Assembly: GCF_002113375.1 (NCBI RefSeq)
Contig: NZ_NEHO01000006.1
Coordinates: 248,001 to 312,000 of the forward strand
Source of the DNA: Pseudomonas sp. R37(2017)
GTDB lineage: Bacteria > Pseudomonadota > Gammaproteobacteria > Pseudomonadales > Pseudomonadaceae
Direction of reading: 5' to 3'
Length of the DNA stretch: 64,000 bases
Positions 1 through 64,000 of the stretch are shown piece after piece (position 1 is the stretch's first letter; the number at the start of each line of letters is the position of its first letter). Under the pieces are notes generated by a model. The model saw only the letters and a program-made list of their open reading frames with translations, searched no databases and was not told where the DNA came from. Both the position numbers and the translations under genes were made by a program.

Positions 1-492
1 GACATTGTTTTGCTGGGCCAGTACGAGGTCGTCGATGGTTGCGCCCGAAGGCGTTTGCAGGGTGCTGCGGCAAATCACCCGTGCCGTGTCGCCTGTCTCG
101 GCACTGCGCAGACGCCATCTCACATCCATCAGCGCGTATTGACCGGGGACCGAGTCAAAACGCTGCACATCGACGCGCACCGAGTATTTGCCTTGTACGG
201 GACTATTGCTCAGTTGATCGGCCAGCGCACTGCGTAATTCGTCCACGAGGGTCGCGCCCCACCATTGGTTTTCCAGGATCGCCAGGCCACTGTTGCTTTC
301 GCGAATGACGATCTGTGCGCGATCTACCTGGGGCGGCACGCTGATCGTCTCGATCTGAATCACGCCGACGGTGGCCCTTGAGTGATCACCGGCCTGCGCC
401 GGGGTCAGGGTGTGGAATTGAATCGGGTCACTGCGGCACGCGGTGAGCAGCAACAGCGCAGCGACCAGTGTGAACTTCAGCGGAAAAGCCAT
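1..492 (-). CDS. pqiC: PqiC-family outer-membrane lipoprotein (partial)
   Basis: The 3' end lies beyond the left window edge; 164 codons are visible. The N-terminus is a lipoprotein signal (hydrophobic LLLL followed by LTAC), so the mature protein should begin at the cysteine around residue 19. The mature part starts with a stretch of the type FHTLTPAQ, typical of the PqiC / ABC-transport auxiliary lipoprotein family, the outer-membrane partner of the MCE protein PqiB. The gene begins 17 bp after pqiB on the same strand and completes a pqiA-pqiA-pqiB-pqiC order. Role by family: docking the PqiB tube to the outer membrane for lipid trafficking. The identification rests on context, lipobox and local similarity. 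Confidence 0.85.
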   Translation of the reverse strand, partial: MAFPLKFTLVAALLLLTACRSDPIQFHTLTPAQAGDHSRATVGVIQIETISVPPQVDRAQIVIRESNSGLAILENQWWGATLVDELRSALADQLSNSPVQGKYSVRVDVQRFDSVPGQYALMDVRWRLRSAETGDTARVICRSTLQTPSGATIDDLVLAQQNNV

Positions 493-509
493 GGGTGTTG
501 CTCCTGTGT

Positions 510-2186
510 TCAATTGCGCGGTGGTCCCTGCAGATCCACGGGCGCGGCATTGTTCGGACGGCCACGAAGCAGCGATTCCGGATGCCGCCCCAGGTAATCC
601 GAAAGATCACGCAAGGATCTCGATGTGCGTCCCAGTTCATCCAGGGTCTGCCCCAGTTTTTCCCGTTGCGGCGAGTCCTCGGCCAAGGTCGAGCTGGCGG
701 ATAGCAGGGTCGAGTTGGCGGTCTCCAGGGTCTTGCTGACATCCGACAGGGTCGCTTGCACGCCAGGCAGGATCTTGCCGTTGAATTGCATCATGCCTTT
801 GCGCAGCTCAACCAGATTGCCATCGAGATTGCCTGCAATGCGCTCGATCGGCAGTTTGTTGACCTTGTCGACCATGGCTTCGAGTTTTTCCTGCAATTGC
901 TCGAGGCTGCCCGGAATGGTCGGGATCATGACCGGGCGCGCTGTCGGATCGAAAACGACTTTGTCCGCCTTGGGGAAGAAGTCCAGGGCGATGTACAACT
1001 GGCCGGTCAGGAAGTTGCCGGTGCGCGCCTGGGCACGCAAACCGTTTTCGATAAAGGTGCCGATCACCCGCGCGCCCCCGGCTTCGTCATTGGGGTCATG
1101 ATTGAGCGCCTTGAGCATTTGGATGTGGGCCTGGCCCAGGCGTTGCGGATAAATCACGATGCCGACGTTGACTGGAAAACTGCGTTTCTTTGCGTCGTAA
1201 TCCAGATTGACCGCCACCACCTTGCCGATTTCCACGCCGAGGAACTCCACCGGAGCATCGACCTTGAGCCCGCGCATCGCCTGGTCGAAGCGCATGGCCA
1301 GGTACTGCGGCTTGCCGCTTGGCGGGGCGAGGGCGGTCTGCTGGTCTTCGAACAGTTCGTAGGCGTATTCCGCGGCCGCCGGTTTATCGTCAGGGCTGTA
1401 GTCGGGGGCGCGGAAGGCAATGCCGCCCACCAGCAGGGAGGACAGCGATTCGGTCTTGACCGCAAAACCGTTGGCACCGACGTTTACGTCGATGCCGCTG
1501 GCGTTCCAGAACCGGGTGTTTTCGGTGACGTACTTGTCATTGGGCGCATGGATGAACAGCTCGATGTTCACGCCCTTGCCATCCGGGTCCAGCGCGTAGG
1601 CCACCACCTGGCCCACCGGGATCTTGCGGTAGTAGACCGGGGAGCCGATGTCCAGCGATCCCAGGTCCTGGGTGAACAGGGTGAAGCGCTTTCCCGGCTC
1701 GCCGTATGTAATGGGCGGCGGGTTTTCCAGCCCCTGGAAATTTTTCTTCCGGCCGTTGGCCTGGCCGATATCGGCACCGATGTAGTCGCCCGACAGCAGG
1801 GTATCGATACCGGACACGCCGCCAGCGCCAATGCGCGGCCGCACGACCCAGAACTGCGAATCCTCGCGGGTAAAGCTCTCGGCCTGCTTGGCCAGTTTGA
1901 TGGTGGCGTTGACACTCTTCTGGTCACTGCTCAGTTCCACATCGGAGACATGACCAATCACCACATTTCGATATTTGACCTCGGTCTTGTTCGCGGTCAG
2001 GCCGCTCCCGGTCTTGAACGTGACAACGATGGTCGGGCCTTGCTGCAAATAGCTGTGAACCACCAGTGATATACCCACCAGCACCGCTACGATCGGTACG
2101 ATCCAGACCAGCGAAACGCTGAATCGGCGGGTCTTGATCGGTGCCTGCCCGGGGGCTTGCGGCCCGTCAGTGGCTTGTGACTTCAT
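510..2186 (-). CDS. pqiB: PqiB, MCE-domain intermembrane lipid transport protein
   Basis: 558 residues, close to the usual length of about 546. After a short proline-rich cytoplasmic tail there is one transmembrane helix (about residues 25-47, SLVWIVPIVAVLVGISLVV), then three successive MCE/MlaD-like domains, each marked by a V-x-Y-x-x-x-x-V-G-x-V pattern (for example EVKYRNVVIGHV and PVYYRKIPVGQV), and a C-terminal helical region. PqiB-type proteins form a hexameric periplasmic tube that carries lipids between the membranes. The start overlaps the end of the second pqiA gene by 20 bp and pqiC follows, so the genes are probably one operon. The name paraquat-inducible comes from E. coli; nothing here shows that induction. 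Confidence 0.95.
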   Translation of the reverse strand: MKSQATDGPQAPGQAPIKTRRFSVSLVWIVPIVAVLVGISLVVHSYLQQGPTIVVTFKTGSGLTANKTEVKYRNVVIGHVSDVELSSDQKSVNATIKLAKQAESFTREDSQFWVVRPRIGAGGVSGIDTLLSGDYIGADIGQANGRKKNFQGLENPPPITYGEPGKRFTLFTQDLGSLDIGSPVYYRKIPVGQVVAYALDPDGKGVNIELFIHAPNDKYVTENTRFWNASGIDVNVGANGFAVKTESLSSLLVGGIAFRAPDYSPDDKPAAAEYAYELFEDQQTALAPPSGKPQYLAMRFDQAMRGLKVDAPVEFLGVEIGKVVAVNLDYDAKKRSFPVNVGIVIYPQRLGQAHIQMLKALNHDPNDEAGGARVIGTFIENGLRAQARTGNFLTGQLYIALDFFPKADKVVFDPTARPVMIPTIPGSLEQLQEKLEAMVDKVNKLPIERIAGNLDGNLVELRKGMMQFNGKILPGVQATLSDVSKTLETANSTLLSASSTLAEDSPQREKLGQTLDELGRTSRSLRDLSDYLGRHPESLLRGRPNNAAPVDLQGPPRN

Positions 2187-2823
2187 CCGTGACCTCCTGA
2201 TTGTGTGGGTTTCCCCGTTCTTTATCCCAGATCATGCGGGGATCGAAACTCATTGCCGAGAGCATGGTGAACACCACGACCAGGCCGAAAAACAGAATGC
2301 CCGGGCGCGGTTCGATGTCCGCCAGGGCCTGGAATTTCACCAGCGAGGCCACCAGGGCGACCACGATCACATCGAGCATCGACCAGTAGCCGATGATCTC
2401 GACGAAGCGGTACAGCGTCGAGCGCTCTTTTCGTGCCCACTCGCTGTCGCGTTGCACGGTCACCAACAGCAGTGTGATGGCGACGAACTTGATGCCCGGC
2501 ACCGCGATACTGGCAATGAAAATGATCAGGGCGATGTCCCAGGCCCCGGCTTCCCAGAATTCCAGCACACCGCTCATGATCGTGCTGTCGGCACCATTGC
2601 CGACCATTTCGGTGTTCATCACTGGCAACAGGTTGGCCGGGATGTAGAACACCAGGGCCGCGAGCATGTAGGCCCAGGTGCGGGTCAGCGAATTGGTTTT
2701 GCGCCGGTGCAACGGTGCACCGCAACGCTCGCATTCGTGAGGTTCGCCTGTCATGTCGCAGGCCAGGCCACAGGTGTGGCACAGGCACAGGTTGAGCTCG
2801 TCGGCGTAAGGAGGTGTGCTCAT
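2167..2823 (-). CDS. pqiA: PqiA-family integral membrane protein, second half-length copy
   Basis: 218 residues. The start is the ATG at 2823, which overlaps the stop of the upstream gene in an ATGA arrangement; a longer reading from 2835 is less likely. The N-terminus holds a zinc-ribbon-like set of cysteines (CLCHTCGLAC and CERCG), followed by about four transmembrane helices, the usual PqiA domain. E. coli PqiA is a single protein of about 417 residues with two such domains; here each domain is its own gene. The product should sit in the inner membrane beneath PqiB. Confidence 0.9.
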   Translation of the reverse strand: MSTPPYADELNLCLCHTCGLACDMTGEPHECERCGAPLHRRKTNSLTRTWAYMLAALVFYIPANLLPVMNTEMVGNGADSTIMSGVLEFWEAGAWDIALIIFIASIAVPGIKFVAITLLLVTVQRDSEWARKERSTLYRFVEIIGYWSMLDVIVVALVASLVKFQALADIEPRPGILFFGLVVVFTMLSAMSFDPRMIWDKERGNPHNQEVTDEVTSH

Positions 2824-3416
2824 ACCATGTCCCACAGTTCGCGAATGTCGCGCCCGGCAATGCGGATCATCATCAGGCTCAGTGCCGCCAGGGCGAACAG
2901 CCCTATGCCGGGCAGCACATCAAGCAGTCCGGCGAGTTTGATCACCGCGACCATGGCGCCCAGCAGGCAGACTTCGAGCATGCTCCAGGGCCTCAGGGTT
3001 TCCAGCCAGCGCATGCAGAACCTGAAGCCGGGCGAACGTTTCCCGCGGAGCGCGAAGCCGAGCACCCAGATCAGCAGCACTAACTGGAAAATCGGCGCGA
3101 TGATCATGGCGATTGCCGCCACCATGGCGATGAAGGTGATAGATCCCAGGCTCAGGGCCAGCACCGAGTCCCATAGAGTTGCGCTGTTTTTCACGCCTTT
3201 GAGGCTGATGCTCATCACCGGGTAGAAATTGGCGAAAATCCAGAGCATCAGCGCGGTGAAGGTCAACGCAAGACGTTGCTCCACCGTGAGGCCGTTATAG
3301 CGCTGTAGCACGCCTCCGCAGCGCGTGCACAAGGTTTTCTGATGTTTGGCGAGCGTGACCTTCTGGTAAACGCTGTCGCAGTGCTCGCAGATGATCAGCT
3401 GATCGGTAGATGCCAT
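2820..3416 (-). CDS. pqiA: PqiA-family integral membrane protein, first half-length copy
   Basis: 198 residues. The N-terminus carries paired cysteines of the PqiA zinc-ribbon type (CEHCDSVYQ and CTRCGGVLQ), then four predicted transmembrane segments (FANFYPVM, SITFIAMVAAIAMIIAPIF and two further hydrophobic stretches). It is the first gene of the pqi operon and is translationally coupled to the next one by an ATGA overlap at 2820-2823. The two half-length genes together correspond to one full-length PqiA. Confidence 0.9.
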   Translation of the reverse strand: MASTDQLIICEHCDSVYQKVTLAKHQKTLCTRCGGVLQRYNGLTVEQRLALTFTALMLWIFANFYPVMSISLKGVKNSATLWDSVLALSLGSITFIAMVAAIAMIIAPIFQLVLLIWVLGFALRGKRSPGFRFCMRWLETLRPWSMLEVCLLGAMVAVIKLAGLLDVLPGIGLFALAALSLMMIRIAGRDIRELWDMV

Positions 3417-3479
3417 GGGTCAAGCTCAACAAGTGGCAGGAAATTCAGAGCACCCCCTCAATATAGAAGCGACTCGCGA

Positions 3480-3692
3480 TTGAGCAAATATAAAGTTAAA
3501 ACAAGGACTCAGCTCGCACAGTCCGCCAGCGGGCCGGTCGATGACGGGCTCATGCAGACCTGCAGCAAATACCCGCCCCGCAAGATGCAAGGCATGACCT
3601 GCTACGGGCCGATCGAGTTGTCCAGGTTTCAGGAATTCCAGTCGGTGCGGGAGGATTTGCAGAAGGAGGGCGTCAACATGCCGATGCTGTAA
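3480..3692 (+). pseudogene. short coding remnant of unknown origin
   Basis: Between the pqi operon and the polyamine genes, this plus-strand frame shows Pseudomonas-like codon use from about 3515 to the stop at 3690-3692 and ends in EGVNMPML. Only weak starts exist: a TTG at 3480 without a clear ribosome-binding site, an ATG at 3342 deep inside pqiA1, and an ATG at 3552. The most economical reading is the 3' remainder of a deleted gene. A genuine small protein starting at 3552 (46 residues, three of the first 18 being Cys, Tyr or Pro) cannot be excluded. I do not recognise the family. The rest of 3417-3746 shows nothing further. Confidence 0.3.
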
Positions 3693-3746
3693 CAGGCGCT
3701 AAGGAATGCCTGAGGCGAGGGTCGACTCGTCTCAGGCATCCGCTGG

Positions 3747-6151
<2,405 letters not shown>

Positions 6152-6192
6152 TTATTGGATTCTTCAGGTGATTCTTTGGTGTTCACTCTCCT

Positions 6193-6301
6193 CCTGTGGG
6201 AGAGGGCTTGCTCCGGGCGGCGATCCGACGATGGCGGCCTGTCAATCAATGGTGATGTTGAATGTTATGGCCTCATCGCGGGCAAGCCCGCTCCCACAGG
6301 G
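6193..6301. repeat. REP/BIME element (inverted pair)
   Basis: Two Pseudomonas REP units in inverted orientation: CTGTGGGAGAGGGCTTGCTC on the left and GGGCAAGCCCGCTCCCACAG on the right, with a spacer of about 70 bp. It lies between the synthetase stop and the binding-protein start on the minus strand, where it could form a stable mRNA hairpin. Confidence 0.85.
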
Positions 6302-6331
6302 GATGTGTGATCCCATGCGAGAGCGAGGGTT

Positions 6332-7690
6332 TCAGACGCTGAGCATCAGGAACTCACGCTCCCACGAACTGATGACCCGCTTGAAGTTCTCGTGCTCGGC
6401 GCGTTTGACCGCGACATAGCCCCGTACGAACTTGCTGCCCAGATAACGGCTGATGGTGTCGCTTTCTTCCATCTGGGTCAGGGCGTCCTCGATGGTGATC
6501 GGCAGGCGCAGATTGCGACGCTCATAGGCGCGACCTTGTACCGCGGCGCTCGGCTCGATGCGCTCGACCATGCCTAGGTAACCGCAAAGCAGGCTGGCGG
6601 CGATGGCCAGGTACGGGTTGGCGTCGGCGCCCGGCAGACGGTTTTCCACGCGCATGGCGTCCGGGCTGGAAGTCGGCACGCGCAGGCCGACGGTGCGGTT
6701 TTCTTCGCCCCATTCGACGTTCACCGGTGCCGAGGTGTCCGGCAGGAAGCGACGGAACGAGTTGACGTTCGGCGCGAACATCGGCAGCACTTTCGGGATG
6801 TACTTCTGCAAGCCGCCGATGTGATGCAGGAACAGCTCGCTCATGTTGCCATCGGCATCGGCAAAGATCGGCTGGCCGGTGGCAATGTCCACCACGCTCT
6901 GGTGAATGTGCATGGCACTGCCTGGCTCGTCGCCGACCGGCTTGGCCATGAAGGTCGCCGCCACGTCGTGCTTGAGCGCCGCTTCACGCATGGTGCGCTT
7001 GAACACGGTGATCTGGTCGGCCAGGTCCAGTGCGTTGCCATGGCGGAAGTTGATTTCCATCTGCGCCGGGCCGTCTTCGTGGATCAACGTGTCGAGGTCC
7101 AGACCTTGCAGTTCGCACCAGTCGTAGACGTCTTCGAACAGCGGATCGAATTCGTTGGCCGCGTCGATGGAGAACGACTGGCGACCGCTTTCGGCACGGC
7201 CCGAACGGCCCATCGGAGCCTTGAGCGGCAGGTCCGGGTCTTCGCAGCGCTGGGTCAGGTAGAACTCCATTTCCGGCGCGACAATCGGCCGCCAGCCTTT
7301 GTCGGTGTACAACTGCAGGACTTTCTTCAACACGTTGCGCGGCGACAGTTCGATCGGGTTGCCGAATTTGTCGAAGGTATCGTGGATCACGATGGCGGTC
7401 GGCTCGATGGCCCATGGCACCACGTAGATGGCGTCGGCATCCGGCTTGCAGACCATGTCGATATCGGCCGGGTCGAGCAGGTCGTAGTAGATGTCGTCGT
7501 CGACGAAGTCCCCGGTTACCGTTTGCAGAAGGACACTTTCCGGCAGGCGCATGCCTCGCTCATGCAGGAACTTGTTGGTCGGTGCAATTTTGCCGCGTGC
7601 AATGCCGGTCAGGTCGCTGACGACGCACTCGACTTCGGTAATCTTGTGATCTTTCAGCCAAGTGAACAGCTGATCGAAAGGGACATTCAT
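6332..7690 (-). CDS. puuA: glutamine synthetase family protein, glutamylpolyamine synthetase
   Basis: 452 residues, the normal size for this GS-like family. The start at 7690 is preceded by a GAGGT ribosome site; a longer frame to 7738 lacks one. Visible motifs are PEMEFYL (metal-binding glutamate), the glycine-rich GSAMHIHQS with the catalytic-site histidine, and the NRTVGLRVP arginine region. GS proteins lying with PuuB and PotF homologues ligate glutamate to putrescine or other polyamines using ATP, the first step of the gamma-glutamyl pathway. The neighbours support this over true glutamine synthetase, which also differs in the N-terminal beta-grasp region. Confidence 0.87.
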   Translation of the reverse strand: MNVPFDQLFTWLKDHKITEVECVVSDLTGIARGKIAPTNKFLHERGMRLPESVLLQTVTGDFVDDDIYYDLLDPADIDMVCKPDADAIYVVPWAIEPTAIVIHDTFDKFGNPIELSPRNVLKKVLQLYTDKGWRPIVAPEMEFYLTQRCEDPDLPLKAPMGRSGRAESGRQSFSIDAANEFDPLFEDVYDWCELQGLDLDTLIHEDGPAQMEINFRHGNALDLADQITVFKRTMREAALKHDVAATFMAKPVGDEPGSAMHIHQSVVDIATGQPIFADADGNMSELFLHHIGGLQKYIPKVLPMFAPNVNSFRRFLPDTSAPVNVEWGEENRTVGLRVPTSSPDAMRVENRLPGADANPYLAIAASLLCGYLGMVERIEPSAAVQGRAYERRNLRLPITIEDALTQMEESDTISRYLGSKFVRGYVAVKRAEHENFKRVISSWEREFLMLSV

Positions 7691-7823
7691 AAAGACCTCG
7701 TTATTGGTTTTATTAACGCCAGGAGAGACCGGTTTCATCCGCCGGACACTTCCCCTGTAGCGCGTTGAGGTCTATCTTGGGCGAGCCTTGCGGTTCCATC
7801 TATCCACTTTAAGCAGCACAAAG

Positions 7824-7840
7824 CGCACCAAAAGAGTGCG
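7824..7840. promoter_or_regulatory. inverted repeat in the puuA/araC divergent intergenic region
   Basis: CGCAC-N7-GTGCG lies between the divergent synthetase and AraC genes, 12 bp upstream of the AraC start. Its symmetry resembles a regulator or NtrC-like site, but no consensus could be tested here. Confidence 0.3.
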
Positions 7841-7852
7841 TAAGGTCACCCC

Positions 7853-8785
7853 ATGACAGGTTGCAATTCCCTCCAGGTCCAAGCCTTCAACACCGCCGAT
7901 GTCGCCGAGCAAATCCGCGCCACACCGGGCTGGACCCAGCATTACCAGCAGATGTCGCCGGGGCATTTCGCAGGCCTGGTGCGTTATCTGGATCTGCAGG
8001 GGGTGGAGATTTACGAAGAGTCGATGAACACTCGGGTCGAGCAGAACTTCAGCGCGCCCCAGGGCTCGTTGTCGTTCTGTTTCGATCGTGGCGACAACGC
8101 GCTGTACGTGTTGAATGGCGAAAGCCGCAATATCTGGATCACCCCGGAGAACTACCAGGAAATCGCCGTGGTGTTCGGGCCGGAGTTCGTCAAGCGTCAC
8201 AGTCTGGATATCGCCCGGCTCGAAGGGCTGTTCATGGCGCCGCTCAATTCCCAGCAGAACGCGCTGTTCTGCCGTTGGCTCAGCGGGACCTTGACGCGGT
8301 TGTCGCAGACCTTCGATCCACCGAGCCGCGAAGCGCTGACCCAGCAATTGCTGGAAGACTGCCTGTTCATCCTCGACAACGCCTGTGTCGGTCTCGACCA
8401 AAGCGCATTGCAGCGTCGGGCCGGGGAGCGGGCGATCATGAAGCGGGTAGGGGAATGGGCCGCGGACACTCCGGAAGAACACCTCAACCTGCTGGAACTG
8501 TCCCAGGTTGCCGGGGTTTCACTGCGCCAGTTGCAGCATGCGTTCAAGACCTACACTGGCATGGCGCCAACCCAATGGTTGCGCCTGCGCCGGCTCAACA
8601 GCGCCCGCCGCGAATTGCTCAGCCGCACGCCGACGCAAACCACCGTGGCGGAAGTGGCCATGCACTGGTCGTTCTGGCACCTGGGGCGATTCTCCAGCAG
8701 CTATCGCGCGCTGTTCAAGGAGTTGCCCAGCGACACCCTCAAGCGTGCGAGCGTCTCGCCGCCAACCGGGCGCGGCCGACGTTAA
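7853..8785 (+). CDS. AraC-family transcriptional regulator
   Basis: 310 residues. The C-terminal 100 residues hold the two helix-turn-helix units of AraC/XylS proteins: LSQVAGVSLRQLQHAFKTYTG followed by WLRLRRLNSARREL, and later the second unit ending WHLGRFSSSYRALFKE. The N-terminal 200 residues are an effector-binding region of the type seen in feaR/eutR-like regulators. It is divergent from the glutamylpolyamine synthetase, so control of that operon is plausible but unproven. Its stop overlaps the stop of the convergent XRE gene by 4 bp. Confidence 0.85.
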   Translation: MTGCNSLQVQAFNTADVAEQIRATPGWTQHYQQMSPGHFAGLVRYLDLQGVEIYEESMNTRVEQNFSAPQGSLSFCFDRGDNALYVLNGESRNIWITPENYQEIAVVFGPEFVKRHSLDIARLEGLFMAPLNSQQNALFCRWLSGTLTRLSQTFDPPSREALTQQLLEDCLFILDNACVGLDQSALQRRAGERAIMKRVGEWAADTPEEHLNLLELSQVAGVSLRQLQHAFKTYTGMAPTQWLRLRRLNSARRELLSRTPTQTTVAEVAMHWSFWHLGRFSSSYRALFKELPSDTLKRASVSPPTGRGRR

Positions 8786-9375
8786 AACGTCGGCGGCGTA
8801 ATCACCCAGATCACCACCGCATCCACCTCGCCGGGATTGCCGTAGCGGTGCGGCTCCTGGCTGGAAAAGCTGAAGCTGTCGCCTTCATTGAGCTGGAAAT
8901 GGCGTTCGCCGACCCACAGTTCGAAACTGCCGGACAGCAGGTAGCCGGCTTCTTCACCGTCGTGGCTGTAGCTTTGCTGGCTGTAGGTGCCGGGCGGGAA
9001 ACGCGAGTGGAGCATTTCCAGTTGGCGATTGGCTTGCGGGGTCAGCAACTGGTCGACGATGCCGTCCTCGTAATGCACGTTCAGGCGGCTGTGCTTGCGT
9101 ACCACGACACCGTCGTCTTCAGGCGCGGTGACCGCTTCACTGGCGAAGAACCACTGGATGGTGACGCCGAGGCTGCGGGCAATGTTGAACAGCGCCGGGA
9201 TCGACGGATAAGCGAGGTTGCGTTCCAACTGGCTGATGTAGCCGGCGGTGAGTTCGCTCTGTTGCGCCAGTTCCGCCAGGGTCATGCCGCGACGTTTGCG
9301 CAGGCCGCGAATGCGCGTGCCGAGGAAGTGCGGTTCGGCGTTGCCGGTTGCGGGCTGTGATTTGCTGTTGCTCAT
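8782..9375 (-). CDS. XRE-family regulator with C-terminal cupin domain (PuuR-like)
   Basis: 197 residues. The start at 9375 was chosen because the frame upstream is read through a REP element. Residues about 20-75 are an XRE helix-turn-helix (IRGLRKRRGMTLAELAQQSE then LTAGYISQLERNLAYPSIPAL); the C-terminal half is a cupin barrel (PPGTYSQQSYSHDGEEAGYLL, ending ITPPTF). This architecture matches E. coli PuuR, the repressor of putrescine catabolism. The flavin oxidoreductase gene lies upstream on the same strand, with a REP in the gap. Control of that gene or of the polyamine genes is inferred. Confidence 0.85.
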   Translation of the reverse strand: MSNSKSQPATGNAEPHFLGTRIRGLRKRRGMTLAELAQQSELTAGYISQLERNLAYPSIPALFNIARSLGVTIQWFFASEAVTAPEDDGVVVRKHSRLNVHYEDGIVDQLLTPQANRQLEMLHSRFPPGTYSQQSYSHDGEEAGYLLSGSFELWVGERHFQLNEGDSFSFSSQEPHRYGNPGEVDAVVIWVITPPTF

Positions 9376-9410
9376 GGAAAATTCCGAACCGGGAGGAGTG
9401 GCACAAATCC

Positions 9411-9525
9411 CTGTAGGAGCGAGCATGCTCGCGATGGTCGTCAACGATAACGCTGGCGGCCTGACACCCCGAGGAGTCTGATCCTCCATCGCGAGCATGC
9501 CGCAAGCGGGCACTCGCTCCTACAG
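9411..9525. repeat. REP/BIME element (inverted pair)
   Basis: Two inverted REP units (CTGTAGGAGCGAGCATGCTC ... GCGGGCACTCGCTCCTACAG) separated by the recurrent spacer CGATAACGCTGGCGGCCTGA, which is seen in several other copies in the window. It sits between the XRE-cupin gene and the flavin oxidoreductase. Confidence 0.9.
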
Positions 9526-9565
9526 AGACCGTTTCAGCCGTAAAAGTCCCGGAGTATAAACAGCC

Positions 9566-11527
9566 TTAAAGCTCCCACGCGACTTTCAGGCCTTCATAAA
9601 TCGCTTCTTCGGCGGTGCGCGGCGCCAGGCAGTCGCCGATGCGGCGAAACTCCACCCGTCCTTGCAACTCGGCACCCAGGGTATCGAGCGCTTGGTGCCC
9701 CTGGCACAGCACCAGGGTGTCGATGTTCTCCATCAGCATTGGCTCGCCGCTGGCGGTGTGTTGCAGGTAGACCGTATTGTCGTCGCAGCCATACAGCCGC
9801 GCGTACGGCGTGATCGGCACCCCCAGTCTGTGCAACTCGCCGGCCAGTTGATCGCGCACGTACAGCGGCAGGTTTTCCCCGCAATGGGTGCCGTTGACTG
9901 CCAGTTGCACCTGGTGCCCGGCACGCACCAGACGCTCGGCGATGCCGGGGCCGATCCAGTCGCAGCGCCAGTCGACCACCACCACCGAACGGCCGATCCG
10001 TACTTCGTCGCGCAACACCTGCCAGGCATCCACCACCTGCAATTCACCGCCGCGCTCGAAGGCCGGCCAGTACGGCTCGGCACCGGTAGCGACGATCACC
10101 ATGTCGGGTTTTTCCTGCTCCACCAGTGCGCGGTCGACCCGGGTATTGCGCACTACGCGCACGCCGGCCAGTTGCATTTCCCGTTGCAGGTTGGTGCTGG
10201 CACCGCCGAATTCGCTGCGCCGTGGCAGCAACTGCGCAAGCAATACCTGACCGCCCAGTTGCGAACTGGCTTCGTACAGGGTCACGTCATGTCCGCGCTG
10301 GGCCGCGACGGCGGCGGCTTTCATCCCGGCCGGGCCACCGCCGGCAATCATGATGCGTTTGCGCCGTGGCGCTTGTCGGCGTTCGCCGAAGATCAGCTCA
10401 CGCCCGGTTTCCGGGTGCTGGATACAGGAAATCGGCAAGCCCTTGTGGAAGTGGCCGATGCAGGCCTGGTTGCAGGCAATGCACGCCCGCACGTCTTCGA
10501 CGCGGCCGGTGTCGGTCTTGTTGGGCATTTGCGGATCGCAGATCAGCGCCCGGGTCATGCCACACACATCGGCCTGGCCGCGAGCCAGAATCAGCTCGGC
10601 CTCCTGGGGTTGGTTGATGCGCCCGGTGACGAACAGCGGAATGTCCAGACTGGCCTTGAATGTCCCGGCTTCCCTGGCCAGGTACGCCGCTTCGATCGCC
10701 ATCGGCGGCACGATATGCACCGCGCCGCCCAGGGATGCCGAGGTGCCGGCGACGATGTGCACGTAATCGAGCTGCGCCTGCAGCGACTGCACGGTGGCCA
10801 GGGACTCGTCTTCGGTCAGGCCTTGCGGGTCGCGTTCGTCGGCGGATATGCGCAGGCCGACGATGAACTGCTCGTCGGTCGCCGCGCGCACGGCGTCGAT
10901 GACCTCGCGCAGAAATCGCAAACGATGCTCCAGCCCACCGTTATAGCCATCGGTACGTCGGTTGACGCGCGGATTGATGAACTGCGCCGGCAGGTAGCCG
11001 TGGCTGGCCACGACCTCGACGCCGTCGATCCCGGCCTGATGCAAGCGCCGGGCGGCAGCGGCATATCCGTCGACGATCTCGTCGATCATTGCCTGATCCA
11101 GCGCGCGGGGCATTACCCGGAAGCGTTCGTTGGGCACCGACGAGGCGGAGTAGGCCACCGCCAACAGGCCATCGCTCGATTCCATGATTTCCCGCCCTGG
11201 ATGGAACACCTGGGACAACACCACGGTGCCGTGGGCATGGCAGGTTTGCGCCAGTTTGCGGTAACCCTCGATGCACGCATCGTCGGTGGCCATCAGCACG
11301 TGAGAGGTGTAGCGAGCGCTGTCGTGCACGCCGGCCACTTGCAGCACGATCAGACCGGCACCGCCCTCGGCACGCGCCCGGTGATAGGCGATCAATTGCT
11401 CATTGACCAGGTTGTCGGTGGGCATCGACGTGTCGTGTCCGCTGGACATGATGCGGTTTTTCAGGCGCTTGCCACGGATCTCCAGGGGTTCGAACAGGTG
11501 TGCGAAGGCGAGCTTCGGGGTCGGCAT
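9566..11527 (-). CDS. NADH:flavin oxidoreductase with FMN barrel, 4Fe-4S and FAD domains
   Basis: 653 residues, the size and layout of trimethylamine dehydrogenase / 2,4-dienoyl-CoA reductase proteins. The N-terminal third is an old-yellow-enzyme TIM barrel starting LFEPLEIRGKRLKNRI. About residues 335-360 carry the cluster motif C-x2-C-x3-C-x11-C (CIACNQACIG ... SCIQHP). A Rossmann motif for FAD follows (IAGGGPAGMKAA) with a second nucleotide site near VATGAEPYW. The upstream frame is REP sequence, so the start is 11527. Relatives demethylate or dehydrogenate N-methylated amines. Position next to a PuuR-like regulator favours an amine substrate over dienoyl-CoA, but this is inference. Confidence 0.82.
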   Translation of the reverse strand: MPTPKLAFAHLFEPLEIRGKRLKNRIMSSGHDTSMPTDNLVNEQLIAYHRARAEGGAGLIVLQVAGVHDSARYTSHVLMATDDACIEGYRKLAQTCHAHGTVVLSQVFHPGREIMESSDGLLAVAYSASSVPNERFRVMPRALDQAMIDEIVDGYAAAARRLHQAGIDGVEVVASHGYLPAQFINPRVNRRTDGYNGGLEHRLRFLREVIDAVRAATDEQFIVGLRISADERDPQGLTEDESLATVQSLQAQLDYVHIVAGTSASLGGAVHIVPPMAIEAAYLAREAGTFKASLDIPLFVTGRINQPQEAELILARGQADVCGMTRALICDPQMPNKTDTGRVEDVRACIACNQACIGHFHKGLPISCIQHPETGRELIFGERRQAPRRKRIMIAGGGPAGMKAAAVAAQRGHDVTLYEASSQLGGQVLLAQLLPRRSEFGGASTNLQREMQLAGVRVVRNTRVDRALVEQEKPDMVIVATGAEPYWPAFERGGELQVVDAWQVLRDEVRIGRSVVVVDWRCDWIGPGIAERLVRAGHQVQLAVNGTHCGENLPLYVRDQLAGELHRLGVPITPYARLYGCDDNTVYLQHTASGEPMLMENIDTLVLCQGHQALDTLGAELQGRVEFRRIGDCLAPRTAEEAIYEGLKVAWEL

Positions 11528-11554
11528 GGTGCGGGTACTCCAGGCAGGCTGACC

Positions 11555-11684
11555 TGTGTAGGAGCGAGTGCCCGCTTGCGGCATGCTCGCGATGGTCGCT
11601 AACGATAACGCTGGAAGCCTGACACCCAGCGGTGTTCTCAGGTCCATCGCGAGCATGCCGCAAGCGGGCACTCGCTCCTACAGA
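11555..11684. repeat. REP/BIME element (inverted pair)
   Basis: Inverted REP pair upstream of the flavin oxidoreductase: TGTAGGAGCGAGTGCCCGCT on the left, AGCGGGCACTCGCTCCTACA on the right, with the CGATAACGCTGG spacer. An AT-rich tract (11685-11758) follows before the next gene. Confidence 0.9.
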
Positions 11685-11761
11685 GGTATTATTGTTTGAC
11701 TATAAAATTTACCCTCAGTAAAAAATCAATATATTTATTTACTTTTTGGCAATCGGACCGT

Positions 11762-12373
11762 TCACAGACAAGGCTGGATGACCTGCTTGAGTCCGTCATT
11801 GCTTTGCGGCAATGAGAACTCGGCGGTCAAGGGCTTGGCGCCTGCCTTTGCCGGGACCAACGACAGTTTCAACGGCTGGTTGCGTGAAGCATCGCTTGCC
11901 AAATAGGCCAACTCATCCCGTGGGATGTGAGTTTGGATCGCAAAAATGGAACCGACCTGGAATGCCCCGGCCGACGTCCAAAAACCGGATACCCGCAGTT
12001 CGAGGGTCGGGCGGTTTCCCATCGTGATATGCATGGGCCCGTTGGCAGCGGCATCCGGACCTTCGAATGGATCGCTGTGAAAGCCCAGGGAGCGCGGTGC
12101 GATTTGCAGCGTCACACTGGCGCCGTGAGTTTGAGAGTGGCAACTGATCTGCAGAGTGGCCTTGACGTGGTATTCACCGTAAGCGCTGTCGCCGAATGTG
12201 CGCGCAGTCAGCAAAGGGTTATTGGCAAAAGGTTGCTCGAGCAACCAGACAGGTTGCATCGGGCGGATGATTCGATCCACTTGCGCCGGCGTGTCACCAG
12301 GCTGCGCCTGTGCATCGAATGCAGCCAGTAATGCAAGAAAGAGGGCTTGGGGTGAACGAAAGGAGCCAATCAT
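11762..12373 (-). CDS. exported protein of unknown function
   Basis: 203 residues if started at 12373 (MIGSFRSPQ), which gives a clean signal peptide ending FDAQAQ; a TTG start at 12421 would add 16 residues. The mature protein is without membrane segments and has two cysteines (SCHSQTH near the middle and a C-terminal PCL) that could form a disulfide in the periplasm. No family recognised. It stands alone between a REP and the TetR gene. Confidence 0.65.
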   Translation of the reverse strand: MIGSFRSPQALFLALLAAFDAQAQPGDTPAQVDRIIRPMQPVWLLEQPFANNPLLTARTFGDSAYGEYHVKATLQISCHSQTHGASVTLQIAPRSLGFHSDPFEGPDAAANGPMHITMGNRPTLELRVSGFWTSAGAFQVGSIFAIQTHIPRDELAYLASDASRNQPLKLSLVPAKAGAKPLTAEFSLPQSNDGLKQVIQPCL

Positions 12374-12530
12374 GGAGGTTTTTTCCCACGTGCCGGTCTT
12401 TCCAGAATAGGAGGAAATCAACCTACAGTCGTTCCAAACCCCGCAAGTGAATTTCTCGCGTCACCATGATGAGGATGCTGAAGCGGGGGTAACGCGACTG
12501 ATCAGGATTTTGTGTTGTATGGGCTGACGC

Positions 12531-12627
12531 TATCGCGAGCAAGCTCGCTCCCACAGGGTTAACGGGTGTACGCAAGATCTGCGAACGACTCAATTCCCTG
12601 TAGGAGCGAGCAAGCTCGCGATGGGCG
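12531..12627. repeat. two REP half-elements in outward orientation
   Basis: A unit GCGAGCAAGCTCGCTCCCACAG at about 12535-12556 and a second CTGTAGGAGCGAGCAAGCTC at 12598-12617, in the opposite relative order to the usual pair. They fill part of the gap between the unknown exported protein and the TetR gene. Nothing else is visible in 12374-12530. Confidence 0.75.
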
Positions 12628-12745
12628 CGCCCCGGCTCCCGGACTTAAACCCGACTGGAGAAATGGCCCGCTCTTGCTGTACAGTCGTTCAGCCCAACGC
12701 TTGCCTGCGCGGGCCTGAACGATTGAACCAAGGAGCGTGTCGCCC

Positions 12746-13393
12746 ATGAATCAGGAAGCCCGTTTTTCCCGCATGGAACCGGAGTTGCGCAAAGCCAACC
12801 TGATCGAGGCGACGCTGGTGTGCCTCAAGCGTCACGGCTTCCAGGGCGCGTCGATCCGCAAGATTTCCGCCGAGGCCGGCGTTTCGGTGGGGCTGATCAG
12901 CCATCACTATTCCGGTAAGGACGAACTGGTGGCCGAGGCCTACATGGCGATCACCGGGCGGGTCATGACCCTGCTGCGCGACGCCATGGACCAAGCCGCA
13001 CCGAATGCCCGGGAGCGCTTGTCGGCGTTTTTCCGTGGTTCGTTTTCCGCCGAACTGCTGGACCCGCAACTGATCGATGCGTGGCTGGCGTTCTGGGGCG
13101 CGGTGAAAACTGCCCAGGCCATCAATCAGGTTCACGATCATTCCTATGGCGAGTATCGCGGCATCCTGCGCAAGGTGCTGGCGCAACTGGCCCAGGAGGA
13201 GGGCTGGGAACACTTCGATGCCGACCTCGCCGCCATCAGCCTCAGCGCATTGCTCGACGGTTTGTGGCTGGAGTCCGGGCTCAACCCCGACACCTTTACC
13301 CCGGAGCAGGGCATCCAGATTTGCGAGGCCTGGGTCGATGGTTTGCAGGCCGGCGGACGCCAGCGTTTTTGCGTGCGGACGAGCGACTGTTGA
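12746..13393 (+). CDS. TetR-family regulator (BetI-like)
   Basis: 215 residues. The ATG at 12746 follows AAGGAG by 10 bp; the GTG at 12737 is too close to that site. The N-terminal helix-turn-helix reads ATLVCLKRHGFQGASIRKIS then AGVSVGLISHHYSGKDEL, very close to the BetI subgroup. The C-terminal ligand domain contains LIDAWLAFWGAVKTAQ, also BetI-like. Its target is not evident. The aru two-component genes start 92 bp downstream. Confidence 0.88.
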   Translation: MNQEARFSRMEPELRKANLIEATLVCLKRHGFQGASIRKISAEAGVSVGLISHHYSGKDELVAEAYMAITGRVMTLLRDAMDQAAPNARERLSAFFRGSFSAELLDPQLIDAWLAFWGAVKTAQAINQVHDHSYGEYRGILRKVLAQLAQEEGWEHFDADLAAISLSALLDGLWLESGLNPDTFTPEQGIQICEAWVDGLQAGGRQRFCVRTSDC

Positions 13394-13485
13394 TCAGTCG
13401 TTCAGCAATGGATACTCTCTGGCGCCGATGCAGGAAAACACTCTAATAAGAAACTGGCCTTCGGGCCTATGCCGGACACCAAGCG

Positions 13486-14202
13486 ATGACTCCTCGGGTA
13501 TTGATCGTCGATGACGATCCGCTGATTCGCGATCTGCTGCATGCCTACCTGTCCCAGGAAGGCTACGACGTCCATTGTGCCGCCACGGCGGAACTGGCGG
13601 AAACCTTCCTGGCCAGCCAGACCGTGGACCTGGTGATGCTCGACATCCGCCTGCCGGGCAAGGACGGCCTGACCCTGACCCGCGAGCTGAGGGTGCGCTC
13701 GGAAGTCGGGATCATCCTGATCACCGGGCGCAACGACGAAATCGACCGCATCGTCGGCCTTGAATGCGGCGCCGATGACTATGTGATCAAGCCTCTCAAT
13801 CCACGGGAACTGGTGTCTCGGGCGAAAAACCTGATTCGCCGGGTCCGTCATGCGCAAACGCCGCAGACTGCCGTCGCGGTGGCCAAACCGGTCAAGCAGT
13901 TCGCCGACTGGGCGCTGGACACCGACCGCCGACGCCTGATCGATCCAGCCGGCAGCGAAACCCTGTTGACCCATGGTGAGTACCAGTTGCTCAGCGTGTT
14001 CCTGCGCAACAGCGGCCACACCCTCAGCCGCGACCAGTTGATGGACCAGATCCGCAATCGCGAATGGGTGCCCAACGACCGCTCCATCGACGTACTGGTG
14101 GGGCGCCTGCGCCGCAAGTTGCACGACGACCCGGCCGAGCCACAGTTGATCATCACCATTCACGGCGCCGGTTATCTGTTCACCGCGGGTGTGGCGATCT
14201 GA
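13486..14202 (+). CDS. aruR: OmpR-family response regulator, AruR-like
   Basis: 238 residues. Receiver domain with acidic pocket DDD (residues 9-11), phosphoacceptor D53 (VMLDIRLPG), the conserved threonine in LITGR and the lysine in VIKPL. The C-terminal winged helix (about 140-232) ends with the usual DVLVGRLRRKL and GAGYLF. It is followed after 5 bp by a periplasmic protein gene and then a hybrid kinase. With arginine aminotransferase and ketoarginine decarboxylase downstream, it matches AruR of the P. aeruginosa AruRS system that activates the arginine transaminase pathway. Confidence 0.85.
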   Translation: MTPRVLIVDDDPLIRDLLHAYLSQEGYDVHCAATAELAETFLASQTVDLVMLDIRLPGKDGLTLTRELRVRSEVGIILITGRNDEIDRIVGLECGADDYVIKPLNPRELVSRAKNLIRRVRHAQTPQTAVAVAKPVKQFADWALDTDRRRLIDPAGSETLLTHGEYQLLSVFLRNSGHTLSRDQLMDQIRNREWVPNDRSIDVLVGRLRRKLHDDPAEPQLIITIHGAGYLFTAGVAI

Positions 14203-14207
14203 AGCCG

Positions 14208-14981
14208 ATGACTCGATGGCTTTGCCTGCTGGCGATGCTGGTGGCCGGCCATGCCGCCGCGGCGGACAAGGTTCGCTATTGCGATTACCCGGTGTACCCG
14301 CCGATCTCCTGGAGCGACGGCAAGCAAGTGCGAGGCCTGGCGCCGAGCGTGGTGAAGAATTTGTTCAGTGAGTTGGGTTACGAGGTCGAGATCGTGGTGC
14401 TGGGCAACTGGAAACGCTGCCTGCTGGACGCCGCCGAAGGCCGGGTCGATGTCGTGCTGGCCTACAGCACCGCGCAACGGGAGCAGAGCATGTTGTTTTC
14501 GACGGTGCCGGTGTTGCGCGAAGAAGTGGCGCTGTTCATCAACCGTCAGCACCCGGTGACATTCGAACGGCTGGACGACCTGGCCCATTACCGCGGTGGC
14601 CTGTTGTTCGGTGAGAGCTACGGCGTGGAGTTCGATCGCATGGTCGCGCGCAACAACAATATCGAGTGGGTTTCCGACAGCCACCAGAACTTCGGCAAGC
14701 TGATTCGCGGGCGTATCGATTTCATCACCCAGGAGCGGCGTACCGGCCAGTTGTACCTGGAAAACCTGCCCGGTGGCCAGGACATCGTCGCCTTGCCCAA
14801 GGCATTGAGTGTGGACTACCTGCGGGTCGCCGTGTCGCGGCGCTCGTTCCTGGCCACCCGCATGCCAGAGATCAATGCACAGTTGCAGCGCATGGTCGAA
14901 GCCGGTGACATCGAGCGCTGGCTCAACGAGAGTGAGGTGACCTACCGCGACATGATCAACCTGCCGGCGGATGCGCAATGA
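14208..14981 (+). CDS. periplasmic amino-acid-binding-like protein between aruR and aruS
   Basis: 257 residues. A Sec signal peptide (WLCLLAMLVAGHAAAA) is followed by a type-II solute-binding fold of the SBP_bac_3 kind (KVRYCDYPVYPPISWSDGKQ, LGNWKRCLLDAAEGRVDVVL, RTGQLYLENLPGG). The gene starts 5 bp after aruR and its TGA overlaps the kinase ATG, so the three should be made together. This makes an accessory sensor that presents a ligand, perhaps arginine, to the kinase more likely than a transport protein, as no ABC permease lies nearby. That role is inferred. Confidence 0.8.
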   Translation: MTRWLCLLAMLVAGHAAAADKVRYCDYPVYPPISWSDGKQVRGLAPSVVKNLFSELGYEVEIVVLGNWKRCLLDAAEGRVDVVLAYSTAQREQSMLFSTVPVLREEVALFINRQHPVTFERLDDLAHYRGGLLFGESYGVEFDRMVARNNNIEWVSDSHQNFGKLIRGRIDFITQERRTGQLYLENLPGGQDIVALPKALSVDYLRVAVSRRSFLATRMPEINAQLQRMVEAGDIERWLNESEVTYRDMINLPADAQ

Positions 14982-17233
14982 TTCGCGCCCGTTCCGGCGG
15001 ACTGTTGCGGCGCCTGCTGCTGTTCATTCTGTTGTTCAGCCTGTGCTTCACCGTGCTGGCCAGCAGCGTGCAACTGTACATCGAGTACCGGCGGGAAATG
15101 CGCGACATCGATTCGCGCATGGAACTGATCCGCGCCGGCTATCTGGCCAGCCTGGAGCGCAGCCTCTGGGACTTGAACCAGGACCAGCTGAACGTGCAGT
15201 TGCGCGGCCTGGTTGATTTTTCCGACGTCGCCCGGGTGCGCTTGACCAGCGCCGATTTCAATCTGTTGCAGGGCAATCCCGAGCCGCTCGGACCGCTGCG
15301 CATCGAGCGGTTCGCCCTGGACTATCAGCCACCGTCCGGCCCGTTGCGCCGCCTTGGCGAACTGGAAGTGAGCACCGATCTGGGGGCGGTGTATCAGCGT
15401 CTCTACGCCACCGGATTGACCAGCCTGTTGTGGATGGCGGTGTTTCTCTGCGGCCTGGCCGTGGCGTTGTCCGGGCTGTTTTATCGACTGGTGACCCGCC
15501 ACCTGAAAGTCATGGCCGAGTTTGCCCGGCGCATCGCCGCCGGTGAATGGCACGAACCCCTGGATCTGGACAAGCGTCGCGGCAATGATGAAATCGACAC
15601 CGTGGCCCATGCGCTGGATGACATGCGCCGGGCGATCCTGCGGGACATCGAGCGTCGGGAAACCGATCGCCTGGCCTTGCAGGACAACCGCGACGAGCTG
15701 CTGAAAATGGTCGAACGACGGACCGCCAGCCTGATGCGCGCCAAAGACGAAGCGGAAGCGGCCAACCTCGCCAAATCACGGTTCCTGGCAACCATGAGCC
15801 ATGAACTGCGCACGCCCCTCAATGGCATCCTCGGCATGGCCGAACTGTTGCGCGGCGCGCGTCTGGATGCCCAGGACGGCAAGCGCCTGGATGCCTTGCA
15901 CAAGGCCGGCGAAGGCTTGCTGACGATCCTCAACGAAGTCCTGTATTTCGCCAAGCTGGAGGAGGGCGTCAGCCACCCCGAGCCGGTGGATTTCTCGCTG
16001 CGCCAATTGCTCGATGAGGTGCTGACACTGCTGGAGCCGCGAGCGCTGAACAACGACACGATCCTCGGTTGCCGGGTCGATCAGCGCATTGCCGAACATC
16101 ACCACGGCGCCGAACAGTTCCTGCGCCAGGTGCTGAGCAACCTGCTGGCCAACGCGATCAAGTTCACCGAGGGCGGCGAAGTCAGCGTCGAAGTGACGCT
16201 TCTCAGCGAAGCAAACGAACAGAACGGACAGCGCCTGCGGGTCAGTGTCACTGACGACGGCATCGGCATCGCCCCGGCCATGCAGGCAAAGATTTTCGAG
16301 CGCTTCACCCAGGCCAGCGAAGAAGTCGCCCAGCGTTTTGGCGGCACCGGATTGGGGTTGGCGATCTGCAAACATCTGGTGGAACAGATGGGCGGTTGCA
16401 TCGGCGTGGACAGTGAGGTGGGGCGCGGCAGCTGCTTCTGGTTCGAGCTGGCCTTGCAGCCGGCCAGCGGCGTGGTCGAGGCGGAGCCGGTGCGGGCGCC
16501 GGGGCCGGCACTGAACATCCTGGTGGTCGAGGACGTGGCGCTCAACCGCGACGTGGCCAGGGGGTTACTGCAACGGGACGGCCATCGGGTGTGGCTGGCC
16601 GAAGAGGCGCAACAGGCGCTGGAGCAGTGCGCGGCGCAGGTGTTCGACCTGCTGTTGCTGGATGTGCATCTGCCGGGCATCAGCGGTGTCGAATTATGCC
16701 GAAGGATCCGCAGCGGCGACGGGCCCAATCGCCACACCCGCATCTTTGCCCTGACCGCCAGCGTACAGCCGGCACTGGTGCGTGGGTATCTGGAGGCCGG
16801 CATGGACGGTGTCCTGGCCAAGCCCTTGAAGCTGGAAAACCTGCGCCAGGTATTGGAAGGGCAAGTGCCCGTCGTCGAGTCGCTGCTGAGCGATGAAACC
16901 ATGGACTGGTCGTTGTTGCAGACCCATCGCAATCTGCTCGGCGAGCAAAAGGTCCAGGGCCTGCTGGCGGTGCTGCGCGACTCGATTGTTCAGCACCGTG
17001 ATGCGCTGCATGAAGCCATGGCCGCCGAAGACTGCACCGAGGTCGCGCAACTGGCGCATCGCCTGGCCGGCAGCTGCGATTCCCTGGGCTTTCGTGCCCT
17101 GGCCGCCACGTTAAGGGCGCTGGAGACTTTGGCGTTGGCAAACGATGAATCGGCGATCCGGTGCATGAATTGCGTGTTGGATGAGCAATTGCAGCACGCG
17201 CTGACGACCCTCAAAGGCCTGTTGCAGAGCTGA
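14978..17233 (+). CDS. aruS: hybrid sensor kinase with receiver and Hpt domains, AruS-like
   Basis: 751 residues. Order: transmembrane helix (about 10-30), periplasmic region of about 105 residues, second transmembrane helix (about 145-165), HAMP, HisKA with H275 (MSHELRTPLNGI), HATPase (N box LLANAIKF, G boxes DDGIGIA and GGTGLGLAI), a receiver with D562 (LLLLDVHLPG) and a C-terminal Hpt domain with H694 (LAHRLAGSCDSLGF). This is a TorS/ArcB-type four-step phosphorelay expected to pass phosphate to AruR. The small periplasmic region fits contact with the binding-protein-like product encoded just upstream. Confidence 0.87.
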   Translation: MIRARSGGLLRRLLLFILLFSLCFTVLASSVQLYIEYRREMRDIDSRMELIRAGYLASLERSLWDLNQDQLNVQLRGLVDFSDVARVRLTSADFNLLQGNPEPLGPLRIERFALDYQPPSGPLRRLGELEVSTDLGAVYQRLYATGLTSLLWMAVFLCGLAVALSGLFYRLVTRHLKVMAEFARRIAAGEWHEPLDLDKRRGNDEIDTVAHALDDMRRAILRDIERRETDRLALQDNRDELLKMVERRTASLMRAKDEAEAANLAKSRFLATMSHELRTPLNGILGMAELLRGARLDAQDGKRLDALHKAGEGLLTILNEVLYFAKLEEGVSHPEPVDFSLRQLLDEVLTLLEPRALNNDTILGCRVDQRIAEHHHGAEQFLRQVLSNLLANAIKFTEGGEVSVEVTLLSEANEQNGQRLRVSVTDDGIGIAPAMQAKIFERFTQASEEVAQRFGGTGLGLAICKHLVEQMGGCIGVDSEVGRGSCFWFELALQPASGVVEAEPVRAPGPALNILVVEDVALNRDVARGLLQRDGHRVWLAEEAQQALEQCAAQVFDLLLLDVHLPGISGVELCRRIRSGDGPNRHTRIFALTASVQPALVRGYLEAGMDGVLAKPLKLENLRQVLEGQVPVVESLLSDETMDWSLLQTHRNLLGEQKVQGLLAVLRDSIVQHRDALHEAMAAEDCTEVAQLAHRLAGSCDSLGFRALAATLRALETLALANDESAIRCMNCVLDEQLQHALTTLKGLLQS

Positions 17234-17357
17234 CGTACAAGTTTGTTACGACTTTGTACAACTTCGATCTTTACGGTCAACGCGAACTTACATGGCTTTC
17301 CAATAATCGACGCAACCGCCGCAGCGCGGTCTTCGACGCTTATTGGAGATAATAATA

Positions 17358-17432
17358 ATGAATTGCCGTAAAGCTGATCCCTCCCTGCGCAGTGACGTCC
17401 TGTCACGCGCTGCACACCTCACCGACTGCTGA
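17358..17432 (+). CDS. 24-residue upstream ORF ahead of the amino acid permease
   Basis: ATG at 17358 is preceded by GGAG with a spacing of 9 and the frame runs MNCRKADPSLRSDVLSRAAH to a TGA at 17430-17432. The stop overlaps the GAGGTG ribosome site of the permease (start 17442), a geometry suited to translational coupling or leader control. Three of 24 codons are arginine, so attenuation by arginine supply is not strongly indicated. It lies inside the 208 bp gap after aruS. Confidence 0.45.
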   Translation: MNCRKADPSLRSDVLSRAAHLTDC

Positions 17433-17441
17433 GGTGCCGAC

Positions 17442-18866
17442 ATGAGCGAAAACACTGATCGCAGCACGGGTCAAAAAGGCATCCAGCTGACCCGCGCCCT
17501 CAAGAGCCGGCACATTTTCATGCTGTCCCTGGGCGGCGTCATCGGCACCGGGCTGTTCATGGGCTCCGGCGTGACCATCAATCAGGGCGGCCCGGTCGGG
17601 GCGATCCTGGCTTACCTGGTCGCGGGTTTCCTGATGTACCTGGTGATGGTCTGCCTGGGCGAACTGTCGGTGCAGATGCCGGTGTCCGGTTCGTTCCAGA
17701 CCCACGCCAGCAAATACATCGGCCCGGCCACCGGGTTCATGATCGGCTGGGTGTACTGGATGAGCTGGGCCACCACCGTCGGCCTGGAATTCACCGCCGC
17801 CGGCATGCTGATGACGCGCTGGTTTCCGACGGTGCCGATCTGGTACTGGTCGGCGCTGTTCGTGGTGGTGCTGTTCGGCATCAATGCCCTGGCGACCCGC
17901 GCTTTCGGTGAAGCCGAATACTGGTTCTCGGGGATCAAGGTCGCGGCCATTCTCGGTTTCATCGTGGTCGGCGTGCTGGTGATCTTCGGGGTGATGCCTT
18001 TGAGCAGCGGCGCACCGGCACCGATGGCAACCAACCTGATTGGCGATTCGCTGTTCCCCAACGGTCTGTCGGCAGTGTTCGCGGTGATGATGACCGTGGT
18101 CTACGCGTTCCAGGGTTGCGAGATCATGGGCGTGGCGGCCGGTGAAACCGATCAGCCGGAAAAGAGCATCCCCCGCGCCGTGCGCAACGTGGTGTTCCGC
18201 GTGCTGATCTTCTACGTGCTGGCGATTGTCGTGCTGTCGGCCATCGTGCCCTGGCAGCAGGCGGGGCTGATGGAAAGTCCGTTCGTGCAGGTGTTCGACA
18301 TGGTCGGCATACCTTACGCCGCTGACCTGATGAACTTCGTGATCCTTACCGCGATCCTGTCGGTGGGCAACTCCGGCCTGTACGCCTCGACGCGCATTCT
18401 GTGGGCGATGTCGAAAACCGGCATGGCGCCGAAAAGCCTGTCGCCGCTGAGCAAGCGTGGCGTGCCGTTGCGTGCCTTGTGCATCACCTTGTGCTTCGCG
18501 CTGGTGTCGCTGATGACCAGCTTCGTCGCCGCCGACACCTTGTTCATGGTGCTGATGGCGGTGAGCGGCATGTCCGGCACCGTGACCTGGATTGTCATAG
18601 CCCTGGCGCAATACAAGTTCCGCAAGGCGTACCTGCGCGATGGCGGCAAACTCGGCGACCTGAAATACCGCGCGCCGTGGTTCCCGGTACTGCCGCTGAT
18701 GTGCATCACGCTGTGCAGTTCGTTGTTCGTGTTCCTGGCCCTGGATGAAACCCAGCGTCCGTCGCTGTATTGGGGCTTTGGATTCATTGCGCTGTGTTAT
18801 GGCGCGTACTTCCTGATTCACCGCAAGCGCCAGGGCGTGTTGGCGCCGAGCTTGCCGACGACGTAA
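17442..18866 (+). CDS. APC-family amino acid permease
   Basis: 474 residues with about 12 transmembrane helices. The N-terminus has the AAT-family signature SLGGVIGTGLFMGSGVTINQ and the middle has AGETDQPEKSIPRAVR, typical of AroP/LysP/GabP-type proton symporters. It is the first gene after aruRS, in the same place as the amino acid permease of the P. aeruginosa locus, so import of arginine or a related basic amino acid is likely. The ribosome site is GAGGTG. Confidence 0.88.
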   Translation: MSENTDRSTGQKGIQLTRALKSRHIFMLSLGGVIGTGLFMGSGVTINQGGPVGAILAYLVAGFLMYLVMVCLGELSVQMPVSGSFQTHASKYIGPATGFMIGWVYWMSWATTVGLEFTAAGMLMTRWFPTVPIWYWSALFVVVLFGINALATRAFGEAEYWFSGIKVAAILGFIVVGVLVIFGVMPLSSGAPAPMATNLIGDSLFPNGLSAVFAVMMTVVYAFQGCEIMGVAAGETDQPEKSIPRAVRNVVFRVLIFYVLAIVVLSAIVPWQQAGLMESPFVQVFDMVGIPYAADLMNFVILTAILSVGNSGLYASTRILWAMSKTGMAPKSLSPLSKRGVPLRALCITLCFALVSLMTSFVAADTLFMVLMAVSGMSGTVTWIVIALAQYKFRKAYLRDGGKLGDLKYRAPWFPVLPLMCITLCSSLFVFLALDETQRPSLYWGFGFIALCYGAYFLIHRKRQGVLAPSLPTT

Positions 18867-18889
18867 TACCTTCCAGTAAGCACTTCCCC

Positions 18890-18982
18890 CTGTGGGAGCG
18901 AGCCTGCTCGCGAAGGCGGTGTGTCAATCAACAGAGATGTTGGATGTGACGCCGTCTTCGCGAGCAGGCTCGCTCCCACAGG
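18890..18982. repeat. REP/BIME element (inverted pair)
   Basis: CTGTGGGAGCGAGCCTGCTC and GAGCAGGCTCGCTCCCACAG around a spacer of about 50 bp, 23 bp after the permease stop. An AT-rich stretch with possible promoter elements follows up to the crotonase gene at 19200. Confidence 0.88.
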
Positions 18983-19199
18983 CGTTTTACGGTGCTCTGT
19001 GGGCAGTTGTTCGAAGTTGTAACAGCGTCCATGGACTGCTCTCGCGAATCAAGAAAAAAATCAATAAAACCAATTGGTTATCGAGATGTTGTGCTTGTTA
19101 CAGCGCATTTCTCCGCCAATTGCCGCCTTACTGAACACTCGTTTAGTATGGCCTCAAGTCGCGTCACCTCAGACCCATCACAACAATTCGAGGATACCC

Positions 19200-19991
19200 A
19201 TGACCACTCAATCGTCGCTGCTCAGCCAGGTCGAAGCAGGCGTTGCCTGGATCACCCTCAATCGCGTTGCCCAGCGCAACGCACTGGACATTCCGACGCT
19301 GAAAAACCTGCACGCCTTGCTCGACGGTTTCAACGCCGATCCGGCGGTGCGCGTGGTGGTGTTGACCGGTAGCGGACGCAGCTTCTGCGCCGGTGCCGAC
19401 CTCGATGAATGGGCCGATGCCGAAGCCCGGGGCGCGCTGGAAACCTACGGCTGGACCGAAACCGCCCACGCGCTGATGTCCCGCCTGCACAGCCTGGACA
19501 AACCGACCATCGCCGCCATCAACGGCACCGCCGTCGGTGCCGGGATGGACTTGACCCTGTGCTGCGACCTGCGCATCGCCGGGCAATCGACGCGCTTCAA
19601 GGCCGGCTACACCAGCATGGCCTACTCGCCGGACGCCGGCGCCAGTTGGCACCTGCCGCGTTTGATCGGCAGCGAACAGGCCAAGCGCCTGCTGTTCCTC
19701 GACGAACTGTGGGGCGCCGACCGTGCCCTGGCCGCCGGGCTGGTGGGCGAAGTGTGCGCCGACGAGCAACTGCTGAGCGTTACCAGCGAACTGGCCGCAC
19801 GCCTGGCCGCCGGCCCGACCTTCGCCTTCGCCCAGACCAAAAGGCTCATGCGTGAAGGCGCCGAGCGCAGCCTGGCCGAACAACTGCAAGCCGAACTCGC
19901 CGCCGGCCTGTTGTGCGGTCGCAGCGAAGACGGCAATGAGGCCCTGCGCGCCGCCATGGAAAAGCGCCCGGCGCATTTCATCGGACGTTGA
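19200..19991 (+). CDS. enoyl-CoA hydratase/isomerase family protein (crotonase fold)
   Basis: 263 residues; the start at 19200 is preceded by GAGG. Crotonase features are the first oxyanion-hole loop (FCAGADLDEWAD) and the second (AINGTAVGAGMDLTLCCDLR). The active-site region reads MAYSPDAGASWHLPRLIG, like PaaG-type isomerases/hydratases with an aspartate in place of the second catalytic glutamate of classical enoyl-CoA hydratase. With the next two genes it forms a CoA-thioester module. Hydration or isomerisation of an unsaturated acyl-CoA from the arginine carbon chain is a reasonable guess; the substrate is unknown. Confidence 0.83.
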   Translation: MTTQSSLLSQVEAGVAWITLNRVAQRNALDIPTLKNLHALLDGFNADPAVRVVVLTGSGRSFCAGADLDEWADAEARGALETYGWTETAHALMSRLHSLDKPTIAAINGTAVGAGMDLTLCCDLRIAGQSTRFKAGYTSMAYSPDAGASWHLPRLIGSEQAKRLLFLDELWGADRALAAGLVGEVCADEQLLSVTSELAARLAAGPTFAFAQTKRLMREGAERSLAEQLQAELAAGLLCGRSEDGNEALRAAMEKRPAHFIGR

Positions 19992-20032
19992 TTTCCCACA
20001 CCTCTTTCAGCACACGAACAACAGGTAGCACC

Positions 20033-21193
20033 ATGAATTTCCAACTGACCCAAGAACAAGAAATGTTGGTGGACTCGGTACGCAGCTTCGTCGAGAAGGA
20101 ACTGCTGCCCTATGAAGAACAAGTCGACCGCGCCGATGAAGTGTCCCCGGAGCTGGCGGCGCAGATTCGCGGCAAGGCGATTGCCGCCGGTTTCTACGCC
20201 TTCAACATGCCCGAAGAAGTGGGCGGCGGTGGCCTGGATTACCTGTCCCAGGCATTGATCGAGCGAGAGCTGTCCAAGGTGTCCTGGGCATTGCACGTGT
20301 TTGTCGCACGGCCGTCGAAAATCCTCATGGCCTGCACCGGCGACCAGATCAACGACTACCTCTTGCCGTGCATCCAGGGTGAAAAGATCGACTGCTTCGC
20401 CTTGACCGAGCCGGGTGCCGGTTCCGACGCCAATGCGATCAAGACGCGCGCCGTGCGTGAAGGCGACGACTTCATTCTCAACGGCAGCAAGCATTTCATC
20501 AGCCACGCCGGCCATGCGGACTTCGCCATTGTCTTCGCCGTCACCGACACCTACGAACACAACGGCAAAAAGCGCAACGCCGTGACTTCGTTCCTGGTCG
20601 ACCGCAACACGCCGGGCATGACCATTCGCCGTGGACCGAAGTGCGTGAGCAACCGTGGTTATCACACCTTCGAAATGTTCTTCGACGACTGCCGTGTGCC
20701 GGCCAGCAAAGTGCTGGGTGAAGTCGGCAAGGGTTGGGACGTGGCCAACGCCTGGCTGACCGCCGGGCGGGTGATGGTCGCCGCCAACTGCGTCGGTCAG
20801 GCCCAGCGCGCACTGGATGTGTCGCTGCAATGGGCGGCGGACCGCAAACAGTTCGGCCAGCCGATTGGCACCTACCAGGGCGTGTCGTTCAAATTGGCCG
20901 ACATGGCCACGCAAATCCGCGCCGCTGAACTGCTGACCCTGCACACCGCGTGGAAAATGGATCAGGGCACCATGACCGATGGCGAGGCCGGCATGGCCAA
21001 GCTGTTCGCCAGTGAAGTGCTCGGCCGTACCGCCGATGAAGCGGTGCAGATCTTCGGTGGCATGGGCCTGATGGACGAAGGTCCGGTGGAGCGCATCTGG
21101 CGTAACGCGCGGATCGAACGGATCTGGGAAGGCACCTCGGAAATCCAGCGCCACATCATTTCCCGCGAGCTGCTGCGGCCGCTGTTGCGCTGA
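20033..21193 (+). CDS. acyl-CoA dehydrogenase
   Basis: 386 residues, the standard length. Visible family motifs are CFALTEPGAGSDANAIKT (FAD/substrate site), LNGSKHFISHAGHAD, and the C-terminal IFGGMGLMDEGPVERIWRNA with IWEGTSEIQ containing the likely catalytic base E366. It introduces a 2,3 double bond into an acyl-CoA and passes electrons to ETF. It lies 41 bp after the crotonase and 18 bp before the acyl-CoA synthetase. Because all three flank 2-ketoarginine decarboxylase, 4-guanidinobutyryl-CoA is a candidate substrate (inference). Confidence 0.88.
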   Translation: MNFQLTQEQEMLVDSVRSFVEKELLPYEEQVDRADEVSPELAAQIRGKAIAAGFYAFNMPEEVGGGGLDYLSQALIERELSKVSWALHVFVARPSKILMACTGDQINDYLLPCIQGEKIDCFALTEPGAGSDANAIKTRAVREGDDFILNGSKHFISHAGHADFAIVFAVTDTYEHNGKKRNAVTSFLVDRNTPGMTIRRGPKCVSNRGYHTFEMFFDDCRVPASKVLGEVGKGWDVANAWLTAGRVMVAANCVGQAQRALDVSLQWAADRKQFGQPIGTYQGVSFKLADMATQIRAAELLTLHTAWKMDQGTMTDGEAGMAKLFASEVLGRTADEAVQIFGGMGLMDEGPVERIWRNARIERIWEGTSEIQRHIISRELLRPLLR

Positions 21194-21211
21194 TCGGCCT
21201 GGAGAATTCCC

Positions 21212-23311
21212 ATGTCCCATACCATTCGTGACAACCTCAAACGCATGCTCGCGCCACAGCACGTGGCGTTCGTCGGTGGCCGCAGCATGGCTCGCGCGCT
21301 CAAGCGCTGTGCCGACGGCGGCTACCAGGGGCAAATGTGGCTGGTCAATCCGCAGCACGACAACCTCGAAGGTGTGCCGTGCGTGCGCAGCGTGGCCGAG
21401 CTGCCTTGCGGGCCGGACGCGGTATTCATCGCCACCAACCGTGAACTCACCCTGACTTGCGTTGCCGAACTGGCTGCCATCGGCGCGGGCGGCGCGATCT
21501 GCTATGCCTCCGGTTTCGCCGAGACCGGCGCCGAAGGCCAGGCCCTGCAACAGCAACTGCTCAAGGCCGCTGGCGACATGGCCTTGCTGGGTCCCAACTG
21601 CTACGGCCTGCTCGACTACCTGCACAGCTCTGCGCTGTGGCCGGTGGCCCACGGTGGCAAAGCGGTGGAGAAGGGCGTGGCGGTGCTGACCCAGAGCGGC
21701 AACTTCGCCTACAACCTGTCCATGAGCGACCGCTCGCTGCCGGTGGCCTACATGGCCTCGGTGGGAAACCAGGCGCAACTGGGCGTGGCTGAACTGATGG
21801 ATGTGTTGCTCGACGAGCCGCGCGTCACGGCGATCGGCCTGCACCTGGAAGGCCTGAAAAACGTGCCGGGTTTCGCTCGTGCCGCACACAAGGCGCTGGA
21901 GAAGGGCATCCCGATCATCGCGCTGAAAACCGGCGTGTCACAGATCGGTGCCGAGCTGGCCCTGAGTCACACCAGTTCGCTGTCCGGTTCCGATGCGCTG
22001 TACGACGCACTGTTCGATCGCCTCGGGGTGATTCGCGTCAGTGGCCCTGTGAGTTTTGTCGAAACCCTCAAAGCCGCTGCCTGCGGCAACCTGCCGACGG
22101 GCAACAGCCTGGTCGCGCTGGCCTGTTCCGGCGGCGATGCCGGGCTGATTGCCGACTATGCCGAACGCAACGACCTGAGCCTGCCCAAACTCGATCAAGG
22201 ACAAGTCGGCGAACTCGCGCAAGTGCTGCCGAGCTACGCCAACCTGGTCAACCCGCTGGATTTCACCACGGCCATCTGGGGCGACGGCGAAGCCTTGAAC
22301 CGCATGCTCGACAGTGCCCTGCGCACTGAAGCCGACGCGGCGATGCTGGTGCTCGACTACCCATCGGAGTTCACCGGCGAGCGCAAGGAGTGCGACCTGC
22401 TGCTGGAGCTGTACTGCGCGGCGTTGCAACGTCACGGCAAGGTCGGTTTTGTCACCTCGGCGTTCCCCGAATTGCTGCCGGCCCATGCTCGCGAGCGTTT
22501 GCACGCGCAAGGTGTCGCGGCGTTGCAGGGCGTTGAAGACGGGTTGGCCGCGTGGGGCCGCATCGCCGGTTATCAGCGCCAGCGCCAGGCGTTGTTGGCG
22601 CTGGGCGAATCGGCGCTGGTCCCGCTATGCCCGCAAGCGCTGGAAGGTGAGGGGCGTTTGCTCAATGAATGGGATTCCAAGCAGGCGTTGAAAGGTTTTG
22701 GCCTGCCGGTTCCGAACGGTGTCTTGAGTAGCCCGGAGCAGGCCCTGAAGGACGCCGAATCACTGGGTTACCCGCTGGTATTGAAAGCGGTCAGCGCCCG
22801 GTTGCCGCACAAGACCGAGGCCGGCGCCGTGGCGCTGAACCTCAAGGACGGCGCGGCATTGAGCGCCGCACTGGAGAAGATGCGCGCCAGCATTGCCGCT
22901 TACGCCCCGGGCGTTGCTTTCGACCAGCTGTTGCTGGAACCGATGGCCAGGCCGCCACTGGCTGAGTTGATCGTTGGTATCAAACGGGAAAACGATTTTG
23001 GCCTGGCCCTGGTGATCGGTGCCGGCGGCATTCTGGTGGAGCTGCTCAAGGACAGTCGCAGCCTGTTGCTGCCGACCACCGACGGCGCCATCCGCAATGC
23101 CTTGCTCAGTCTGCGCAGTGCCCCGTTGCTGCAAGGTTTCCGTGGCCGCGAATCCGCCGACCTCGACGCCCTGGTGACGGCGATCCGTGCCGTGGCCGAT
23201 TACGCCTGCGAAAACGCTGCCCAGTTGCTGGAGCTCGATGTGAACCCATTGTTGGTCGGTGCCGATGGCACGACTGCGGTCGATGCGTTGATCCGCCTCG
23301 GCCATGCGTGA
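21212..23311 (+). CDS. ADP-forming acyl-CoA synthetase (acetate-CoA ligase family)
   Basis: 699 residues, a fused alpha-beta subunit form. Order: CoA-binding Rossmann domain (VAFVGGRSMARALKRC), two succinyl-CoA-synthetase-like domains with the phosphoryl-carrier H253 (LALSHTSSLSGSDALYDA), and a C-terminal ATP-grasp domain (GYPLVLKAVSARLPHKTEAG, ELIVGIKRENDFG). These enzymes form an acyl-CoA from acid, CoA and ATP, or run in reverse. The synthetase overlaps the frame of the next gene's upstream ATG, and the decarboxylase starts 11 bp later. Activation of 4-guanidinobutyrate is the obvious hypothesis from context. Confidence 0.87.
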   Translation: MSHTIRDNLKRMLAPQHVAFVGGRSMARALKRCADGGYQGQMWLVNPQHDNLEGVPCVRSVAELPCGPDAVFIATNRELTLTCVAELAAIGAGGAICYASGFAETGAEGQALQQQLLKAAGDMALLGPNCYGLLDYLHSSALWPVAHGGKAVEKGVAVLTQSGNFAYNLSMSDRSLPVAYMASVGNQAQLGVAELMDVLLDEPRVTAIGLHLEGLKNVPGFARAAHKALEKGIPIIALKTGVSQIGAELALSHTSSLSGSDALYDALFDRLGVIRVSGPVSFVETLKAAACGNLPTGNSLVALACSGGDAGLIADYAERNDLSLPKLDQGQVGELAQVLPSYANLVNPLDFTTAIWGDGEALNRMLDSALRTEADAAMLVLDYPSEFTGERKECDLLLELYCAALQRHGKVGFVTSAFPELLPAHARERLHAQGVAALQGVEDGLAAWGRIAGYQRQRQALLALGESALVPLCPQALEGEGRLLNEWDSKQALKGFGLPVPNGVLSSPEQALKDAESLGYPLVLKAVSARLPHKTEAGAVALNLKDGAALSAALEKMRASIAAYAPGVAFDQLLLEPMARPPLAELIVGIKRENDFGLALVIGAGGILVELLKDSRSLLLPTTDGAIRNALLSLRSAPLLQGFRGRESADLDALVTAIRAVADYACENAAQLLELDVNPLLVGADGTTAVDALIRLGHA

Positions 23312-23321
23312 GGATCTGAAC

Positions 23322-24929
23322 ATGCAAAGCAAAACCTTGACCGGTGGCCAGGCGCTGGTGCGTCTGCTCGCCAACTACGGCGTCGATACCGTGTTCGGTA
23401 TCCCCGGCGTACACACCCTGGAACTTTATCGCGGCTTGCCCGGCAGCGGCATCCGCCATGTGCTGACTCGCCATGAGCAGGGCGCCAGCTTCATGGCCGA
23501 CGGTTATGCCCGGGTCAGCGGCAAACCCGGCGTGTGCTTCGTCATTACCGGCCCCGGCGTGACCAACGCCGCCACCGGCATCGGCCAGGCCTACGCCGAC
23601 TCGATTCCGATGCTGGTGATTTCCAGCGTCAACCACAGCGCCAGCCTCGGCAAGGGCTGGGGCAGCCTGCACGAGTGTCAGGATCAGCGCGCCATGACCG
23701 CGCCGATCACCGCGTTCTCGGCGGTGGCGCTGACCGCCGAGGACCTGCCGGAACTGATCGCCCGTGCCTACGCGGTGTTCGACAGCGAGCGGCCGCGTCC
23801 GGTGCACATCTCGGTGCCGTTGGACGTGCTGGCGGCGCCGATCGCCCGTGACTGGAGCAATGAAGTGGTGCGTCGTCCGGGCCGTGGCCCGGCATCCGCC
23901 ACTGCGCTGGACCAGGCCGTGGCCAGGCTCAACGCTGCCAAACGCCCGATGATCATTGCCGGTGGCGGTGCGCTGAAAGCCACTGACGAATTGCAGGAAA
24001 TCAGCACCCGGCTCGCCGCACCGCTGTTCACCAGCGTCGCTGGCAAAGGCCTGCTGCCACCGGATGCGCCGCTCAACGCCGGTTCCTGCCTGTGCGTAGA
24101 GCCAGGCTGGAACTTCATCGCCGAGGCCGATGTGGTTCTGGCGGTCGGCACCGAAATGGCCGACACCGACTTCTGGCGCGAGCGTTTACCGCTCAATGCC
24201 GAACTGCTGCGCATCGACATCGACCCGCGCAAGTTCAATGACTTCTACCCCTGCGCAGTGGCCTTGCATGGCGACGCCCAACAAACCCTCGGCGGTTTGC
24301 TTGAGCGACTGCCGAGCGACGTGCGCGATGCCAGCGCAGCGGTTGCCTCGGTCGCCGCCCTGCGTGAAGCGGTCAAGGCCAGCCATGGTCCGTTGCAGTC
24401 GATCCATCAATCGATTCTTGACCGCATTGCTGCAGAACTGCCGGAAAACGCCTTCATCAGCACCGACATGACCCAGCTTGCGTATACGGGTAACTACGCC
24501 TTTGACAGCCTGGCTCCCCGCAGTTGGTTGCACCCGACGGGCTACGGCACCCTGGGTTACGGTCTGCCGGCCGGGATCGGGGCCAAGTTCGGCGCGCCCC
24601 AGCGTCCGGGGCTGGTGCTGGTCGGTGACGGCGGTTTTCTCTATACCGCCCAGGAGCTGGCCACGGCTGTTGAAGAACTGGACAGCCCGCTGGTGGTGCT
24701 GCTGTGGAACAACGATGCGCTGGGGCAGATCCGCGACGACATGCTCGGCCTGGACATCGAGCCCATCGGCGTACTGCCGCGCAACCCGGATTTCGCAGCC
24801 CTCGCTCGTGCGTTCGGCTGCACCGTGACCCAGCCGCAGAACCTCGCGGAACTGCAAACCGACCTGCGCCATGGCTTCACTCGCAATGGTGTCACCCTGA
24901 TCGAGCTCAAGCATGCTTGCGTTCGCTGA
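23322..24929 (+). CDS. aruI: thiamine-diphosphate enzyme, 2-ketoarginine decarboxylase
   Basis: 535 residues; the ATG at 23322 follows GAGGA, better than 23304. This is an acetolactate-synthase-like ThDP protein: FGIPGVHTLELYRGLP, the cofactor-activating E52 in LTRHEQGASFMADGYAR, a central Rossmann domain, and the ThDP/Mg motif GDGGFLYTAQ ... LLWNNDALGQ. Lying between the CoA genes and an aminotransferase, it corresponds to AruI, which decarboxylates 2-ketoarginine to 4-guanidinobutyraldehyde in the cytoplasm. A mis-annotation as acetolactate synthase would be easy; the context argues against it. Confidence 0.88.
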   Translation: MQSKTLTGGQALVRLLANYGVDTVFGIPGVHTLELYRGLPGSGIRHVLTRHEQGASFMADGYARVSGKPGVCFVITGPGVTNAATGIGQAYADSIPMLVISSVNHSASLGKGWGSLHECQDQRAMTAPITAFSAVALTAEDLPELIARAYAVFDSERPRPVHISVPLDVLAAPIARDWSNEVVRRPGRGPASATALDQAVARLNAAKRPMIIAGGGALKATDELQEISTRLAAPLFTSVAGKGLLPPDAPLNAGSCLCVEPGWNFIAEADVVLAVGTEMADTDFWRERLPLNAELLRIDIDPRKFNDFYPCAVALHGDAQQTLGGLLERLPSDVRDASAAVASVAALREAVKASHGPLQSIHQSILDRIAAELPENAFISTDMTQLAYTGNYAFDSLAPRSWLHPTGYGTLGYGLPAGIGAKFGAPQRPGLVLVGDGGFLYTAQELATAVEELDSPLVVLLWNNDALGQIRDDMLGLDIEPIGVLPRNPDFAALARAFGCTVTQPQNLAELQTDLRHGFTRNGVTLIELKHACVR

Positions 24930-24933
24930 ATTC

Positions 24934-25063
24934 ACTGTAGGAGCGAGTGCCCGCTTGCGGCAAGCTCGCGATGGACGTCAACGATGACACTGGCGGCCTG
25001 ACACCCCGCGGTGCCTGTGCCGCCATCGCGAGCATGCCGCAAGCGGGCACCCGCTCCTACAAG
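24934..25063. repeat. REP/BIME element inside the aru gene cluster
   Basis: Inverted REP pair (CTGTAGGAGCGAGTGCCCGC and GCGGGCACCCGCTCCTACAA) filling almost all of the 158 bp between aruI and aruH. It starts only 5 bp after the aruI stop, so it lies within the presumed transcript. Confidence 0.9.
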
Positions 25064-25087
25064 GATCATGTTTATAGGAGGAAGGCC

Positions 25088-26278
25088 ATGCGCTTTTCCG
25101 ATCTGACTCAACGAATCGCCGGCGATGGCGCCGCCGCGTGGGACATTCACTACCGCGCCCTGGCGCTGCGCGAGCAAGGCCAGGACATTCTGCTGTTGTC
25201 CGTGGGCGACCCGGATTTCGACACGCCGCAGCCTATCGTGCAGGGCGCCATCGACAGCCTGCTCAATGGCAACACCCATTACGCCGAAGTGCGCGGCAAG
25301 CGTGCCCTGCGCGAAGCCATCGCCCGGCGTCATCAACAACGCAGCGGCCAATCGGTGTCGGCGGACCAGGTCACCGTCCTGGCCGGGGCGCAATGTGCGC
25401 TGTTCAGCGTGGCCCAATGCGTGCTCAACCCCGGTGACGAGGTGATCGTCGCCGAACCGATGTACGTCACCTACGAAGCCGTGTTCGGTGCCTGCGGCGC
25501 CGTGGTGGTGCCGGTACCGGTGCGCTCGGAAAACGACTTTCGCGTGCTGCCCGAAGATGTCGCCGCGCGTATCACCCCTCGTACCCGTGCGCTGGCGCTG
25601 AACAGCCCGCACAATCCGTCCGGCGCCAGTCTGCCGCGCAGCACCTGGGCCGCCTTGGCCGAGTTGTGCATTGCCCATGACCTGTGGCTGATTTCCGACG
25701 AGGTCTACAGCGAATTGCTGTTCGAAGGCGAGCACGTCAGCCCGGCGAGTCTGCCGGGCATGGCCGAGCGCACCGCGACTCTCAACAGTCTGTCGAAATC
25801 CCATGCCATGACCGGTTGGCGCGTGGGTTGGGTGGTGGCGCCGCCATCCCTGGCCGCGCACCTGGAAAACCTCGCGCTGTGCATGCTCTACGGCTCGCCG
25901 GATTTCGTACAGGACGCCGCCGTGATTGCCCTGGAAAGCAACCTGCCGGAGCTCGACGCCATGCGCGAAGCCTATCGCCAGCGGCGCGATCTGGTGTGCG
26001 ACAGCCTGGCCGATTGCCCCGGCGTGCGGGCGTTGAAACCCGACGGCGGGATGTTCGTGATGCTCGATGTTCGTCAGACCGGGCTCAGCGCCCAGGCGTT
26101 CGCCGACCGTTTGCTGGATCGTCATGGCGTGTCGGTATTGGCTGGCGAGGCTTTCGGTCCGAGCGCGGCGGGGCATATTCGACTCGGCCTGGTGGTCGGC
26201 GCCGAACCGCTGCGCGATGCCTGCCAGCGCATTGCCCGTTGTGCCCGAGAATTGATGGAGGCCCAGGCTCATGCTTGA
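25088..26278 (+). CDS. aruH: arginine:pyruvate transaminase
   Basis: 396 residues, started at the ATG at 25088 after AGGAGGAAG. Class I/II aminotransferase fold: SVGDPDFDTPQPIVQG near the N-terminus, ALNSPHNPSGASLPR, the tyrosine/aspartate region LISDEVYSELLFEG, and the PLP lysine K237 in SLSKSHAMTGWRVGW. Placed next to AruI, it matches AruH, which transfers the alpha-amino group of arginine to pyruvate giving 2-ketoarginine and alanine. Overlaps the following dehydrogenase gene by 8 bp. Confidence 0.88.
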   Translation: MRFSDLTQRIAGDGAAAWDIHYRALALREQGQDILLLSVGDPDFDTPQPIVQGAIDSLLNGNTHYAEVRGKRALREAIARRHQQRSGQSVSADQVTVLAGAQCALFSVAQCVLNPGDEVIVAEPMYVTYEAVFGACGAVVVPVPVRSENDFRVLPEDVAARITPRTRALALNSPHNPSGASLPRSTWAALAELCIAHDLWLISDEVYSELLFEGEHVSPASLPGMAERTATLNSLSKSHAMTGWRVGWVVAPPSLAAHLENLALCMLYGSPDFVQDAAVIALESNLPELDAMREAYRQRRDLVCDSLADCPGVRALKPDGGMFVMLDVRQTGLSAQAFADRLLDRHGVSVLAGEAFGPSAAGHIRLGLVVGAEPLRDACQRIARCARELMEAQAHA

Positions 26279-27686
26279 CCACAAGACACTGTTTATTGAT
26301 GGACGCTGGCAGAAACCGTCGGGGCAGGGCATCGCCGAGGTGATCAACCCGGCGACCGAGCAGGTGTGCGGCAGTGTTCCGCTGGGTGACGAACGCGATG
26401 TCGAAAACGCCGTTGCGGCTGCCCGCCGGGCCTTTGCTTCATGGTCGCGTACGCCGTCCAGCGTACGTGCCGGCTACATCCGTGCCTTGACCGAGCAATT
26501 GCGGGCCCGTGCCGATGAGATGGCAACGGTCATCACCACGGAATTGGGTATGCCGGTGCAATGGTGCCGCTCGGTGCAGGTCGACGGGCCGATCATCGGC
26601 CTTGAGCAATACGTTGAACTCGCGGGGCTGATGGACGAAGTGCGCGAAGTCGGCAATTCCCTGGTGATCCGCGAAGCGGTGGGTGTCTGCGCGTTCATCA
26701 ACCCGTGGAATTACCCGTTGCACCAGCTGATCGGCAAACTCGCCCCGGCCCTGGCCGCCGGCTGCACGGTGGTGGTCAAGCCGAGCCAGGACACGCCGCT
26801 GCATGCATTCCTGTTGGCGCAAATGATCGAGGACATCGGCCTGCCGGCGGGGGTGTTCAACCTGGTCAGCGGGCCCGGCTCGAAAGTCGGCGAGGCGCTG
26901 GCCAAGCACCCGGACGTGGATATGGTGTCGTTCACCGGCTCCACCGGCGCCGGCGTTCGTGTGGCGCAGGCTGCGGCACCTTCGGTCAAGCGTGTGTGCC
27001 TGGAACTGGGTGGCAAGTCGCCGTTGCTGATCGCCGAGGATGCGGATCTCGCCGCAGCCGTGCGCTACGGCGTGCAGGATGTGATGATCAACTCTGGCCA
27101 GACCTGCACCGCGTTGACCCGCATGCTGCTGCCGGCCAGTCGCTACGCCGAGGCCGTCGAACTGGCGTTGGCGGAAACCTTGAGCCTGCGCATGGGCGAC
27201 CCTCTGGACCCGCAAAGCTTCCTCGGCCCGATGTGTTCGGCCGGGCAGCGGCGCACCGTTCTCGACTACGTCAAGGTTGGCCAACAGGAAGGCGCACGGC
27301 TGCTGTGTGGCGGTGAAACGCCGTCGGCCTTCGAACGCGGCTTCTATGTCAGCCCGACGCTGTTCGTCGATGTCGACAACCGCATGCGCATCGCCCAGGA
27401 AGAAATCTTCGGCCCGGTGCTGTGCCTGATTCCTTACACCGACGAAGCACAGGCGATCCAGATCGCCAACGACTCGCCGTTCGGCCTGTCCAGCGGCGTG
27501 TGGGCCGGCAGTGCCGAGCGCGCCTTGCATCTGGGGCGGCAGATGCGCGCCGGGCAATGCTTCGTCAATGGCGCGACATTCAATTATCAGGCGCCGTTCG
27601 GTGGCTACAAGCAGTCGGGTAACGGTCGCGAATGGGGTGAGGAGGGGCTGAACGAGTTCGTCGAAGTGAAGGCGATCCAGGTGTGA
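26271..27686 (+). CDS. aldehyde dehydrogenase, probable 4-guanidinobutyraldehyde dehydrogenase
   Basis: 471 residues of the NAD(P)-dependent ALDH superfamily. Visible are NPWNYPLHQLIGKLAPALAA, VSFTGSTGAG, the general-base E245 in LELGGKSPLL and the nucleophile C279 in NSGQTCTALTR. It overlaps aruH, so the two are coupled. The product of AruI is 4-guanidinobutyraldehyde, and an ALDH at this position would oxidise it to 4-guanidinobutyrate. In P. aeruginosa this step is credited to KauB encoded elsewhere, so a dedicated local enzyme is notable. Confidence 0.86.
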   Translation: MLDHKTLFIDGRWQKPSGQGIAEVINPATEQVCGSVPLGDERDVENAVAAARRAFASWSRTPSSVRAGYIRALTEQLRARADEMATVITTELGMPVQWCRSVQVDGPIIGLEQYVELAGLMDEVREVGNSLVIREAVGVCAFINPWNYPLHQLIGKLAPALAAGCTVVVKPSQDTPLHAFLLAQMIEDIGLPAGVFNLVSGPGSKVGEALAKHPDVDMVSFTGSTGAGVRVAQAAAPSVKRVCLELGGKSPLLIAEDADLAAAVRYGVQDVMINSGQTCTALTRMLLPASRYAEAVELALAETLSLRMGDPLDPQSFLGPMCSAGQRRTVLDYVKVGQQEGARLLCGGETPSAFERGFYVSPTLFVDVDNRMRIAQEEIFGPVLCLIPYTDEAQAIQIANDSPFGLSSGVWAGSAERALHLGRQMRAGQCFVNGATFNYQAPFGGYKQSGNGREWGEEGLNEFVEVKAIQV

Positions 27687-27772
27687 CGGTTGGCGATTCA
27701 GATTGCTCATCACCCGTGATATCGCTACTCCACACTTTCAACCGATACGCTGGAAAAGTCTAAGGAACCACC

Positions 27773-28474
27773 ATGAAAGTACTGATCGTCCACGCTCACC
27801 CGGAGCCGCAATCCTTCACCGCCGCCCTGCGTGACCAGGCCGTGGCCACCCTTCAGGCCCAGGGCCACGAAGTGCAGGTCAGCGACCTGTACAAAATGAA
27901 CTGGAACCCGGTGGCCAGCGACGCGGACTTCTCGAGTCGGGAAAACCCGGAGTACCTGGTCTACGCCCTGGAACAACGCCTGGGCGTGAAGAGCCAGTCG
28001 CTGGCGCCGGACATCCAGGCAGAACTTGATAAACTCTTGTGGGCCGACCTGCTGATCCTCAACTTCCCGATTTTCTGGTTCTCCGCCCCGGCCATGCTCA
28101 AGGGCTGGATCGACCGGGTGCTGGTATCGGGCATTTGCTATGGCGGCAAGCGCTTCTACGATCAGGGCGGCCTGGCCGGCAAGAAAGCGCTGGTGACGGT
28201 GACCCTGGGCGGTCGCGAGCACATGTTCGGCGAAGGCGCGATTCACGGCCCGCTGGAAGACATGCTGCGGCCGATCCTGCGCGGCACGCTGGCTTACGTC
28301 GGGTTCGAGGTGCTGGAGCCTTTCGTGGCCTGGCATGTGCCCTACATCAGTGAAGAGGCGCGCCAACAATTTCTGGTCGATTACGGCCAGCGCTTGCATC
28401 ACCTGAGCGACGACCAGCCGCTGGTGTTTCCGAAGCTGTCGCAGTTCGATGACAAGCTCTACCCGCTGACCTGA
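27773..28474 (+). CDS. NAD(P)H quinone oxidoreductase, flavodoxin-2 fold
   Basis: 233 residues. The flavodoxin_2 family pattern is clear: KVLIVHAHPEPQSFTAALRD at the start, then LLILNFPIFWFSAPAMLKGW and DRVLVSGICYGG, which bind FAD, and TLGGREHMFGEGA. Relatives (NQO1-like, MdaB, KefF) reduce quinones with two electrons in the cytoplasm. It closes the aru cluster, as a quinone oxidoreductase does in P. aeruginosa, but its metabolic link to arginine is not clear. The REP pair immediately downstream marks the end of the cluster. Confidence 0.85.
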   Translation: MKVLIVHAHPEPQSFTAALRDQAVATLQAQGHEVQVSDLYKMNWNPVASDADFSSRENPEYLVYALEQRLGVKSQSLAPDIQAELDKLLWADLLILNFPIFWFSAPAMLKGWIDRVLVSGICYGGKRFYDQGGLAGKKALVTVTLGGREHMFGEGAIHGPLEDMLRPILRGTLAYVGFEVLEPFVAWHVPYISEEARQQFLVDYGQRLHHLSDDQPLVFPKLSQFDDKLYPLT

Positions 28475-28490
28475 CCACACCACATCCTCT

Positions 28491-28591
28491 CTGTAGGAGC
28501 GAGCATGCTCGCGATGGTGGTTCAGCCAACACAAATGTTGAAGCTGATACCCTCATCGCGAGCATGCCGCAAGCGCGCACCCGCTCCTGCA
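28491..28591. repeat. REP/BIME element (inverted pair)
   Basis: CTGTAGGAGCGAGCATGCTC on the left and a diverged right unit GCATGCCGCAAGCGCGCACC ending CGCTCCTGCA. It follows the last aru-cluster gene. Confidence 0.85.
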
Positions 28592-28731
28592 TCGCAAATC
28601 CTTCCCCGTGGAGCGAGTGAACTACACTTTTCAATTGCTCCATCCAATCGGTAGGCGACGCATGGGCGTTGTTTGCCGCCGCCAGTCGATCCAAAGGCTT
28701 GCCCGTTGCGGCAAACCTGTCGGAGGTCATC

Positions 28732-29187
28732 ATGAAAAGGTTTTCACCGGTCAGCCTGTGCATCGCCCTGTCGGTTTTGAGCGCCCCGGTATGGGCGCAA
28801 ACGGTAGTGCCGATGAAAGGGCAAAGTTCGCAACAAACCCAGGCCGACATGAACGAATGCAACAGCATCGCCGCCAGCCAAAGCACCTCGACGTCGTCCT
28901 CGTCTTCCGGCGGGAGGCTCAAGGGCGCTGCTGCAGGCGCCGCCGCCGGCGCGGCCGCGGCCCAGGTACGCGGCAATCAGCATGACGAGGTTTATGACCG
29001 CGTCGATAGTGATGTGCAACAGGAATACCGCCAGAACCGCGCCAAGGAAACAGCGGCGGCCGGCATGGTGGTCGGTGGTTCACGTCAGCGCCAGGAACGC
29101 CGGGCGGATGCGAAAACCACACAGGCAAACACCGCGACGGCTTACACCAGCTGTTTGCAGGGCAAGGGTTATCAGGTCAACCCTTGA
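28732..29187 (+). CDS. exported glycine-zipper-like protein
   Basis: 151 residues; the ATG at 28732 follows GGAGG. A signal peptide ends VWAQ, and the mature chain starts TVVPMKGQSSQQTQ. A serine tract is followed by an alanine/glycine-rich segment (GRLKGAAAGAAAGAAAAQVR) and then EYRQNRAKETAAAGMVVGGSRQRQ, giving two short glycine-zipper hairpins. It is paralogous to the protein at 38084-38548: both have VVP[ML]KGQ, QHDEVYD or QHENVYD, YRQNRA and a C-terminal S-x-L-Q-x-x-GY motif. Function unknown; the family is usually envelope-associated. Confidence 0.75.
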   Translation: MKRFSPVSLCIALSVLSAPVWAQTVVPMKGQSSQQTQADMNECNSIAASQSTSTSSSSSGGRLKGAAAGAAAGAAAAQVRGNQHDEVYDRVDSDVQQEYRQNRAKETAAAGMVVGGSRQRQERRADAKTTQANTATAYTSCLQGKGYQVNP

Positions 29188-29203
29188 GGTATGGAACACC
29201 CTA

Positions 29204-29306
29204 TCTGTAGGAGCGAGCACGCTCGCGATGGTCGTTAACGATAACGCGTGTTTACTGGTTGAACGCGGCGCTATTGAGTCCATCGCGAGCATGCTCGCTC
29301 CTACAG
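29204..29306. repeat. REP/BIME element (inverted pair)
   Basis: CTGTAGGAGCGAGCACGCTC and GCGAGCATGCTCGCTCCTAC with the CGATAACGC spacer motif, 17 bp after the glycine-zipper gene. Confidence 0.9.
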
Positions 29307-29407
29307 GGCCTGAGACAGTCTGTAGCTCGGATCTGACAACCGTTCATCGCTGAACTACGCTGCGTACGCACCCTCGATTTGAATTTTGTGAAGCAAGGAT
29401 CTGACAC

Positions 29408-31018
29408 ATGCGGAGCAGGCTGCTCGCTGTATTGTTTACCGTTTTCGGGATGTTTTGGTCGATGCAACTGTGGGCCGAGGACGCGCCGAAGGTGGTCGAT
29501 GCTCCCGCTGAATTGAAAGTCGCCAACCGCAGCATCATGGTGTTCCGCGCCGCTCTGCTCGGTGAAGCGCCGGCGTCACGGGTCAAACGGGCGAAAGCGG
29601 TGATCGGCGAGGCGCTGGATGACGCGGACGACCTCACTGTCACCCTCGACCCGATCATGAAAAGCTACATGGTGCTGCTGGGCAGCCGGCGTGCCTTCAT
29701 CGTTTCGCCCAGGGACTTCGACGAAACCGAATTCGACTCGGTACAGCAGGCCGCCGAAGCCGCGGCCGAGAAGCTGCGCCAGGTCGTGGCCGAAACCCGG
29801 GAAGCCCGCAGCCTGCGGTTGATCCTGCGCGCGGTGGTCGCCGCGTTGATCGCCACCGGCATCTACATCGCGCTGCTGTTCGGCATGTCGTACCTGCGGC
29901 GCAGGGTGTTGAACAAACTGCCCGAACTGATGCATCGGCACACCAGGGCGCTGAAAGTCGGACGGGTTGCGCTGGTCGATGCCAGTTACCTGTATCCGTT
30001 GGTCAGCCGGCTGCTGGAGCTGGTGCGCTGGATTGTCGTTTTGCTGCTGACCTACGAATGGCTGGGCTTTGTCCTGTCGCGCTTTCCCTATACCCGGCCC
30101 TGGGGCGAAAGCCTCAATAACAATCTGCTGGAGCTCGGCGACTATCTGCTGCAAGGGATCGTCGGTGCCATACCCGGGCTGTGTGTGGCGCTGGCGATCT
30201 TCTTTATCGCCCGCGGCGCAACCGTGTTCATGCGGCGGATACTGCGGCGCATGGCTGCACCGGGCACCTTCAACTGGCTGAACCATGAAACCCTGCAACC
30301 GACCCAGCGCCTGGCGTCCCTGGCGATCTGGCTGTTCGCCCTGGCCATGGCCTATCCGTACCTGCCGGGCGCCGATACCGATGCCTTCAAGGGCTTGTCG
30401 GTATTGATCGGCCTGATGATTTCCCTGGGCGCCACCAGCGTGGTCGGTCAGGCGGCGGCGGGATTGATCCTGACCTACACCCGAACCCTGCGCCCCGGCG
30501 AGTTTGTGCGCATTGGCGACTACGAAGGCACGGTGACCGAACTGGGCATGTTCACCACCAGCATTCGCACCGGTCTGGGCGAAGTGCTGACCCTGCCCAA
30601 CTCGATGATCACCGGCACCGTCACCAAGAACTACTCGCGGGTGGTGCAAGGCCCCGGTTACGTGGTCGATACCGTCGTGACCATCGGCTACGACACGCCT
30701 TGGCGGCAGGTGGAGGCAATGTTGCTGGAGGCTGCGAAACGCACGCCGGGGGTGCTAGAAGTGCCACCGCCCCAGGTGTTTCAGACGGCATTGTCGGATT
30801 TCTACCCGGAATACCGGCTGGTGGCCCAGGCCATTCCCAGCCAGCCACGACCGCGCGCTGTGCTGCTGAGCATGCTGCACGCCAACATCCAGGATGTGTT
30901 CAACGAGTACGGCGTGCAGATCATGTCGCCGCACTACCTGGGCGATCCGCAACAAGAGAAATGGGTGCCCAGGGACCAGTGGTACCCGGCCCCGGCACAA
31001 GAGCCGAAGGAGTCCTGA
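29408..31018 (+). CDS. MscS-family mechanosensitive channel
   Basis: 536 residues. A signal peptide (MRSRLLAVLFTVFGMFWSM, cleaved near LWAED) precedes a periplasmic domain of about 110 residues, then four to five transmembrane helices. The last, lined by glycines and alanines (GLMISLGATSVVGQAAAGLIL), is the pore helix of MscS proteins. The cytoplasmic beta domain begins RPGEFVRIGDYEGTVTELGM with TLPNSMITG. Channels of this kind release solutes on hypo-osmotic shock. The added periplasmic domain puts it among the longer MscS-like proteins. It stands alone, flanked by a REP and a convergent gene. Confidence 0.88.
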   Translation: MRSRLLAVLFTVFGMFWSMQLWAEDAPKVVDAPAELKVANRSIMVFRAALLGEAPASRVKRAKAVIGEALDDADDLTVTLDPIMKSYMVLLGSRRAFIVSPRDFDETEFDSVQQAAEAAAEKLRQVVAETREARSLRLILRAVVAALIATGIYIALLFGMSYLRRRVLNKLPELMHRHTRALKVGRVALVDASYLYPLVSRLLELVRWIVVLLLTYEWLGFVLSRFPYTRPWGESLNNNLLELGDYLLQGIVGAIPGLCVALAIFFIARGATVFMRRILRRMAAPGTFNWLNHETLQPTQRLASLAIWLFALAMAYPYLPGADTDAFKGLSVLIGLMISLGATSVVGQAAAGLILTYTRTLRPGEFVRIGDYEGTVTELGMFTTSIRTGLGEVLTLPNSMITGTVTKNYSRVVQGPGYVVDTVVTIGYDTPWRQVEAMLLEAAKRTPGVLEVPPPQVFQTALSDFYPEYRLVAQAIPSQPRPRAVLLSMLHANIQDVFNEYGVQIMSPHYLGDPQQEKWVPRDQWYPAPAQEPKES

Positions 31019-31133
31019 GTTCTTGCGCGGGGAAAGGCACACTTGAGCACCGGGTATCAGGCTCGATGCCAGGGTGGAGGACATTGCTGAAAGGCCGTTG
31101 AGCGACCGACAAGGCCGCTCAGTTATAGCGCTG

Positions 31134-31634
31134 TTAAAAAAGAATGTAGGCGGATGCGGTCGTCTGGTTCAGGTCGATCTCTCCGACCTCCAGAACTTCG
31201 TATTCAGCGCGCAGGCCGATGTTGCGGAAGACATCGAGCTCCATGCCGACACCATAGGTCAGGTCAACCCCGGTATCGTCATCGGTGGCGTTGCCGTCGG
31301 CGTCCCAGGCGTGAGCACCGACACTGCCGAATACCCGCAACCGATCACCCAGCGGAAAGCCGATATGGGCGGCAGCCTGGGCCGACTTGCCTTCGAAATC
31401 GATATTGTTGTCCTTGAATTGACCGAGATCGACGTAGGCCCCCTCGAAGGCCAGGTAGCTATTGACGCGATAGCCTGCATAAACCTTGTAGCTGGTGTCC
31501 TCGTCGTCCAGTCTGGATTCTTCGGTCTGTATGCTGCTTACGCCCGCTCCAAGATATAAACCTTTGTCATCAGCGAGCGCCTGAACAGACAGCAGCGATA
31601 GCAGTGAAGCGAAGCCAAGGTTTCGAAGTAGCAT
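31134..31634 (-). CDS. small outer-membrane beta-barrel protein
   Basis: 166 residues. The signal peptide ends VQALA, followed by DDKGLYLGAGVSS. Alternating amphipathic strands with aromatic ends (YKVYAGYRVNSYLAFEGAYVDLG, GVGMELDVFRNIGLRAEYEV) end in a terminal phenylalanine (SAYILF), the normal assembly signal for an outer-membrane barrel of the OmpA/OmpW-like eight-strand type. The first 75 residues resemble the shorter protein at 34701-35033. It is the last gene of the AT-richer minus-strand block. Confidence 0.78.
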   Translation of the reverse strand: MLLRNLGFASLLSLLSVQALADDKGLYLGAGVSSIQTEESRLDDEDTSYKVYAGYRVNSYLAFEGAYVDLGQFKDNNIDFEGKSAQAAAHIGFPLGDRLRVFGSVGAHAWDADGNATDDDTGVDLTYGVGMELDVFRNIGLRAEYEVLEVGEIDLNQTTASAYILF

Positions 31635-31704
31635 GTGTGGTGGAGTCCTTGTACAGGTTTATCTGGTGTTAGGTTTCGGCGAGCATTTGAGGGACCTGGA
31701 GGGG

Positions 31705-33300
31705 TTAATAGAAATCATTGATTGATATTTTTGAGTCGTAAGGCGCGATGTTTGCCGGACATTGAAAATAGCGTCTGGCCAGCGCCTGAACGGGCAGTGC
31801 CTTGGAGAACAACCAGCCTTGCGCCAATAGAACTCCCTCCGAAACCAGGTGCGGCAGTTGCTCGGCAGTCTCGACACCTTCGGCCACGACCTTGAGTCTT
31901 TGCGAGCAGGCCAGTCGGGCAATGTGTCGCCACAGGGCATCCTTGGCCGCGATCCTGTCGTCTGCGATGAACGAGCGATCTATTTTCAGAATGTCGAAAG
32001 GCACTGAATCCAGGAGCGAAAGGTTGGAATAGCCGATACCGAAGTCGTCCACGGCAATGCGATGACCGCATGCCCGAAGCCGTCGCAGTTGCATGGCGGC
32101 AGGCTTCTGATCGAGCATGGTTCTTTCGGTGACTTCAAAGACCATGGCTGACGCCGGCATGCAGTAGGTTGCCAGCACGCTGGCCACATAGTCTGGAAAG
32201 CTCGGGTCCTGAATATCCTGGGCGCAAAGATTGACCGTAATATAGAAGTCCTTGCAGGCCCAAAGGTAAGTGCTGTAATCCTCCGCCACTTGCCGAATCA
32301 CCGAGCGCGTCAGTTTACGGATCAAGTCGGACTTCTCCGCCTCCGCAATGAAAAGCTCCGCAGGCACATGGGTGCCGTTGGTGTTCCAGTGTGAAAGTGA
32401 TTCTGCGCCAACCAGGTAGCCCGTCGTCAAATTGACGATGGGTTGATAGTGAACGCCCAGCGTGTTGGCTTTCAGGGCTCGGCGAAGCCGCGCGGCAGTA
32501 GAGGTATAACGACGCTGGATACACCTTGCGAGCGAGAGCAGCATTGCGAACACGCAGCCAAGGCCAATGAATAATTTGAATTTGAGATCTGTCAGGGCGC
32601 TCAATGGAAGAGAAACAACCGAGATCAATTCATTCCGGTTGCCCGCAAAGGCGATGAGTACCTTGTCTGCCGTGGTCACCAGCTCTTCAAGGTGGAAGGG
32701 CTTGTGCATCGTCAGGGGCGTGGCGGCCGTCGATGCAATGGGAACTGCGCCGCCGGGACCGATCAGGTCCAGTTGCAGGTCCTCGGGAAGCTTCAAGTTG
32801 TCGAGCAGGATCTTCTTGTTTGCCCAGACGTAGGTCGATTGTTCCGACACGATGATAAAGTCGGTGTCCGCGGAAACTGCATGGCCGGAGTCGACCCAAT
32901 AGGTTCGTTTTCCAACGGAAAAACTGCGCTTTTCGTTACTGGCCAGTATCGACGGGAGTTCTTGCCCGTAGGAGGAACAGATCTTGCCATTGGGCAACTG
33001 GATTGCCGCTTGATCGACAAAGCGCAGGTTTTTAACCAGATCGGCCAATTGGGAATATTGCTCGACGGAGCATTCATGACCCGAACGATCAAAATCGCCG
33101 AGAGTTCCCAGTACCTTGTCGATCTGCGCATTGGGCTCCACTTGAGCCGCACGCAGATCGGCATAAACGTTATTCAACTTCCGTGAAATCAATAGCTCTG
33201 CCATTCCTCCGGCACAGAACCATGCGGCCCAACCCGCTGCAGCAATCAGACTTATAGTGACTGCGTGCCTTCCAAGTAACGCTTTAAATGCGGCAACCAT
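31705..33300 (-). CDS. CSS-motif cyclic-di-GMP phosphodiesterase (EAL domain)
   Basis: 531 residues from the ATG at 33300; a GTG at 33336 would add 12. A transmembrane helix near residues 15-35 and another near 240-258 flank a periplasmic CSS-motif domain with the hallmark cysteine pair region KICSSYG. The EAL domain follows with catalytic residues in place: GAESLSHW (ESL instead of EAL, glutamate kept), NLCAQDI, FEVTERTM, VDDFGIGYSNLSLL and VAEGVE. Such proteins sense periplasmic redox or disulfide state and degrade c-di-GMP. A 34-residue membrane peptide gene lies 62 bp upstream. Confidence 0.88.
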   Translation of the reverse strand: MVAAFKALLGRHAVTISLIAAAGWAAWFCAGGMAELLISRKLNNVYADLRAAQVEPNAQIDKVLGTLGDFDRSGHECSVEQYSQLADLVKNLRFVDQAAIQLPNGKICSSYGQELPSILASNEKRSFSVGKRTYWVDSGHAVSADTDFIIVSEQSTYVWANKKILLDNLKLPEDLQLDLIGPGGAVPIASTAATPLTMHKPFHLEELVTTADKVLIAFAGNRNELISVVSLPLSALTDLKFKLFIGLGCVFAMLLSLARCIQRRYTSTAARLRRALKANTLGVHYQPIVNLTTGYLVGAESLSHWNTNGTHVPAELFIAEAEKSDLIRKLTRSVIRQVAEDYSTYLWACKDFYITVNLCAQDIQDPSFPDYVASVLATYCMPASAMVFEVTERTMLDQKPAAMQLRRLRACGHRIAVDDFGIGYSNLSLLDSVPFDILKIDRSFIADDRIAAKDALWRHIARLACSQRLKVVAEGVETAEQLPHLVSEGVLLAQGWLFSKALPVQALARRYFQCPANIAPYDSKISINDFY

Positions 33301-33362
33301 CGAAAAACCCCGAGGTATCAATATTTCACGGTGCACGGTTGTAGTCGTGGATGAGACGTTCT

Positions 33363-33467
33363 TCAGTACCAGTCAATGACCCAGGCCAACAGGATGCCGC
33401 TTGCGTAGACGGCCAGGCACAGTGCGATTTTCTGCTTGAGTGGCAGTGTGTTTATTCGATGATGCAT
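33363..33467 (-). CDS. 34-residue single-pass membrane peptide
   Basis: The ATG at 33467 follows AAGGA by 8 bp. The frame reads MHHRINTLPLKQKIALCLAV then ends LLAWVIDWY at a TGA. A basic N-terminal tail is followed by one transmembrane helix of about 20 residues and a short acidic/aromatic end, so the peptide would be inserted with its N-terminus in the cytoplasm. It lies on the same strand as the EAL gene, 62 bp upstream, and was probably missed by size limits. Function unknown; a regulator or partner of the neighbouring phosphodiesterase is a guess. Confidence 0.55.
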   Translation of the reverse strand: MHHRINTLPLKQKIALCLAVYASGILLAWVIDWY

Positions 33468-33565
33468 GCTTATTTCCTTGAATGGGCAAATAAGCAATGT
33501 TGGGTACCTGTGCTTAATTAAAGGAAATTATTAATCATCATTTGCAGGGCTTGGATGAAGGCCCG

Positions 33566-34579
33566 TTAATCATGATTTCGCTCATCAGCGACCTGGTTGT
33601 AAATGAATGAGGTGATGTTCCAGGTTTTGCCTGAGTGACGCTTGGCCGTTTCCGACGGTGCTTCTCCGTAAGCTATCTGATAGGCCTTGGAGAATCGACC
33701 CAGGTGGTGAAAGTTCCAGAACATTGCGGTTTCCGTTACGGTAGGCCAGGTTTTATTGATCAGGTCGCGACGGGCACTTGCCAGTCTCAAGTTTCTGATG
33801 TAAGCGATTGGCGACATCCCGAACGTTTCAATAAAACCAAAATGCAGGGTGCGGGTAGTGGTTTGAAGCTGCCTTACCAGTGATTTTATGTTGAGTGTTT
33901 TTTTAATATTTTCATGAATGTACTCGATGGCTGCTATCGCCACTTTTCGTCTGGTCGGAACCTTGCGGTTGATGCCACCAGCGGGTGTCAACGACAGCAA
34001 TAGAGAAGCCAGTACCGTACTTTCTATCATTGAACGTTGTGCGTCGCCGAATTGCGGTGATGCGCAATCGTTGATGTCGACGCAGGCAGCGCTGATGGCT
34101 TGAATGGCCAACTGTATGAGCTGAAAATTTTCAGCCTGAAAGCTGTGGTTTTTCCTGTTGGCAAGAATGTCGATGACGCAGTGCTTTTGGCGGCACCGGT
34201 CATAGTGCTCCAGCGTTGTGGTGATGGTGAAAAGCGTTTCGTTAGGTTCGCAGGTGTAATGCACCGATTCATCGCTGTGCAGCACGATGACTTCATTCGG
34301 ACGTAGTTTGTGATTGTTTACGACGGGGCGCCCAATCGGCGCCTGCGAAATGGCGAACGTTACGAACCCGGCAGGAACGGAGCTGACCAGGGTGACGGAA
34401 GAGTCAAACTCAAGGCGACTGCACTGAAGCTCTGGGCTGTGGAAGAGTTTGTGTTGTCGAATGCGCGCCTCATGCTCAGTCGGGATCAGGCTCATTTCCC
34501 AATTGCCAATTGTTCTATTCAGTTGGCTCGGCAAGGCAGAAGACAAATGAAAGATTTCATCGGGCGGTGCAATACTCAT
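33566..34579 (-). CDS. AraC-family transcriptional regulator in the AT-richer block
   Basis: 337 residues. The C-terminal DNA-binding domain contains LNIKSLVRQLQTTTRTLHFG then FIETFGMSPIAYIRNLRLAS, and the second helix-turn-helix ending FWNFHHLGRFSKAYQIAYGE. The N-terminal 220 residues resemble the cupin-like ligand part of AraC regulators only weakly. Codon use is more AT-rich than in most of the window, in line with its neighbours. It sits downstream of a ToxR/ToxS-like pair and upstream of a c-di-GMP phosphodiesterase, which suggests a place in one regulatory chain. Confidence 0.85.
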   Translation of the reverse strand: MSIAPPDEIFHLSSALPSQLNRTIGNWEMSLIPTEHEARIRQHKLFHSPELQCSRLEFDSSVTLVSSVPAGFVTFAISQAPIGRPVVNNHKLRPNEVIVLHSDESVHYTCEPNETLFTITTTLEHYDRCRQKHCVIDILANRKNHSFQAENFQLIQLAIQAISAACVDINDCASPQFGDAQRSMIESTVLASLLLSLTPAGGINRKVPTRRKVAIAAIEYIHENIKKTLNIKSLVRQLQTTTRTLHFGFIETFGMSPIAYIRNLRLASARRDLINKTWPTVTETAMFWNFHHLGRFSKAYQIAYGEAPSETAKRHSGKTWNITSFIYNQVADERNHD

Positions 34580-34700
34580 GAAATTGAAAGCTCATCTGTT
34601 AAAAAAATAGGGTCAAGCCTGACGGGCAGTCATGGGGAAGATACGCGATCGGGCGTCCTTGCTGTCGGTGAGATCGACCCCAATGGCTTTGAATGGCTTG

Positions 34701-35033
34701 TCAGAGTTCGCGGATCAGTTCCAGTTCCGCCGAAAATGCGTACCTGCTGTCCGACGCTGAGTCGTCCATGCGTTGAACGTTGCGCGCGTCGATTGTCGTG
34801 TTGAAGATCTGCGATTGGGGTTTCATCGGGTCAATGGCTGCTGCTGTAAAGGAGTAAAAGTCGTCAATACGATAACCGGTTTTTACCTGATAGCCAGTTT
34901 TCACGGTACTTGGAGCCTTCTTGTTGGTTTCGACACTCGTCAATTTGGCACTGTAAACGCCCTTGTCGTCGGCCATGGCCTTGAGGGAAAGCAATAAACC
35001 AAACGACACGGTGACGAAATTTTTCAGTAGCAT
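34701..35033 (-). CDS. shortened paralogue of the small outer-membrane protein
   Basis: 110 residues. The signal peptide and first mature residues (MLLKNF..., KAMADDKGVYSAKLTSVET) align with the 166-residue protein at 31134-31634 (MLLRNL..., QALADDKGLYLGAGVSSIQT). Similarity continues through YQVKTGYRIDDFYSF and ends near YAFSAELELIREL, where the longer protein still has its last barrel strands. There is no terminal aromatic residue. It may be a truncated gene, or a soluble periplasmic derivative. Confidence 0.6.
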   Translation of the reverse strand: MLLKNFVTVSFGLLLSLKAMADDKGVYSAKLTSVETNKKAPSTVKTGYQVKTGYRIDDFYSFTAAAIDPMKPQSQIFNTTIDARNVQRMDDSASDSRYAFSAELELIREL

Positions 35034-35209
35034 CGAGGCGATTCCTTATTAGCAGTTTGTTCAGGCAGAGCAGAATCTCAATTGCATCTCTGCCACGACT
35101 TGGGCTGAAAATAATCTCACCCCGGTAGCGCCTGCCAAAGTCAATAACTCATATTTGCGAGGTCGCCAGGATGTGGAAATACCCTTTGCCGCGATTTACG
35201 TCATGTGCG

Positions 35210-35509
35210 TCAGAGTAATATGAACGAACTGGCGTAACTCGTGCCGGTATCGGCTTGTGGAGGGGTTGAGAGAGGAAAGTCATCGTCCTGCTCGTCCGCG
35301 TGATACTCATTTTCGCTTTGGATTTTCAGATGCGATAGTTTCTGGCTGTCGTCCGGGTTTGTTTGAATTTCATAATATTCAATGGTCGTGCTTTCGACGG
35401 AGTGCTCATCGTGCGCTAACGCGCATGGAGACATCGCAGACAAAAATGCAACCGCCAGGAATCCGAAACTCGGCGATTTATGAGTTCGCAGGAAATGCAT
35501 GGCTTTCAC
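35210..35509 (-). CDS. small exported protein of unknown function
   Basis: 99 residues from a GTG at 35509, favoured by AGGAGA six bases upstream; an ATG at 35500 is an alternative. The signal peptide ends PCALA, followed by a short acidic mature chain (HDEHSVESTTIEYYEIQ, EYHADEQDDDFPLS) ending in SSFILL. No family recognised. It lies between the ToxS-like gene and the shortened barrel paralogue on the same strand, so it may be part of the regulated output of that block. Confidence 0.6.
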   Translation of the reverse strand: MKAMHFLRTHKSPSFGFLAVAFLSAMSPCALAHDEHSVESTTIEYYEIQTNPDDSQKLSHLKIQSENEYHADEQDDDFPLSTPPQADTGTSYASSFILL

Positions 35510-35692
35510 TTGATTCTCCTGAGTAGGGCATTGTCCCGGACGAGAATCAAGCAGGCTCGATTCCTAAGATTATCGGCGACGAATTTTGACAGGAGAGATG
35601 TTTGATTCAAATCAATAAGCGTTATTTTTGTTCGGGAGATTTGGTGTTGCGAGCCTGTGCCAAGCGGCTGTCCAATCGGTTCGGAATACCGG

Positions 35693-36175
35693 TCAATGGT
35701 TCATGCAGCGCAGGCGGCCAAGTTCATGTACGTAAAAGCACACGGCGCTTTTATCGTATGTCGGAATCAATTCGTAATTCAGGATGGCGCCTTCCTGCAA
35801 GACGTATTGACGTCTGAAAAACAGGTCGGGAGTCTTTTCAATGGCAAAAAGTTCATTGTCCTGGCTGAGTTTGATGTTGCTGACTTTGATTTCGACGTGT
35901 GTACTGCTTTCTCCGATTATATTCGCTGAAATGGTCGCATTGCGGATTTTCCCATTCAGACTTTCCAGAGTGGTTCCAGTGAGTCGACCATGCCCGATCG
36001 TGAGGTACTCTTCGGTATTGAGTTGGTTGAGATCCTCCAGCCATTGCCTTGCTTTTGTTTGATAACTGGTGTTTTCCATGTAATGCGATGGCGAGTAAAA
36101 GAGCGAAAAAACACACAGTGCATTGATCAAAGCAATGATCGGCCAGTGAACGGCTTGCGGGATTTCAAACTTCAT
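35693..36175 (-). CDS. ToxS-like membrane protein coupled to the ToxR-like regulator
   Basis: 160 residues from the ATG at 36175, which overlaps the regulator's TGA (ATGA). One N-terminal transmembrane helix (about 12-30, PIIALINALCVFSLFYS) is followed by an extracytoplasmic domain of about 130 residues with no other membrane segment (RQWLEDLNQLNTEEYLTIG, ISANIIGESSTHVEIKVSN). Size, topology and coupling match ToxS, the periplasmic partner that stabilises ToxR. Sequence similarity to ToxS was not tested, so the call rests on organisation. Confidence 0.65.
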   Translation of the reverse strand: MKFEIPQAVHWPIIALINALCVFSLFYSPSHYMENTSYQTKARQWLEDLNQLNTEEYLTIGHGRLTGTTLESLNGKIRNATISANIIGESSTHVEIKVSNIKLSQDNELFAIEKTPDLFFRRQYVLQEGAILNYELIPTYDKSAVCFYVHELGRLRCMNH

Positions 36176-36993
36176 AAGGTGACTTCCAGACATTGACGAA
36201 TCATCAAGGCGAGGTCTCTTTCGCTGCTGTTCAATTGTAGATTTGCAGTGCTTTGGTCCGGGCGGATACAGGAAACGGAGTAATTGGTTTTATACAGGTT
36301 GATCCAGACCTGGCCCTTCAGGTTTGGCGATAACTGTTCAGTTTGTTTGACCGACAGCTCCATCAGTGCTTTTGCTTCGGCAAGATCGTTGCCCACGGCG
36401 TGTATGACCAATCCATTCCTGTCGATACTCGAAATTTCAATTTTTGGCGTGTCGAAGTCGAATTGAAAAACGGTAAAGGCTACGACTGCCAGCGTAACGA
36501 TGTAAGCGAGCAGTTGAGCCTTTGTAATGCGGGTGGATCTGACCGTTTTGGCTGATGGTGGCAACGGTCCGTCAATACCAGGCGACACTGGTTGCGCAGG
36601 GCTGGGGGCGGGCGGCTGCGCAACTTCCTCTGTGGGTGCCGGTACATCTGCCGCCGCATCGACGATACAGTGCCGGTTGAAGCAATATCCCCGTCGAGGC
36701 ACGGTCATCAGGATTTCGTGATCTCGCCCGTCATTAAGAATATTGCGTAGTGAGAAAACGGTTTGATTCAAACTGCCTGAGGCAACCACGCGGTCGTTCC
36801 AGGTGTAGTCGATGATTTCGTCGCGGCTTTTAGTGACGCCTGGCTCCATGAGCAGCAGGTGCAACAGGCGCGACTCCGCTCTACCCAGCGTGGAATTTTG
36901 CACATCTCCATGGGGTGTTGTAATGCAAAGCACGGCGCTGTCTGGATCGAATACGGCCACAGCGCCATTTTTCAGTTTGAAGGTGTAGCTCAT
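36172..36993 (-). CDS. ToxR/CadC-like transmembrane transcriptional regulator
   Basis: 273 residues from the ATG at 36993, after GGAAGA. Residues about 1-105 form an OmpR-type winged helix (LGRAESRLLHLLLMEPG, SRDEIIDYTWNDRVVAS, SLNQTVFSLRNILND, and MTVPRRGYCF as the wing). A proline-rich linker (about 115-155) leads to one transmembrane helix (about 160-178, LLAYIVTLAVVAFTVFQF) and a periplasmic domain of about 95 residues with two cysteines (SVSCIRPDQ and IRQCLEV) near the C-terminus. This is the ToxR/CadC topology: membrane-bound DNA binding with periplasmic sensing. The next gene encodes a ToxS-like partner. Confidence 0.83.
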   Translation of the reverse strand: MSYTFKLKNGAVAVFDPDSAVLCITTPHGDVQNSTLGRAESRLLHLLLMEPGVTKSRDEIIDYTWNDRVVASGSLNQTVFSLRNILNDGRDHEILMTVPRRGYCFNRHCIVDAAADVPAPTEEVAQPPAPSPAQPVSPGIDGPLPPSAKTVRSTRITKAQLLAYIVTLAVVAFTVFQFDFDTPKIEISSIDRNGLVIHAVGNDLAEAKALMELSVKQTEQLSPNLKGQVWINLYKTNYSVSCIRPDQSTANLQLNSSERDLALMIRQCLEVTL

Positions 36994-37408
36994 GGAAATC
37001 TTCCGTTCAGGCGACTCTGGCCTGATTATAGGGACCGGATTTGGCACGGTACATTCTGGTCGGGGAGTGTGCGCAGATGTGGAGCCAGGCGGAAGGGGCA
37101 CCGGGTATCACGGGACAATGCGGGGCGACTGGATTCAACGGCGTGCAGTGCGAAACAACACCTTGCCCGACATTGGTAGCAGTTGAATCGAACAAAGGAA
37201 AAGCATTGCCGGATTACCCATGGGTTCTGATTTGGACTCGATAATGATGCTTGCAACGGACTGACTGCGCTATCCGAAAACTGCAAGCTCGGGCTGCTGG
37301 CATTGCGCTGAGCCAAGGTCTGAGCCGGGTTGAGCCCACTGTTTCGTCAAGATATTAATTGTTACCTGAGTTGTTTGAGGTGCTCGGGATACCGATCAAT
37401 GAGCGTGT
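36994..37408. other. 415 bp AT-richer gap with no supported gene
   Basis: Upstream region of the ToxR-like gene. Short frames here have no convincing ribosome sites or codon bias. It probably holds the regulator's promoter and the left end of the putative sRNA unit described next. Confidence 0.5.
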
Positions 37409-37439
37409 TTGACGCGTCTGATACATGGGAAATTATTAT
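37409..37439 (+). promoter_or_regulatory. possible sigma-70 promoter for an orphan transcript
   Basis: TTGACG at 37409-37414 and TATTAT at 37434-37439 with a 19 bp spacer. It points toward a strong terminator 130 bp further on, with no coding frame between. Confidence 0.35.
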
Positions 37440-37445
37440 TGATCC

Positions 37446-37606
37446 CAATTAGCTTTGAGTCGGGTTCATTACCGTTTTAAATGGATCTTGAGGAGCGTTG
37501 GCACAAATCTCGTTCATGGTTTGCCTGTCGTTATCAAACAATCCTCGCCTCTTGTTTCAAAAAACTTTGCCCCGCGTCCTCCCATGGCGGACGCGGGGTT
37601 TTTTTT
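37446..37606 (+). ncRNA. candidate small RNA of about 160 nt
   Basis: Bounded by a possible promoter on the left and a strong intrinsic terminator on the right, in a plus-strand gap between minus-strand genes. No frame with Pseudomonas codon bias fills it. The sequence has two GGA motifs (ATGGATCTTGAGGAGCG) and an AT-rich middle, compatible with a regulatory RNA. The alternative is that the hairpin only serves the convergent minus-strand genes; the U-run on the plus side argues against that. No known sRNA was recognised. Confidence 0.35.
37570..37606 (+). terminator. intrinsic terminator, 10 bp GC stem and eight T
   Basis: CCCCGCGTCC pairs with GGACGCGGGG around a 9-nt loop, followed directly by TTTTTTTT. 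On the minus strand a T-run comes only after an AAAG spacer, so termination is better in the plus direction, but it may work both ways for the lipoprotein gene at 37654. Confidence 0.85.
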
Positions 37607-37653
37607 GCATTAAGGATTACAGGGCATCGGAGCCTGCAGGTCGCTGTCTGGCG

Positions 37654-37995
37654 CTACAGACAATCCTGCGCGGCGCGCTCGAAACTCGATGGGTTGAAGG
37701 TCGAGGCCAGCCATTGGCGCTCGTAGAGATACACCTTGCCTCCATCCTGTGCCCAATGGGTTTGCAGCACCGTGTCGACGGCGATCCTGCTCGGAACGAC
37801 CACCCGGTAGCTGCGTCCGCTCGCTGACACGACAGGGCTCATCTCTCTGTCCTTCAACTTGGGTACGAGGCAGTCGACATACTGCTCGGGCGATTTGTCC
37901 GTTTGCAACGTTGAAGTCGGGTTGTTCGGGGATGAGGCGCAACCGGCCAGGAGCCAGGCGGCAATCATCACGACAGGAACACATGCCAGGCGCAT
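37654..37995 (-). CDS. small lipoprotein of unknown function
   Basis: 113 residues from the ATG at 37995. The lipoprotein signal MRLACVPVVMIAAWLLAGCA has its lipobox LAGC with the lipidated cysteine near residue 19. The mature chain has two further cysteines (YVDCLVPKL and a C-terminal AAQDCL) that may pair, and a central YRVVVPSRIAVDTVL. The frame extends upstream to 38298 but that part is shadow of the next gene. No family recognised. Confidence 0.7.
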   Translation of the reverse strand: MRLACVPVVMIAAWLLAGCASSPNNPTSTLQTDKSPEQYVDCLVPKLKDREMSPVVSASGRSYRVVVPSRIAVDTVLQTHWAQDGGKVYLYERQWLASTFNPSSFERAAQDCL

Positions 37996-38083
37996 GGGTG
38001 CGGTCCTCGATTTCGATTCGGTTTGATTCGTTGCGTCATGCTCGAGAAAGTCGGCGAACGCATCAGCTCTTCGTTGCCACCGA

Positions 38084-38548
38084 TCAAGGCAAAACGTCGT
38101 AGCCACGTTGTTGCAGGCAACTGCTGTAGACAGAATTGTTGGCGGCAAGGCTTTGCTCGCTTGCGGCAAGATTCTCTCGACGCGCCTGACGTTGCCTGGA
38201 GGCCCCCACGACGGCGCCGGCAGCCGCGGCGCTGTGCGCCCGGTTCTGGCGATAGTCTTGCTTGGTATCGTCGTCGATCTGGTCATAGACGTTTTCATGC
38301 TGACGGCCCCGGACTTCTGCCGCGGTCGCTCCGGCTACCGCAGCGGTTGCGGCGCCTTTCACACGACCGCCGGATGGCACCGTGCCTTGTACCGGATGTT
38401 GCGCGTTGGCCTGGGACTGGCAGGCGCTGGTGTCCTGCTGGATGGTCTGGGAGGTCTGACCCTTGAGCGGAACCACCGTCGCCGCCAGGGTGCTGGTGCT
38501 CAAGAGCAGCATAAGGACCGATAGGGTATGGGCCAGTATTTTCATCAT
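38084..38548 (-). CDS. exported glycine-zipper-like protein, paralogue of the 28.7 kb gene
   Basis: 154 residues (a second ATG three bases in is equally possible). The signal peptide ends TSTLA; the mature part starts ATVVPLKGQTSQT. It has a Gly/Ala hairpin segment (GRVKGAATAAVAGATAAEVR), RQHENVYDQIDDDTKQDYRQNRA, a second zipper (AAAAGAVVGASRQRQ) and ends SCLQQRGYDVLP. The same blocks occur in the protein at 28732-29187. Two cysteines are conserved between the copies. Function unknown, probably in the cell envelope. Confidence 0.75.
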   Translation of the reverse strand: MMKILAHTLSVLMLLLSTSTLAATVVPLKGQTSQTIQQDTSACQSQANAQHPVQGTVPSGGRVKGAATAAVAGATAAEVRGRQHENVYDQIDDDTKQDYRQNRAHSAAAAGAVVGASRQRQARRENLAASEQSLAANNSVYSSCLQQRGYDVLP

Positions 38549-38660
38549 TGAGTCTCACGTCAGGCGTTGGCACGGCTGACGGTTTGTCAGAGGGAAAACG
38601 CGACGCAGCGCCACTTTGAAACCCCATGCCGGTCTGCTTGCGATGGGGTTTGCACGAGCG

Positions 38661-39341
38661 TCAACGCTTGAGGATGAGGGCCTGCATATCGTCTGTCATG
38701 CCTTTGAGTGCAACCTTGAAGTCATTGGCAACAATGGGCTGCTCGGCATTTTCGAGTGTTGCGCCAAACACCTTGCGAACGATCTTCGCAACCGGCATAC
38801 CGGTCTTGGCGTCGATCAGGTTGGCTTCGATGTACATCTCGGCGGTCTGGTCCCGATGGCCGGTGGCTGCTTGTGTTGCTCCGACTATTGCCCCGATTGG
38901 AACGGCTTCATACCAGTGCATGCCTTCGTTGTTGGCACTGACGTGAGTGATCGCGGCTTGCAGGATCAGCGAGCGCGAATCGGTCGGTGCCAGCTGCGGG
39001 TAAGAGACGATCGCATAGCGACGGGCAAAGGCGTTCTTGACACTGTCGCTGGCCATCAACTGCAAGTCTTTCAGTGTCTTCAGGCTGACGCGTTCGGTCG
39101 GCTGGGGTGCTGGATACAGCTCCATCTGCCTGAACACCACGGTGGAGTACGCGCGAGGATCGAACCCCGGCGATACCCAGCGCAATACCTTCTGCTCACT
39201 CGGAGTAGTCTGCTCCTCCAGACCCTGGTAATTGCCCAGGAAGCCCGAGTATTGGTCTTGCTGCGCGACTTTCGAGACACAGCCGACCTGGAATACACAG
39301 CTCAAAGCAATACCCACCATCCATTTTTTCGACATGCCCAT
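38661..39341 (-). CDS. DUF3313-type lipoprotein
   Basis: 226 residues from the ATG at 39341. A signal with lipobox VGC (FQVGC, cysteine near residue 21) is followed by QYSGFLGNYQGLEE and LRWVSPGFDPRAYSTVVF, the start pattern of the DUF3313 lipoprotein family. A small glycine-rich segment (VPIGAIVGATQAATG) lies near the middle. Probably anchored in the outer membrane; function unknown. It is upstream of the glycine-zipper gene on the same strand with a 112 bp gap. Confidence 0.75.
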   Translation of the reverse strand: MGMSKKWMVGIALSCVFQVGCVSKVAQQDQYSGFLGNYQGLEEQTTPSEQKVLRWVSPGFDPRAYSTVVFRQMELYPAPQPTERVSLKTLKDLQLMASDSVKNAFARRYAIVSYPQLAPTDSRSLILQAAITHVSANNEGMHWYEAVPIGAIVGATQAATGHRDQTAEMYIEANLIDAKTGMPVAKIVRKVFGATLENAEQPIVANDFKVALKGMTDDMQALILKR

Positions 39342-39625
39342 GTATTTGGTTCTCAAGTGATGAAGTTGTCATTCGGGTTCCGGCCTGACTCCAGGCATTG
39401 GCCTGGGCGCCCTGTGTCCGGGCACTGTCATTCGCCGGTCGGTTACGCAAAGCAGGTGCTCGCACGCCGTTCAATGCGGGCCGAATGCTGCCCATGGCAG
39501 CGGGATAATCCGAATCAATAACCCTCAAAAACTGTCAAACACATGGCCAGGCAGGATTGCACATTGATTACTGTTGCCTACGCTATCGCTTTACAACGCG
39601 GTTTGGTGTCTAAAGGAGAGTGTGC

Positions 39626-40447
39626 ATGGATGTGAAAGAACGCTGGATGGCTACCGCGTCGGCACTGGTCGTTGCGTTGGGCTTCATCCCGATGGCCCAG
39701 GCCGAAGATTCCGCAGAATTGGCGAAGAAAGCCCTCAATCCAGTCGCGGCAATGTACAGCCTGCCGGTCCAATACAACTGGGACCAGAAGATGGGGCCGA
39801 CCGACGAGGGTATGCACAGCGTGACCAACATCCAGCCCGTGCTGCCGTTTGTCCTGAACGAAGACTGGAACCTGATCTCTCGCACCATTCTGCCGATCAT
39901 CGACCAGCACGGCCTGGCCCCCAATGGCGCGGCTGACAAATCCGGCACAGGCGATATCACCCAGAGTTTTTTCTTTTCGCCGACGAAGCCCACGGACAGT
40001 GGCTGGATACTCGGCGCCGGGCCTGCGTTGTTGATACCGACGGGCAGTGACGAATTGCTCGGCAGTGAGCAATGGGGCCTCGGCCCGACGGCGGTGGCTC
40101 TTGAACAGTCGAATGGCTGGACCCGAGGCATACTGGCCAACCATATCTGGGGCCTGGACGATAGCCCGCCGGACGATAAGGAAAAGGTCAACCAGACCTT
40201 CCTGCAACCCTTTTTCTCGTATACCACCCATACACTGACGACCTACGGGGTGAACACCGAGTCGACCTACAATTGGCAATCGCGGGAATGGTCGGTACCG
40301 ATCAACCTGACGGTCACCCAACTGTTGAAGATCGGCGGTCAACCGCTGACGGTGCAGGCCGGCCCGCGCTACTGGCTCGACAGCCCGGAAGACGGCCCGC
40401 AAGGGTGGGGCTTTCGCGCCGCCGTGACATTTCTGTTTCCGCGCTGA
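39626..40447 (+). CDS. outer-membrane beta-barrel, transporter-like
   Basis: 273 residues; the ATG at 39626 lies 7 bp after AGGAG. A signal peptide ends AQAED. The mature protein reads like a beta-barrel of the MetA-pathway/transporter group: LPVQYNWDQKMGP, NIQPVLPFVLNEDWNLISRT, LGAGPALLIPTG, ANHIWGL and a C-terminal strand FRAAVTFLFPR. The last residue is arginine, so the terminal aromatic lies three positions before the end. Relatives are annotated as neuromedin U or transporter without proven function. Confidence 0.72.
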   Translation: MDVKERWMATASALVVALGFIPMAQAEDSAELAKKALNPVAAMYSLPVQYNWDQKMGPTDEGMHSVTNIQPVLPFVLNEDWNLISRTILPIIDQHGLAPNGAADKSGTGDITQSFFFSPTKPTDSGWILGAGPALLIPTGSDELLGSEQWGLGPTAVALEQSNGWTRGILANHIWGLDDSPPDDKEKVNQTFLQPFFSYTTHTLTTYGVNTESTYNWQSREWSVPINLTVTQLLKIGGQPLTVQAGPRYWLDSPEDGPQGWGFRAAVTFLFPR

Positions 40448-40519
40448 GGGGCTGCTGCGACATGCCGCCGGCGTGGTGGTGATGAACATCCCGACGGCAT
40501 GATAGCGAGGAGGCACGAC

Positions 40520-40912
40520 ATGGAGCGATTCACCGGTGGTTGTCTGTGCGGCAAGGTGCGAATAGTCGCATCGGGGCGCCCGTTCCGGGTTGGCGTTTGT
40601 CACTGTCTCGACTGCCGCAAGCATCATGGGGCGCTGTTTCACGCGTCCGCGATATTCCACCAGGATGCCGTGACGATAGAAGGCGAAACACATGACTACG
40701 CAGGGCGGCATTTCTGTCCGCACTGCGGTTCATCCGTGTTCGCGCGCAGTGCCGACGAAATCGAAGTGAACCTCGGCTCACTGGATGCCCCGGACCAACT
40801 CACACCGACCTACGAGAGTTGGGTCGTGCGTCGCGAGGCCTGGTTACCGCCGTTTGCGCTCACGCGACGCTATGAACGCGATCGGGATTCCACGGGGCGT
40901 TTCGAGGAATAG
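40520..40912 (+). CDS. GFA-family (CENP-V/GFA domain) zinc protein
   Basis: 130 residues; AGGAGG precedes the ATG at 40520. The zinc-binding cysteines of the GFA fold are all present: GGCLCGKVR, VCHCLDCRKHHG and FCPHCGS, with the SVFARS stretch after the last pair. Family members are named after glutathione-dependent formaldehyde activation, but most have no demonstrated activity. Single gene, 72 bp after the barrel protein and almost touching the convergent gene at 40920. Confidence 0.85.
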   Translation: MERFTGGCLCGKVRIVASGRPFRVGVCHCLDCRKHHGALFHASAIFHQDAVTIEGETHDYAGRHFCPHCGSSVFARSADEIEVNLGSLDAPDQLTPTYESWVVRREAWLPPFALTRRYERDRDSTGRFEE

Positions 40913-40919
40913 CGGGCTG

Positions 40920-41318
40920 CTAGCGACGATAGTAGCGGCGATCGTCCTCATAGCGATATCGCATGGCCCGGTCCTGACGATGCTCCCAGTCACGATGGCG
41001 TTCGGCTTCCCGGCGGGCTTGCTCTCTGCGCCACTGTTCTCTACGCCAGTCGTCTCGGCGCCAATCGTCTCTGCGGTAGTGCCAATGGCCGTCATGCCAG
41101 TACCTGTCGTCATGGGCAAGCAAAGGCCCTGGCTGCTTGCCGGCCATATTGGCCAGGGTTGGCCAAGGGTTGCCGGCAGCCGGGATCGGAGATTGAACGA
41201 CTGCGACTTCAGTGGCCAAGGCTGGGGTCGAGGTCTTCATCTGTGTTGCCGATGCCGAGCCCACTGCCGCGAACGCGAACAGGCCGAAGAGCACCATCCG
41301 TGCGTCATGGAATTTCAT
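40920..41318 (-). CDS. exported protein with Arg/Trp/His-rich C-terminus
   Basis: 132 residues from the ATG at 41318 (AGAGG upstream). A signal peptide ends GSASA. The C-terminal 60 residues are low-complexity repeats of R-R-D-D-W-R and similar (WRRDDWRREQWRRE), ending RRYYRR, strongly basic and rich in aromatic residues. Such tails can bind nucleic acid, polyphosphate or the negatively charged cell surface, but no function is known here. It converges on the GFA gene, with 7 bp between stops. Confidence 0.65.
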   Translation of the reverse strand: MKFHDARMVLFGLFAFAAVGSASATQMKTSTPALATEVAVVQSPIPAAGNPWPTLANMAGKQPGPLLAHDDRYWHDGHWHYRRDDWRRDDWRREQWRREQARREAERHRDWEHRQDRAMRYRYEDDRRYYRR

Positions 41319-41602
41319 GAACGAAGACAACCTCTGATTGAAAATTGGACGTGTGGCCATCTTGCCGCGCGAAGCCTGCGGGATCGCGCTTGCTGAGCGG
41401 GTGTGGCTATCCACATAGACCGAAAAACAGGGAAAAGTTCTGGAGAGACACTGCTTAAATAGCCGACGACAGCAGTGTCCGGCCGCTTTGAGGTTTGCCG
41501 TTTCGATGAGCCAGAGGCGGGATGCGCGATAACGGGCTCCGCCAGGAACCCGTCTGGTGCACTGTACTGCGCAGAAAGATCAATGCAGCGAATCTTTAGC
41601 CG

Positions 41603-41941
41603 CTACTCAAGCAACTGATCGATCAACACCGCGTTGGTATAGATCAGGCTGCCATCACTCGCGCGGTGCCCGACCAGGTGAAACTGACCGCGGTCGTGCT
41701 GTAAATAGACTCGCATCTGGCAGTCGGACAAGGGCGCATATCCCTCGGGCATGATCAAATCCATCGAGTCCATATCGACATCGACCATGGCATCTCGCTC
41801 GTGGGTCTTTTGCAGGTGTTCTTCGGCCTCTTCCAGGCGGACATGCAGAGGTCCGTCGACGTAGAAATGGACTTCCCCCATCGGGGTGGACTTTTGGGCG
41901 CCGCTGGTTTTGCACCAGCCTTCGATCGTCAGGGCACTCAT
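41603..41941 (-). CDS. conserved-looking small cytoplasmic protein
   Basis: 112 residues from the ATG at 41941, which follows GGAGG. No signal or membrane segment. It contains a strongly acidic stretch (VDVDMDSMDLIMPEGYAPL) and a central strand/helix pattern (EVHFYVDGPLHVRLEEAEEH). Product not recognised. Upstream of it lies the divergent oxidase operon, with a 239 bp promoter region between. Confidence 0.65.
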   Translation of the reverse strand: MSALTIEGWCKTSGAQKSTPMGEVHFYVDGPLHVRLEEAEEHLQKTHERDAMVDVDMDSMDLIMPEGYAPLSDCQMRVYLQHDRGQFHLVGHRASDGSLIYTNAVLIDQLLE

Positions 41942-42180
41942 GACGGAACCTCCCATATGGATTGCCGGACTGTGTTTCTGTCGTCCCTGCTCAATGTCAT
42001 CAGAAATAGAGTATAGCTGGCAACCGGAGCTTCCTTGCCAGCCTCACGGTACAAGCCGATGGCTCTATACTTCTTACTGACTTTAGCGCCCGGACGGGTG
42101 GTACTTGTCAGCCCTGCCTGGGCGTCAGAGGCGATGCTTCTTGCATAACCAATGAACTACAGGAATAGGATGAAGAGCAA

Positions 42181-43650
42181 ATGGCGATAGCAATTGTCCT
42201 GATACTAATCGTTATTGCATCAGTGCTATTCCACATACTGGCGCCCTGGCAGGCGACACCGGCAGCGTCCAACTGGGGATCCATAGACACCACTCTGTTC
42301 ATCACCCTGATCATTAGCGGAATATTTTTCATTGCCATCACGGGATTCATGGCGGTGGCGCTGATTCGGTATCGCCACAAGAAGGGGGCCAGGGCGGCCT
42401 ACCAGCCGGAAAACAAAAAGCTGGAATCATGGTTGATTGTCGTTACTTCGATCGGCATTGCCGCGATGTTGGCGCCAGGCCTGGTTGTCTACAACGATTT
42501 CATTCGGGTACCGAAAAATGCCTACGAACTTGAAGTGATCGGCCAGCAGTGGCAGTGGGCCTTTCGTTTTGCCGGGCAAGACGCAAAGTTGGGCAAGTCG
42601 GATATCAGGTTTGTTGATGGCGCCAATCCCCTCGGCCTTGATCCCAAGGATCCTGCAGGGCAGGACGATGTGCTTGTAATGAACAATGAAGTTCGCCTTC
42701 CGCTCGATCGGCCGGTGAAAGTGTTACTGCGCTCCAAAGATGTGCTGCACGATTTCTATGTACCGCAAATTCGCAGCAAGATGGATATGGTGCCAGGGAT
42801 GGTGTCGTACTTTTGGTTTACGCCAACTAAAACCGGAAACTATGAAGTCCTTTGTGCTGAATTTTGTGGCGTAGGGCATTACAGCATGCGCGGCCATATG
42901 ATCGTGGAAGAGCAGGGCGTCTTCGATCAATGGCTGAAGGCCCAACCCACTTTTGCGCAGACATTGGCGACAGCTGCCAAACCCGGTCGAGACAGCGCGC
43001 TGGAAAAAGGCCGCCTGTTGGTCGAACAACTCGGCTGCAAGGCCTGCCATAGCCAGGATGGCAGTGCCAGTCTCGGCCCGGGGTGGAAGGGGATGTACGG
43101 TCGCACCGAACAGCTTGCCGATGGCTCCAGTGTGGTGGTCGACGATGCCTACCTGAAAGAGTCGATTCTCGATCCGCAGGCCCGCCTGGTTAAGGGTTAT
43201 CCGCCGGTCATGGTGGCCTATACTCTCAAGGACGATGAGCTGGGTGCTGTCATCGCCTTGATCAAGTCACTGGGTGTCGCGGGGCAAGGCGAAGAACCTG
43301 CTACAGGTGAAACTTCGCAAGACCTGGCGGCACAAGGGCAGCGGCTGGCCGGGTCGCTTGGCTGTCTGGCCTGCCACAGTGTCGATGGCACCAAAGGCAT
43401 CGGTCCCAGCTGGCAGGGTCTGTATGGCAAGACAGAAACACTTGCCGACGATGCAAGCGTAAAGGTCGATGAGGGCTATTTGAAAGAATCGGTTCTTCAT
43501 CCCAATGCCAGGATCGTCAAGGGCTATGCAGCCGTCATGCCGGCCTTCGCTCCCAGTGACAAGGAGCTGAATGCACTGATCGCTTTTATCAAGTCCAAAG
43601 CGAACGCTGACGCTGATGCGAGCAAAGCGGAGCCAGGGAAGTCACCGTAG
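42181..43650 (+). CDS. coxB: caa3-type cytochrome oxidase subunit II with two cytochrome c domains
   Basis: 489 residues, about 150 more than a plain subunit II. Three hydrophobic segments near the N-terminus (about 1-22, 38-62 and 78-100) precede the CuA domain with its ligand set CAEFCGVGHYSMRGHM. After this come two c-type heme sites, CKACH and CLACH, each in a small cytochrome domain with a similar ending (YLKESILDPQARLVKGYPPVM and YLKESVLHPNARIVKGYAAVM). The second domain therefore looks like an internal duplication. It accepts electrons from a periplasmic donor and passes them to CuA. First gene of the oxidase operon. Confidence 0.92.
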   Translation: MAIAIVLILIVIASVLFHILAPWQATPAASNWGSIDTTLFITLIISGIFFIAITGFMAVALIRYRHKKGARAAYQPENKKLESWLIVVTSIGIAAMLAPGLVVYNDFIRVPKNAYELEVIGQQWQWAFRFAGQDAKLGKSDIRFVDGANPLGLDPKDPAGQDDVLVMNNEVRLPLDRPVKVLLRSKDVLHDFYVPQIRSKMDMVPGMVSYFWFTPTKTGNYEVLCAEFCGVGHYSMRGHMIVEEQGVFDQWLKAQPTFAQTLATAAKPGRDSALEKGRLLVEQLGCKACHSQDGSASLGPGWKGMYGRTEQLADGSSVVVDDAYLKESILDPQARLVKGYPPVMVAYTLKDDELGAVIALIKSLGVAGQGEEPATGETSQDLAAQGQRLAGSLGCLACHSVDGTKGIGPSWQGLYGKTETLADDASVKVDEGYLKESVLHPNARIVKGYAAVMPAFAPSDKELNALIAFIKSKANADADASKAEPGKSP

Positions 43651-43693
43651 AGCAGCCGGAAACACACTGAAACTTCGGCAGGAGGATGACGTG

Positions 43694-45469
43694 ATGGCCT
43701 ATGCGGAGCAAGCCGAGACAGAAGCGCTGCACGAGCCCAAAAGCTTCCTGACCAAATATATCTGGAGTCAGGACCACAAGGTCATAGCCGTTCAATATTC
43801 CCTGACGGCTCTGTTCGTGGGGCTTGTCGCGCTGGTGTTGTCCGACTTGATGCGCATACAGATTGGCTTCCCCGGCAGTTTGGCGTTCATGGATGCCAGT
43901 TCTTATTATCAGGCGATGACCATGCACGGCATGATCATGGTCATCTACTTGCTGACGGCCTTGTTTCTGGGGGGCTTCGGCAACTACCTGATCCCGTTGA
44001 TGGTGGGCGCCCGCGACATGGTCTTCCCCTATGTCAACATGCTCAGTTACTGGTTTTACCTGCTGGCGGTACTGGTGCTGCTCGGCAGTTTTTTCGTCCC
44101 GGGCGGCCCCACGGGTGCCGGCTGGACGCTCTATCCGCCACAGTCCATAGCTCAGGGGACACCGGGAGTGGAGTGGGGCATTGTCCTGATGCTCACCTCG
44201 CTGGCGATTTTCATTGTCGCCGCCACCATGGGCGGGTTGAACTACGTCACCACGGTGTTGCAGGCGCGCACGCACGGCATGACCTTGTTTCGCATGCCGC
44301 TCTCGGTATGGGGAATCTTCATGGCCTCGATCATGGCCTTGCTGGCATTCCCGGCGTTGTTCGTCAGCGCGGTGATGATGTTGTTCGACAAGCTGTTGGG
44401 CACCAGCTTCTTCATGCCGGCGATGGTCTCACTGGGGCAGCAGCTCGATCACCAGGGCGGCAGCCCGATACTGTTCCAGCACTTGTTCTGGTTCTTCGGC
44501 CACCCGGAAGTCTACATTGTCGCTCTCCCGGCTTTTGGCCTGGTCTCCGACCTGATCAGCACCCATGCGCGTAAAAACATCTTCGGCTACCGAATGATGG
44601 TGTGGGCCATCGTTGCGATCGGGGTACTGAGTTTTGTGGTGTGGGCGCACCATATGTATGTCAGCGGAATGAACCCGTACTTCGGCTTTTTCTTCGCGGT
44701 CAGCACCTTGATCATCGCGGTACCGACTGCGCTGAAAGTCTATAACTGGGTACTGACCCTGTGGCGCGGCGACATCCACCTGACCGTGCCGATGCTGTTT
44801 GCCCTGGCTTTTATCGTTACCTTCCTGGTCGGCGGTCTGACCGGTCTGTTTCTCGGCAATGTGATCGTCGATATACCGCTTTCGGATACCTATTTCGTCG
44901 TGGCCCATTTCCATATGGTCATGGGTGTCGCGCCAGTACTGGTGGTGTTCGGCGGCATCTATCACTGGTTTCCGAAAGTCACCGGGCGCATGACCAACGA
45001 CACCCTGGGCAAACTGCATTTCTGGATTACCTTCCTGGGCACCTACGCCATCTTCTTCCCCATGCACTACCTGGGTTTCCAGGGTATGCCACGCCGTTAC
45101 TACGCCTATGAAAACTACGCGTTCATACCGCAGTCGGCGCAAGAGTTGAATGCGTTCATTACGGTGGTCGCATTGACCGTCGGCGTTTCCCAATTGCTGT
45201 TCGTGTTCAACCTGGCCTGGAGTGTGTTCAAGGGCAAGCCCGCGGGCAGTAATCCCTGGGGCGCAGCCAGTCTGGAATGGCAAACGCCGAACACTCCGCC
45301 GAAACACGGTAACTGGGGAGCGAAGCTGCCAGTCGTGCATCGCTGGGCCTATGACTACAGTGTGCCGGGGATAGACCAGGACTTCGTGGCGCAAACGGTC
45401 TCTGCCGAGGAACTGGAGCAAATGCGCCAACTCAGTGCCGGGGCTAAAACAGCGGACGTCAAGACATGA
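43694..45469 (+). CDS. coxA: cytochrome c oxidase subunit I
   Basis: 591 residues; the ATG at 43694 follows AGGAGG. Twelve or more transmembrane helices with the heme-copper core intact: a heme a ligand in TMHGMIMVIY, the D-channel region GNYLIPLMVGARDM, GHPEVYIVALPAFG with the tyrosine-histidine pair, WAHHMYVSG (CuB), the proton K-channel part STLIIAVPTALKVYNW, and HFHMVMG carrying both heme histidines. This is an A-type terminal oxidase reducing oxygen and pumping protons in the inner membrane. The stop overlaps the next start (ATGA). Confidence 0.95.
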   Translation: MAYAEQAETEALHEPKSFLTKYIWSQDHKVIAVQYSLTALFVGLVALVLSDLMRIQIGFPGSLAFMDASSYYQAMTMHGMIMVIYLLTALFLGGFGNYLIPLMVGARDMVFPYVNMLSYWFYLLAVLVLLGSFFVPGGPTGAGWTLYPPQSIAQGTPGVEWGIVLMLTSLAIFIVAATMGGLNYVTTVLQARTHGMTLFRMPLSVWGIFMASIMALLAFPALFVSAVMMLFDKLLGTSFFMPAMVSLGQQLDHQGGSPILFQHLFWFFGHPEVYIVALPAFGLVSDLISTHARKNIFGYRMMVWAIVAIGVLSFVVWAHHMYVSGMNPYFGFFFAVSTLIIAVPTALKVYNWVLTLWRGDIHLTVPMLFALAFIVTFLVGGLTGLFLGNVIVDIPLSDTYFVVAHFHMVMGVAPVLVVFGGIYHWFPKVTGRMTNDTLGKLHFWITFLGTYAIFFPMHYLGFQGMPRRYYAYENYAFIPQSAQELNAFITVVALTVGVSQLLFVFNLAWSVFKGKPAGSNPWGAASLEWQTPNTPPKHGNWGAKLPVVHRWAYDYSVPGIDQDFVAQTVSAEELEQMRQLSAGAKTADVKT

Positions 45470-46158
45470 ACAGACTGCTACTGAAAAACGCCGGCAGCGT
45501 TGACCCAGGCGGCAGCTGGCGTCGCGACCCCGAGGAGATCGAGGCCGCCGAGGCGGGCGATAGAAGCCAGACCGCAAGAGTAGGCCTGCGCTTGTTTCTG
45601 GTGGTGGTGAGCTCGTTATTCTTCCTCTTCCTGATAGCCTTTGTTGCCCGCTCACAAATGACCGACTGGCAACCCCTGACAGAGCCTCTGGCACCGCTGG
45701 CCAATCTCTGGTCGCTCTGGCTGAACACGGCTTTTCTGGTACTCGGTTGCATCGCACTGCAATGCTCGCGCATGGCTGCCCGAGCGGCTCGGCCGGGCTT
45801 GACTGTCATTGGATTTGCCTTGGGGGGCGTGTTTGCAATTGCCTTTCTGGCGGGGCAACTCTGGGTCTGGCAGCAGTTTGTCGACTGGGGTTACTTTGTC
45901 GCCGGCAATCCGGCCAACAGTTTCTTCTACCTGTTGACCGGCCTGCATGGGCTCCACCTGCTGGGGGGGCTGATCGCCTGGTGCTGGATCGCCGCCAAAT
46001 TTCTGCGTCAGGTGCCGCTGGCACAACTCAGTGCCAGCGTAGAGCTCTGTGCCATCTATTGGCATTACCTGCTGGGTCTCTGGTTCGTGCTGTTCGCTCT
46101 GCTGGCCAGTACGCCGCAAACCTATGAAGCCATCGCCAGATTCTGCGGCCTGAGGTGA
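45466..46158 (+). CDS. heme-copper oxidase subunit III-like protein, first copy
   Basis: 230 residues with about five transmembrane helices and a longer hydrophilic N-terminus (GSVDPGGSWRRDPEEIEA). The segment GNPANSFFYLLTGLHGLHLLGGLIAW is the conserved core of subunit III, including the histidine/leucine motif, and ELCAIYWHYLLGLWFVLFALL is the last helix pair. It starts with an ATGA overlap on coxA. It differs considerably from the next gene, so the two are not recent duplicates; which one is the true subunit III is uncertain. Confidence 0.85.
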   Translation: MNRLLLKNAGSVDPGGSWRRDPEEIEAAEAGDRSQTARVGLRLFLVVVSSLFFLFLIAFVARSQMTDWQPLTEPLAPLANLWSLWLNTAFLVLGCIALQCSRMAARAARPGLTVIGFALGGVFAIAFLAGQLWVWQQFVDWGYFVAGNPANSFFYLLTGLHGLHLLGGLIAWCWIAAKFLRQVPLAQLSASVELCAIYWHYLLGLWFVLFALLASTPQTYEAIARFCGLR

Positions 46159-46164
46159 AAAGCC

Positions 46165-46878
46165 ATGGCATCGCATCCGCAATCCCCGGTTGAAACCAAC
46201 TCATCCAATTTGCAGGGCTCGCCACCAGCACCCGGATGGCAGGGCATCGCCAGCGACTGGTCCTCGGACCGAGAGGCCTTCAAGCAGGTGCCTTGGGGCA
46301 AGGCGATGATGTGGATCTTCCTGCTCAGCGATACGTTTATATTCAGCTGTTTTTTAACCGGCTACATGTCGGTTCGCATGACTATCACTACGGCTTGGCC
46401 GAACCCGAGCGAAGTGTTCGCATTGACCATCGGAGGAAGGGAAATCCCGCTGATTCTGATCGCCATCATGACCTTTGTGCTGATCAGTAGCAGCGGCACC
46501 ATGGCCATGGCCGTCAACTACGCCTATCGCCGTGATCGCGCGAAAACCACGGCCCTGATGCTGGCGACCGCAGCCTTGGGCGTGACGTTCGTCAGCATGC
46601 AGGCTTTTGAATGGAGCAAGCTCATCGCTGAAGGGGTGCGGCCTTGGGGAAACCCCATGGGGGCGGCGCAATTCGGTGCCAGCTTCTTCATGATTACCGG
46701 TTTTCACGGGCTGCATGTGTCAATCGGCGCCATCTACCTCAGCATTGTGGCGCTGAAGGTTTTGCGCGGAGATTATGAGCGTTCCGGCAACTATCAGAAT
46801 GTCGAGATAGCCGGGCTTTACTGGCACTTCGTGGATTTGGTGTGGGTGTTTATTTTTGCTTTCTTCTATTTATGGTAG
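46165..46878 (+). CDS. heme-copper oxidase subunit III-like protein, second copy
   Basis: 237 residues with about five transmembrane helices. Subunit III signatures are clear: MMWIFLLSDTFIFSCFLTGYM near the start, AFEWSKLI, GASFFMITGFHGLHVSIGAI and the C-terminal NVEIAGLYWHFVDLVWVFIF. It follows the first subunit-III-like gene after 6 bp and precedes the small subunit IV gene by 13 bp. It is closer to the standard subunit III pattern than the gene before it. Confidence 0.9.
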   Translation: MASHPQSPVETNSSNLQGSPPAPGWQGIASDWSSDREAFKQVPWGKAMMWIFLLSDTFIFSCFLTGYMSVRMTITTAWPNPSEVFALTIGGREIPLILIAIMTFVLISSSGTMAMAVNYAYRRDRAKTTALMLATAALGVTFVSMQAFEWSKLIAEGVRPWGNPMGAAQFGASFFMITGFHGLHVSIGAIYLSIVALKVLRGDYERSGNYQNVEIAGLYWHFVDLVWVFIFAFFYLW

Positions 46879-46891
46879 AGGAGCACAGGCG

Positions 46892-47209
46892 ATGGCACAT
46901 GTTCAGGGGCAGCAACATCCAATCAGTTTGTACCTCAAGATCTGGGGGCTGCTATTCGTCCTCAGCACGCTGTCGTACCTTGTCGACTATTTCCACTTCC
47001 ATGGTTACCTGCGATGGTTCCTGATCATCACGTTCATGCTGTTGAAGGCGGGTTTGATTGTCTCCATCTTCATGCACATGGCCTGGGAGAGATTGGCCAT
47101 GGTCTACGCGATATTGGTGCCACCTTTGTGTTTGCTGGTGCTCGTCGGGCTGATGGCCACCGAGGCAGACTATGTCTTCCTCAGCCGGGTCGTTTTCTTT
47201 GGCCAGTAA
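46892..47209 (+). CDS. cytochrome c oxidase subunit IV-like protein
   Basis: 105 residues; the ATG at 46892 is preceded by AGAGGAG. Three transmembrane helices (LKIWGLLFVLSTLSYLVDY, FLIITFMLLKAGLIVSIFMH, ILVPPLCLLVLVGLMATE) form the prokaryotic subunit IV pattern, with the conserved LLKAGLIVSIFMHM. Last gene of the oxidase operon. No intrinsic terminator is visible in the 32 bp to the convergent gene at 47242. Confidence 0.87.
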   Translation: MAHVQGQQHPISLYLKIWGLLFVLSTLSYLVDYFHFHGYLRWFLIITFMLLKAGLIVSIFMHMAWERLAMVYAILVPPLCLLVLVGLMATEADYVFLSRVVFFGQ

Positions 47210-47241
47210 GCCCTTTTCGAATAGCCTTCAGTGTCCGGGCG

Positions 47242-47802
47242 CTAACCCGATATCACTCGCTTGAACTGATGCCATTTGTGCTGCCAGGCCACAGTCCAAT
47301 GGGGGGCTGCCGCTCCAGTGCCGGCAATCTTGAGCTTTGGATGTTGGCTGATTACCTGATCCAGAAGCGATTCCTGGTTCGGCTCGACATCGACGAAGAA
47401 GATGTGCTTGCCCTCGGTTACCACCTGCTTGAAATTGCGGAAGTGGGTATTTGTCACCTGAAAGCCAAAAAAGCCGCCTTCCCAGATGCAGAAGCCCAGA
47501 ATGACAATGGAAAGGAAGACAAAGGGCATCCAGCCTGCGGCGGATTCGGTCCAGCCCATCCACCAGGCGCCAACCAGAACCAGTGCCGCGAGTGGCAAAC
47601 CGATCACCGCACCGATCTCACCGGAGTGAACGGCATCCTGTTCCATTAACGAGTTGACCTCGTGGAGGTGATGTTCTTCGACATCGGCAACTTTTTCACT
47701 GAGCACATGAATTTGTTCGGAATTGATGCCACTGGCTTCGAGTTCATATTCAACGGATTCAAGATCGTTGAGATTGTCACTGATGTAATAGTGCCGATTC
47801 AT
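47242..47802 (-). CDS. membrane protein with two central helices, function unknown
   Basis: 186 residues. A cytoplasmic N-terminal domain (MNRHYYISDNLNDLESVEYE) is followed by two transmembrane helices (about residues 65-84 and 90-110) and a C-terminal domain (VTNTHFRNFKQVVTEGKHIFF). The N-terminal block occurs widely in Pseudomonas proteins that carry uninformative names. Possibly related to general-stress proteins of the DUF1269 type. Convergent to the oxidase operon. Confidence 0.6.
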   Translation of the reverse strand: MNRHYYISDNLNDLESVEYELEASGINSEQIHVLSEKVADVEEHHLHEVNSLMEQDAVHSGEIGAVIGLPLAALVLVGAWWMGWTESAAGWMPFVFLSIVILGFCIWEGGFFGFQVTNTHFRNFKQVVTEGKHIFFVDVEPNQESLLDQVISQHPKLKIAGTGAAAPHWTVAWQHKWHQFKRVISG

Positions 47803-47953
47803 GCCACACCTCCGGACTTGGGTTTGCTGTAGACCTCCTCTGTCCGGCAGCCGTCAACTTGAAGTTGCAGTCGGTGTCTGTGCCGTGGGGAACATTGCAC
47901 ACTTCATGCAACATGAAAAAAAGTATAGCACTCGCCACCCTGCTGATCGGTCG

Positions 47954-48244
47954 CTAGTTGATCTGCACAATGACCGGACCTTCCGTTACGATCGGCGGGT
48001 TCGCATGGATATGCGAGGTGTTCTTCTGAACCCACTCACGCGCAACTTTCAAGCTCGCATCACTGCCGGCCTTGTCCGTGCAAACAGTGATCGAAGTACC
48101 ACCATCACCCGTATTCAACAGCGTGTAGCTGACGAGCCCGGGTACTGTCCGCAAGGTAGCGTCGATGTCGCCTTTGCGCTCTTCCATAAGCTCGAATAGC
48201 TGCCTGGCTCCGGTACCCAGGTAGGTTCTTATCACTGCATACAT
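47954..48244 (-). CDS. dimeric alpha/beta-barrel family small protein
   Basis: 96 residues. The pattern MYAVIRTYLG ... ELMEERKGDIDATLRTVPGLVSYTLL ... VCTDKAGSDASLKVAREWVQ is that of the antibiotic-biosynthesis monooxygenase / EthD-like ferredoxin fold, a dimeric alpha-beta barrel. Function unknown. It is 151 bp upstream of the membrane protein gene on the same strand. Confidence 0.65.
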   Translation of the reverse strand: MYAVIRTYLGTGARQLFELMEERKGDIDATLRTVPGLVSYTLLNTGDGGTSITVCTDKAGSDASLKVAREWVQKNTSHIHANPPIVTEGPVIVQIN

Positions 48245-48768
48245 GGTCGTCTCCTTTGGGCGTTGCGTCTTGATGCCAAAGCAGATCCCTTGAAGGCTGC
48301 AATCACCCTGGTTTCAGTTCCCCTTGATTCAATAAGCTTAGCCAAACGCCGGGGACTATCGAAATGCCGCGACCACCGGCTACTTCTGGCTGGTTGCTGC
48401 GTGTGGGGAAGGGCTGCAAACCACCCAGGATGGTCAGTCGGAAGGCATAAAACGGCCATGGCTGCTGTCGCCAATCAGGATGGCAAATTAGTGGCTATGC
48501 TGGGTCAATTACCTGTACGCATTGCAGGGGAATGCTTGCGCAGGCTCGTGAAAACGTGATCACCTCGCTTCAGGCGACTTCACAATTTGCCCTTGTGCCA
48601 CGGAGTCGTCACTGATATGAACAAAAAAGAAGCTAGCCGGTAGTACCACGACATAGAGAAAGTTGAAGAGATGAAACCCTATGTCATGGCTATAACCGAG
48701 TGCGGGGTATATCCGGCTTTGCAACCTGACGCTGAAAATGCAGTAAATCGATCGTCAGGCGAGGCCGG
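48245..48768. other. 524 bp gap with no supported gene
   Basis: A plus-strand frame at 48263-48559 (98 codons) starts mid-gap without a ribosome site and has poor codon bias, so it is probably spurious. No repeat or terminator is evident. Confidence 0.5.
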
Positions 48769-49572
48769 TCAGTTTTTCTTCTTGATTAATTTATTGATGT
48801 AGTATTTCAGGCTCAAACGATCTTTTGGCCTTGGTTTGTAGTGGGTTTTGTTTCTTTGTGTGGGGTCGATCGCCATGGTTGCGGCGGTATAGTAGTAAAG
48901 CGCTATTGACCTGCGGGTGATGTGCTCTGGAGTCGTCAAAGGTTCTGGGTGCCCATGATTGCTGTCTTTGTCTGTGTTGAAAATGACGCAGCGATTGTAA
49001 ATGGGCAGGACTTTCTTGAGACAAGTCTTCATGCCGACATCCCAAAGCTCCAGGTTGCCGCCGTATTCTTCTTGCCAGTCTTCATTCAGATAAATGATGA
49101 CATTCAGTCTGCGCTCGACATTCAGCTTTTTGTTCAGCCTGAAGTCCGAGTGCACGCCCAGGAAACCACCGCTTTTCGTTTCATGCAGGCCGCCACCTGT
49201 AAAGTAGGGGTCGGGTATCAAACCTTGAATGCCTGTTAGTTTTTCAAGAAACTGCAACATCGGTGCCGAGTTAAAGGCGTTGAAGACACTCTTCAAAAAG
49301 GGGGTGCATTCGTTGGGGCTGATTTGACGTTTCAGTTGACCTTTGTAGCCGCGCTCATAGAGCATTTCATTGTTGGTCGGCTCGCTTGGGAAGTGCGAAC
49401 AGATACTCGAAATCAGCTCTTCATGCAAGAAATTGTCGATGACTATATGTGGAAATGGCGTAGCCTGAACATAGTGGCTGGTCAATGAGTCGCCAAGGGC
49501 GCTGGCAGCGCTTTGGTTGAAATCAAGCTCCGGGGACAAGGTGATAGGTAGTGCTTGAGTGATGGGTGCCAT
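48769..49572 (-). CDS. 2-oxoglutarate/Fe(II)-dependent oxygenase
   Basis: 267 residues from the ATG at 49572 (GGAG upstream). The iron-binding set is visible: H141 and D143 in GVHSDFR and a distal histidine at about 206-208 (DSNHGHPEP), followed by an arginine region (RRSIALYYYT) for 2-oxoglutarate. The fold is of the prolyl-4-hydroxylase-like 2OG-Fe(II) type. The gene follows a family-2 glycosyltransferase and shares its AT-richer composition, so the target may be a surface glycan or a modified sugar; substrate unknown. Confidence 0.82.
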   Translation of the reverse strand: MAPITQALPITLSPELDFNQSAASALGDSLTSHYVQATPFPHIVIDNFLHEELISSICSHFPSEPTNNEMLYERGYKGQLKRQISPNECTPFLKSVFNAFNSAPMLQFLEKLTGIQGLIPDPYFTGGGLHETKSGGFLGVHSDFRLNKKLNVERRLNVIIYLNEDWQEEYGGNLELWDVGMKTCLKKVLPIYNRCVIFNTDKDSNHGHPEPLTTPEHITRRSIALYYYTAATMAIDPTQRNKTHYKPRPKDRLSLKYYINKLIKKKN

Positions 49573-49648
49573 TATCGCTCCAATAACTTGATATAAAGAC
49601 TTGCAGGGGACATGAAATAGCCATGAGCAGGTTGCGTCTGCTCGTCGC

Positions 49649-50458
49649 TTAGCTTTTTCTGTCATCCTTGTTCAGGCGCTTGAGGATGTTGTTGTACATT
49701 TTGGTTCGTCTATGAGACTTGTCATAACCGCCAGCCGCTGCCACAGTGCCGGCTTGAATGTGATCAAGATAGCTGAAGATTTTACGCGGCGATAACATTT
49801 CCACGGTATAGCCAAGCTCGGTCATGCGGTCCTGGAGAGTATATCCTGGTACGCGATCATCCATGGAAAAATGCATGTCATGTTGCTTGATAAGTTTGCA
49901 GTTCCATAATGTGCAGAAGCTTTTCAAGTAGACTTCCCTGTACGGTTTTGGTTCTCTTGAGCGTAATCCCATGGTGATTTTCAGATGTCTGTAATGATGC
50001 TTGAACAGTCGTGAGCTAAAGCGCCAAAGCGTTCTTGCAGTACCACGATTGATTTGCTCGACACAGCCCACGGCCACGGTTTTCGGGTTTTTCAAGCACT
50101 TGTTCAACATCATTGGGAAAACGTTTTTGTCGAAAACAAATGTATCTGTGTGCATCAGGAATAAATAATCAGTTTCAACTCGTTGCAAAACCAGATCCAG
50201 TGCCTTGCCATGTGCGATGTGGCCAGCTTCTGGTCCAGGAGCAGAGCGCTCGATTAAATTGATCCAGTCAAGGGTTCGTAAGTATTCAGTGCTTTCATCG
50301 GCGGAGTTGTTGTCAACTACCCATATTGGAGTGTTGTCGTTGCCTAAGTGTTGGTGCAGTAAGTCCAGGCATATCTTGGTGATTTCGGGTGTTTTGTAAT
50401 TCACTATGACTATGCTGAAGGATTTGCAGTTTTCAGCCGTCGTATCGGGATTGGTCAT
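49649..50458 (-). CDS. family-2 glycosyltransferase
   Basis: 269 residues from the ATG at 50458; a TTG at 50473 would add five. GT-A fold with FSIVIVNYKTPEITKICLDL, the nucleotide-binding acidic pair WVVDNNSADESTEYLR and the metal-binding region LMHTDTFVFDKN (DxD-like HTD). It lacks membrane helices, so it acts in the cytoplasm. It is followed 76 bp later by the oxygenase gene. The pair is AT-richer than its surroundings and probably acquired together for surface-polysaccharide or O-antigen decoration. Confidence 0.82.
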   Translation of the reverse strand: MTNPDTTAENCKSFSIVIVNYKTPEITKICLDLLHQHLGNDNTPIWVVDNNSADESTEYLRTLDWINLIERSAPGPEAGHIAHGKALDLVLQRVETDYLFLMHTDTFVFDKNVFPMMLNKCLKNPKTVAVGCVEQINRGTARTLWRFSSRLFKHHYRHLKITMGLRSREPKPYREVYLKSFCTLWNCKLIKQHDMHFSMDDRVPGYTLQDRMTELGYTVEMLSPRKIFSYLDHIQAGTVAAAGGYDKSHRRTKMYNNILKRLNKDDRKS

Positions 50459-50784
50459 TGTTTGTTTGCTCAATGGTGCTTTAATTGTTTTTAGCGGTAA
50501 TTGAACCTGTATCCGGCTTTTCGCTTGTTCTCCGCGAAAAATCCTGCGCGGCTATAGAGCTCGGATTGTCAGGCCGCATTGTCATGAATAATAGCCGTGG
50601 TTCACCCAGACCTGAAGGAGAGCAGTTGAAAAGGATCGCATCCTATAAGGATCTGCTATACAGGTAAACAACCATGACCTGATTCGTTATGGCAGCAGGC
50701 CTGTCAGTGAATACAGCCTCGGTTGTAGACGCTGGCAGGGTCTGCTGCTGGTCGACTTCTGCGTGTCATCGAAACAACCCGGCG
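50459..50784. other. 326 bp gap with no supported gene
   Basis: AT-rich on the left (upstream of the glycosyltransferase), GC-richer on the right. A plus-strand frame at 50485-50667 lacks a ribosome site. No repeat seen. Confidence 0.4.
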
Positions 50785-51606
50785 TCAACTGAACCTTGAA
50801 CACTGACGCAACTGCGCCGGACTCACTCCAAGGCGTTGTTTGAAGGTGGTCGTCATGTGCGCCTGGGAGTTGAAGCCGCAGGCGTAGGCGATTTCAGTCA
50901 GCGTGGCTGTCGAGTCGCGCATCAGGGCTCTGGCCCTGGCCAGGCGTCGGTCGATCAGATAGGCATGTGGGCTTTTGCCGGTGGCGTTTTTGAAGGCCCG
51001 CATGAAGTAGCCTTCGGACAATCCAAGCAGGCCTGCCATCGCCGGTACACTCAACGGACCGTCGAGGCCGGCATCAATGAACTCATCGAGCAGGCGCATC
51101 CGGTTGCCGGTTATCGCGCCTTGGGGTGCTGTCGGATCCGCTTCGCTCCCCGTCACCCGTTCGGCCAATGCCAGTGCCCAGGCCTCCCAATCGTCCCGCA
51201 CTGAAGCCTGCAATAGTGCGGCGCGCATTCGCCATGCGAGAGCAGTGGCTTGCTGATCGATGCGATTGTTGAAAGCGCGGTCCCCCTCCAACGCAATACC
51301 GTCATTGCGCATCACCCGCAGGTATTCACCGCCCTTGGGTGATTCGGACAACACGTCACACCCGACCGGGATGAACGCCAGGCCGTTGGGCATGGCATCG
51401 AAGGGTTGTATCCGGTCGCTGCCGATCGCGTGCAGGCCTCGCTGGCTGTCGAAGGCAAAGCCGATTCCCGCCTGATTCGCTACATATCGGGTCGCATAGG
51501 CGCAGCCAGGAAGCAATTCGATCGCCCAGGGGCCGGCCTCGATTCGGCGGACCGGTTCGGACAGAAGTGGTGAATGCAGTCGGTTTCGATGGCTCATGAG
51601 CGCCAT
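50785..51606 (-). CDS. AraC-family transcriptional regulator
   Basis: 273 residues. The C-terminal DNA-binding domain is clear: PLSVPAMAGLLGLSEGYFMR then AFKNATGKSPHAYLIDRRLA, and the second helix-turn-helix ending NSQAHMTTTFKQRLGVSPAQ. The N-terminal half is an unassigned ligand-binding region. It is divergent from the threonine dehydratase-like gene 96 bp away and so is its likely regulator. Confidence 0.86.
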   Translation of the reverse strand: MALMSHRNRLHSPLLSEPVRRIEAGPWAIELLPGCAYATRYVANQAGIGFAFDSQRGLHAIGSDRIQPFDAMPNGLAFIPVGCDVLSESPKGGEYLRVMRNDGIALEGDRAFNNRIDQQATALAWRMRAALLQASVRDDWEAWALALAERVTGSEADPTAPQGAITGNRMRLLDEFIDAGLDGPLSVPAMAGLLGLSEGYFMRAFKNATGKSPHAYLIDRRLARARALMRDSTATLTEIAYACGFNSQAHMTTTFKQRLGVSPAQLRQCSRFS

Positions 51607-51702
51607 AGTAGTGAAGAAGGGGCATGAAAGTCAGGTCGGTTTTTTGAAAGCCTGCGGACTGCGCCCGTGTGCAGACTGGGCAAAACCCCAGGGAGCTGAC
51701 TC

Positions 51703-52659
51703 ATGCACACACTGACTCGCGACGACATCGAACAGGCTGCACGCCACGTTTACCAGGTCATGCCTGCCACCGCCCAGTACCCTTGGCCTTTATTGGCTCG
51801 ACGGTTGGGTTGCACGGTTTGGGTCAAGCACGAAAATCACACGCCTACCGGTGCTTTCAAAGTGCGCGGCGGTATCACGTTCATGCACTGGCTCAAGCGC
51901 GAGCATCCGGATGTGAAGGGCATCGTCAGCGCTACCCGCGGCAACCATGGCCAGAGCCTGGCGCTGGCGGCGGGCGCACTGGGGTTGCGGGCCTTGATCG
52001 TAGTGCCGGAAGGTAACTCGCTGGAAAAGAACAACGCCATGCGCGGCTTTGGCGCTGAAGTGGTCGAGTACGGCCGCGATTTCGACGATGCCCGGGAAGA
52101 GGCCGCACGCCTTGCTCGGGAGCATGACCTGTTCTTGGTGCCGCCGTTTCACACCGAGCTGGTAAAAGGCGTCGCCACCTATGCATTGGAGTTATTCAGC
52201 GCCGTCCCTGACCTGGATACGGTGTACGTACCGATAGGCTGTGGATCGGGGATCTGCGGGGTCATCGCCGCCCGCGATGCGCTGGGCCTGGAAACGGAGG
52301 TGGTTGGCGTGGTTTCCACGGAGGCGGCGGCTGCACAGTTGTCATTTGACTCGGGTGCAATCTGTGAAACCGCCTCGGCCAACACTTTTGCCGACGGCCT
52401 GGCCGTACGCAAGCCCATCGCCGAAGCCTTTGCCGTCTACGCAGCAGGTGCGGCGCGGATCGTAGCCGTCAGCGATGAGCAGATCGCCGAAGCCATGCGC
52501 GTGTATTACACCGATACCCATAATCTTGTCGAAGGAGCCGGTGCGGCGGCGCTGGCAGCGCTGATTTCGGAGCGTGACGCCATGTCGGGCAGAAGGGTGG
52601 GTGTGATTCTGTCCGGCGGCAACGTCGACAGACCGGTGTATGCGCGAGTGATTTCGTGA
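51703..52659 (+). CDS. PLP-dependent threonine/serine dehydratase-like enzyme
   Basis: 318 residues, the length of catabolic threonine dehydratases without a regulatory domain. Fold-type II PLP enzyme with the Schiff-base lysine in PTGAFKVRGG, SATRGNHGQSLALAAG as the phosphate/substrate loop, VYVPIGCGSGICG as the glycine-rich PLP phosphate loop, and ILSGGNVD near the end. It should deaminate threonine, serine or a hydroxy amino acid. The divergent AraC regulator suggests inducible use of such an amino acid. Confidence 0.85.
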   Translation: MHTLTRDDIEQAARHVYQVMPATAQYPWPLLARRLGCTVWVKHENHTPTGAFKVRGGITFMHWLKREHPDVKGIVSATRGNHGQSLALAAGALGLRALIVVPEGNSLEKNNAMRGFGAEVVEYGRDFDDAREEAARLAREHDLFLVPPFHTELVKGVATYALELFSAVPDLDTVYVPIGCGSGICGVIAARDALGLETEVVGVVSTEAAAAQLSFDSGAICETASANTFADGLAVRKPIAEAFAVYAAGAARIVAVSDEQIAEAMRVYYTDTHNLVEGAGAAALAALISERDAMSGRRVGVILSGGNVDRPVYARVIS

Positions 52660-52770
52660 AGGGGGCTATAGCTGTGGTCGCATAAATTTGAAATGCACGG
52701 CGTAGCCCTACACAATCGCGCCCCGATCCGGCCAAAGGTGCCGGACGCTCGTGGTGAAAAGGGGCCGCAG

Positions 52771-53466
52771 TTGAACGAACAGACATTGTCCATGCGCCTG
52801 GAACGCGTGGCGGCACATGTGCCAGCCGGCGCGCGGCTGGCCGATATCGGCTCGGATCACGGCTACTTGCCGGTGGCGTTGATGCGCCGTGGCGCCATCG
52901 CAGGGGCAGTGGCCGGTGAGGTGGCGTTGACGCCGTATCACGCGGCCAACCGCACCGTGCGCGAAAACGGCCTGGATTCGCGGATCACCGTGCGCCTGGC
53001 CGATGGCCTGGCGGCAATCGAACCGGGTGACGGGATCACGGCAGTCAGCCTCTGCGGGATGGGCGGCGAAACCATCCGCGACATTCTCGATAGCGGCAAG
53101 GCGTACCTGAGCGGCCGGGAGCGCTTGATCCTGCAACCCAACGGCGGCGAGCAGCCATTGCGTCTATGGCTGATGGAAAATGGCTACCGCATCCTCTGCG
53201 AGGAAGTGCTGCGGGAAAATCGTTTCGATTACGAAATCATCGTCGCCGAGCGCGCCGGGCCGGTGATCTACACCGCCCAGGAACTGTACTTCGGCCCGTT
53301 GCAGCTGCAGGCACGCAGTCCTGCGTTCCTGCTCAAGTGGCAGCGCAAGCTGCGCCAGAAGCAGAAGACCCTGAGCCAATTTGCCCGGGCGCAACAGGCC
53401 GTGCCGGAGGAAAAGGTGCGGGACATCGCGCGCCAGGCCCGGTGGATCACCCAGTTGCTGGCTTGA
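52771..53466 (+). CDS. trmK: tRNA (adenine(22)-N1)-methyltransferase family protein
   Basis: 231 residues from a TTG at 52771 (after AAGGGG); an ATG at 52792 would shorten it by seven. TrmK-type SAM fold: RLADIGSDHGYLPVALMRRG as motif I, GDGITAVSLCGMGGETIRDI, and LILQPNGGEQPLRLWLMENG as the catalytic NPPF-like region. The C-terminal helical extension (QRKLRQKQKTLSQFARAQ) is normal for the family. It methylates A22 of tRNA in bacteria that have it. Single gene. Confidence 0.87.
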   Translation: MNEQTLSMRLERVAAHVPAGARLADIGSDHGYLPVALMRRGAIAGAVAGEVALTPYHAANRTVRENGLDSRITVRLADGLAAIEPGDGITAVSLCGMGGETIRDILDSGKAYLSGRERLILQPNGGEQPLRLWLMENGYRILCEEVLRENRFDYEIIVAERAGPVIYTAQELYFGPLQLQARSPAFLLKWQRKLRQKQKTLSQFARAQQAVPEEKVRDIARQARWITQLLA

Positions 53467-53783
53467 GCCCGTCCCGGGATCTTTTACGCGTCTTCGTTCA
53501 CGCGACTCAAATTTCAGAAGGCAATGTTCACTATTCGCAGGGTCAGGCAGTGTGAGTTCAGCGTGAATTCGATTATTTTTTTCGACATCAGACCGGAAAC
53601 GATTCAGCCGCTTGGCGACGATGGTTTCAGCCAATGAAACCGGGACTTTCGAGTGCTGGAAACAATACCGTCTGTCGCGGTTCAAGCTCAAAAAGTGAAC
53701 GATCCCGATAAGCTCGGCTCTGATGTACCAGCAAGCGGATCCTGTGAGATGCCGCTTTGCACTCCCTAGTAAAATGGACGGAT
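53467..53783. other. 317 bp region between trmK and a terminator
   Basis: No gene supported. It contains a small inverted repeat (GGTTTC-N7-GAAACC near 53625) and leads into a strong terminator. It could be the trmK 3' UTR or the body of a small RNA. Confidence 0.4.
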
Positions 53784-53824
53784 ACCCCATCTGCATTGAA
53801 TGCAATGCGCATGGGGTTTTTTTT
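53784..53824 (+). terminator. intrinsic terminator with two-part stem and eight T
   Basis: ACCCCAT pairs with ATGGGGT, enclosing an inner GCATT/AATGC stem, then TTTTTTTT. It lies 318 bp after the trmK stop and well before the next gene; no coding frame ends near it. The minus direction lacks a T-run. Confidence 0.8.
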
Positions 53825-54009
53825 ACCTGAGACCTGGAGTGATAGTATGTCGTCATCACTGACTCGCGGGGCGAGTCGCTCTCTCTTGTAATACCCAACT
53901 ATTCCAGTTGCTTTAACCAATGTGAACTTGATCGTGCAGGCGTGATTAACTTTTTCACGTTCCTGGGGCATGATCTATTTACTCTGCCGCAATAAGTGGA
54001 GATGTAGTC

Positions 54010-54669
54010 GTGGATATAAATACAATTGTCGGCCTGCTCGGCCAGAAAGAATCCATGGAATTTTTGCGTTTGGGCGTTGTTTACGTTCACCTGTTGGCCT
54101 GTTGCGTAGCCATTGGCCTGGTGTTTGCCAGCGATGTCGCGATGGTCAAGGATCTATTGAAGGGGCGTGTGTCGTCGGGGCACGATCACGAACATATGGC
54201 AAGTCTTCAGAAGTCTGTTGCCAATGCATTGTTATTCTTGTGGATAACCGGAGCTGCAATTATCGGGATTGATTATCTTGATAAAGGAATGACTTATTTT
54301 GCCAATCCGAAACTTCAGGCCAAAGTCATTATTGTGTTGCTGCTGACATTCAACGGCATGTTGTTGCACCGCTATGTATTGCCGGCAATGCTCAAGGCCG
54401 GGTCGTTGCTTGATCTCCATATCAATGTGCGCATGTTTGCCTTGTTCTCTGGCGCACTGTCGGGTGTGTCCTGGCTGTATGCCGCCATGCTCGGTGTCGG
54501 TCGCCCACTGGCCTGGAAATACTCGCTGACCGAGTTGCTGATGGCCTATCCGGTGTTGATCGTGCTCGGCTTTGCGATGATGGTCGCGCTGACCCAGTGG
54601 GCCCGTAAACGCAATGAGGAGCAGCCCGCTCAAGAGACCTGGCTGTTCGCTGGAATTCCTGCGCGGTGA
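54010..54669 (+). CDS. polytopic membrane protein of unknown function
   Basis: 219 residues from a GTG at 54010, after GGAGA. Five to six hydrophobic segments are visible (VYVHLLACCVAIGLVFASDV, ALLFLWITGAAIIGIDYL, VIIVLLLTFNGMLLHRYVL, MFALFSGALSGVSWLYAAML, LMAYPVLIVLGFAMMVAL). A histidine-rich loop (SSGHDHEHMAS) lies between the first two, and HRY follows the third. Histidines at helix ends would suit heme or metal binding, but this is not established. Product not recognised. A terminator follows directly. Confidence 0.65.
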   Translation: MDINTIVGLLGQKESMEFLRLGVVYVHLLACCVAIGLVFASDVAMVKDLLKGRVSSGHDHEHMASLQKSVANALLFLWITGAAIIGIDYLDKGMTYFANPKLQAKVIIVLLLTFNGMLLHRYVLPAMLKAGSLLDLHINVRMFALFSGALSGVSWLYAAMLGVGRPLAWKYSLTELLMAYPVLIVLGFAMMVALTQWARKRNEEQPAQETWLFAGIPAR

Positions 54670-54726
54670 GCTGACGAGCATCCAGGAGAAGACGGCTAAA
54701 ACCGTTTCAACCTTGCAAACATCAAA

Positions 54727-54751
54727 CCCCCTCCTGGCGAGGGGGTTTTTT
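54727..54751 (+). terminator. intrinsic terminator after the membrane protein gene
   Basis: CCCCCTC and GAGGGGG form a 7 bp stem with a 5-nt loop, followed by TTTTTT, 58 bp after the stop codon. Confidence 0.85.
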
Positions 54752-54942
54752 GTGTCCGTATGAATACCCGGCGTACAAGAACCCCGGCTCGATTGACTGC
54801 ACTGGTCCGTCGACACCTGATAGTAGAAGCCAGTCTTCCATCCGGCGCGGGGAGGGTAGCGAGCTCGGCCTGAACCTACCGCTCATCGCCAAGGCATGAA
54901 ATAAGCTTTGACATCATTGGAGCCTTGATTGAGTATTCAACC

Positions 54943-54968
54943 ATCGCATGCGATCAAATCGAATGCGA
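54943..54968. promoter_or_regulatory. upstream copy of the putative OhrR operator
   Basis: ATCGCATGCGATCAAATCGA and the following ATGCGA match the segment in front of ohr (55132-55154) at most positions. It lies 39 bp upstream of a 31-codon ORF, at about the same distance and order as the copy that precedes ohr. Confidence 0.5.
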
Positions 54969-55007
54969 CTACAACAACATCAACCCTTGCCGTTTGGAGA
55001 CACCGCC

Positions 55008-55103
55008 ATGAACACCGGAAGCCGCCGCAGAATGTTTGTCTCTACCGCTCAAGCCTCCCATGGCCATAACGGCAACAACTGGATCATTGCACACACCCAT
55101 TGA
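55008..55103 (+). pseudogene. 31-codon ORF resembling the N-terminus of ohr
   Basis: ATG at 55008 preceded by GGAG, ending at TGA 55101-55103. The frame contains AQASHGHNGNNWII, aligning with SAGNTSRGHNGNLDIV of Ohr (GHNGN identical). It has its own copy of the ohr operator upstream. A decayed ohr duplicate is the simplest view; a real small peptide made under the same control is possible. Confidence 0.4.
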
Positions 55104-55131
55104 TCAACGTCGTCTTTTAAGTATCAACAAT

Positions 55132-55154
55132 ATCGTATGCGATTAAATCGTACG
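55132..55154. promoter_or_regulatory. putative OhrR operator in front of ohr
   Basis: ATCGTATGCGATTAAATCGT plus ACGA, an imperfect palindrome 24 bp upstream of the ohr start. OhrR-type MarR repressors bind AT-containing palindromes near ohr, and ohrR is the next gene. A related segment (ATCGCGTACGACG) lies upstream of ohrR at about 55706-55718. Confidence 0.5.
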
Positions 55155-55178
55155 AATTCATAACCAGAGGAATCCCCC

Positions 55179-55631
55179 ATGAGCAAGATCGAAAAAGTAC
55201 TGGCAACCGGCAAGACCCACACCACTCACAACAGCGCGGGCAACACGTCGCGTGGGCATAACGGCAACCTCGACATCGTGCTGTCGTCCCCGGGCAGCGA
55301 TACACCCGCACACGTGCTCACTGCCGTGCAGCCGCACCCGAAAGCCGAGCAACTGTTCGCCGGCGCGTGGTCGGCCTGCTACATCGCAGCGGTGGGGCTG
55401 GTCGCCCAGCAGATGAAAGTGACACTGCCGACCGACACGGCGGTCGATATTGAAGTCGATCTGGGCCAGACCGGCGCGGCTTACTTCCTCCAGGCGCGAC
55501 TGACATTGCGCGTGCCGGGACTGGACCATGGCGTGGCGACTGAACTGGCCCACAACGCCGATGCAATCTGCCCGTACTCCAAGGCCACGCGCGGCAACAT
55601 CGATGTCGCCATCAACGTCCTGACCGCATGA
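55179..55631 (+). CDS. ohr: organic hydroperoxide resistance protein (Ohr, OsmC family)
   Basis: 150 residues. OsmC fold with the two reactive cysteines of Ohr proteins: C67 in AWSACYIAAV and C131 in AICPYSKATRGN. The N-terminal region KVLATGKTHTTHNSAG then GHNGNLDIVLSSPG is typical. It reduces organic hydroperoxides in the cytoplasm using lipoylated proteins as electron donor. Regulated by the adjacent ohrR gene 127 bp downstream. Confidence 0.92.
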   Translation: MSKIEKVLATGKTHTTHNSAGNTSRGHNGNLDIVLSSPGSDTPAHVLTAVQPHPKAEQLFAGAWSACYIAAVGLVAQQMKVTLPTDTAVDIEVDLGQTGAAYFLQARLTLRVPGLDHGVATELAHNADAICPYSKATRGNIDVAINVLTA

Positions 55632-55758
55632 CCCACTGCACGGCCGGTTCACCGGGGATTTACCGGGTGAACCGGCCGACGGTGTTTATGCGCAGTTCCG
55701 ATATCATCGCGTACGACGTATAGTTTCAGTCTCGCCAGACTGAACCAAGAGAACGTCC

Positions 55759-56217
55759 ATGAAAAACACCGACAAGACATCCGCCCTGGATCTCAAACTC
55801 TCCGACTTCCTGTGTTTTGCGGTCTATTCCACCAACCTGGCCTTCGGCAAAGCCTACAAGCCGATGCTCGAACGGCTCGGCCTGACCTACACGCAATACA
55901 TCACCCTGGTGGCGCTGTGGGAGGAAGACAACCAGACTGTCGGCAGCCTCGGCGAAAAGCTGTTCCTGGAATCCAATACCCTCACGCCGATCCTGAAGAA
56001 GCTTGAAGCGATGGGTTATTTGCTGCGCCAGCGTGACCCGGAAGACGAGCGCCAGGTGCGGATCAATCTCACCAAAGAGGGGCGCAAACTGCGTCAAAGC
56101 CTGCGTGAAGACGGCTTCCCGCAAACCGGTCTTGACCCCGACGAATTCGTGCAAATGCAGAAGGCCATTGTGAAGTTACGCGGCAATCTCATCCGGACGA
56201 CGAAAGACAGGATGTAG
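55759..56217 (+). CDS. ohrR: MarR-family organic hydroperoxide sensor (OhrR)
   Basis: 152 residues. The N-terminal sensing cysteine is C19 in LSDFLCFAVYS, as in OhrR, followed by YKPMLERLGLTYTQYI and the winged helix (LGEKLFLESNTLTPILKKLE, LLRQRDPEDERQVRINLT). It represses ohr until the cysteine is oxidised by organic peroxides. The last codons run into a REP element, and the TAG stop at 56215-56217 is the first TAG of the REP core GTAGGAGCGAGC. Confidence 0.93.
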   Translation: MKNTDKTSALDLKLSDFLCFAVYSTNLAFGKAYKPMLERLGLTYTQYITLVALWEEDNQTVGSLGEKLFLESNTLTPILKKLEAMGYLLRQRDPEDERQVRINLTKEGRKLRQSLREDGFPQTGLDPDEFVQMQKAIVKLRGNLIRTTKDRM

Positions 56218-56386
56218 GAGCGAGCATGCTCGCGATGGTCGCCAACGATAACGCTGGCGGCCTGACACCCCGCGTTGTTCTCGGGTTCATCGCGAGCATG
56301 CTCGCGAGAAACGCCAGGACAACGCGGGCATTCAGACAACCCACGTCATCGTTGACGTCCATCGCGAGCATGCTCGCTCCTACAGG
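56212..56386. repeat. REP/BIME cluster of three units
   Basis: TGTAGGAGCGAGCATGCTCG, then ATCGCGAGCATGCTCGCGAG in the middle, then GCGAGCATGCTCGCTCCTAC on the right. The CGATAACGCTGGCGGCCTGA spacer is between the first two. It overlaps the stop codon of ohrR. Confidence 0.9.
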
Positions 56387-56763
56387 GTTCAATCAACACC
56401 AGCAGGTGAATTTTGATACCCGGCCTTCGGTCTGAAGCCACGCCCCCGATTCTGGAGTGAACTCCCCCACTAATGGGCGCGATTCCCCAGCCGAGTTCGC
56501 GCGTGCAGCAGCTCAAGCACTACAAGTTCCGAGCAATGTTTTCGGGAGCGTTCAGGTCGGATGACAGGTGCTCCTGCATCAATGGCAGGGTAATTGCTGA
56601 GTGAGCTCATCCCGAGCACGAAGGTGCAGAGTCGGGAAACTGTGGATCTGTAAGTACCTACATTGAGTGATTGCGCATAACCATCGGTTGGCATCACGAA
56701 ATACCCTGGCTACTCAATAGAAGTGCTGCAGTCATCCTCTGCCACCGACCAGGGGAAATGCCA
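56387..56763. other. 377 bp gap, probably promoter region of the multiheme cytochrome
   Basis: No frame here has a convincing start and codon use. The right end has AGGGGAAATG just before the cytochrome start. Confidence 0.4.
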
Positions 56764-58380
56764 ATGAGCCATTCCAAGTCAGCGCTGCGCCTGTTTTCGG
56801 CCTTGATCATTACATGGACGACGTGCACCAGCTTTTACATGGCCTTTTTCAATGTCCCGGCAGGCCTGAAACTGGCCATTGTCGACTTGAATATTTCCCT
56901 GGCGGCATTGTTCTTACCCATTCTGCTGCTGATCAAACCTTTCGTTCGCCGTCTTTTCTGCTTTCTGGTGTGCCTGCTGATGGTCTCGTTGGTGGCGGCC
57001 GACGATCCTCCCGGCAATGACAATCAGAATAATGAGAAGTGGCTGGAGCCGGCACGCTCCAGGCTCATGCACATAAATGGCGGGATGCCGTTCTTTCCGC
57101 ACCGGGCCAATACCACCGGTAACCTGGTCTTGAATGTGAAGGACTTCGACAATGCCCAGGTATGTGGTGCTTGTCATACGGAGATCTACAGGCAGTGGCG
57201 CTCGTCAATGATGTCCCAGGCCTGGGATGAACCCATCTACAGGGCCTTGCTCAAGCGTGCGAGTGCGGGCACCGAGGGCAAGGTCGACAACTTCTGCACT
57301 GGCTGCCATACCCCGATAGGTCTCACGACCGGGCAGATCACTTCGGAGGTCAACCGCTCCTCGATCGAAGACAGCGCGAAGAATCATCCAATGCCCGGAG
57401 TCGATTGCGAGTCCTGCCACAACATCAGTGCCCGCACCGGCCTTGATAACGGCGCCTATGTCATGAGCCCTCGAGCCCACGGTAAACCGACCAAGTTCGG
57501 CCCACGCAAAGATGCCGTTTCGCCTTATCACGACACCGTGTATTCGGCTCTGCACACGCGTTCGGATTTTTGCGGCACCTGCCACAACGTCACGCATCCC
57601 TTCAGCAGCGTGGCGGTCGAGCGCACCTATGACGAATGGCAGGAAAGCACCTACAGCCTTAATGATGTCACCTGCCAGAGCTGCCACATGCCGGGTTTCA
57701 AGGGGAAGGCCGCGATCATGGGGCCGGATCGCGAAGAGGTTGCCTCGCACTGGTTCAGCGGCGCCAACGCGATGATGCTCAAGCATCTCGGTCAGGAAGA
57801 GGGGTCGCAACGGGCGCGCGAGATGCTCGGGCGCGCCGGGGAAATCACCTTCCAGCAATTGCCGGCGACGATCATTCCCGGGGAATACACCTCGGTAGCG
57901 GTCAAGGTGACCAATGTCGGCGCCGGGCACAAGTTGCCGACCGGCTTTCCGGAAGGACGGGAGATGTGGATCGATTTCCGGGTGCTCGATGCCACTGGTC
58001 GCGAGCTCTACCGACTGGGTTCGATCAAGGACGGCAAGACCGAGGACAACACGCGAAATTTCAAAGTGCACATCGGCGACAAGGACGGCAATCCATTGGA
58101 CGTCGAGGTCTGGAATGCCACGCAGATTCTTTCGGACAACCGCATCCTGCCCAAGGGCTACGACATCGGGGAATTCTCCTTCCTGGTGCCGGCCGATGCC
58201 GTCGGGCCGCTGACCCTGACCGCCGATCTGAACTACTGGCCGTTTTCCCAGAAGCTGGCCGACTACCTGCTCGGCAAGGATCATTTGAAGGTGGAAATCA
58301 CCCGGATGGCCAACGTCACGCAGAGCATACCCCTGGCGACCAGCCTGTCGGCCGCCGGGCCGGATACGCGGCATTTTTAG
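56764..58380 (+). CDS. membrane-anchored pentaheme c-type cytochrome
   Basis: 538 residues from the ATG at 56764; an ATG six bases earlier is too close to the AGGGG site. Three hydrophobic N-terminal segments (about 10-30, 38-62, 65-85) lead to a large periplasmic domain with five CxxCH sites starting at C134 (CGACH), C178 (CTGCH), C215 (CESCH), C270 (CGTCH) and C304 (CQSCH). Additional histidines between them can serve as distal ligands. The C-terminal 200 residues are heme-free, with a beta-rich look (VKVTNVGAGHKLPTGFPEGR). It resembles the cytochrome c554 group. It would carry electrons in the periplasm; donor and acceptor are unknown. Confidence 0.83.
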   Translation: MSHSKSALRLFSALIITWTTCTSFYMAFFNVPAGLKLAIVDLNISLAALFLPILLLIKPFVRRLFCFLVCLLMVSLVAADDPPGNDNQNNEKWLEPARSRLMHINGGMPFFPHRANTTGNLVLNVKDFDNAQVCGACHTEIYRQWRSSMMSQAWDEPIYRALLKRASAGTEGKVDNFCTGCHTPIGLTTGQITSEVNRSSIEDSAKNHPMPGVDCESCHNISARTGLDNGAYVMSPRAHGKPTKFGPRKDAVSPYHDTVYSALHTRSDFCGTCHNVTHPFSSVAVERTYDEWQESTYSLNDVTCQSCHMPGFKGKAAIMGPDREEVASHWFSGANAMMLKHLGQEEGSQRAREMLGRAGEITFQQLPATIIPGEYTSVAVKVTNVGAGHKLPTGFPEGREMWIDFRVLDATGRELYRLGSIKDGKTEDNTRNFKVHIGDKDGNPLDVEVWNATQILSDNRILPKGYDIGEFSFLVPADAVGPLTLTADLNYWPFSQKLADYLLGKDHLKVEITRMANVTQSIPLATSLSAAGPDTRHF

Positions 58381-58401
58381 CGCTGCGTCTCCACGTCGGG
58401 A

Positions 58402-58827
58402 TCAGCGCAATGACTTGAGGAAGTAGTGCCGGCTATGTCCCGGAGGATAATCATCCAGGCGTCCAAATTCGGAGTAGCCAAGCTTTCGATAGAAGCCGGG
58501 GGCCTGAAAGCTGAAAGTCTCCAGCCAGATACCCAGGCAGTGCTTTTCCCGCGCGGTCTCTTCGGCCATGTGCATCAAGCGTTCTCCGATGCCTTGGCCG
58601 CGCATTGATTCGGGAACGCTGACAAGATCGATGAGCAGCCATCGATAGGAGATTTTGCCGTACAGTCCGCCGATGACTTCGTTGCTGGCGGGGTCTCGTA
58701 GCAACAGAGCAAATGTTTCATGGGCGTCGTCCCCGCCTTTGGCCTGGTTATGGGCCAGCAACGGGGCCAGGATGCTCAGCCGTTCTGCTTCAGTGGCGTT
58801 TTGCGAAAGTTGAATTTTTACAGGCAT
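58402..58827 (-). CDS. GNAT-family N-acetyltransferase
   Basis: 141 residues. The acetyl-CoA binding loop is VPESMRGQGIGERLMHMAEE (the Q/R-x-x-G-x-G/A motif is RGQGIG), preceded by WLLIDLVSV, and the C-terminal part has APGFYRKLGYSEFGRL. The enzyme acetylates an amine of unknown nature. It is convergent with the multiheme cytochrome gene, 21 bp away, and unlikely to be functionally tied to it. Confidence 0.87.
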   Translation of the reverse strand: MPVKIQLSQNATEAERLSILAPLLAHNQAKGGDDAHETFALLLRDPASNEVIGGLYGKISYRWLLIDLVSVPESMRGQGIGERLMHMAEETAREKHCLGIWLETFSFQAPGFYRKLGYSEFGRLDDYPPGHSRHYFLKSLR

Positions 58828-59175
58828 GGTGCTCTCCCTGAGCGGTGTATGGCGGTTTCCTCAGGGTATCTTATTGCTCTCACGCCATGGAAGGTTCCGG
58901 CCGGCACCGCGCAGGCGGGCGACTGTTGGTCGGATGCGGCACAGATCCGGGTTTTATGAGCTGCGTGTTTACTGAAGTGTTCAACGGTGTTTTAAAACAA
59001 TGGGTTGCTGGTAGTTGTGAAAGCGAATGCTTGTTGACGCTCGAATTCGCTCCGACTTAAGTCTGATATCCGGACGCCTGGCTCCGGGGACATACGACTG
59101 ATGGCCGGCGCCACCGCCGATTCCCTGCTATTAATCAAGGATGTTCGAGTGCTTGTTTTTTTTGGGGAGCGCGTC
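58828..59175. other. 348 bp gap upstream of the NarL-like regulator
   Basis: No gene supported. It probably contains the divergent promoters of the acetyltransferase and the response regulator. Confidence 0.4.
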
Positions 59176-59877
59176 ATGAGTCCAGTCATTCGTATCGGCA
59201 TTGTCGACGATCATCCGATGTTGCGTGAGGGCGTTGCCAATACCTTGAGGAAACGGGCGGATCTTCAGGTCGTGGAGCAGGGCGCCAATGCGGACGAAGC
59301 CAGGGATATTGCCCAGAGGGCGCATCCGGATGTGATGTTGATGGACGTGAATATGCCGGGGGATGTTTTCGCCGCGGTGCGGTTCATTTCCACTCAATTG
59401 TCGGATGTGAAGGTGTTGATGCTGACGGTTTCAGAGTCCGAAGACGATGCCTTCCTGGCACTGGAGGCCGGCGCGCGCGGGTATGTGCTCAAAGGTGTCA
59501 GCGGACCGGACCTGGTCCTGGCGATCAGGTCGGTTGCCAAGGGTGAGACCTATATCACTCCCGAGTTTGCCAACAAACTGCTGGGCAACTTCAAGCAGCA
59601 CGAAGGGGAAACCCACAAGTGTGATCTGACCCATCGGGAGGAGGAGGTCATTCTCGAAGTTTCAAAGGGGCTGACCAACAGGGAGGTGGCGACAAAGCTG
59701 TCGATCAGCGAAAAAACCGTCAAGCACCACATGGGCTGCGTGATGCAGAAACTGAATGCCCGCAATCGTGTCGAAGCGATCTCGGCGCTACGGCATTACC
59801 GGGAGCGCGAAACTTACGGGCGACTTCACCTCGGCGCGACAAAACCACCCATGGATGCCGGAACGGCGCCTGACTAG
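59176..59877 (+). CDS. NarL/FixJ-family response regulator
   Basis: 233 residues; the ATG at 59176 follows GGGGAG. Receiver with DD at residues 11-12, phosphoacceptor D57 (VMLMDVNMPG), and the lysine region YVLKGVSG. A LuxR-type helix-turn-helix near 155-215 reads LTHREEEVILEVSKGLTNRE then VATKLSISEKTVKHHMGCVM. The histidine kinase gene lies convergently, and the two stop codons share the palindrome CTAG at 59874-59877, so they form a pair despite opposite strands. Confidence 0.88.
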   Translation: MSPVIRIGIVDDHPMLREGVANTLRKRADLQVVEQGANADEARDIAQRAHPDVMLMDVNMPGDVFAAVRFISTQLSDVKVLMLTVSESEDDAFLALEAGARGYVLKGVSGPDLVLAIRSVAKGETYITPEFANKLLGNFKQHEGETHKCDLTHREEEVILEVSKGLTNREVATKLSISEKTVKHHMGCVMQKLNARNRVEAISALRHYRERETYGRLHLGATKPPMDAGTAPD

Positions 59878-61361
59878 AGCTTGAACTGTGCCTTTACCGA
59901 CGTACCGGAGGCGCAGGAGTCGATGTTGAACAACCCGCCCAGCGATTCAACGCGATAACGCAAACCGGCGAGACCCAATCGGGTCCTGCCGGATTTCTCC
60001 AGCAGCATGGCGTCCGCCGCCATGCCAGGACCACTGTCCCCGACGCTGATGTTCAATACGCCATCGATGTATTTCGCCTGGATGACCTGACCCTCGCCGT
60101 TGGCATGACGGTAAGCGTTGTTGAGGGCTTCCTGGACAAAACGGTACAGACAGATTTTGAGCGGCAGTGGCGCGGCTTTCGGTAGCGCCCCCAGCGTCAA
60201 TTTGACCTTGGTGCCCGTGCGTTGCTCGTGCCGTTGCGCCACCAGTTGCAACTCATCTGCCAGGCTCAACTCGTTGATTTCCGGCAGTGCCAGGCCTCGT
60301 GACAAATCGCGGACCTCACGCAATGCATCGGTGGCGGCGCCGCGAATGGTTTCCAGCGACTCCTGATCGACCGCGGAGCAGTTCTCGGCCAGGTCGTCGA
60401 GACGGATCAGAATCAGGGTCAACAGCTGCGCCGGCCCATCGTGCAGGTCTGCGCCAATGCGCCTCAAGGTGAGTTCGTTGACATGGGAAAACTCCTGGGT
60501 AGCCGTCGCCATCTTGTGCTGGAGTTCGGTATTGCTGGCGTGCAGACGGGTTTGCTCTATCAGCCGCAAACGCAGTGCCACCTGCTGTTGCTGGATAATC
60601 TTGTCCCCGCGCCGCACGATGAAAAACAGCAGCGTCAGCATGGCCAGCGTCGCGGCGCCGACGACCGCCCATACTTCCTCTCGGACCCGATTGATCTCGC
60701 GCTTGAGGCTATCGGCCTTTTCATAGAACTCGCCCACCGCGATGATTTTCCCGCTGCGTGAATCCCGCAGGGGCGCGTAGATCTCATAGAGCGGCACGTT
60801 CAGGTTGCGCTCGAATGTGTTCTCATCCTCGTCCAGTTCTTGAAAGTCGGTGACCACCTTGCCCTTGAGTGCCTCACTGATCTCATCCAATGGGAACTGA
60901 AAGTTGGTGATGTCTTTGTTCGTGCTGTAGATCACCGTGCCATCTGCTCGCCAGATCTTGATCGAGACAATGTGCTGTTTCAGCGAACGACTTTCCGTGA
61001 GGTGGTCCAGGGACTGGACACTTGCAGCCGAGAGCGCGTTGTCCCGGCTCAACTCCTGCACAAAGGGCTCCAGAAACGTATCCATGTACTGGGCGCCTGC
61101 TTCTGCTGCGCTATGTATCGCGGCACTTTCTATGCGTGCGCTGACCAGATTGCCGACGAAGAACATGGTCAGCCCGAGGATCACCGCAGCGGCAATGACA
61201 AACTGGGTCGAGTTGCTCAGCTTGCGTGCCCTTATGCTCATACGGGTGCGCCAGACTCCATTGCCAGGCCCATCGGAAACAGGGGCTGGCTCCTCCAGCG
61301 CCTCAGTGCCCTGCGCGGTAAAAGTCTGGTTCGGTGATTCGACCTTTGCATCTTTTGCCAT
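59874..61361 (-). CDS. NarX/DegS-type sensor histidine kinase
   Basis: 495 residues from the ATG at 61361 (GGGAG upstream). Transmembrane helices at about 53-71 and 230-249 enclose a periplasmic domain of about 160 residues (QYMDTFLEPFVQELSRDNAL, IKIWRADGTVIYSTNKDIT). A coiled coil (about 255-300) leads to the HisKA_3 dimerisation domain with H307 in RRIGADLHDGPAQLL, and the HATPase (ALNNAYRHANGEG, DSGPGMA, GLAGLRYRVESLGG). The ligand is unknown; the periplasmic part is a Cache-like domain. Pairs with the convergent regulator. Confidence 0.87.
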   Translation of the reverse strand: MAKDAKVESPNQTFTAQGTEALEEPAPVSDGPGNGVWRTRMSIRARKLSNSTQFVIAAAVILGLTMFFVGNLVSARIESAAIHSAAEAGAQYMDTFLEPFVQELSRDNALSAASVQSLDHLTESRSLKQHIVSIKIWRADGTVIYSTNKDITNFQFPLDEISEALKGKVVTDFQELDEDENTFERNLNVPLYEIYAPLRDSRSGKIIAVGEFYEKADSLKREINRVREEVWAVVGAATLAMLTLLFFIVRRGDKIIQQQQVALRLRLIEQTRLHASNTELQHKMATATQEFSHVNELTLRRIGADLHDGPAQLLTLILIRLDDLAENCSAVDQESLETIRGAATDALREVRDLSRGLALPEINELSLADELQLVAQRHEQRTGTKVKLTLGALPKAAPLPLKICLYRFVQEALNNAYRHANGEGQVIQAKYIDGVLNISVGDSGPGMAADAMLLEKSGRTRLGLAGLRYRVESLGGLFNIDSCASGTSVKAQFKL

Positions 61362-61407
61362 CGGCCAGGCTCCCTGATCATCGTGACAGGTCGGTTGCAA
61401 ACCCTGC

Positions 61408-61441
61408 GGCGTGGCGCCAATCCGAAGATTGGCGCCACGCC
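61408..61441. repeat. perfect 15 bp hairpin with CGAA tetraloop
   Basis: GGCGTGGCGCCAATC, loop CGAA, and GATTGGCGCCACGCC lie 46 bp upstream of the kinase start and 79 bp after the MFS stop. No T-run follows on either strand. It may end MFS transcription imperfectly, protect the 3' end, or separate the two genes. Confidence 0.7.
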
Positions 61442-61520
61442 CATGACTGACAGTAGTTCAGGGTGTAGCGATTCGACAGTTGCGCTGGTCGACTGCACAC
61501 CGCCTGTTCAAGGTCTGGGT

Positions 61521-62786
61521 TCAGGCTTGCGCGGCGCTGACCTTGCCAGTGACCGTGGCATTCTTGCGGACCGCTTGATACAGCAGGCTGGACACCATGA
61601 ACCCGACAATGGCCAACAGACTCATCAACGAGAACACATAGTTGTAGCCTTGTTGGCCCGGGAAATGGTCAAGGATCGCGCCGTAGATCACATAGGCGAA
61701 CATGCCGGGTGCATAGCCGATCAGGCAACCGATGCCAAAGGCCGAACCGGTGATGTGCTGGGGAATGCCGACTTCACCCATGGGAGCCCAGAACACGCCG
61801 CGCATGGAAAAGACAATCAGCGCGAAGGACAGGGTGGCCGCCATGCCCGCGTAGATGAAACCCGGGCTTTTCGGGATGAGCATGATCACGCCCATCAACG
61901 GTAACAAGGCCAGGAATGCCCATTTCAGATAGCGACTGGCGCTCTTGAATTGCTTGTCGGCAATGAAGCCGCCAGCGGGGCCGCCGAGAATCTTGAGGAA
62001 GTACTGGTTGATGATGCCGTAGGCACCCACCAGGGCCACGGGCAGTCCGTACATTTCCTTGAGGTAAGGAATGAAATAGGTCAGGCCGCAGTACACGATG
62101 TAGACCATGAACACGTTGAGGCTGACCAGCCAGATACCCGGCACCTTGATGGCCTCGAGCAGGTTCGACATACCGTTCTTCGGCTTGACGGTCGACTGGG
62201 TATTGCCGCCCTTGAGCAGCAGCCAGGTCAGCGTGCCGGCAAGAATGTCGATGACCGAGTAGAAGAGGATCGCCGACTTCAGGCCGTTTTCACCGGAGCC
62301 CATGGCAACGAAGACGCCCAGTGCAGAGAAGGCCACCAGGGTATCGATGACGCCACGCCCGCCTTCGAGAAGGCCAAACAGGCGTCCCTGCTCCTTGTCG
62401 TCGCCCAGATTGCGGATGGCTTTGAGCAGCGAAGGCCAGAAGATGCAGTCCGCACACACGGCCAGCAGGGAGAACACGATCAGCAGACTGCTGAACGGCG
62501 GAAAGGTCGCCAGGTAGAGCCCGAGACTGCCGGTACCGATCAGGCCCAGGGGAATCAGCTTGCGGGTGTCGTACCGATCGGCGAGCACGCCGCCCACCAC
62601 GAACAACGCGGTGGCGATGATGGCGTTGGCGCTCAGCAGCACGCCGATTTCGGTGTGGGTCAGCCCCATGAATTCCTGCATGGGGATATAGAAGGCGTCC
62701 TTGAGATTCGCCAGCTTGTAGATGGTGCCGCCACCGAGGATGAGAATCAGGAATCTGAGCCATTTGGCCTTGTCGTGGGATGTCAT
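61521..62786 (-). CDS. major facilitator superfamily transporter
   Basis: 421 residues from the ATG at 62786 (GGAGAA upstream). Twelve transmembrane helices with the MFS motif between helices 2 and 3 (GGVLADRYDTRKLIPLGL) and a second at 8-9 (LGGPAGGFIADKQFKSASRY). The first helix region starts KLANLKDAFYIPMQEFMGL. Relatives are sugar or organic-anion carriers. It lies 51 bp after the isomerase-like gene and probably shares its transcript. Possibly imports the substrate of that enzyme. Confidence 0.83.
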   Translation of the reverse strand: MTSHDKAKWLRFLILILGGGTIYKLANLKDAFYIPMQEFMGLTHTEIGVLLSANAIIATALFVVGGVLADRYDTRKLIPLGLIGTGSLGLYLATFPPFSSLLIVFSLLAVCADCIFWPSLLKAIRNLGDDKEQGRLFGLLEGGRGVIDTLVAFSALGVFVAMGSGENGLKSAILFYSVIDILAGTLTWLLLKGGNTQSTVKPKNGMSNLLEAIKVPGIWLVSLNVFMVYIVYCGLTYFIPYLKEMYGLPVALVGAYGIINQYFLKILGGPAGGFIADKQFKSASRYLKWAFLALLPLMGVIMLIPKSPGFIYAGMAATLSFALIVFSMRGVFWAPMGEVGIPQHITGSAFGIGCLIGYAPGMFAYVIYGAILDHFPGQQGYNYVFSLMSLLAIVGFMVSSLLYQAVRKNATVTGKVSAAQA

Positions 62787-62837
62787 TATTGTTCTCCAGG
62801 CTTGATTGGGTAGGCAGTGCCGCAAGGCACGTCAGGT

Positions 62838-63908
62838 TCAGGCGTCAGTGCAATGGGCCAGGGTCAGCTCGGCCAGGGTTCGAAACTCCGCCAACAGGCT
62901 TCGTACATAGGCGACCTGGTTGTTGGCCCAACGGTGTTCACCGGCGAGCATCTGGTCCAGCGAGAAGCCTTCCGGCAGTGCTGTTTCACTCATCTCCCGG
63001 TAGGCAATGAACGGGTCGGCGGCTTCGTCGAGCTGGCGGAACGCCGGGGCAACGTAGTGGTTTTCCTGCTCGAGAATGAAGGCGATCACTTGCGGGGTCG
63101 ATTCACCGAGCATCAGCAGTTCGAACAACAGGCGAGCGTTGGGCAGGTCGTCTTCGTCGCTGCCTTGCAGCACGCCGTAATGCCCGAAGCCGTTTTGCTC
63201 GGGGACGATGCGTACACCCTTGAGGTGGGTCTGGCGTATGTGCGGCGCCAGGTTGCGCAGCGCCGCAAGGGGCTGCTCGCAGGCATTGATCATGTTGCCG
63301 AAGTCGAAGAGGGCGTGCAGGCGAGGGTGGTTCAGGCGGTTCAGCAGTTGCGCGATCTCGCCGCTCTTGAGTTCCTCATGCTGCTCGAAGTCGAAGTACA
63401 GGTCGTGCTCGTCTGCCTGCTGCGCGAGGTAGTGCAGGTCTGACTCGATCACGTCCATGACCCGGGACAGCGCCCCTTCGTAGCGTGAGTAGACACGGAT
63501 ATTGCGGGTGCCCAGCGCCTTGGCAATGGCGATCACCTGATCGACATCTTTTTTCAAGGTGCTGCTGATTTCCAGATGCACATCCAGCCCGAGTGCCCTG
63601 GCCTTGTCTGCAAACGCCTGAAGTTGCGCAGGCGCCATTTGACTCAGGCTGTTTTCTTCCCCGTCGAGCAAGTGCAGGCTCAGCCCCTGCAACTCGTGGC
63701 GCCAGGCGAAGTCCAGCAGGTCGGCGGGTGTCACGCGGCCATGGGTCAGGTTGGTCAGCAAGGGATAGGCATGGGCAAACAGGCGCAGTTGCGCCAGTCG
63801 GTCGAGCAACTGGCGAGCCAGTGCCTCGGTCAGCAGGGGGGGCGTTTCGGCCTCGGCAGCCTTGTGGCTGAGCAAGGCGTTGAATCGTTCCTGGATCTTA
63901 TTGTTCAT
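62838..63908 (-). CDS. sugar phosphate isomerase/epimerase family protein (xylose isomerase-like TIM barrel)
   Basis: 356 residues. AP-endonuclease-2-like TIM barrel with metal-ligand type segments: LDVHLEISST near the middle, DLYFDFEQHEELKSG (glutamate/histidine), LHALFDFGNMIN (aspartate), and RQTHLKGVR (histidine). Members are isomerases or epimerases of sugars and inositols. It is the first gene of an operon with the MFS transporter, so the pair may take up and process a sugar or sugar acid. The 92 bp to the right edge probably hold its promoter. Confidence 0.75.
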   Translation of the reverse strand: MNNKIQERFNALLSHKAAEAETPPLLTEALARQLLDRLAQLRLFAHAYPLLTNLTHGRVTPADLLDFAWRHELQGLSLHLLDGEENSLSQMAPAQLQAFADKARALGLDVHLEISSTLKKDVDQVIAIAKALGTRNIRVYSRYEGALSRVMDVIESDLHYLAQQADEHDLYFDFEQHEELKSGEIAQLLNRLNHPRLHALFDFGNMINACEQPLAALRNLAPHIRQTHLKGVRIVPEQNGFGHYGVLQGSDEDDLPNARLLFELLMLGESTPQVIAFILEQENHYVAPAFRQLDEAADPFIAYREMSETALPEGFSLDQMLAGEHRWANNQVAYVRSLLAEFRTLAELTLAHCTDA

Positions 63909-64000
63909 TCGAGTCGTTCCTGGTTCAGACGCCGGGTCTACCGGCGCAGTCTTTATCGCGCCAGTCAGGAACTCTCGATAGATCCATTATCGGTTAAATC

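What the first reader, a model, noticed from the sequence alone, without database searches (positions are those of the whole stretch)
31134..36993. ToxR-ToxS-AraC-EAL-outer membrane protein block, a possible virulence-type regulatory cascade
An AT-richer minus-strand run holds a ToxR/CadC-like regulator coupled (ATGA) to a ToxS-like protein, then small exported proteins, an AraC regulator, a membrane peptide, a CSS-EAL phosphodiesterase and a small beta-barrel. In Vibrio, ToxR/ToxS control an AraC protein (ToxT) and outer-membrane proteins, and c-di-GMP turnover acts in the same network. A complete set in a fluorescent Pseudomonas seems unusual.
Basis: partly seen in the sequence, partly recalled or inferred. 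Interest (0 to 1): 0.7.

Follow-up and report, generated by a model that had tools for sequence, protein, structure and literature searches.

The report
Self-contained membrane-sensor gene cassette
A soil-type Pseudomonas carries a compact gene block in which a two-protein membrane sensor, built like the bile sensors of cholera bacteria, probably switches on its own neighbours (outer-membrane proteins, a tiny membrane peptide and a signalling enzyme) rather than a virulence programme.

Summary
R (36172-36993) is a ToxR/CadC-type membrane regulator. Its overlapping partner S (35693-36175) shows no sequence match to ToxS, but its model is closest to VtrC (Z 13.1) and ToxS (Z 11.4): a co-component pair. 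S is in 14 of 249 genus genomes, all with R; OMP1 (13 of 249) and this AraC (11 of 249) occur only in those. New here: a 34-codon membrane peptide in 29 of 29 named relatives, and an operator-like box before OMP1, the peptide and sec99, weaker before OMP2 and, in close relatives, R, not before AraC. It also stands before the OMP1 genes of two genomes without this AraC. The closest matches lie in cassettes. Best reading: an envelope-sensing module with a local regulon; a virulence cascade is not supported. Low GC is shared by the 22 relatives measured. VtrC-like proteins of Pseudomonas are already in print (PMC9214523), so the pair is no new kind; cassette, box and cysteine hairpin make a variant. 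Ligand, DNA binding and regulation are untested.

The parts
36172..36993 (-). R: membrane-anchored winged-helix regulator (ToxR/CadC/VtrA type), 273 aa
   Evidence: Trans_reg_C E 9.7e-12; NCBIfam CadC model E 1.1e-12 but far below its cut-off; PDB sequence hits ToxR DBD 1.3e-9, CadC DBD 1.1e-7; model: ToxR DBD 8b4b_X E 3e-5, VtrA chain 5kew_E E 7.7e-3
35693..36175 (-). S: partner, one N-terminal TM helix plus 8-stranded lipocalin-like periplasmic barrel, 160 aa
   Evidence: model pLDDT 76, pTM 0.62; VtrC 5kev_B Z 13.1, ToxS 8alo_B Z 11.4, 8u2f_A Z 10.4, best other row Z 9.3; Cys146 and Cys157 invariant in 29 of 29 rows and in 11 of 11 rows of a divergent set
35603..35627 (-). operator-like box before sec99
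   Evidence: found by a matrix trained on OMP1/pep34 sites only: 23.9 bits; 24.2 with the window's clade left out, null maximum 16.5
35210..35509 (-). sec99: small acidic exported protein
   Evidence: hit in 22 of 29 named loci; dN/dS 0.30
35132..35156 (-). weak operator-like box before OMP2
   Evidence: 8.5 bits in the window, 6.9 with its clade left out, i.e. within the null; above 12 bits in 14 of 29 loci with an OMP2
34701..35033 (-). OMP2: 110-aa shortened paralogue of OMP1
   Evidence: in 27 of 29 named loci; the hits in L089 and L090 are OMP1 itself
33566..34579 (-). AraC-family regulator, 337 aa
   Evidence: HTH_18 E 1e-17; 11 of 249 genus genomes at E<=1e-40, all among the 14 with S
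33519..33543 (-). operator-like box before pep34
   Evidence: 31.1 bits (part of the training set); 21.1 with the window's clade left out, null maximum 16.5
33363..33467 (-). pep34: 34-aa single-TM peptide
   Evidence: hit in 29 of 29 named loci; conserved LPLKxK..C..Y..G..LAW; dN/dS 0.21
31705..33336 (-). CSS-EAL c-di-GMP phosphodiesterase
   Evidence: EAL E 4.2e-54; hit in 20 of 29 named loci, 4 of them shortened to 219-334 aa
31706..31730 (-). operator-like box before OMP1 (overlaps the 3' end of EAL)
   Evidence: 39.9 bits (part of the training set); 39.8 with the window's clade left out; above 30 bits in 6 of the 9 named loci without EAL
31134..31634 (-). OMP1: OmpA-type 8-strand outer-membrane barrel, 166 aa
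   Evidence: OMP_b-brl E 1.4e-20; PDB OmpA E 3.1e-10; 13 of 249 genomes at E<=1e-15, all among the 14 with S
38661..39356 (-). DUF3313 protein, outer part of the conserved neighbourhood
   Evidence: PF11769 E 2.1e-42; upstream of R on the same strand in 25 of 29 named loci, two of them at 25% identity; after S in L060 (PF11769 E 9e-26), a 28% tblastn piece at that place in L061

Best explanation
The block is a self-contained envelope-sensing module built round a co-component pair of the VtrA/VtrC-ToxR/ToxS superfamily. S, a membrane-tethered periplasmic lipocalin-like barrel, pairs with the periplasmic domain of R and senses an envelope signal (a hydrophobic ligand and/or periplasmic redox state); R, still in the membrane, binds a ~25-bp box (AAATAnnAnTnAnTgAnTTnnATCA) that overlaps the presumed -35 region and turns on pep34(-EAL), OMP1, sec99, OMP2(-AraC) and, in close relatives, itself. 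Output: changed outer-membrane barrels and small envelope proteins plus, where EAL is intact, a local drop in c-di-GMP. Shown here: gene content, fold of S, co-occurrence, purifying selection, the box and its places. Inferred: R/S heterodimer, ligand, R as the binder of the box, activation, the outputs.
For: S model: VtrC and ToxS head the VIA-align list with a gap to other lipocalins; VtrC heads Foldseek's. R matches ToxR DBD and, weakly, VtrA periplasmic chains. R-S 4-bp overlap in 29 of 29 named loci. OMP1 13 of 249 and AraC 11 of 249, all inside the 14 with S. Box: a matrix trained on OMP1+pep34 sites finds, outside its training set, sec99 sites above 12 bits in 23 of 24 loci and OMP2 sites in 14 of 29, AraC 0 of 31; trained without the window's clade, the window's three best hits on both strands are OMP1, sec99, pep34 at 39.8, 24.2, 21.1 against a null maximum of 16.5. 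Present before the OMP1 genes in L060 and L061, genomes without this AraC. Strict pattern at <=1 mismatch: 14 sites in 26 genomes, all in cassettes, none in the 12 genomes without S. A -10-like element at a constant 41-47 bases from the start of the box (by eye).
Against: No binding or expression data. In the window the box is weak before OMP2 and R (within the null), and a matrix from far OMP1 sites alone scores the window's pep34 site 11.7, below its null maximum of 15.5. L061's site (17.4) is just under the largest of 60 null maxima (17.9). G089, G015 and G055, which have R and S, have no match of either pattern in the cassette at <=2 mismatches. The broad pattern has 11 of its 39 matches outside cassettes, one of them with a single mismatch in G172, which lacks the cassette. 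The box is A/T-rich and not a clean direct repeat, and could be read by another protein. In Foldseek's order a rice fibrillin stands third among the matches of S. The R model's pTM is 0.42; no complex was predicted. EAL is missing in 9 of 29 named loci and shortened in 4 more, so c-di-GMP is not a core output.
Confidence: 0.68

Rival explanations
1. A ToxR-ToxS-ToxT-like virulence or host-colonisation cascade: R/S turn on AraC, which turns on exported factors elsewhere.
For: Same kinds of parts as in Vibrio; AraC is hit in 29 of 29 named loci.
Against: No box before AraC in 31 loci (AraC may be read through from OMP2); closest box matches lie in cassettes; AraC is missing while R, S and OMP1 stay in L060 and L061; no virulence family above its cut-off found in the block.
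Confidence: 0.1
2. The box is bound by a general or other factor (AraC of the cassette, IHF, or Anr), and R/S control something else.
For: By eye the box core resembles the IHF core (recalled consensus) at OMP1 and pep34, and TTGAT-N4-ATCAA (Anr, recalled) at the window's sec99 site (sequences); AraC is present in most loci; the box has partial dyad symmetry (opposite-strand scores at the same places), which a head-to-tail winged-helix pair does not need.
Against: By eye the Anr spacing fails at pep34, OMP2 and far sec99 sites, and OMP2 sites do not fit IHF; the box stays where AraC is absent.
Confidence: 0.2
3. A recently acquired genomic island of unrelated cargo genes, AT-rich because foreign.
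For: GC 0.515 against 0.597; patchy, 14 of 249; G172 has the MscS gene at 87-88% but no cassette; left flank differs between lineages.
Against: Low GC is shared by 22 of 22 relatives measured (0.467-0.549) and the genes are under purifying selection; distances of the cassette genes and of the right-flank gene DUF3313 correlate nearly as well as those within the cassette (R-S 0.90, R-DUF3313 0.85); no plasmid match for S.
Confidence: 0.15

Closest known systems
VtrA/VtrC of Vibrio parahaemolyticus
   Same: Neighbouring gene pair; wHTH-TM-periplasmic regulator plus lipocalin-like partner; S model closest to VtrC
   Different: No sequence match among PDB chains at E<=10; presumed targets here are a barrel, a peptide and an EAL gene, not a secretion system; invariant cysteine pairs in R and S, whereas VtrA has no such cysteines (PMC10624426, passages)
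ToxR/ToxS of Vibrio cholerae
   Same: DBD sequence match 1.3e-9; S fold Z 11.4 to 8alo_B; outer-membrane proteins as presumed targets
   Different: S not related by sequence; closest box matches only in the cassette; the S family found only in Pseudomonas (29 of 29 named loci; 1 of 293 genomes of the order, the window's own)
VtrC-like proteins of Pseudomonas (Kinch et al. 2022, PMC9214523; passages, section 7)
   Same: Reported as a cluster split from FidL, one P. fluorescens C1 pair overlapping; ours may be part of it
   Different: Cassette, box, peptide and cysteine hairpin are not in the passages and section that I saw
Other R-S-like pairs in Pseudomonas (L019-L026, L028, L032-L034)
   Same: Regulator followed by a single-TM partner of about 150-160 aa with a C-terminal Cys-x(9-10)-Cys hairpin, seen by eye in 12 of the 16 loci L019-L034
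   Different: Five of these partners aligned are 15-17% identical to S; their neighbourhoods were not studied

Membership tests
Co-component (VtrA/VtrC-ToxR/ToxS) superfamily | N-terminal OmpR/ToxR-type winged helix | tested here: met
Co-component (VtrA/VtrC-ToxR/ToxS) superfamily | single TM helix then a VtrA-like periplasmic alpha/beta domain | tested here: met
   model helix 158-177 then bb-a-bbb-a; 5kew_E E 7.7e-3 and 5kev_A E 1e-2, ranks 33 and 46 behind winged-helix chains; model pTM 0.42, so moderate
Co-component (VtrA/VtrC-ToxR/ToxS) superfamily | adjacent partner with lipocalin-like eight-stranded periplasmic barrel | tested here: met
   4-bp overlap
Co-component (VtrA/VtrC-ToxR/ToxS) superfamily | obligate heterodimer with a ligand pocket | not testable with these tools
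   no complex prediction or assay
FidL/YqeJ subfamily of partners | disulfide between N-terminal and C-terminal barrel strands (as described in PMC9214523) | tested here: not met
   both invariant periplasmic cysteines (146, 157) lie in the last two strands of the model
ToxS proper (Vibrionaceae) | sequence similarity to ToxS | tested here: not met
   no Pfam hit at E<=1; profile search of PDB sequences lists no ToxS or VtrC at E<=10
ToxT | AraC protein similar to ToxT over its length | tested here: inconclusive
   phmmer against PDB lists only 3mn2, in the HTH part, at E<=0.001
CSS-EAL phosphodiesterase (PdeC type) | periplasmic part with two Cys, one in a CSS motif, and an EAL domain | tested here: met
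   ECS...ICSSYG and EAL residues by eye in the alignment; EAL E 4.2e-54, Pfam CSS-motif model not listed at E<=1; definition from PMC8846402 passages
CSS-EAL phosphodiesterase (PdeC type) | c-di-GMP hydrolysis | not testable with these tools
   no assay

The most novel reading that the evidence does not exclude
Soil pseudomonads use the ToxRS/VtrAC receptor design for a private envelope switch: the pair reads a non-bile ligand and/or periplasmic thiol state through cysteine pairs in R (242/268) and S (146/157), drives a dedicated operator repeated across at least three promoters of one cassette, and is tuned by a conserved 34-aa membrane peptide; a redox-sensitive CSS-EAL enzyme in the same cassette couples the same thiol signal to c-di-GMP. 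Virulence use in Vibrio would then be one adaptation of an older envelope-homeostasis device.
Probability: 0.25. Interest if true: 0.65.

Novelty: new variant of a known kind. Interest (0 to 1): 0.47.

Why it matters
Co-component receptors are known mainly as virulence switches of enteric bacteria, the best studied of which sense bile (PMC9214523, PMC10624426, passages). A version in plant- and soil-associated Pseudomonas with a predicted operator and a fixed set of neighbours would give a safe, small, genetically tractable model of how a DNA-binding protein that stays in the membrane finds its promoters, and of what such receptors sense outside a gut. It also adds a conserved 34-aa membrane peptide of a size that annotation easily misses.

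Tried and rejected
Tried without result: Pfam and NCBIfam for S, sec99 and OMP2 (one chance-level hit for S in NCBIfam); PDB sequence search for S (nine chance-level rows); plasmid search for S (no match); S profile in 293 genomes of the order (1 of 293, the window's own; seven other genomes of the genus were in that draw and had none). Direct-repeat periodicity of the box: shifts 4, 10 and 13 score alike, so no clear repeat unit. The only match to the strict pattern outside the cassette in the window's genome (two mismatches, contig C12) is found in 22 of 26 genomes, with and without the cassette, so it was dropped as unrelated.

Considered and rejected: Anr box as a general rule (fits only the window-type sec99 site, by eye); EAL 3' coding constraint as the cause of the OMP1 box (above 30 bits in 6 of the 9 named loci without EAL; L089 16.9, L087 12.2, L082 none); simple insertion of the cassette beside the MscS gene (about 0.9 and 2.8 Mb apart in G214 and G015, on different contigs in G137; G172 has MscS without the cassette).

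Rows left out before counts: dN/dS used 11 close relatives and 9 chosen far ones; GC used these plus L089 and L090, i.e. 22 of the 28 distinct named loci. L058-L061, L089 and L090 were not in the distance correlations (29 loci). L068 was left out of the scripts as a duplicate of L050 (G021), except the tallies. Sites entered the matrix only if they matched a starting consensus at 15 or more of 25 places. The query named g37654 had a wrong start and held two stops; its hits are not used. The R query had one residue too many, and the S query six (166 aa). In the R fold list the periplasmic domain was barely tested because the DNA-binding domain fills the rows.
Full report
What is there. The minus strand from 36993 to 31134 reads R, S, sec99, OMP2, AraC, pep34, EAL, OMP1. 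The window lies in a 6.03-Mb genome that I take for Pseudomonas because its nearest named loci are; the closest by S is P. laurylsulfativorans AP3_22, 96%. R has an OmpR/ToxR-type DNA-binding domain, one predicted membrane helix and a periplasmic domain. S has a membrane helix and eight strands.

Is S a ToxS? By sequence no: no Pfam family at E<=1, no ToxS or VtrC among PDB sequences at E<=10 with a 29-row profile. By fold yes at superfamily level: Foldseek's two best hits are VtrC 5kev_B (2.0e-4) and 5kew_B (3.1e-4), followed by a rice fibrillin (3.6e-4, rmsd 12) and more VtrC chains; VIA-align gives VtrC Z 13.1, 12.5, 12.1, ToxS 11.4 and 10.4, the next row 9.3. R's periplasmic part is matched by VtrA chains 5kew_E and 5kev_A at E about 0.01, modest because the R model has pTM 0.42. 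I therefore place the pair in the co-component superfamily described by Kinch et al. (PMC9214523; passages, the whole of section 7). That paper already mentions VtrC-like sequences in Pseudomonas and an overlapping pair in P. fluorescens C1, and that PAO1 has none. Whether that pair is this family I could not tell. The listings held no other title that I recognised as describing this cassette. Papers opened: PMC9214523 as said; PMC10269533, PMC8846402 and PMC10624426 as passages only.

Cysteines. R Cys242 and Cys268 and S Cys146 and Cys157 are invariant in 29 of 29 rows each. In the S model both lie in the last two strands, unlike the N-to-C-strand disulfide described for FidL-type partners. 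In an alignment of the window's S with ten other partners, down to 15% identity, only these two cysteines and the first Met are invariant. R-like regulators occur in 27 of 249 genomes at E<=1e-10; of the 16 loci that are not this cassette (L019-L034) 12 show, by eye, a following single-TM partner with such a hairpin (L027's end was not shown, L029-L031 showed none). So co-component pairs are spread in Pseudomonas and this one is a subfamily.

Distribution. S in 14 of 249 genus genomes, R above threshold in all 14, OMP1 in 13 of 249, AraC in 11 of 249 at E<=1e-40, all within the 14. In the order, 1 of 293, the window's own. In the 29 named loci found with S: R, S, AraC, pep34, OMP1 hit in 29 of 29; OMP2 27; sec99 22; EAL 20, four of them shortened to 219-334 aa; DUF3313 25, two at 25% identity, and L067 ends too soon to tell. 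In L089 and L090 AraC stands after OMP1, and L089's is 272 aa; in L058 (G088) it is 131 aa. In the distant L060 and L061 (R and S 32-37% identical) the order is R, S, a DUF3313 stretch, OMP1, with no AraC. The stable core is thus R, S, OMP1 and a DUF3313 protein nearby; EAL is an accessory that seems to decay by in-frame deletion (by eye), and sec99 and OMP2 belong to the main clade. G055 has R and S but no OMP1.

Age. Cassette GC is 0.467-0.549 in 22 of 22 relatives measured, flanks 0.565-0.627. Mean dN/dS against 11 close relatives: S 0.06, AraC 0.12, OMP1 0.16, R 0.17, pep34 0.21, EAL 0.21, sec99 0.30, OMP2 0.30; against 9 far ones 0.09-0.33, resting on dS near or above 1 and so less safe, with one pep34 value of 0.70. 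Distances of R, S, OMP1 and the flanking DUF3313 correlate at 0.82-0.90. So a recent foreign origin is not supported, although the presence is patchy, G172 lacks the cassette beside a close MscS, and the left flank changes.

The box. Aligning upstream regions of pep34 and OMP1 showed the same A/T-rich element in the same orientation at -72 to -77 and mostly -91 to -97 from the start codons. A matrix from 37 distinct OMP1 and pep34 sites scored above 12 bits: OMP1 30 of 31 loci, pep34 29 of 31, and, not used in training, sec99 23 of 24, OMP2 14 of 29 (L089 and L090, where the hit is OMP1, taken out), R 9 of 31, all in the window's clade, AraC 0 of 31. In the window: OMP1 39.9, pep34 31.1, sec99 23.9, OMP2 8.5, R 3.4 bits. 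With the window's clade left out of training the first three remain the best hits (39.8, 21.1, 24.2) against a null maximum of 16.5 in 15 runs of 120 kb. Trained on far OMP1 alone: OMP1 40.8, sec99 18.1, pep34 11.7, null maximum 15.5; on far pep34 alone: OMP1 27.4, sec99 23.2, pep34 22.7, null maximum 21.8. In the nine named loci without EAL the OMP1 box is above 30 bits in six, 16.9 in L089, 12.2 in L087 and missing in L082, so it is not there for coding reasons.

Reach of the regulon. Strict pattern, <=1 mismatch: 14 sites in 26 genomes, all in cassettes; none in the 12 genomes without S. Broad 25-base pattern, <=2 mismatches: 39 sites, 28 in cassettes, 7 elsewhere in the 14 genomes with the pair, 4 in the 12 without (one of them, in G172, with a single mismatch), 3 for the reversed control; the 10 exact matches are all in cassettes. 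G089, G015 and G055 show no cassette site with either pattern. A regulon beyond the cassette through weaker sites is not excluded.

Mechanism. A -10-like stretch lies 41-47 bases after the start of the box at the OMP1, pep34, sec99 and OMP2 promoters (by eye), which would put the box over the -35 region, where OmpR/PhoB-type activators commonly sit (recalled). ToxR is reported to bind direct repeats (PMC10624426, passages); here the repeat unit is unclear. CSS-EAL enzymes are reported as periplasmic redox switches (PMC8846402, passages), so the cysteine pairs of R, S and EAL could share a thiol signal; this is inference.

Verdict. Best filed as a new variant of the co-component kind, with a testable operator.

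Noticed in passing
33363-33467 (-): A 34-codon single-TM peptide gene with its own box, hit in 29 of 29 named relatives, mostly directly before EAL or OMP1; perhaps unannotated (not checked).
   Followed up: partly
28669-29187 (+) and 38084-38548 (-): Two related small exported proteins (weak glycine-zipper match for the second) stand on either side of the cassette and the MscS gene; relatives' copies of the second are 52-53% identical to the first.
   Followed up: no
L089:9736-10206: P. fluorescens C2 has a 156-aa protein that looks receiver-like by eye between pep34 and OMP1 in the cassette; no Pfam hit at E<=1.
   Followed up: no
L019-L026, L028, L032-L034: A wider set of regulator/partner pairs in Pseudomonas with a C-terminal Cys-x(9-10)-Cys hairpin; targets unknown. 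G137 has two such pairs side by side (L033, L034) besides the cassette.
   Followed up: partly
L053:11627-12469: A protein with a start resembling an IS3-type transposase (by eye) lies between the 37654-type gene and R in G214.
   Followed up: no
48769-50473 (-): A second AT-rich stretch (GC 0.48-0.51) holds a family 2 glycosyltransferase and a 298-aa protein that looks like a 2-oxoglutarate oxygenase (by eye).
   Followed up: no
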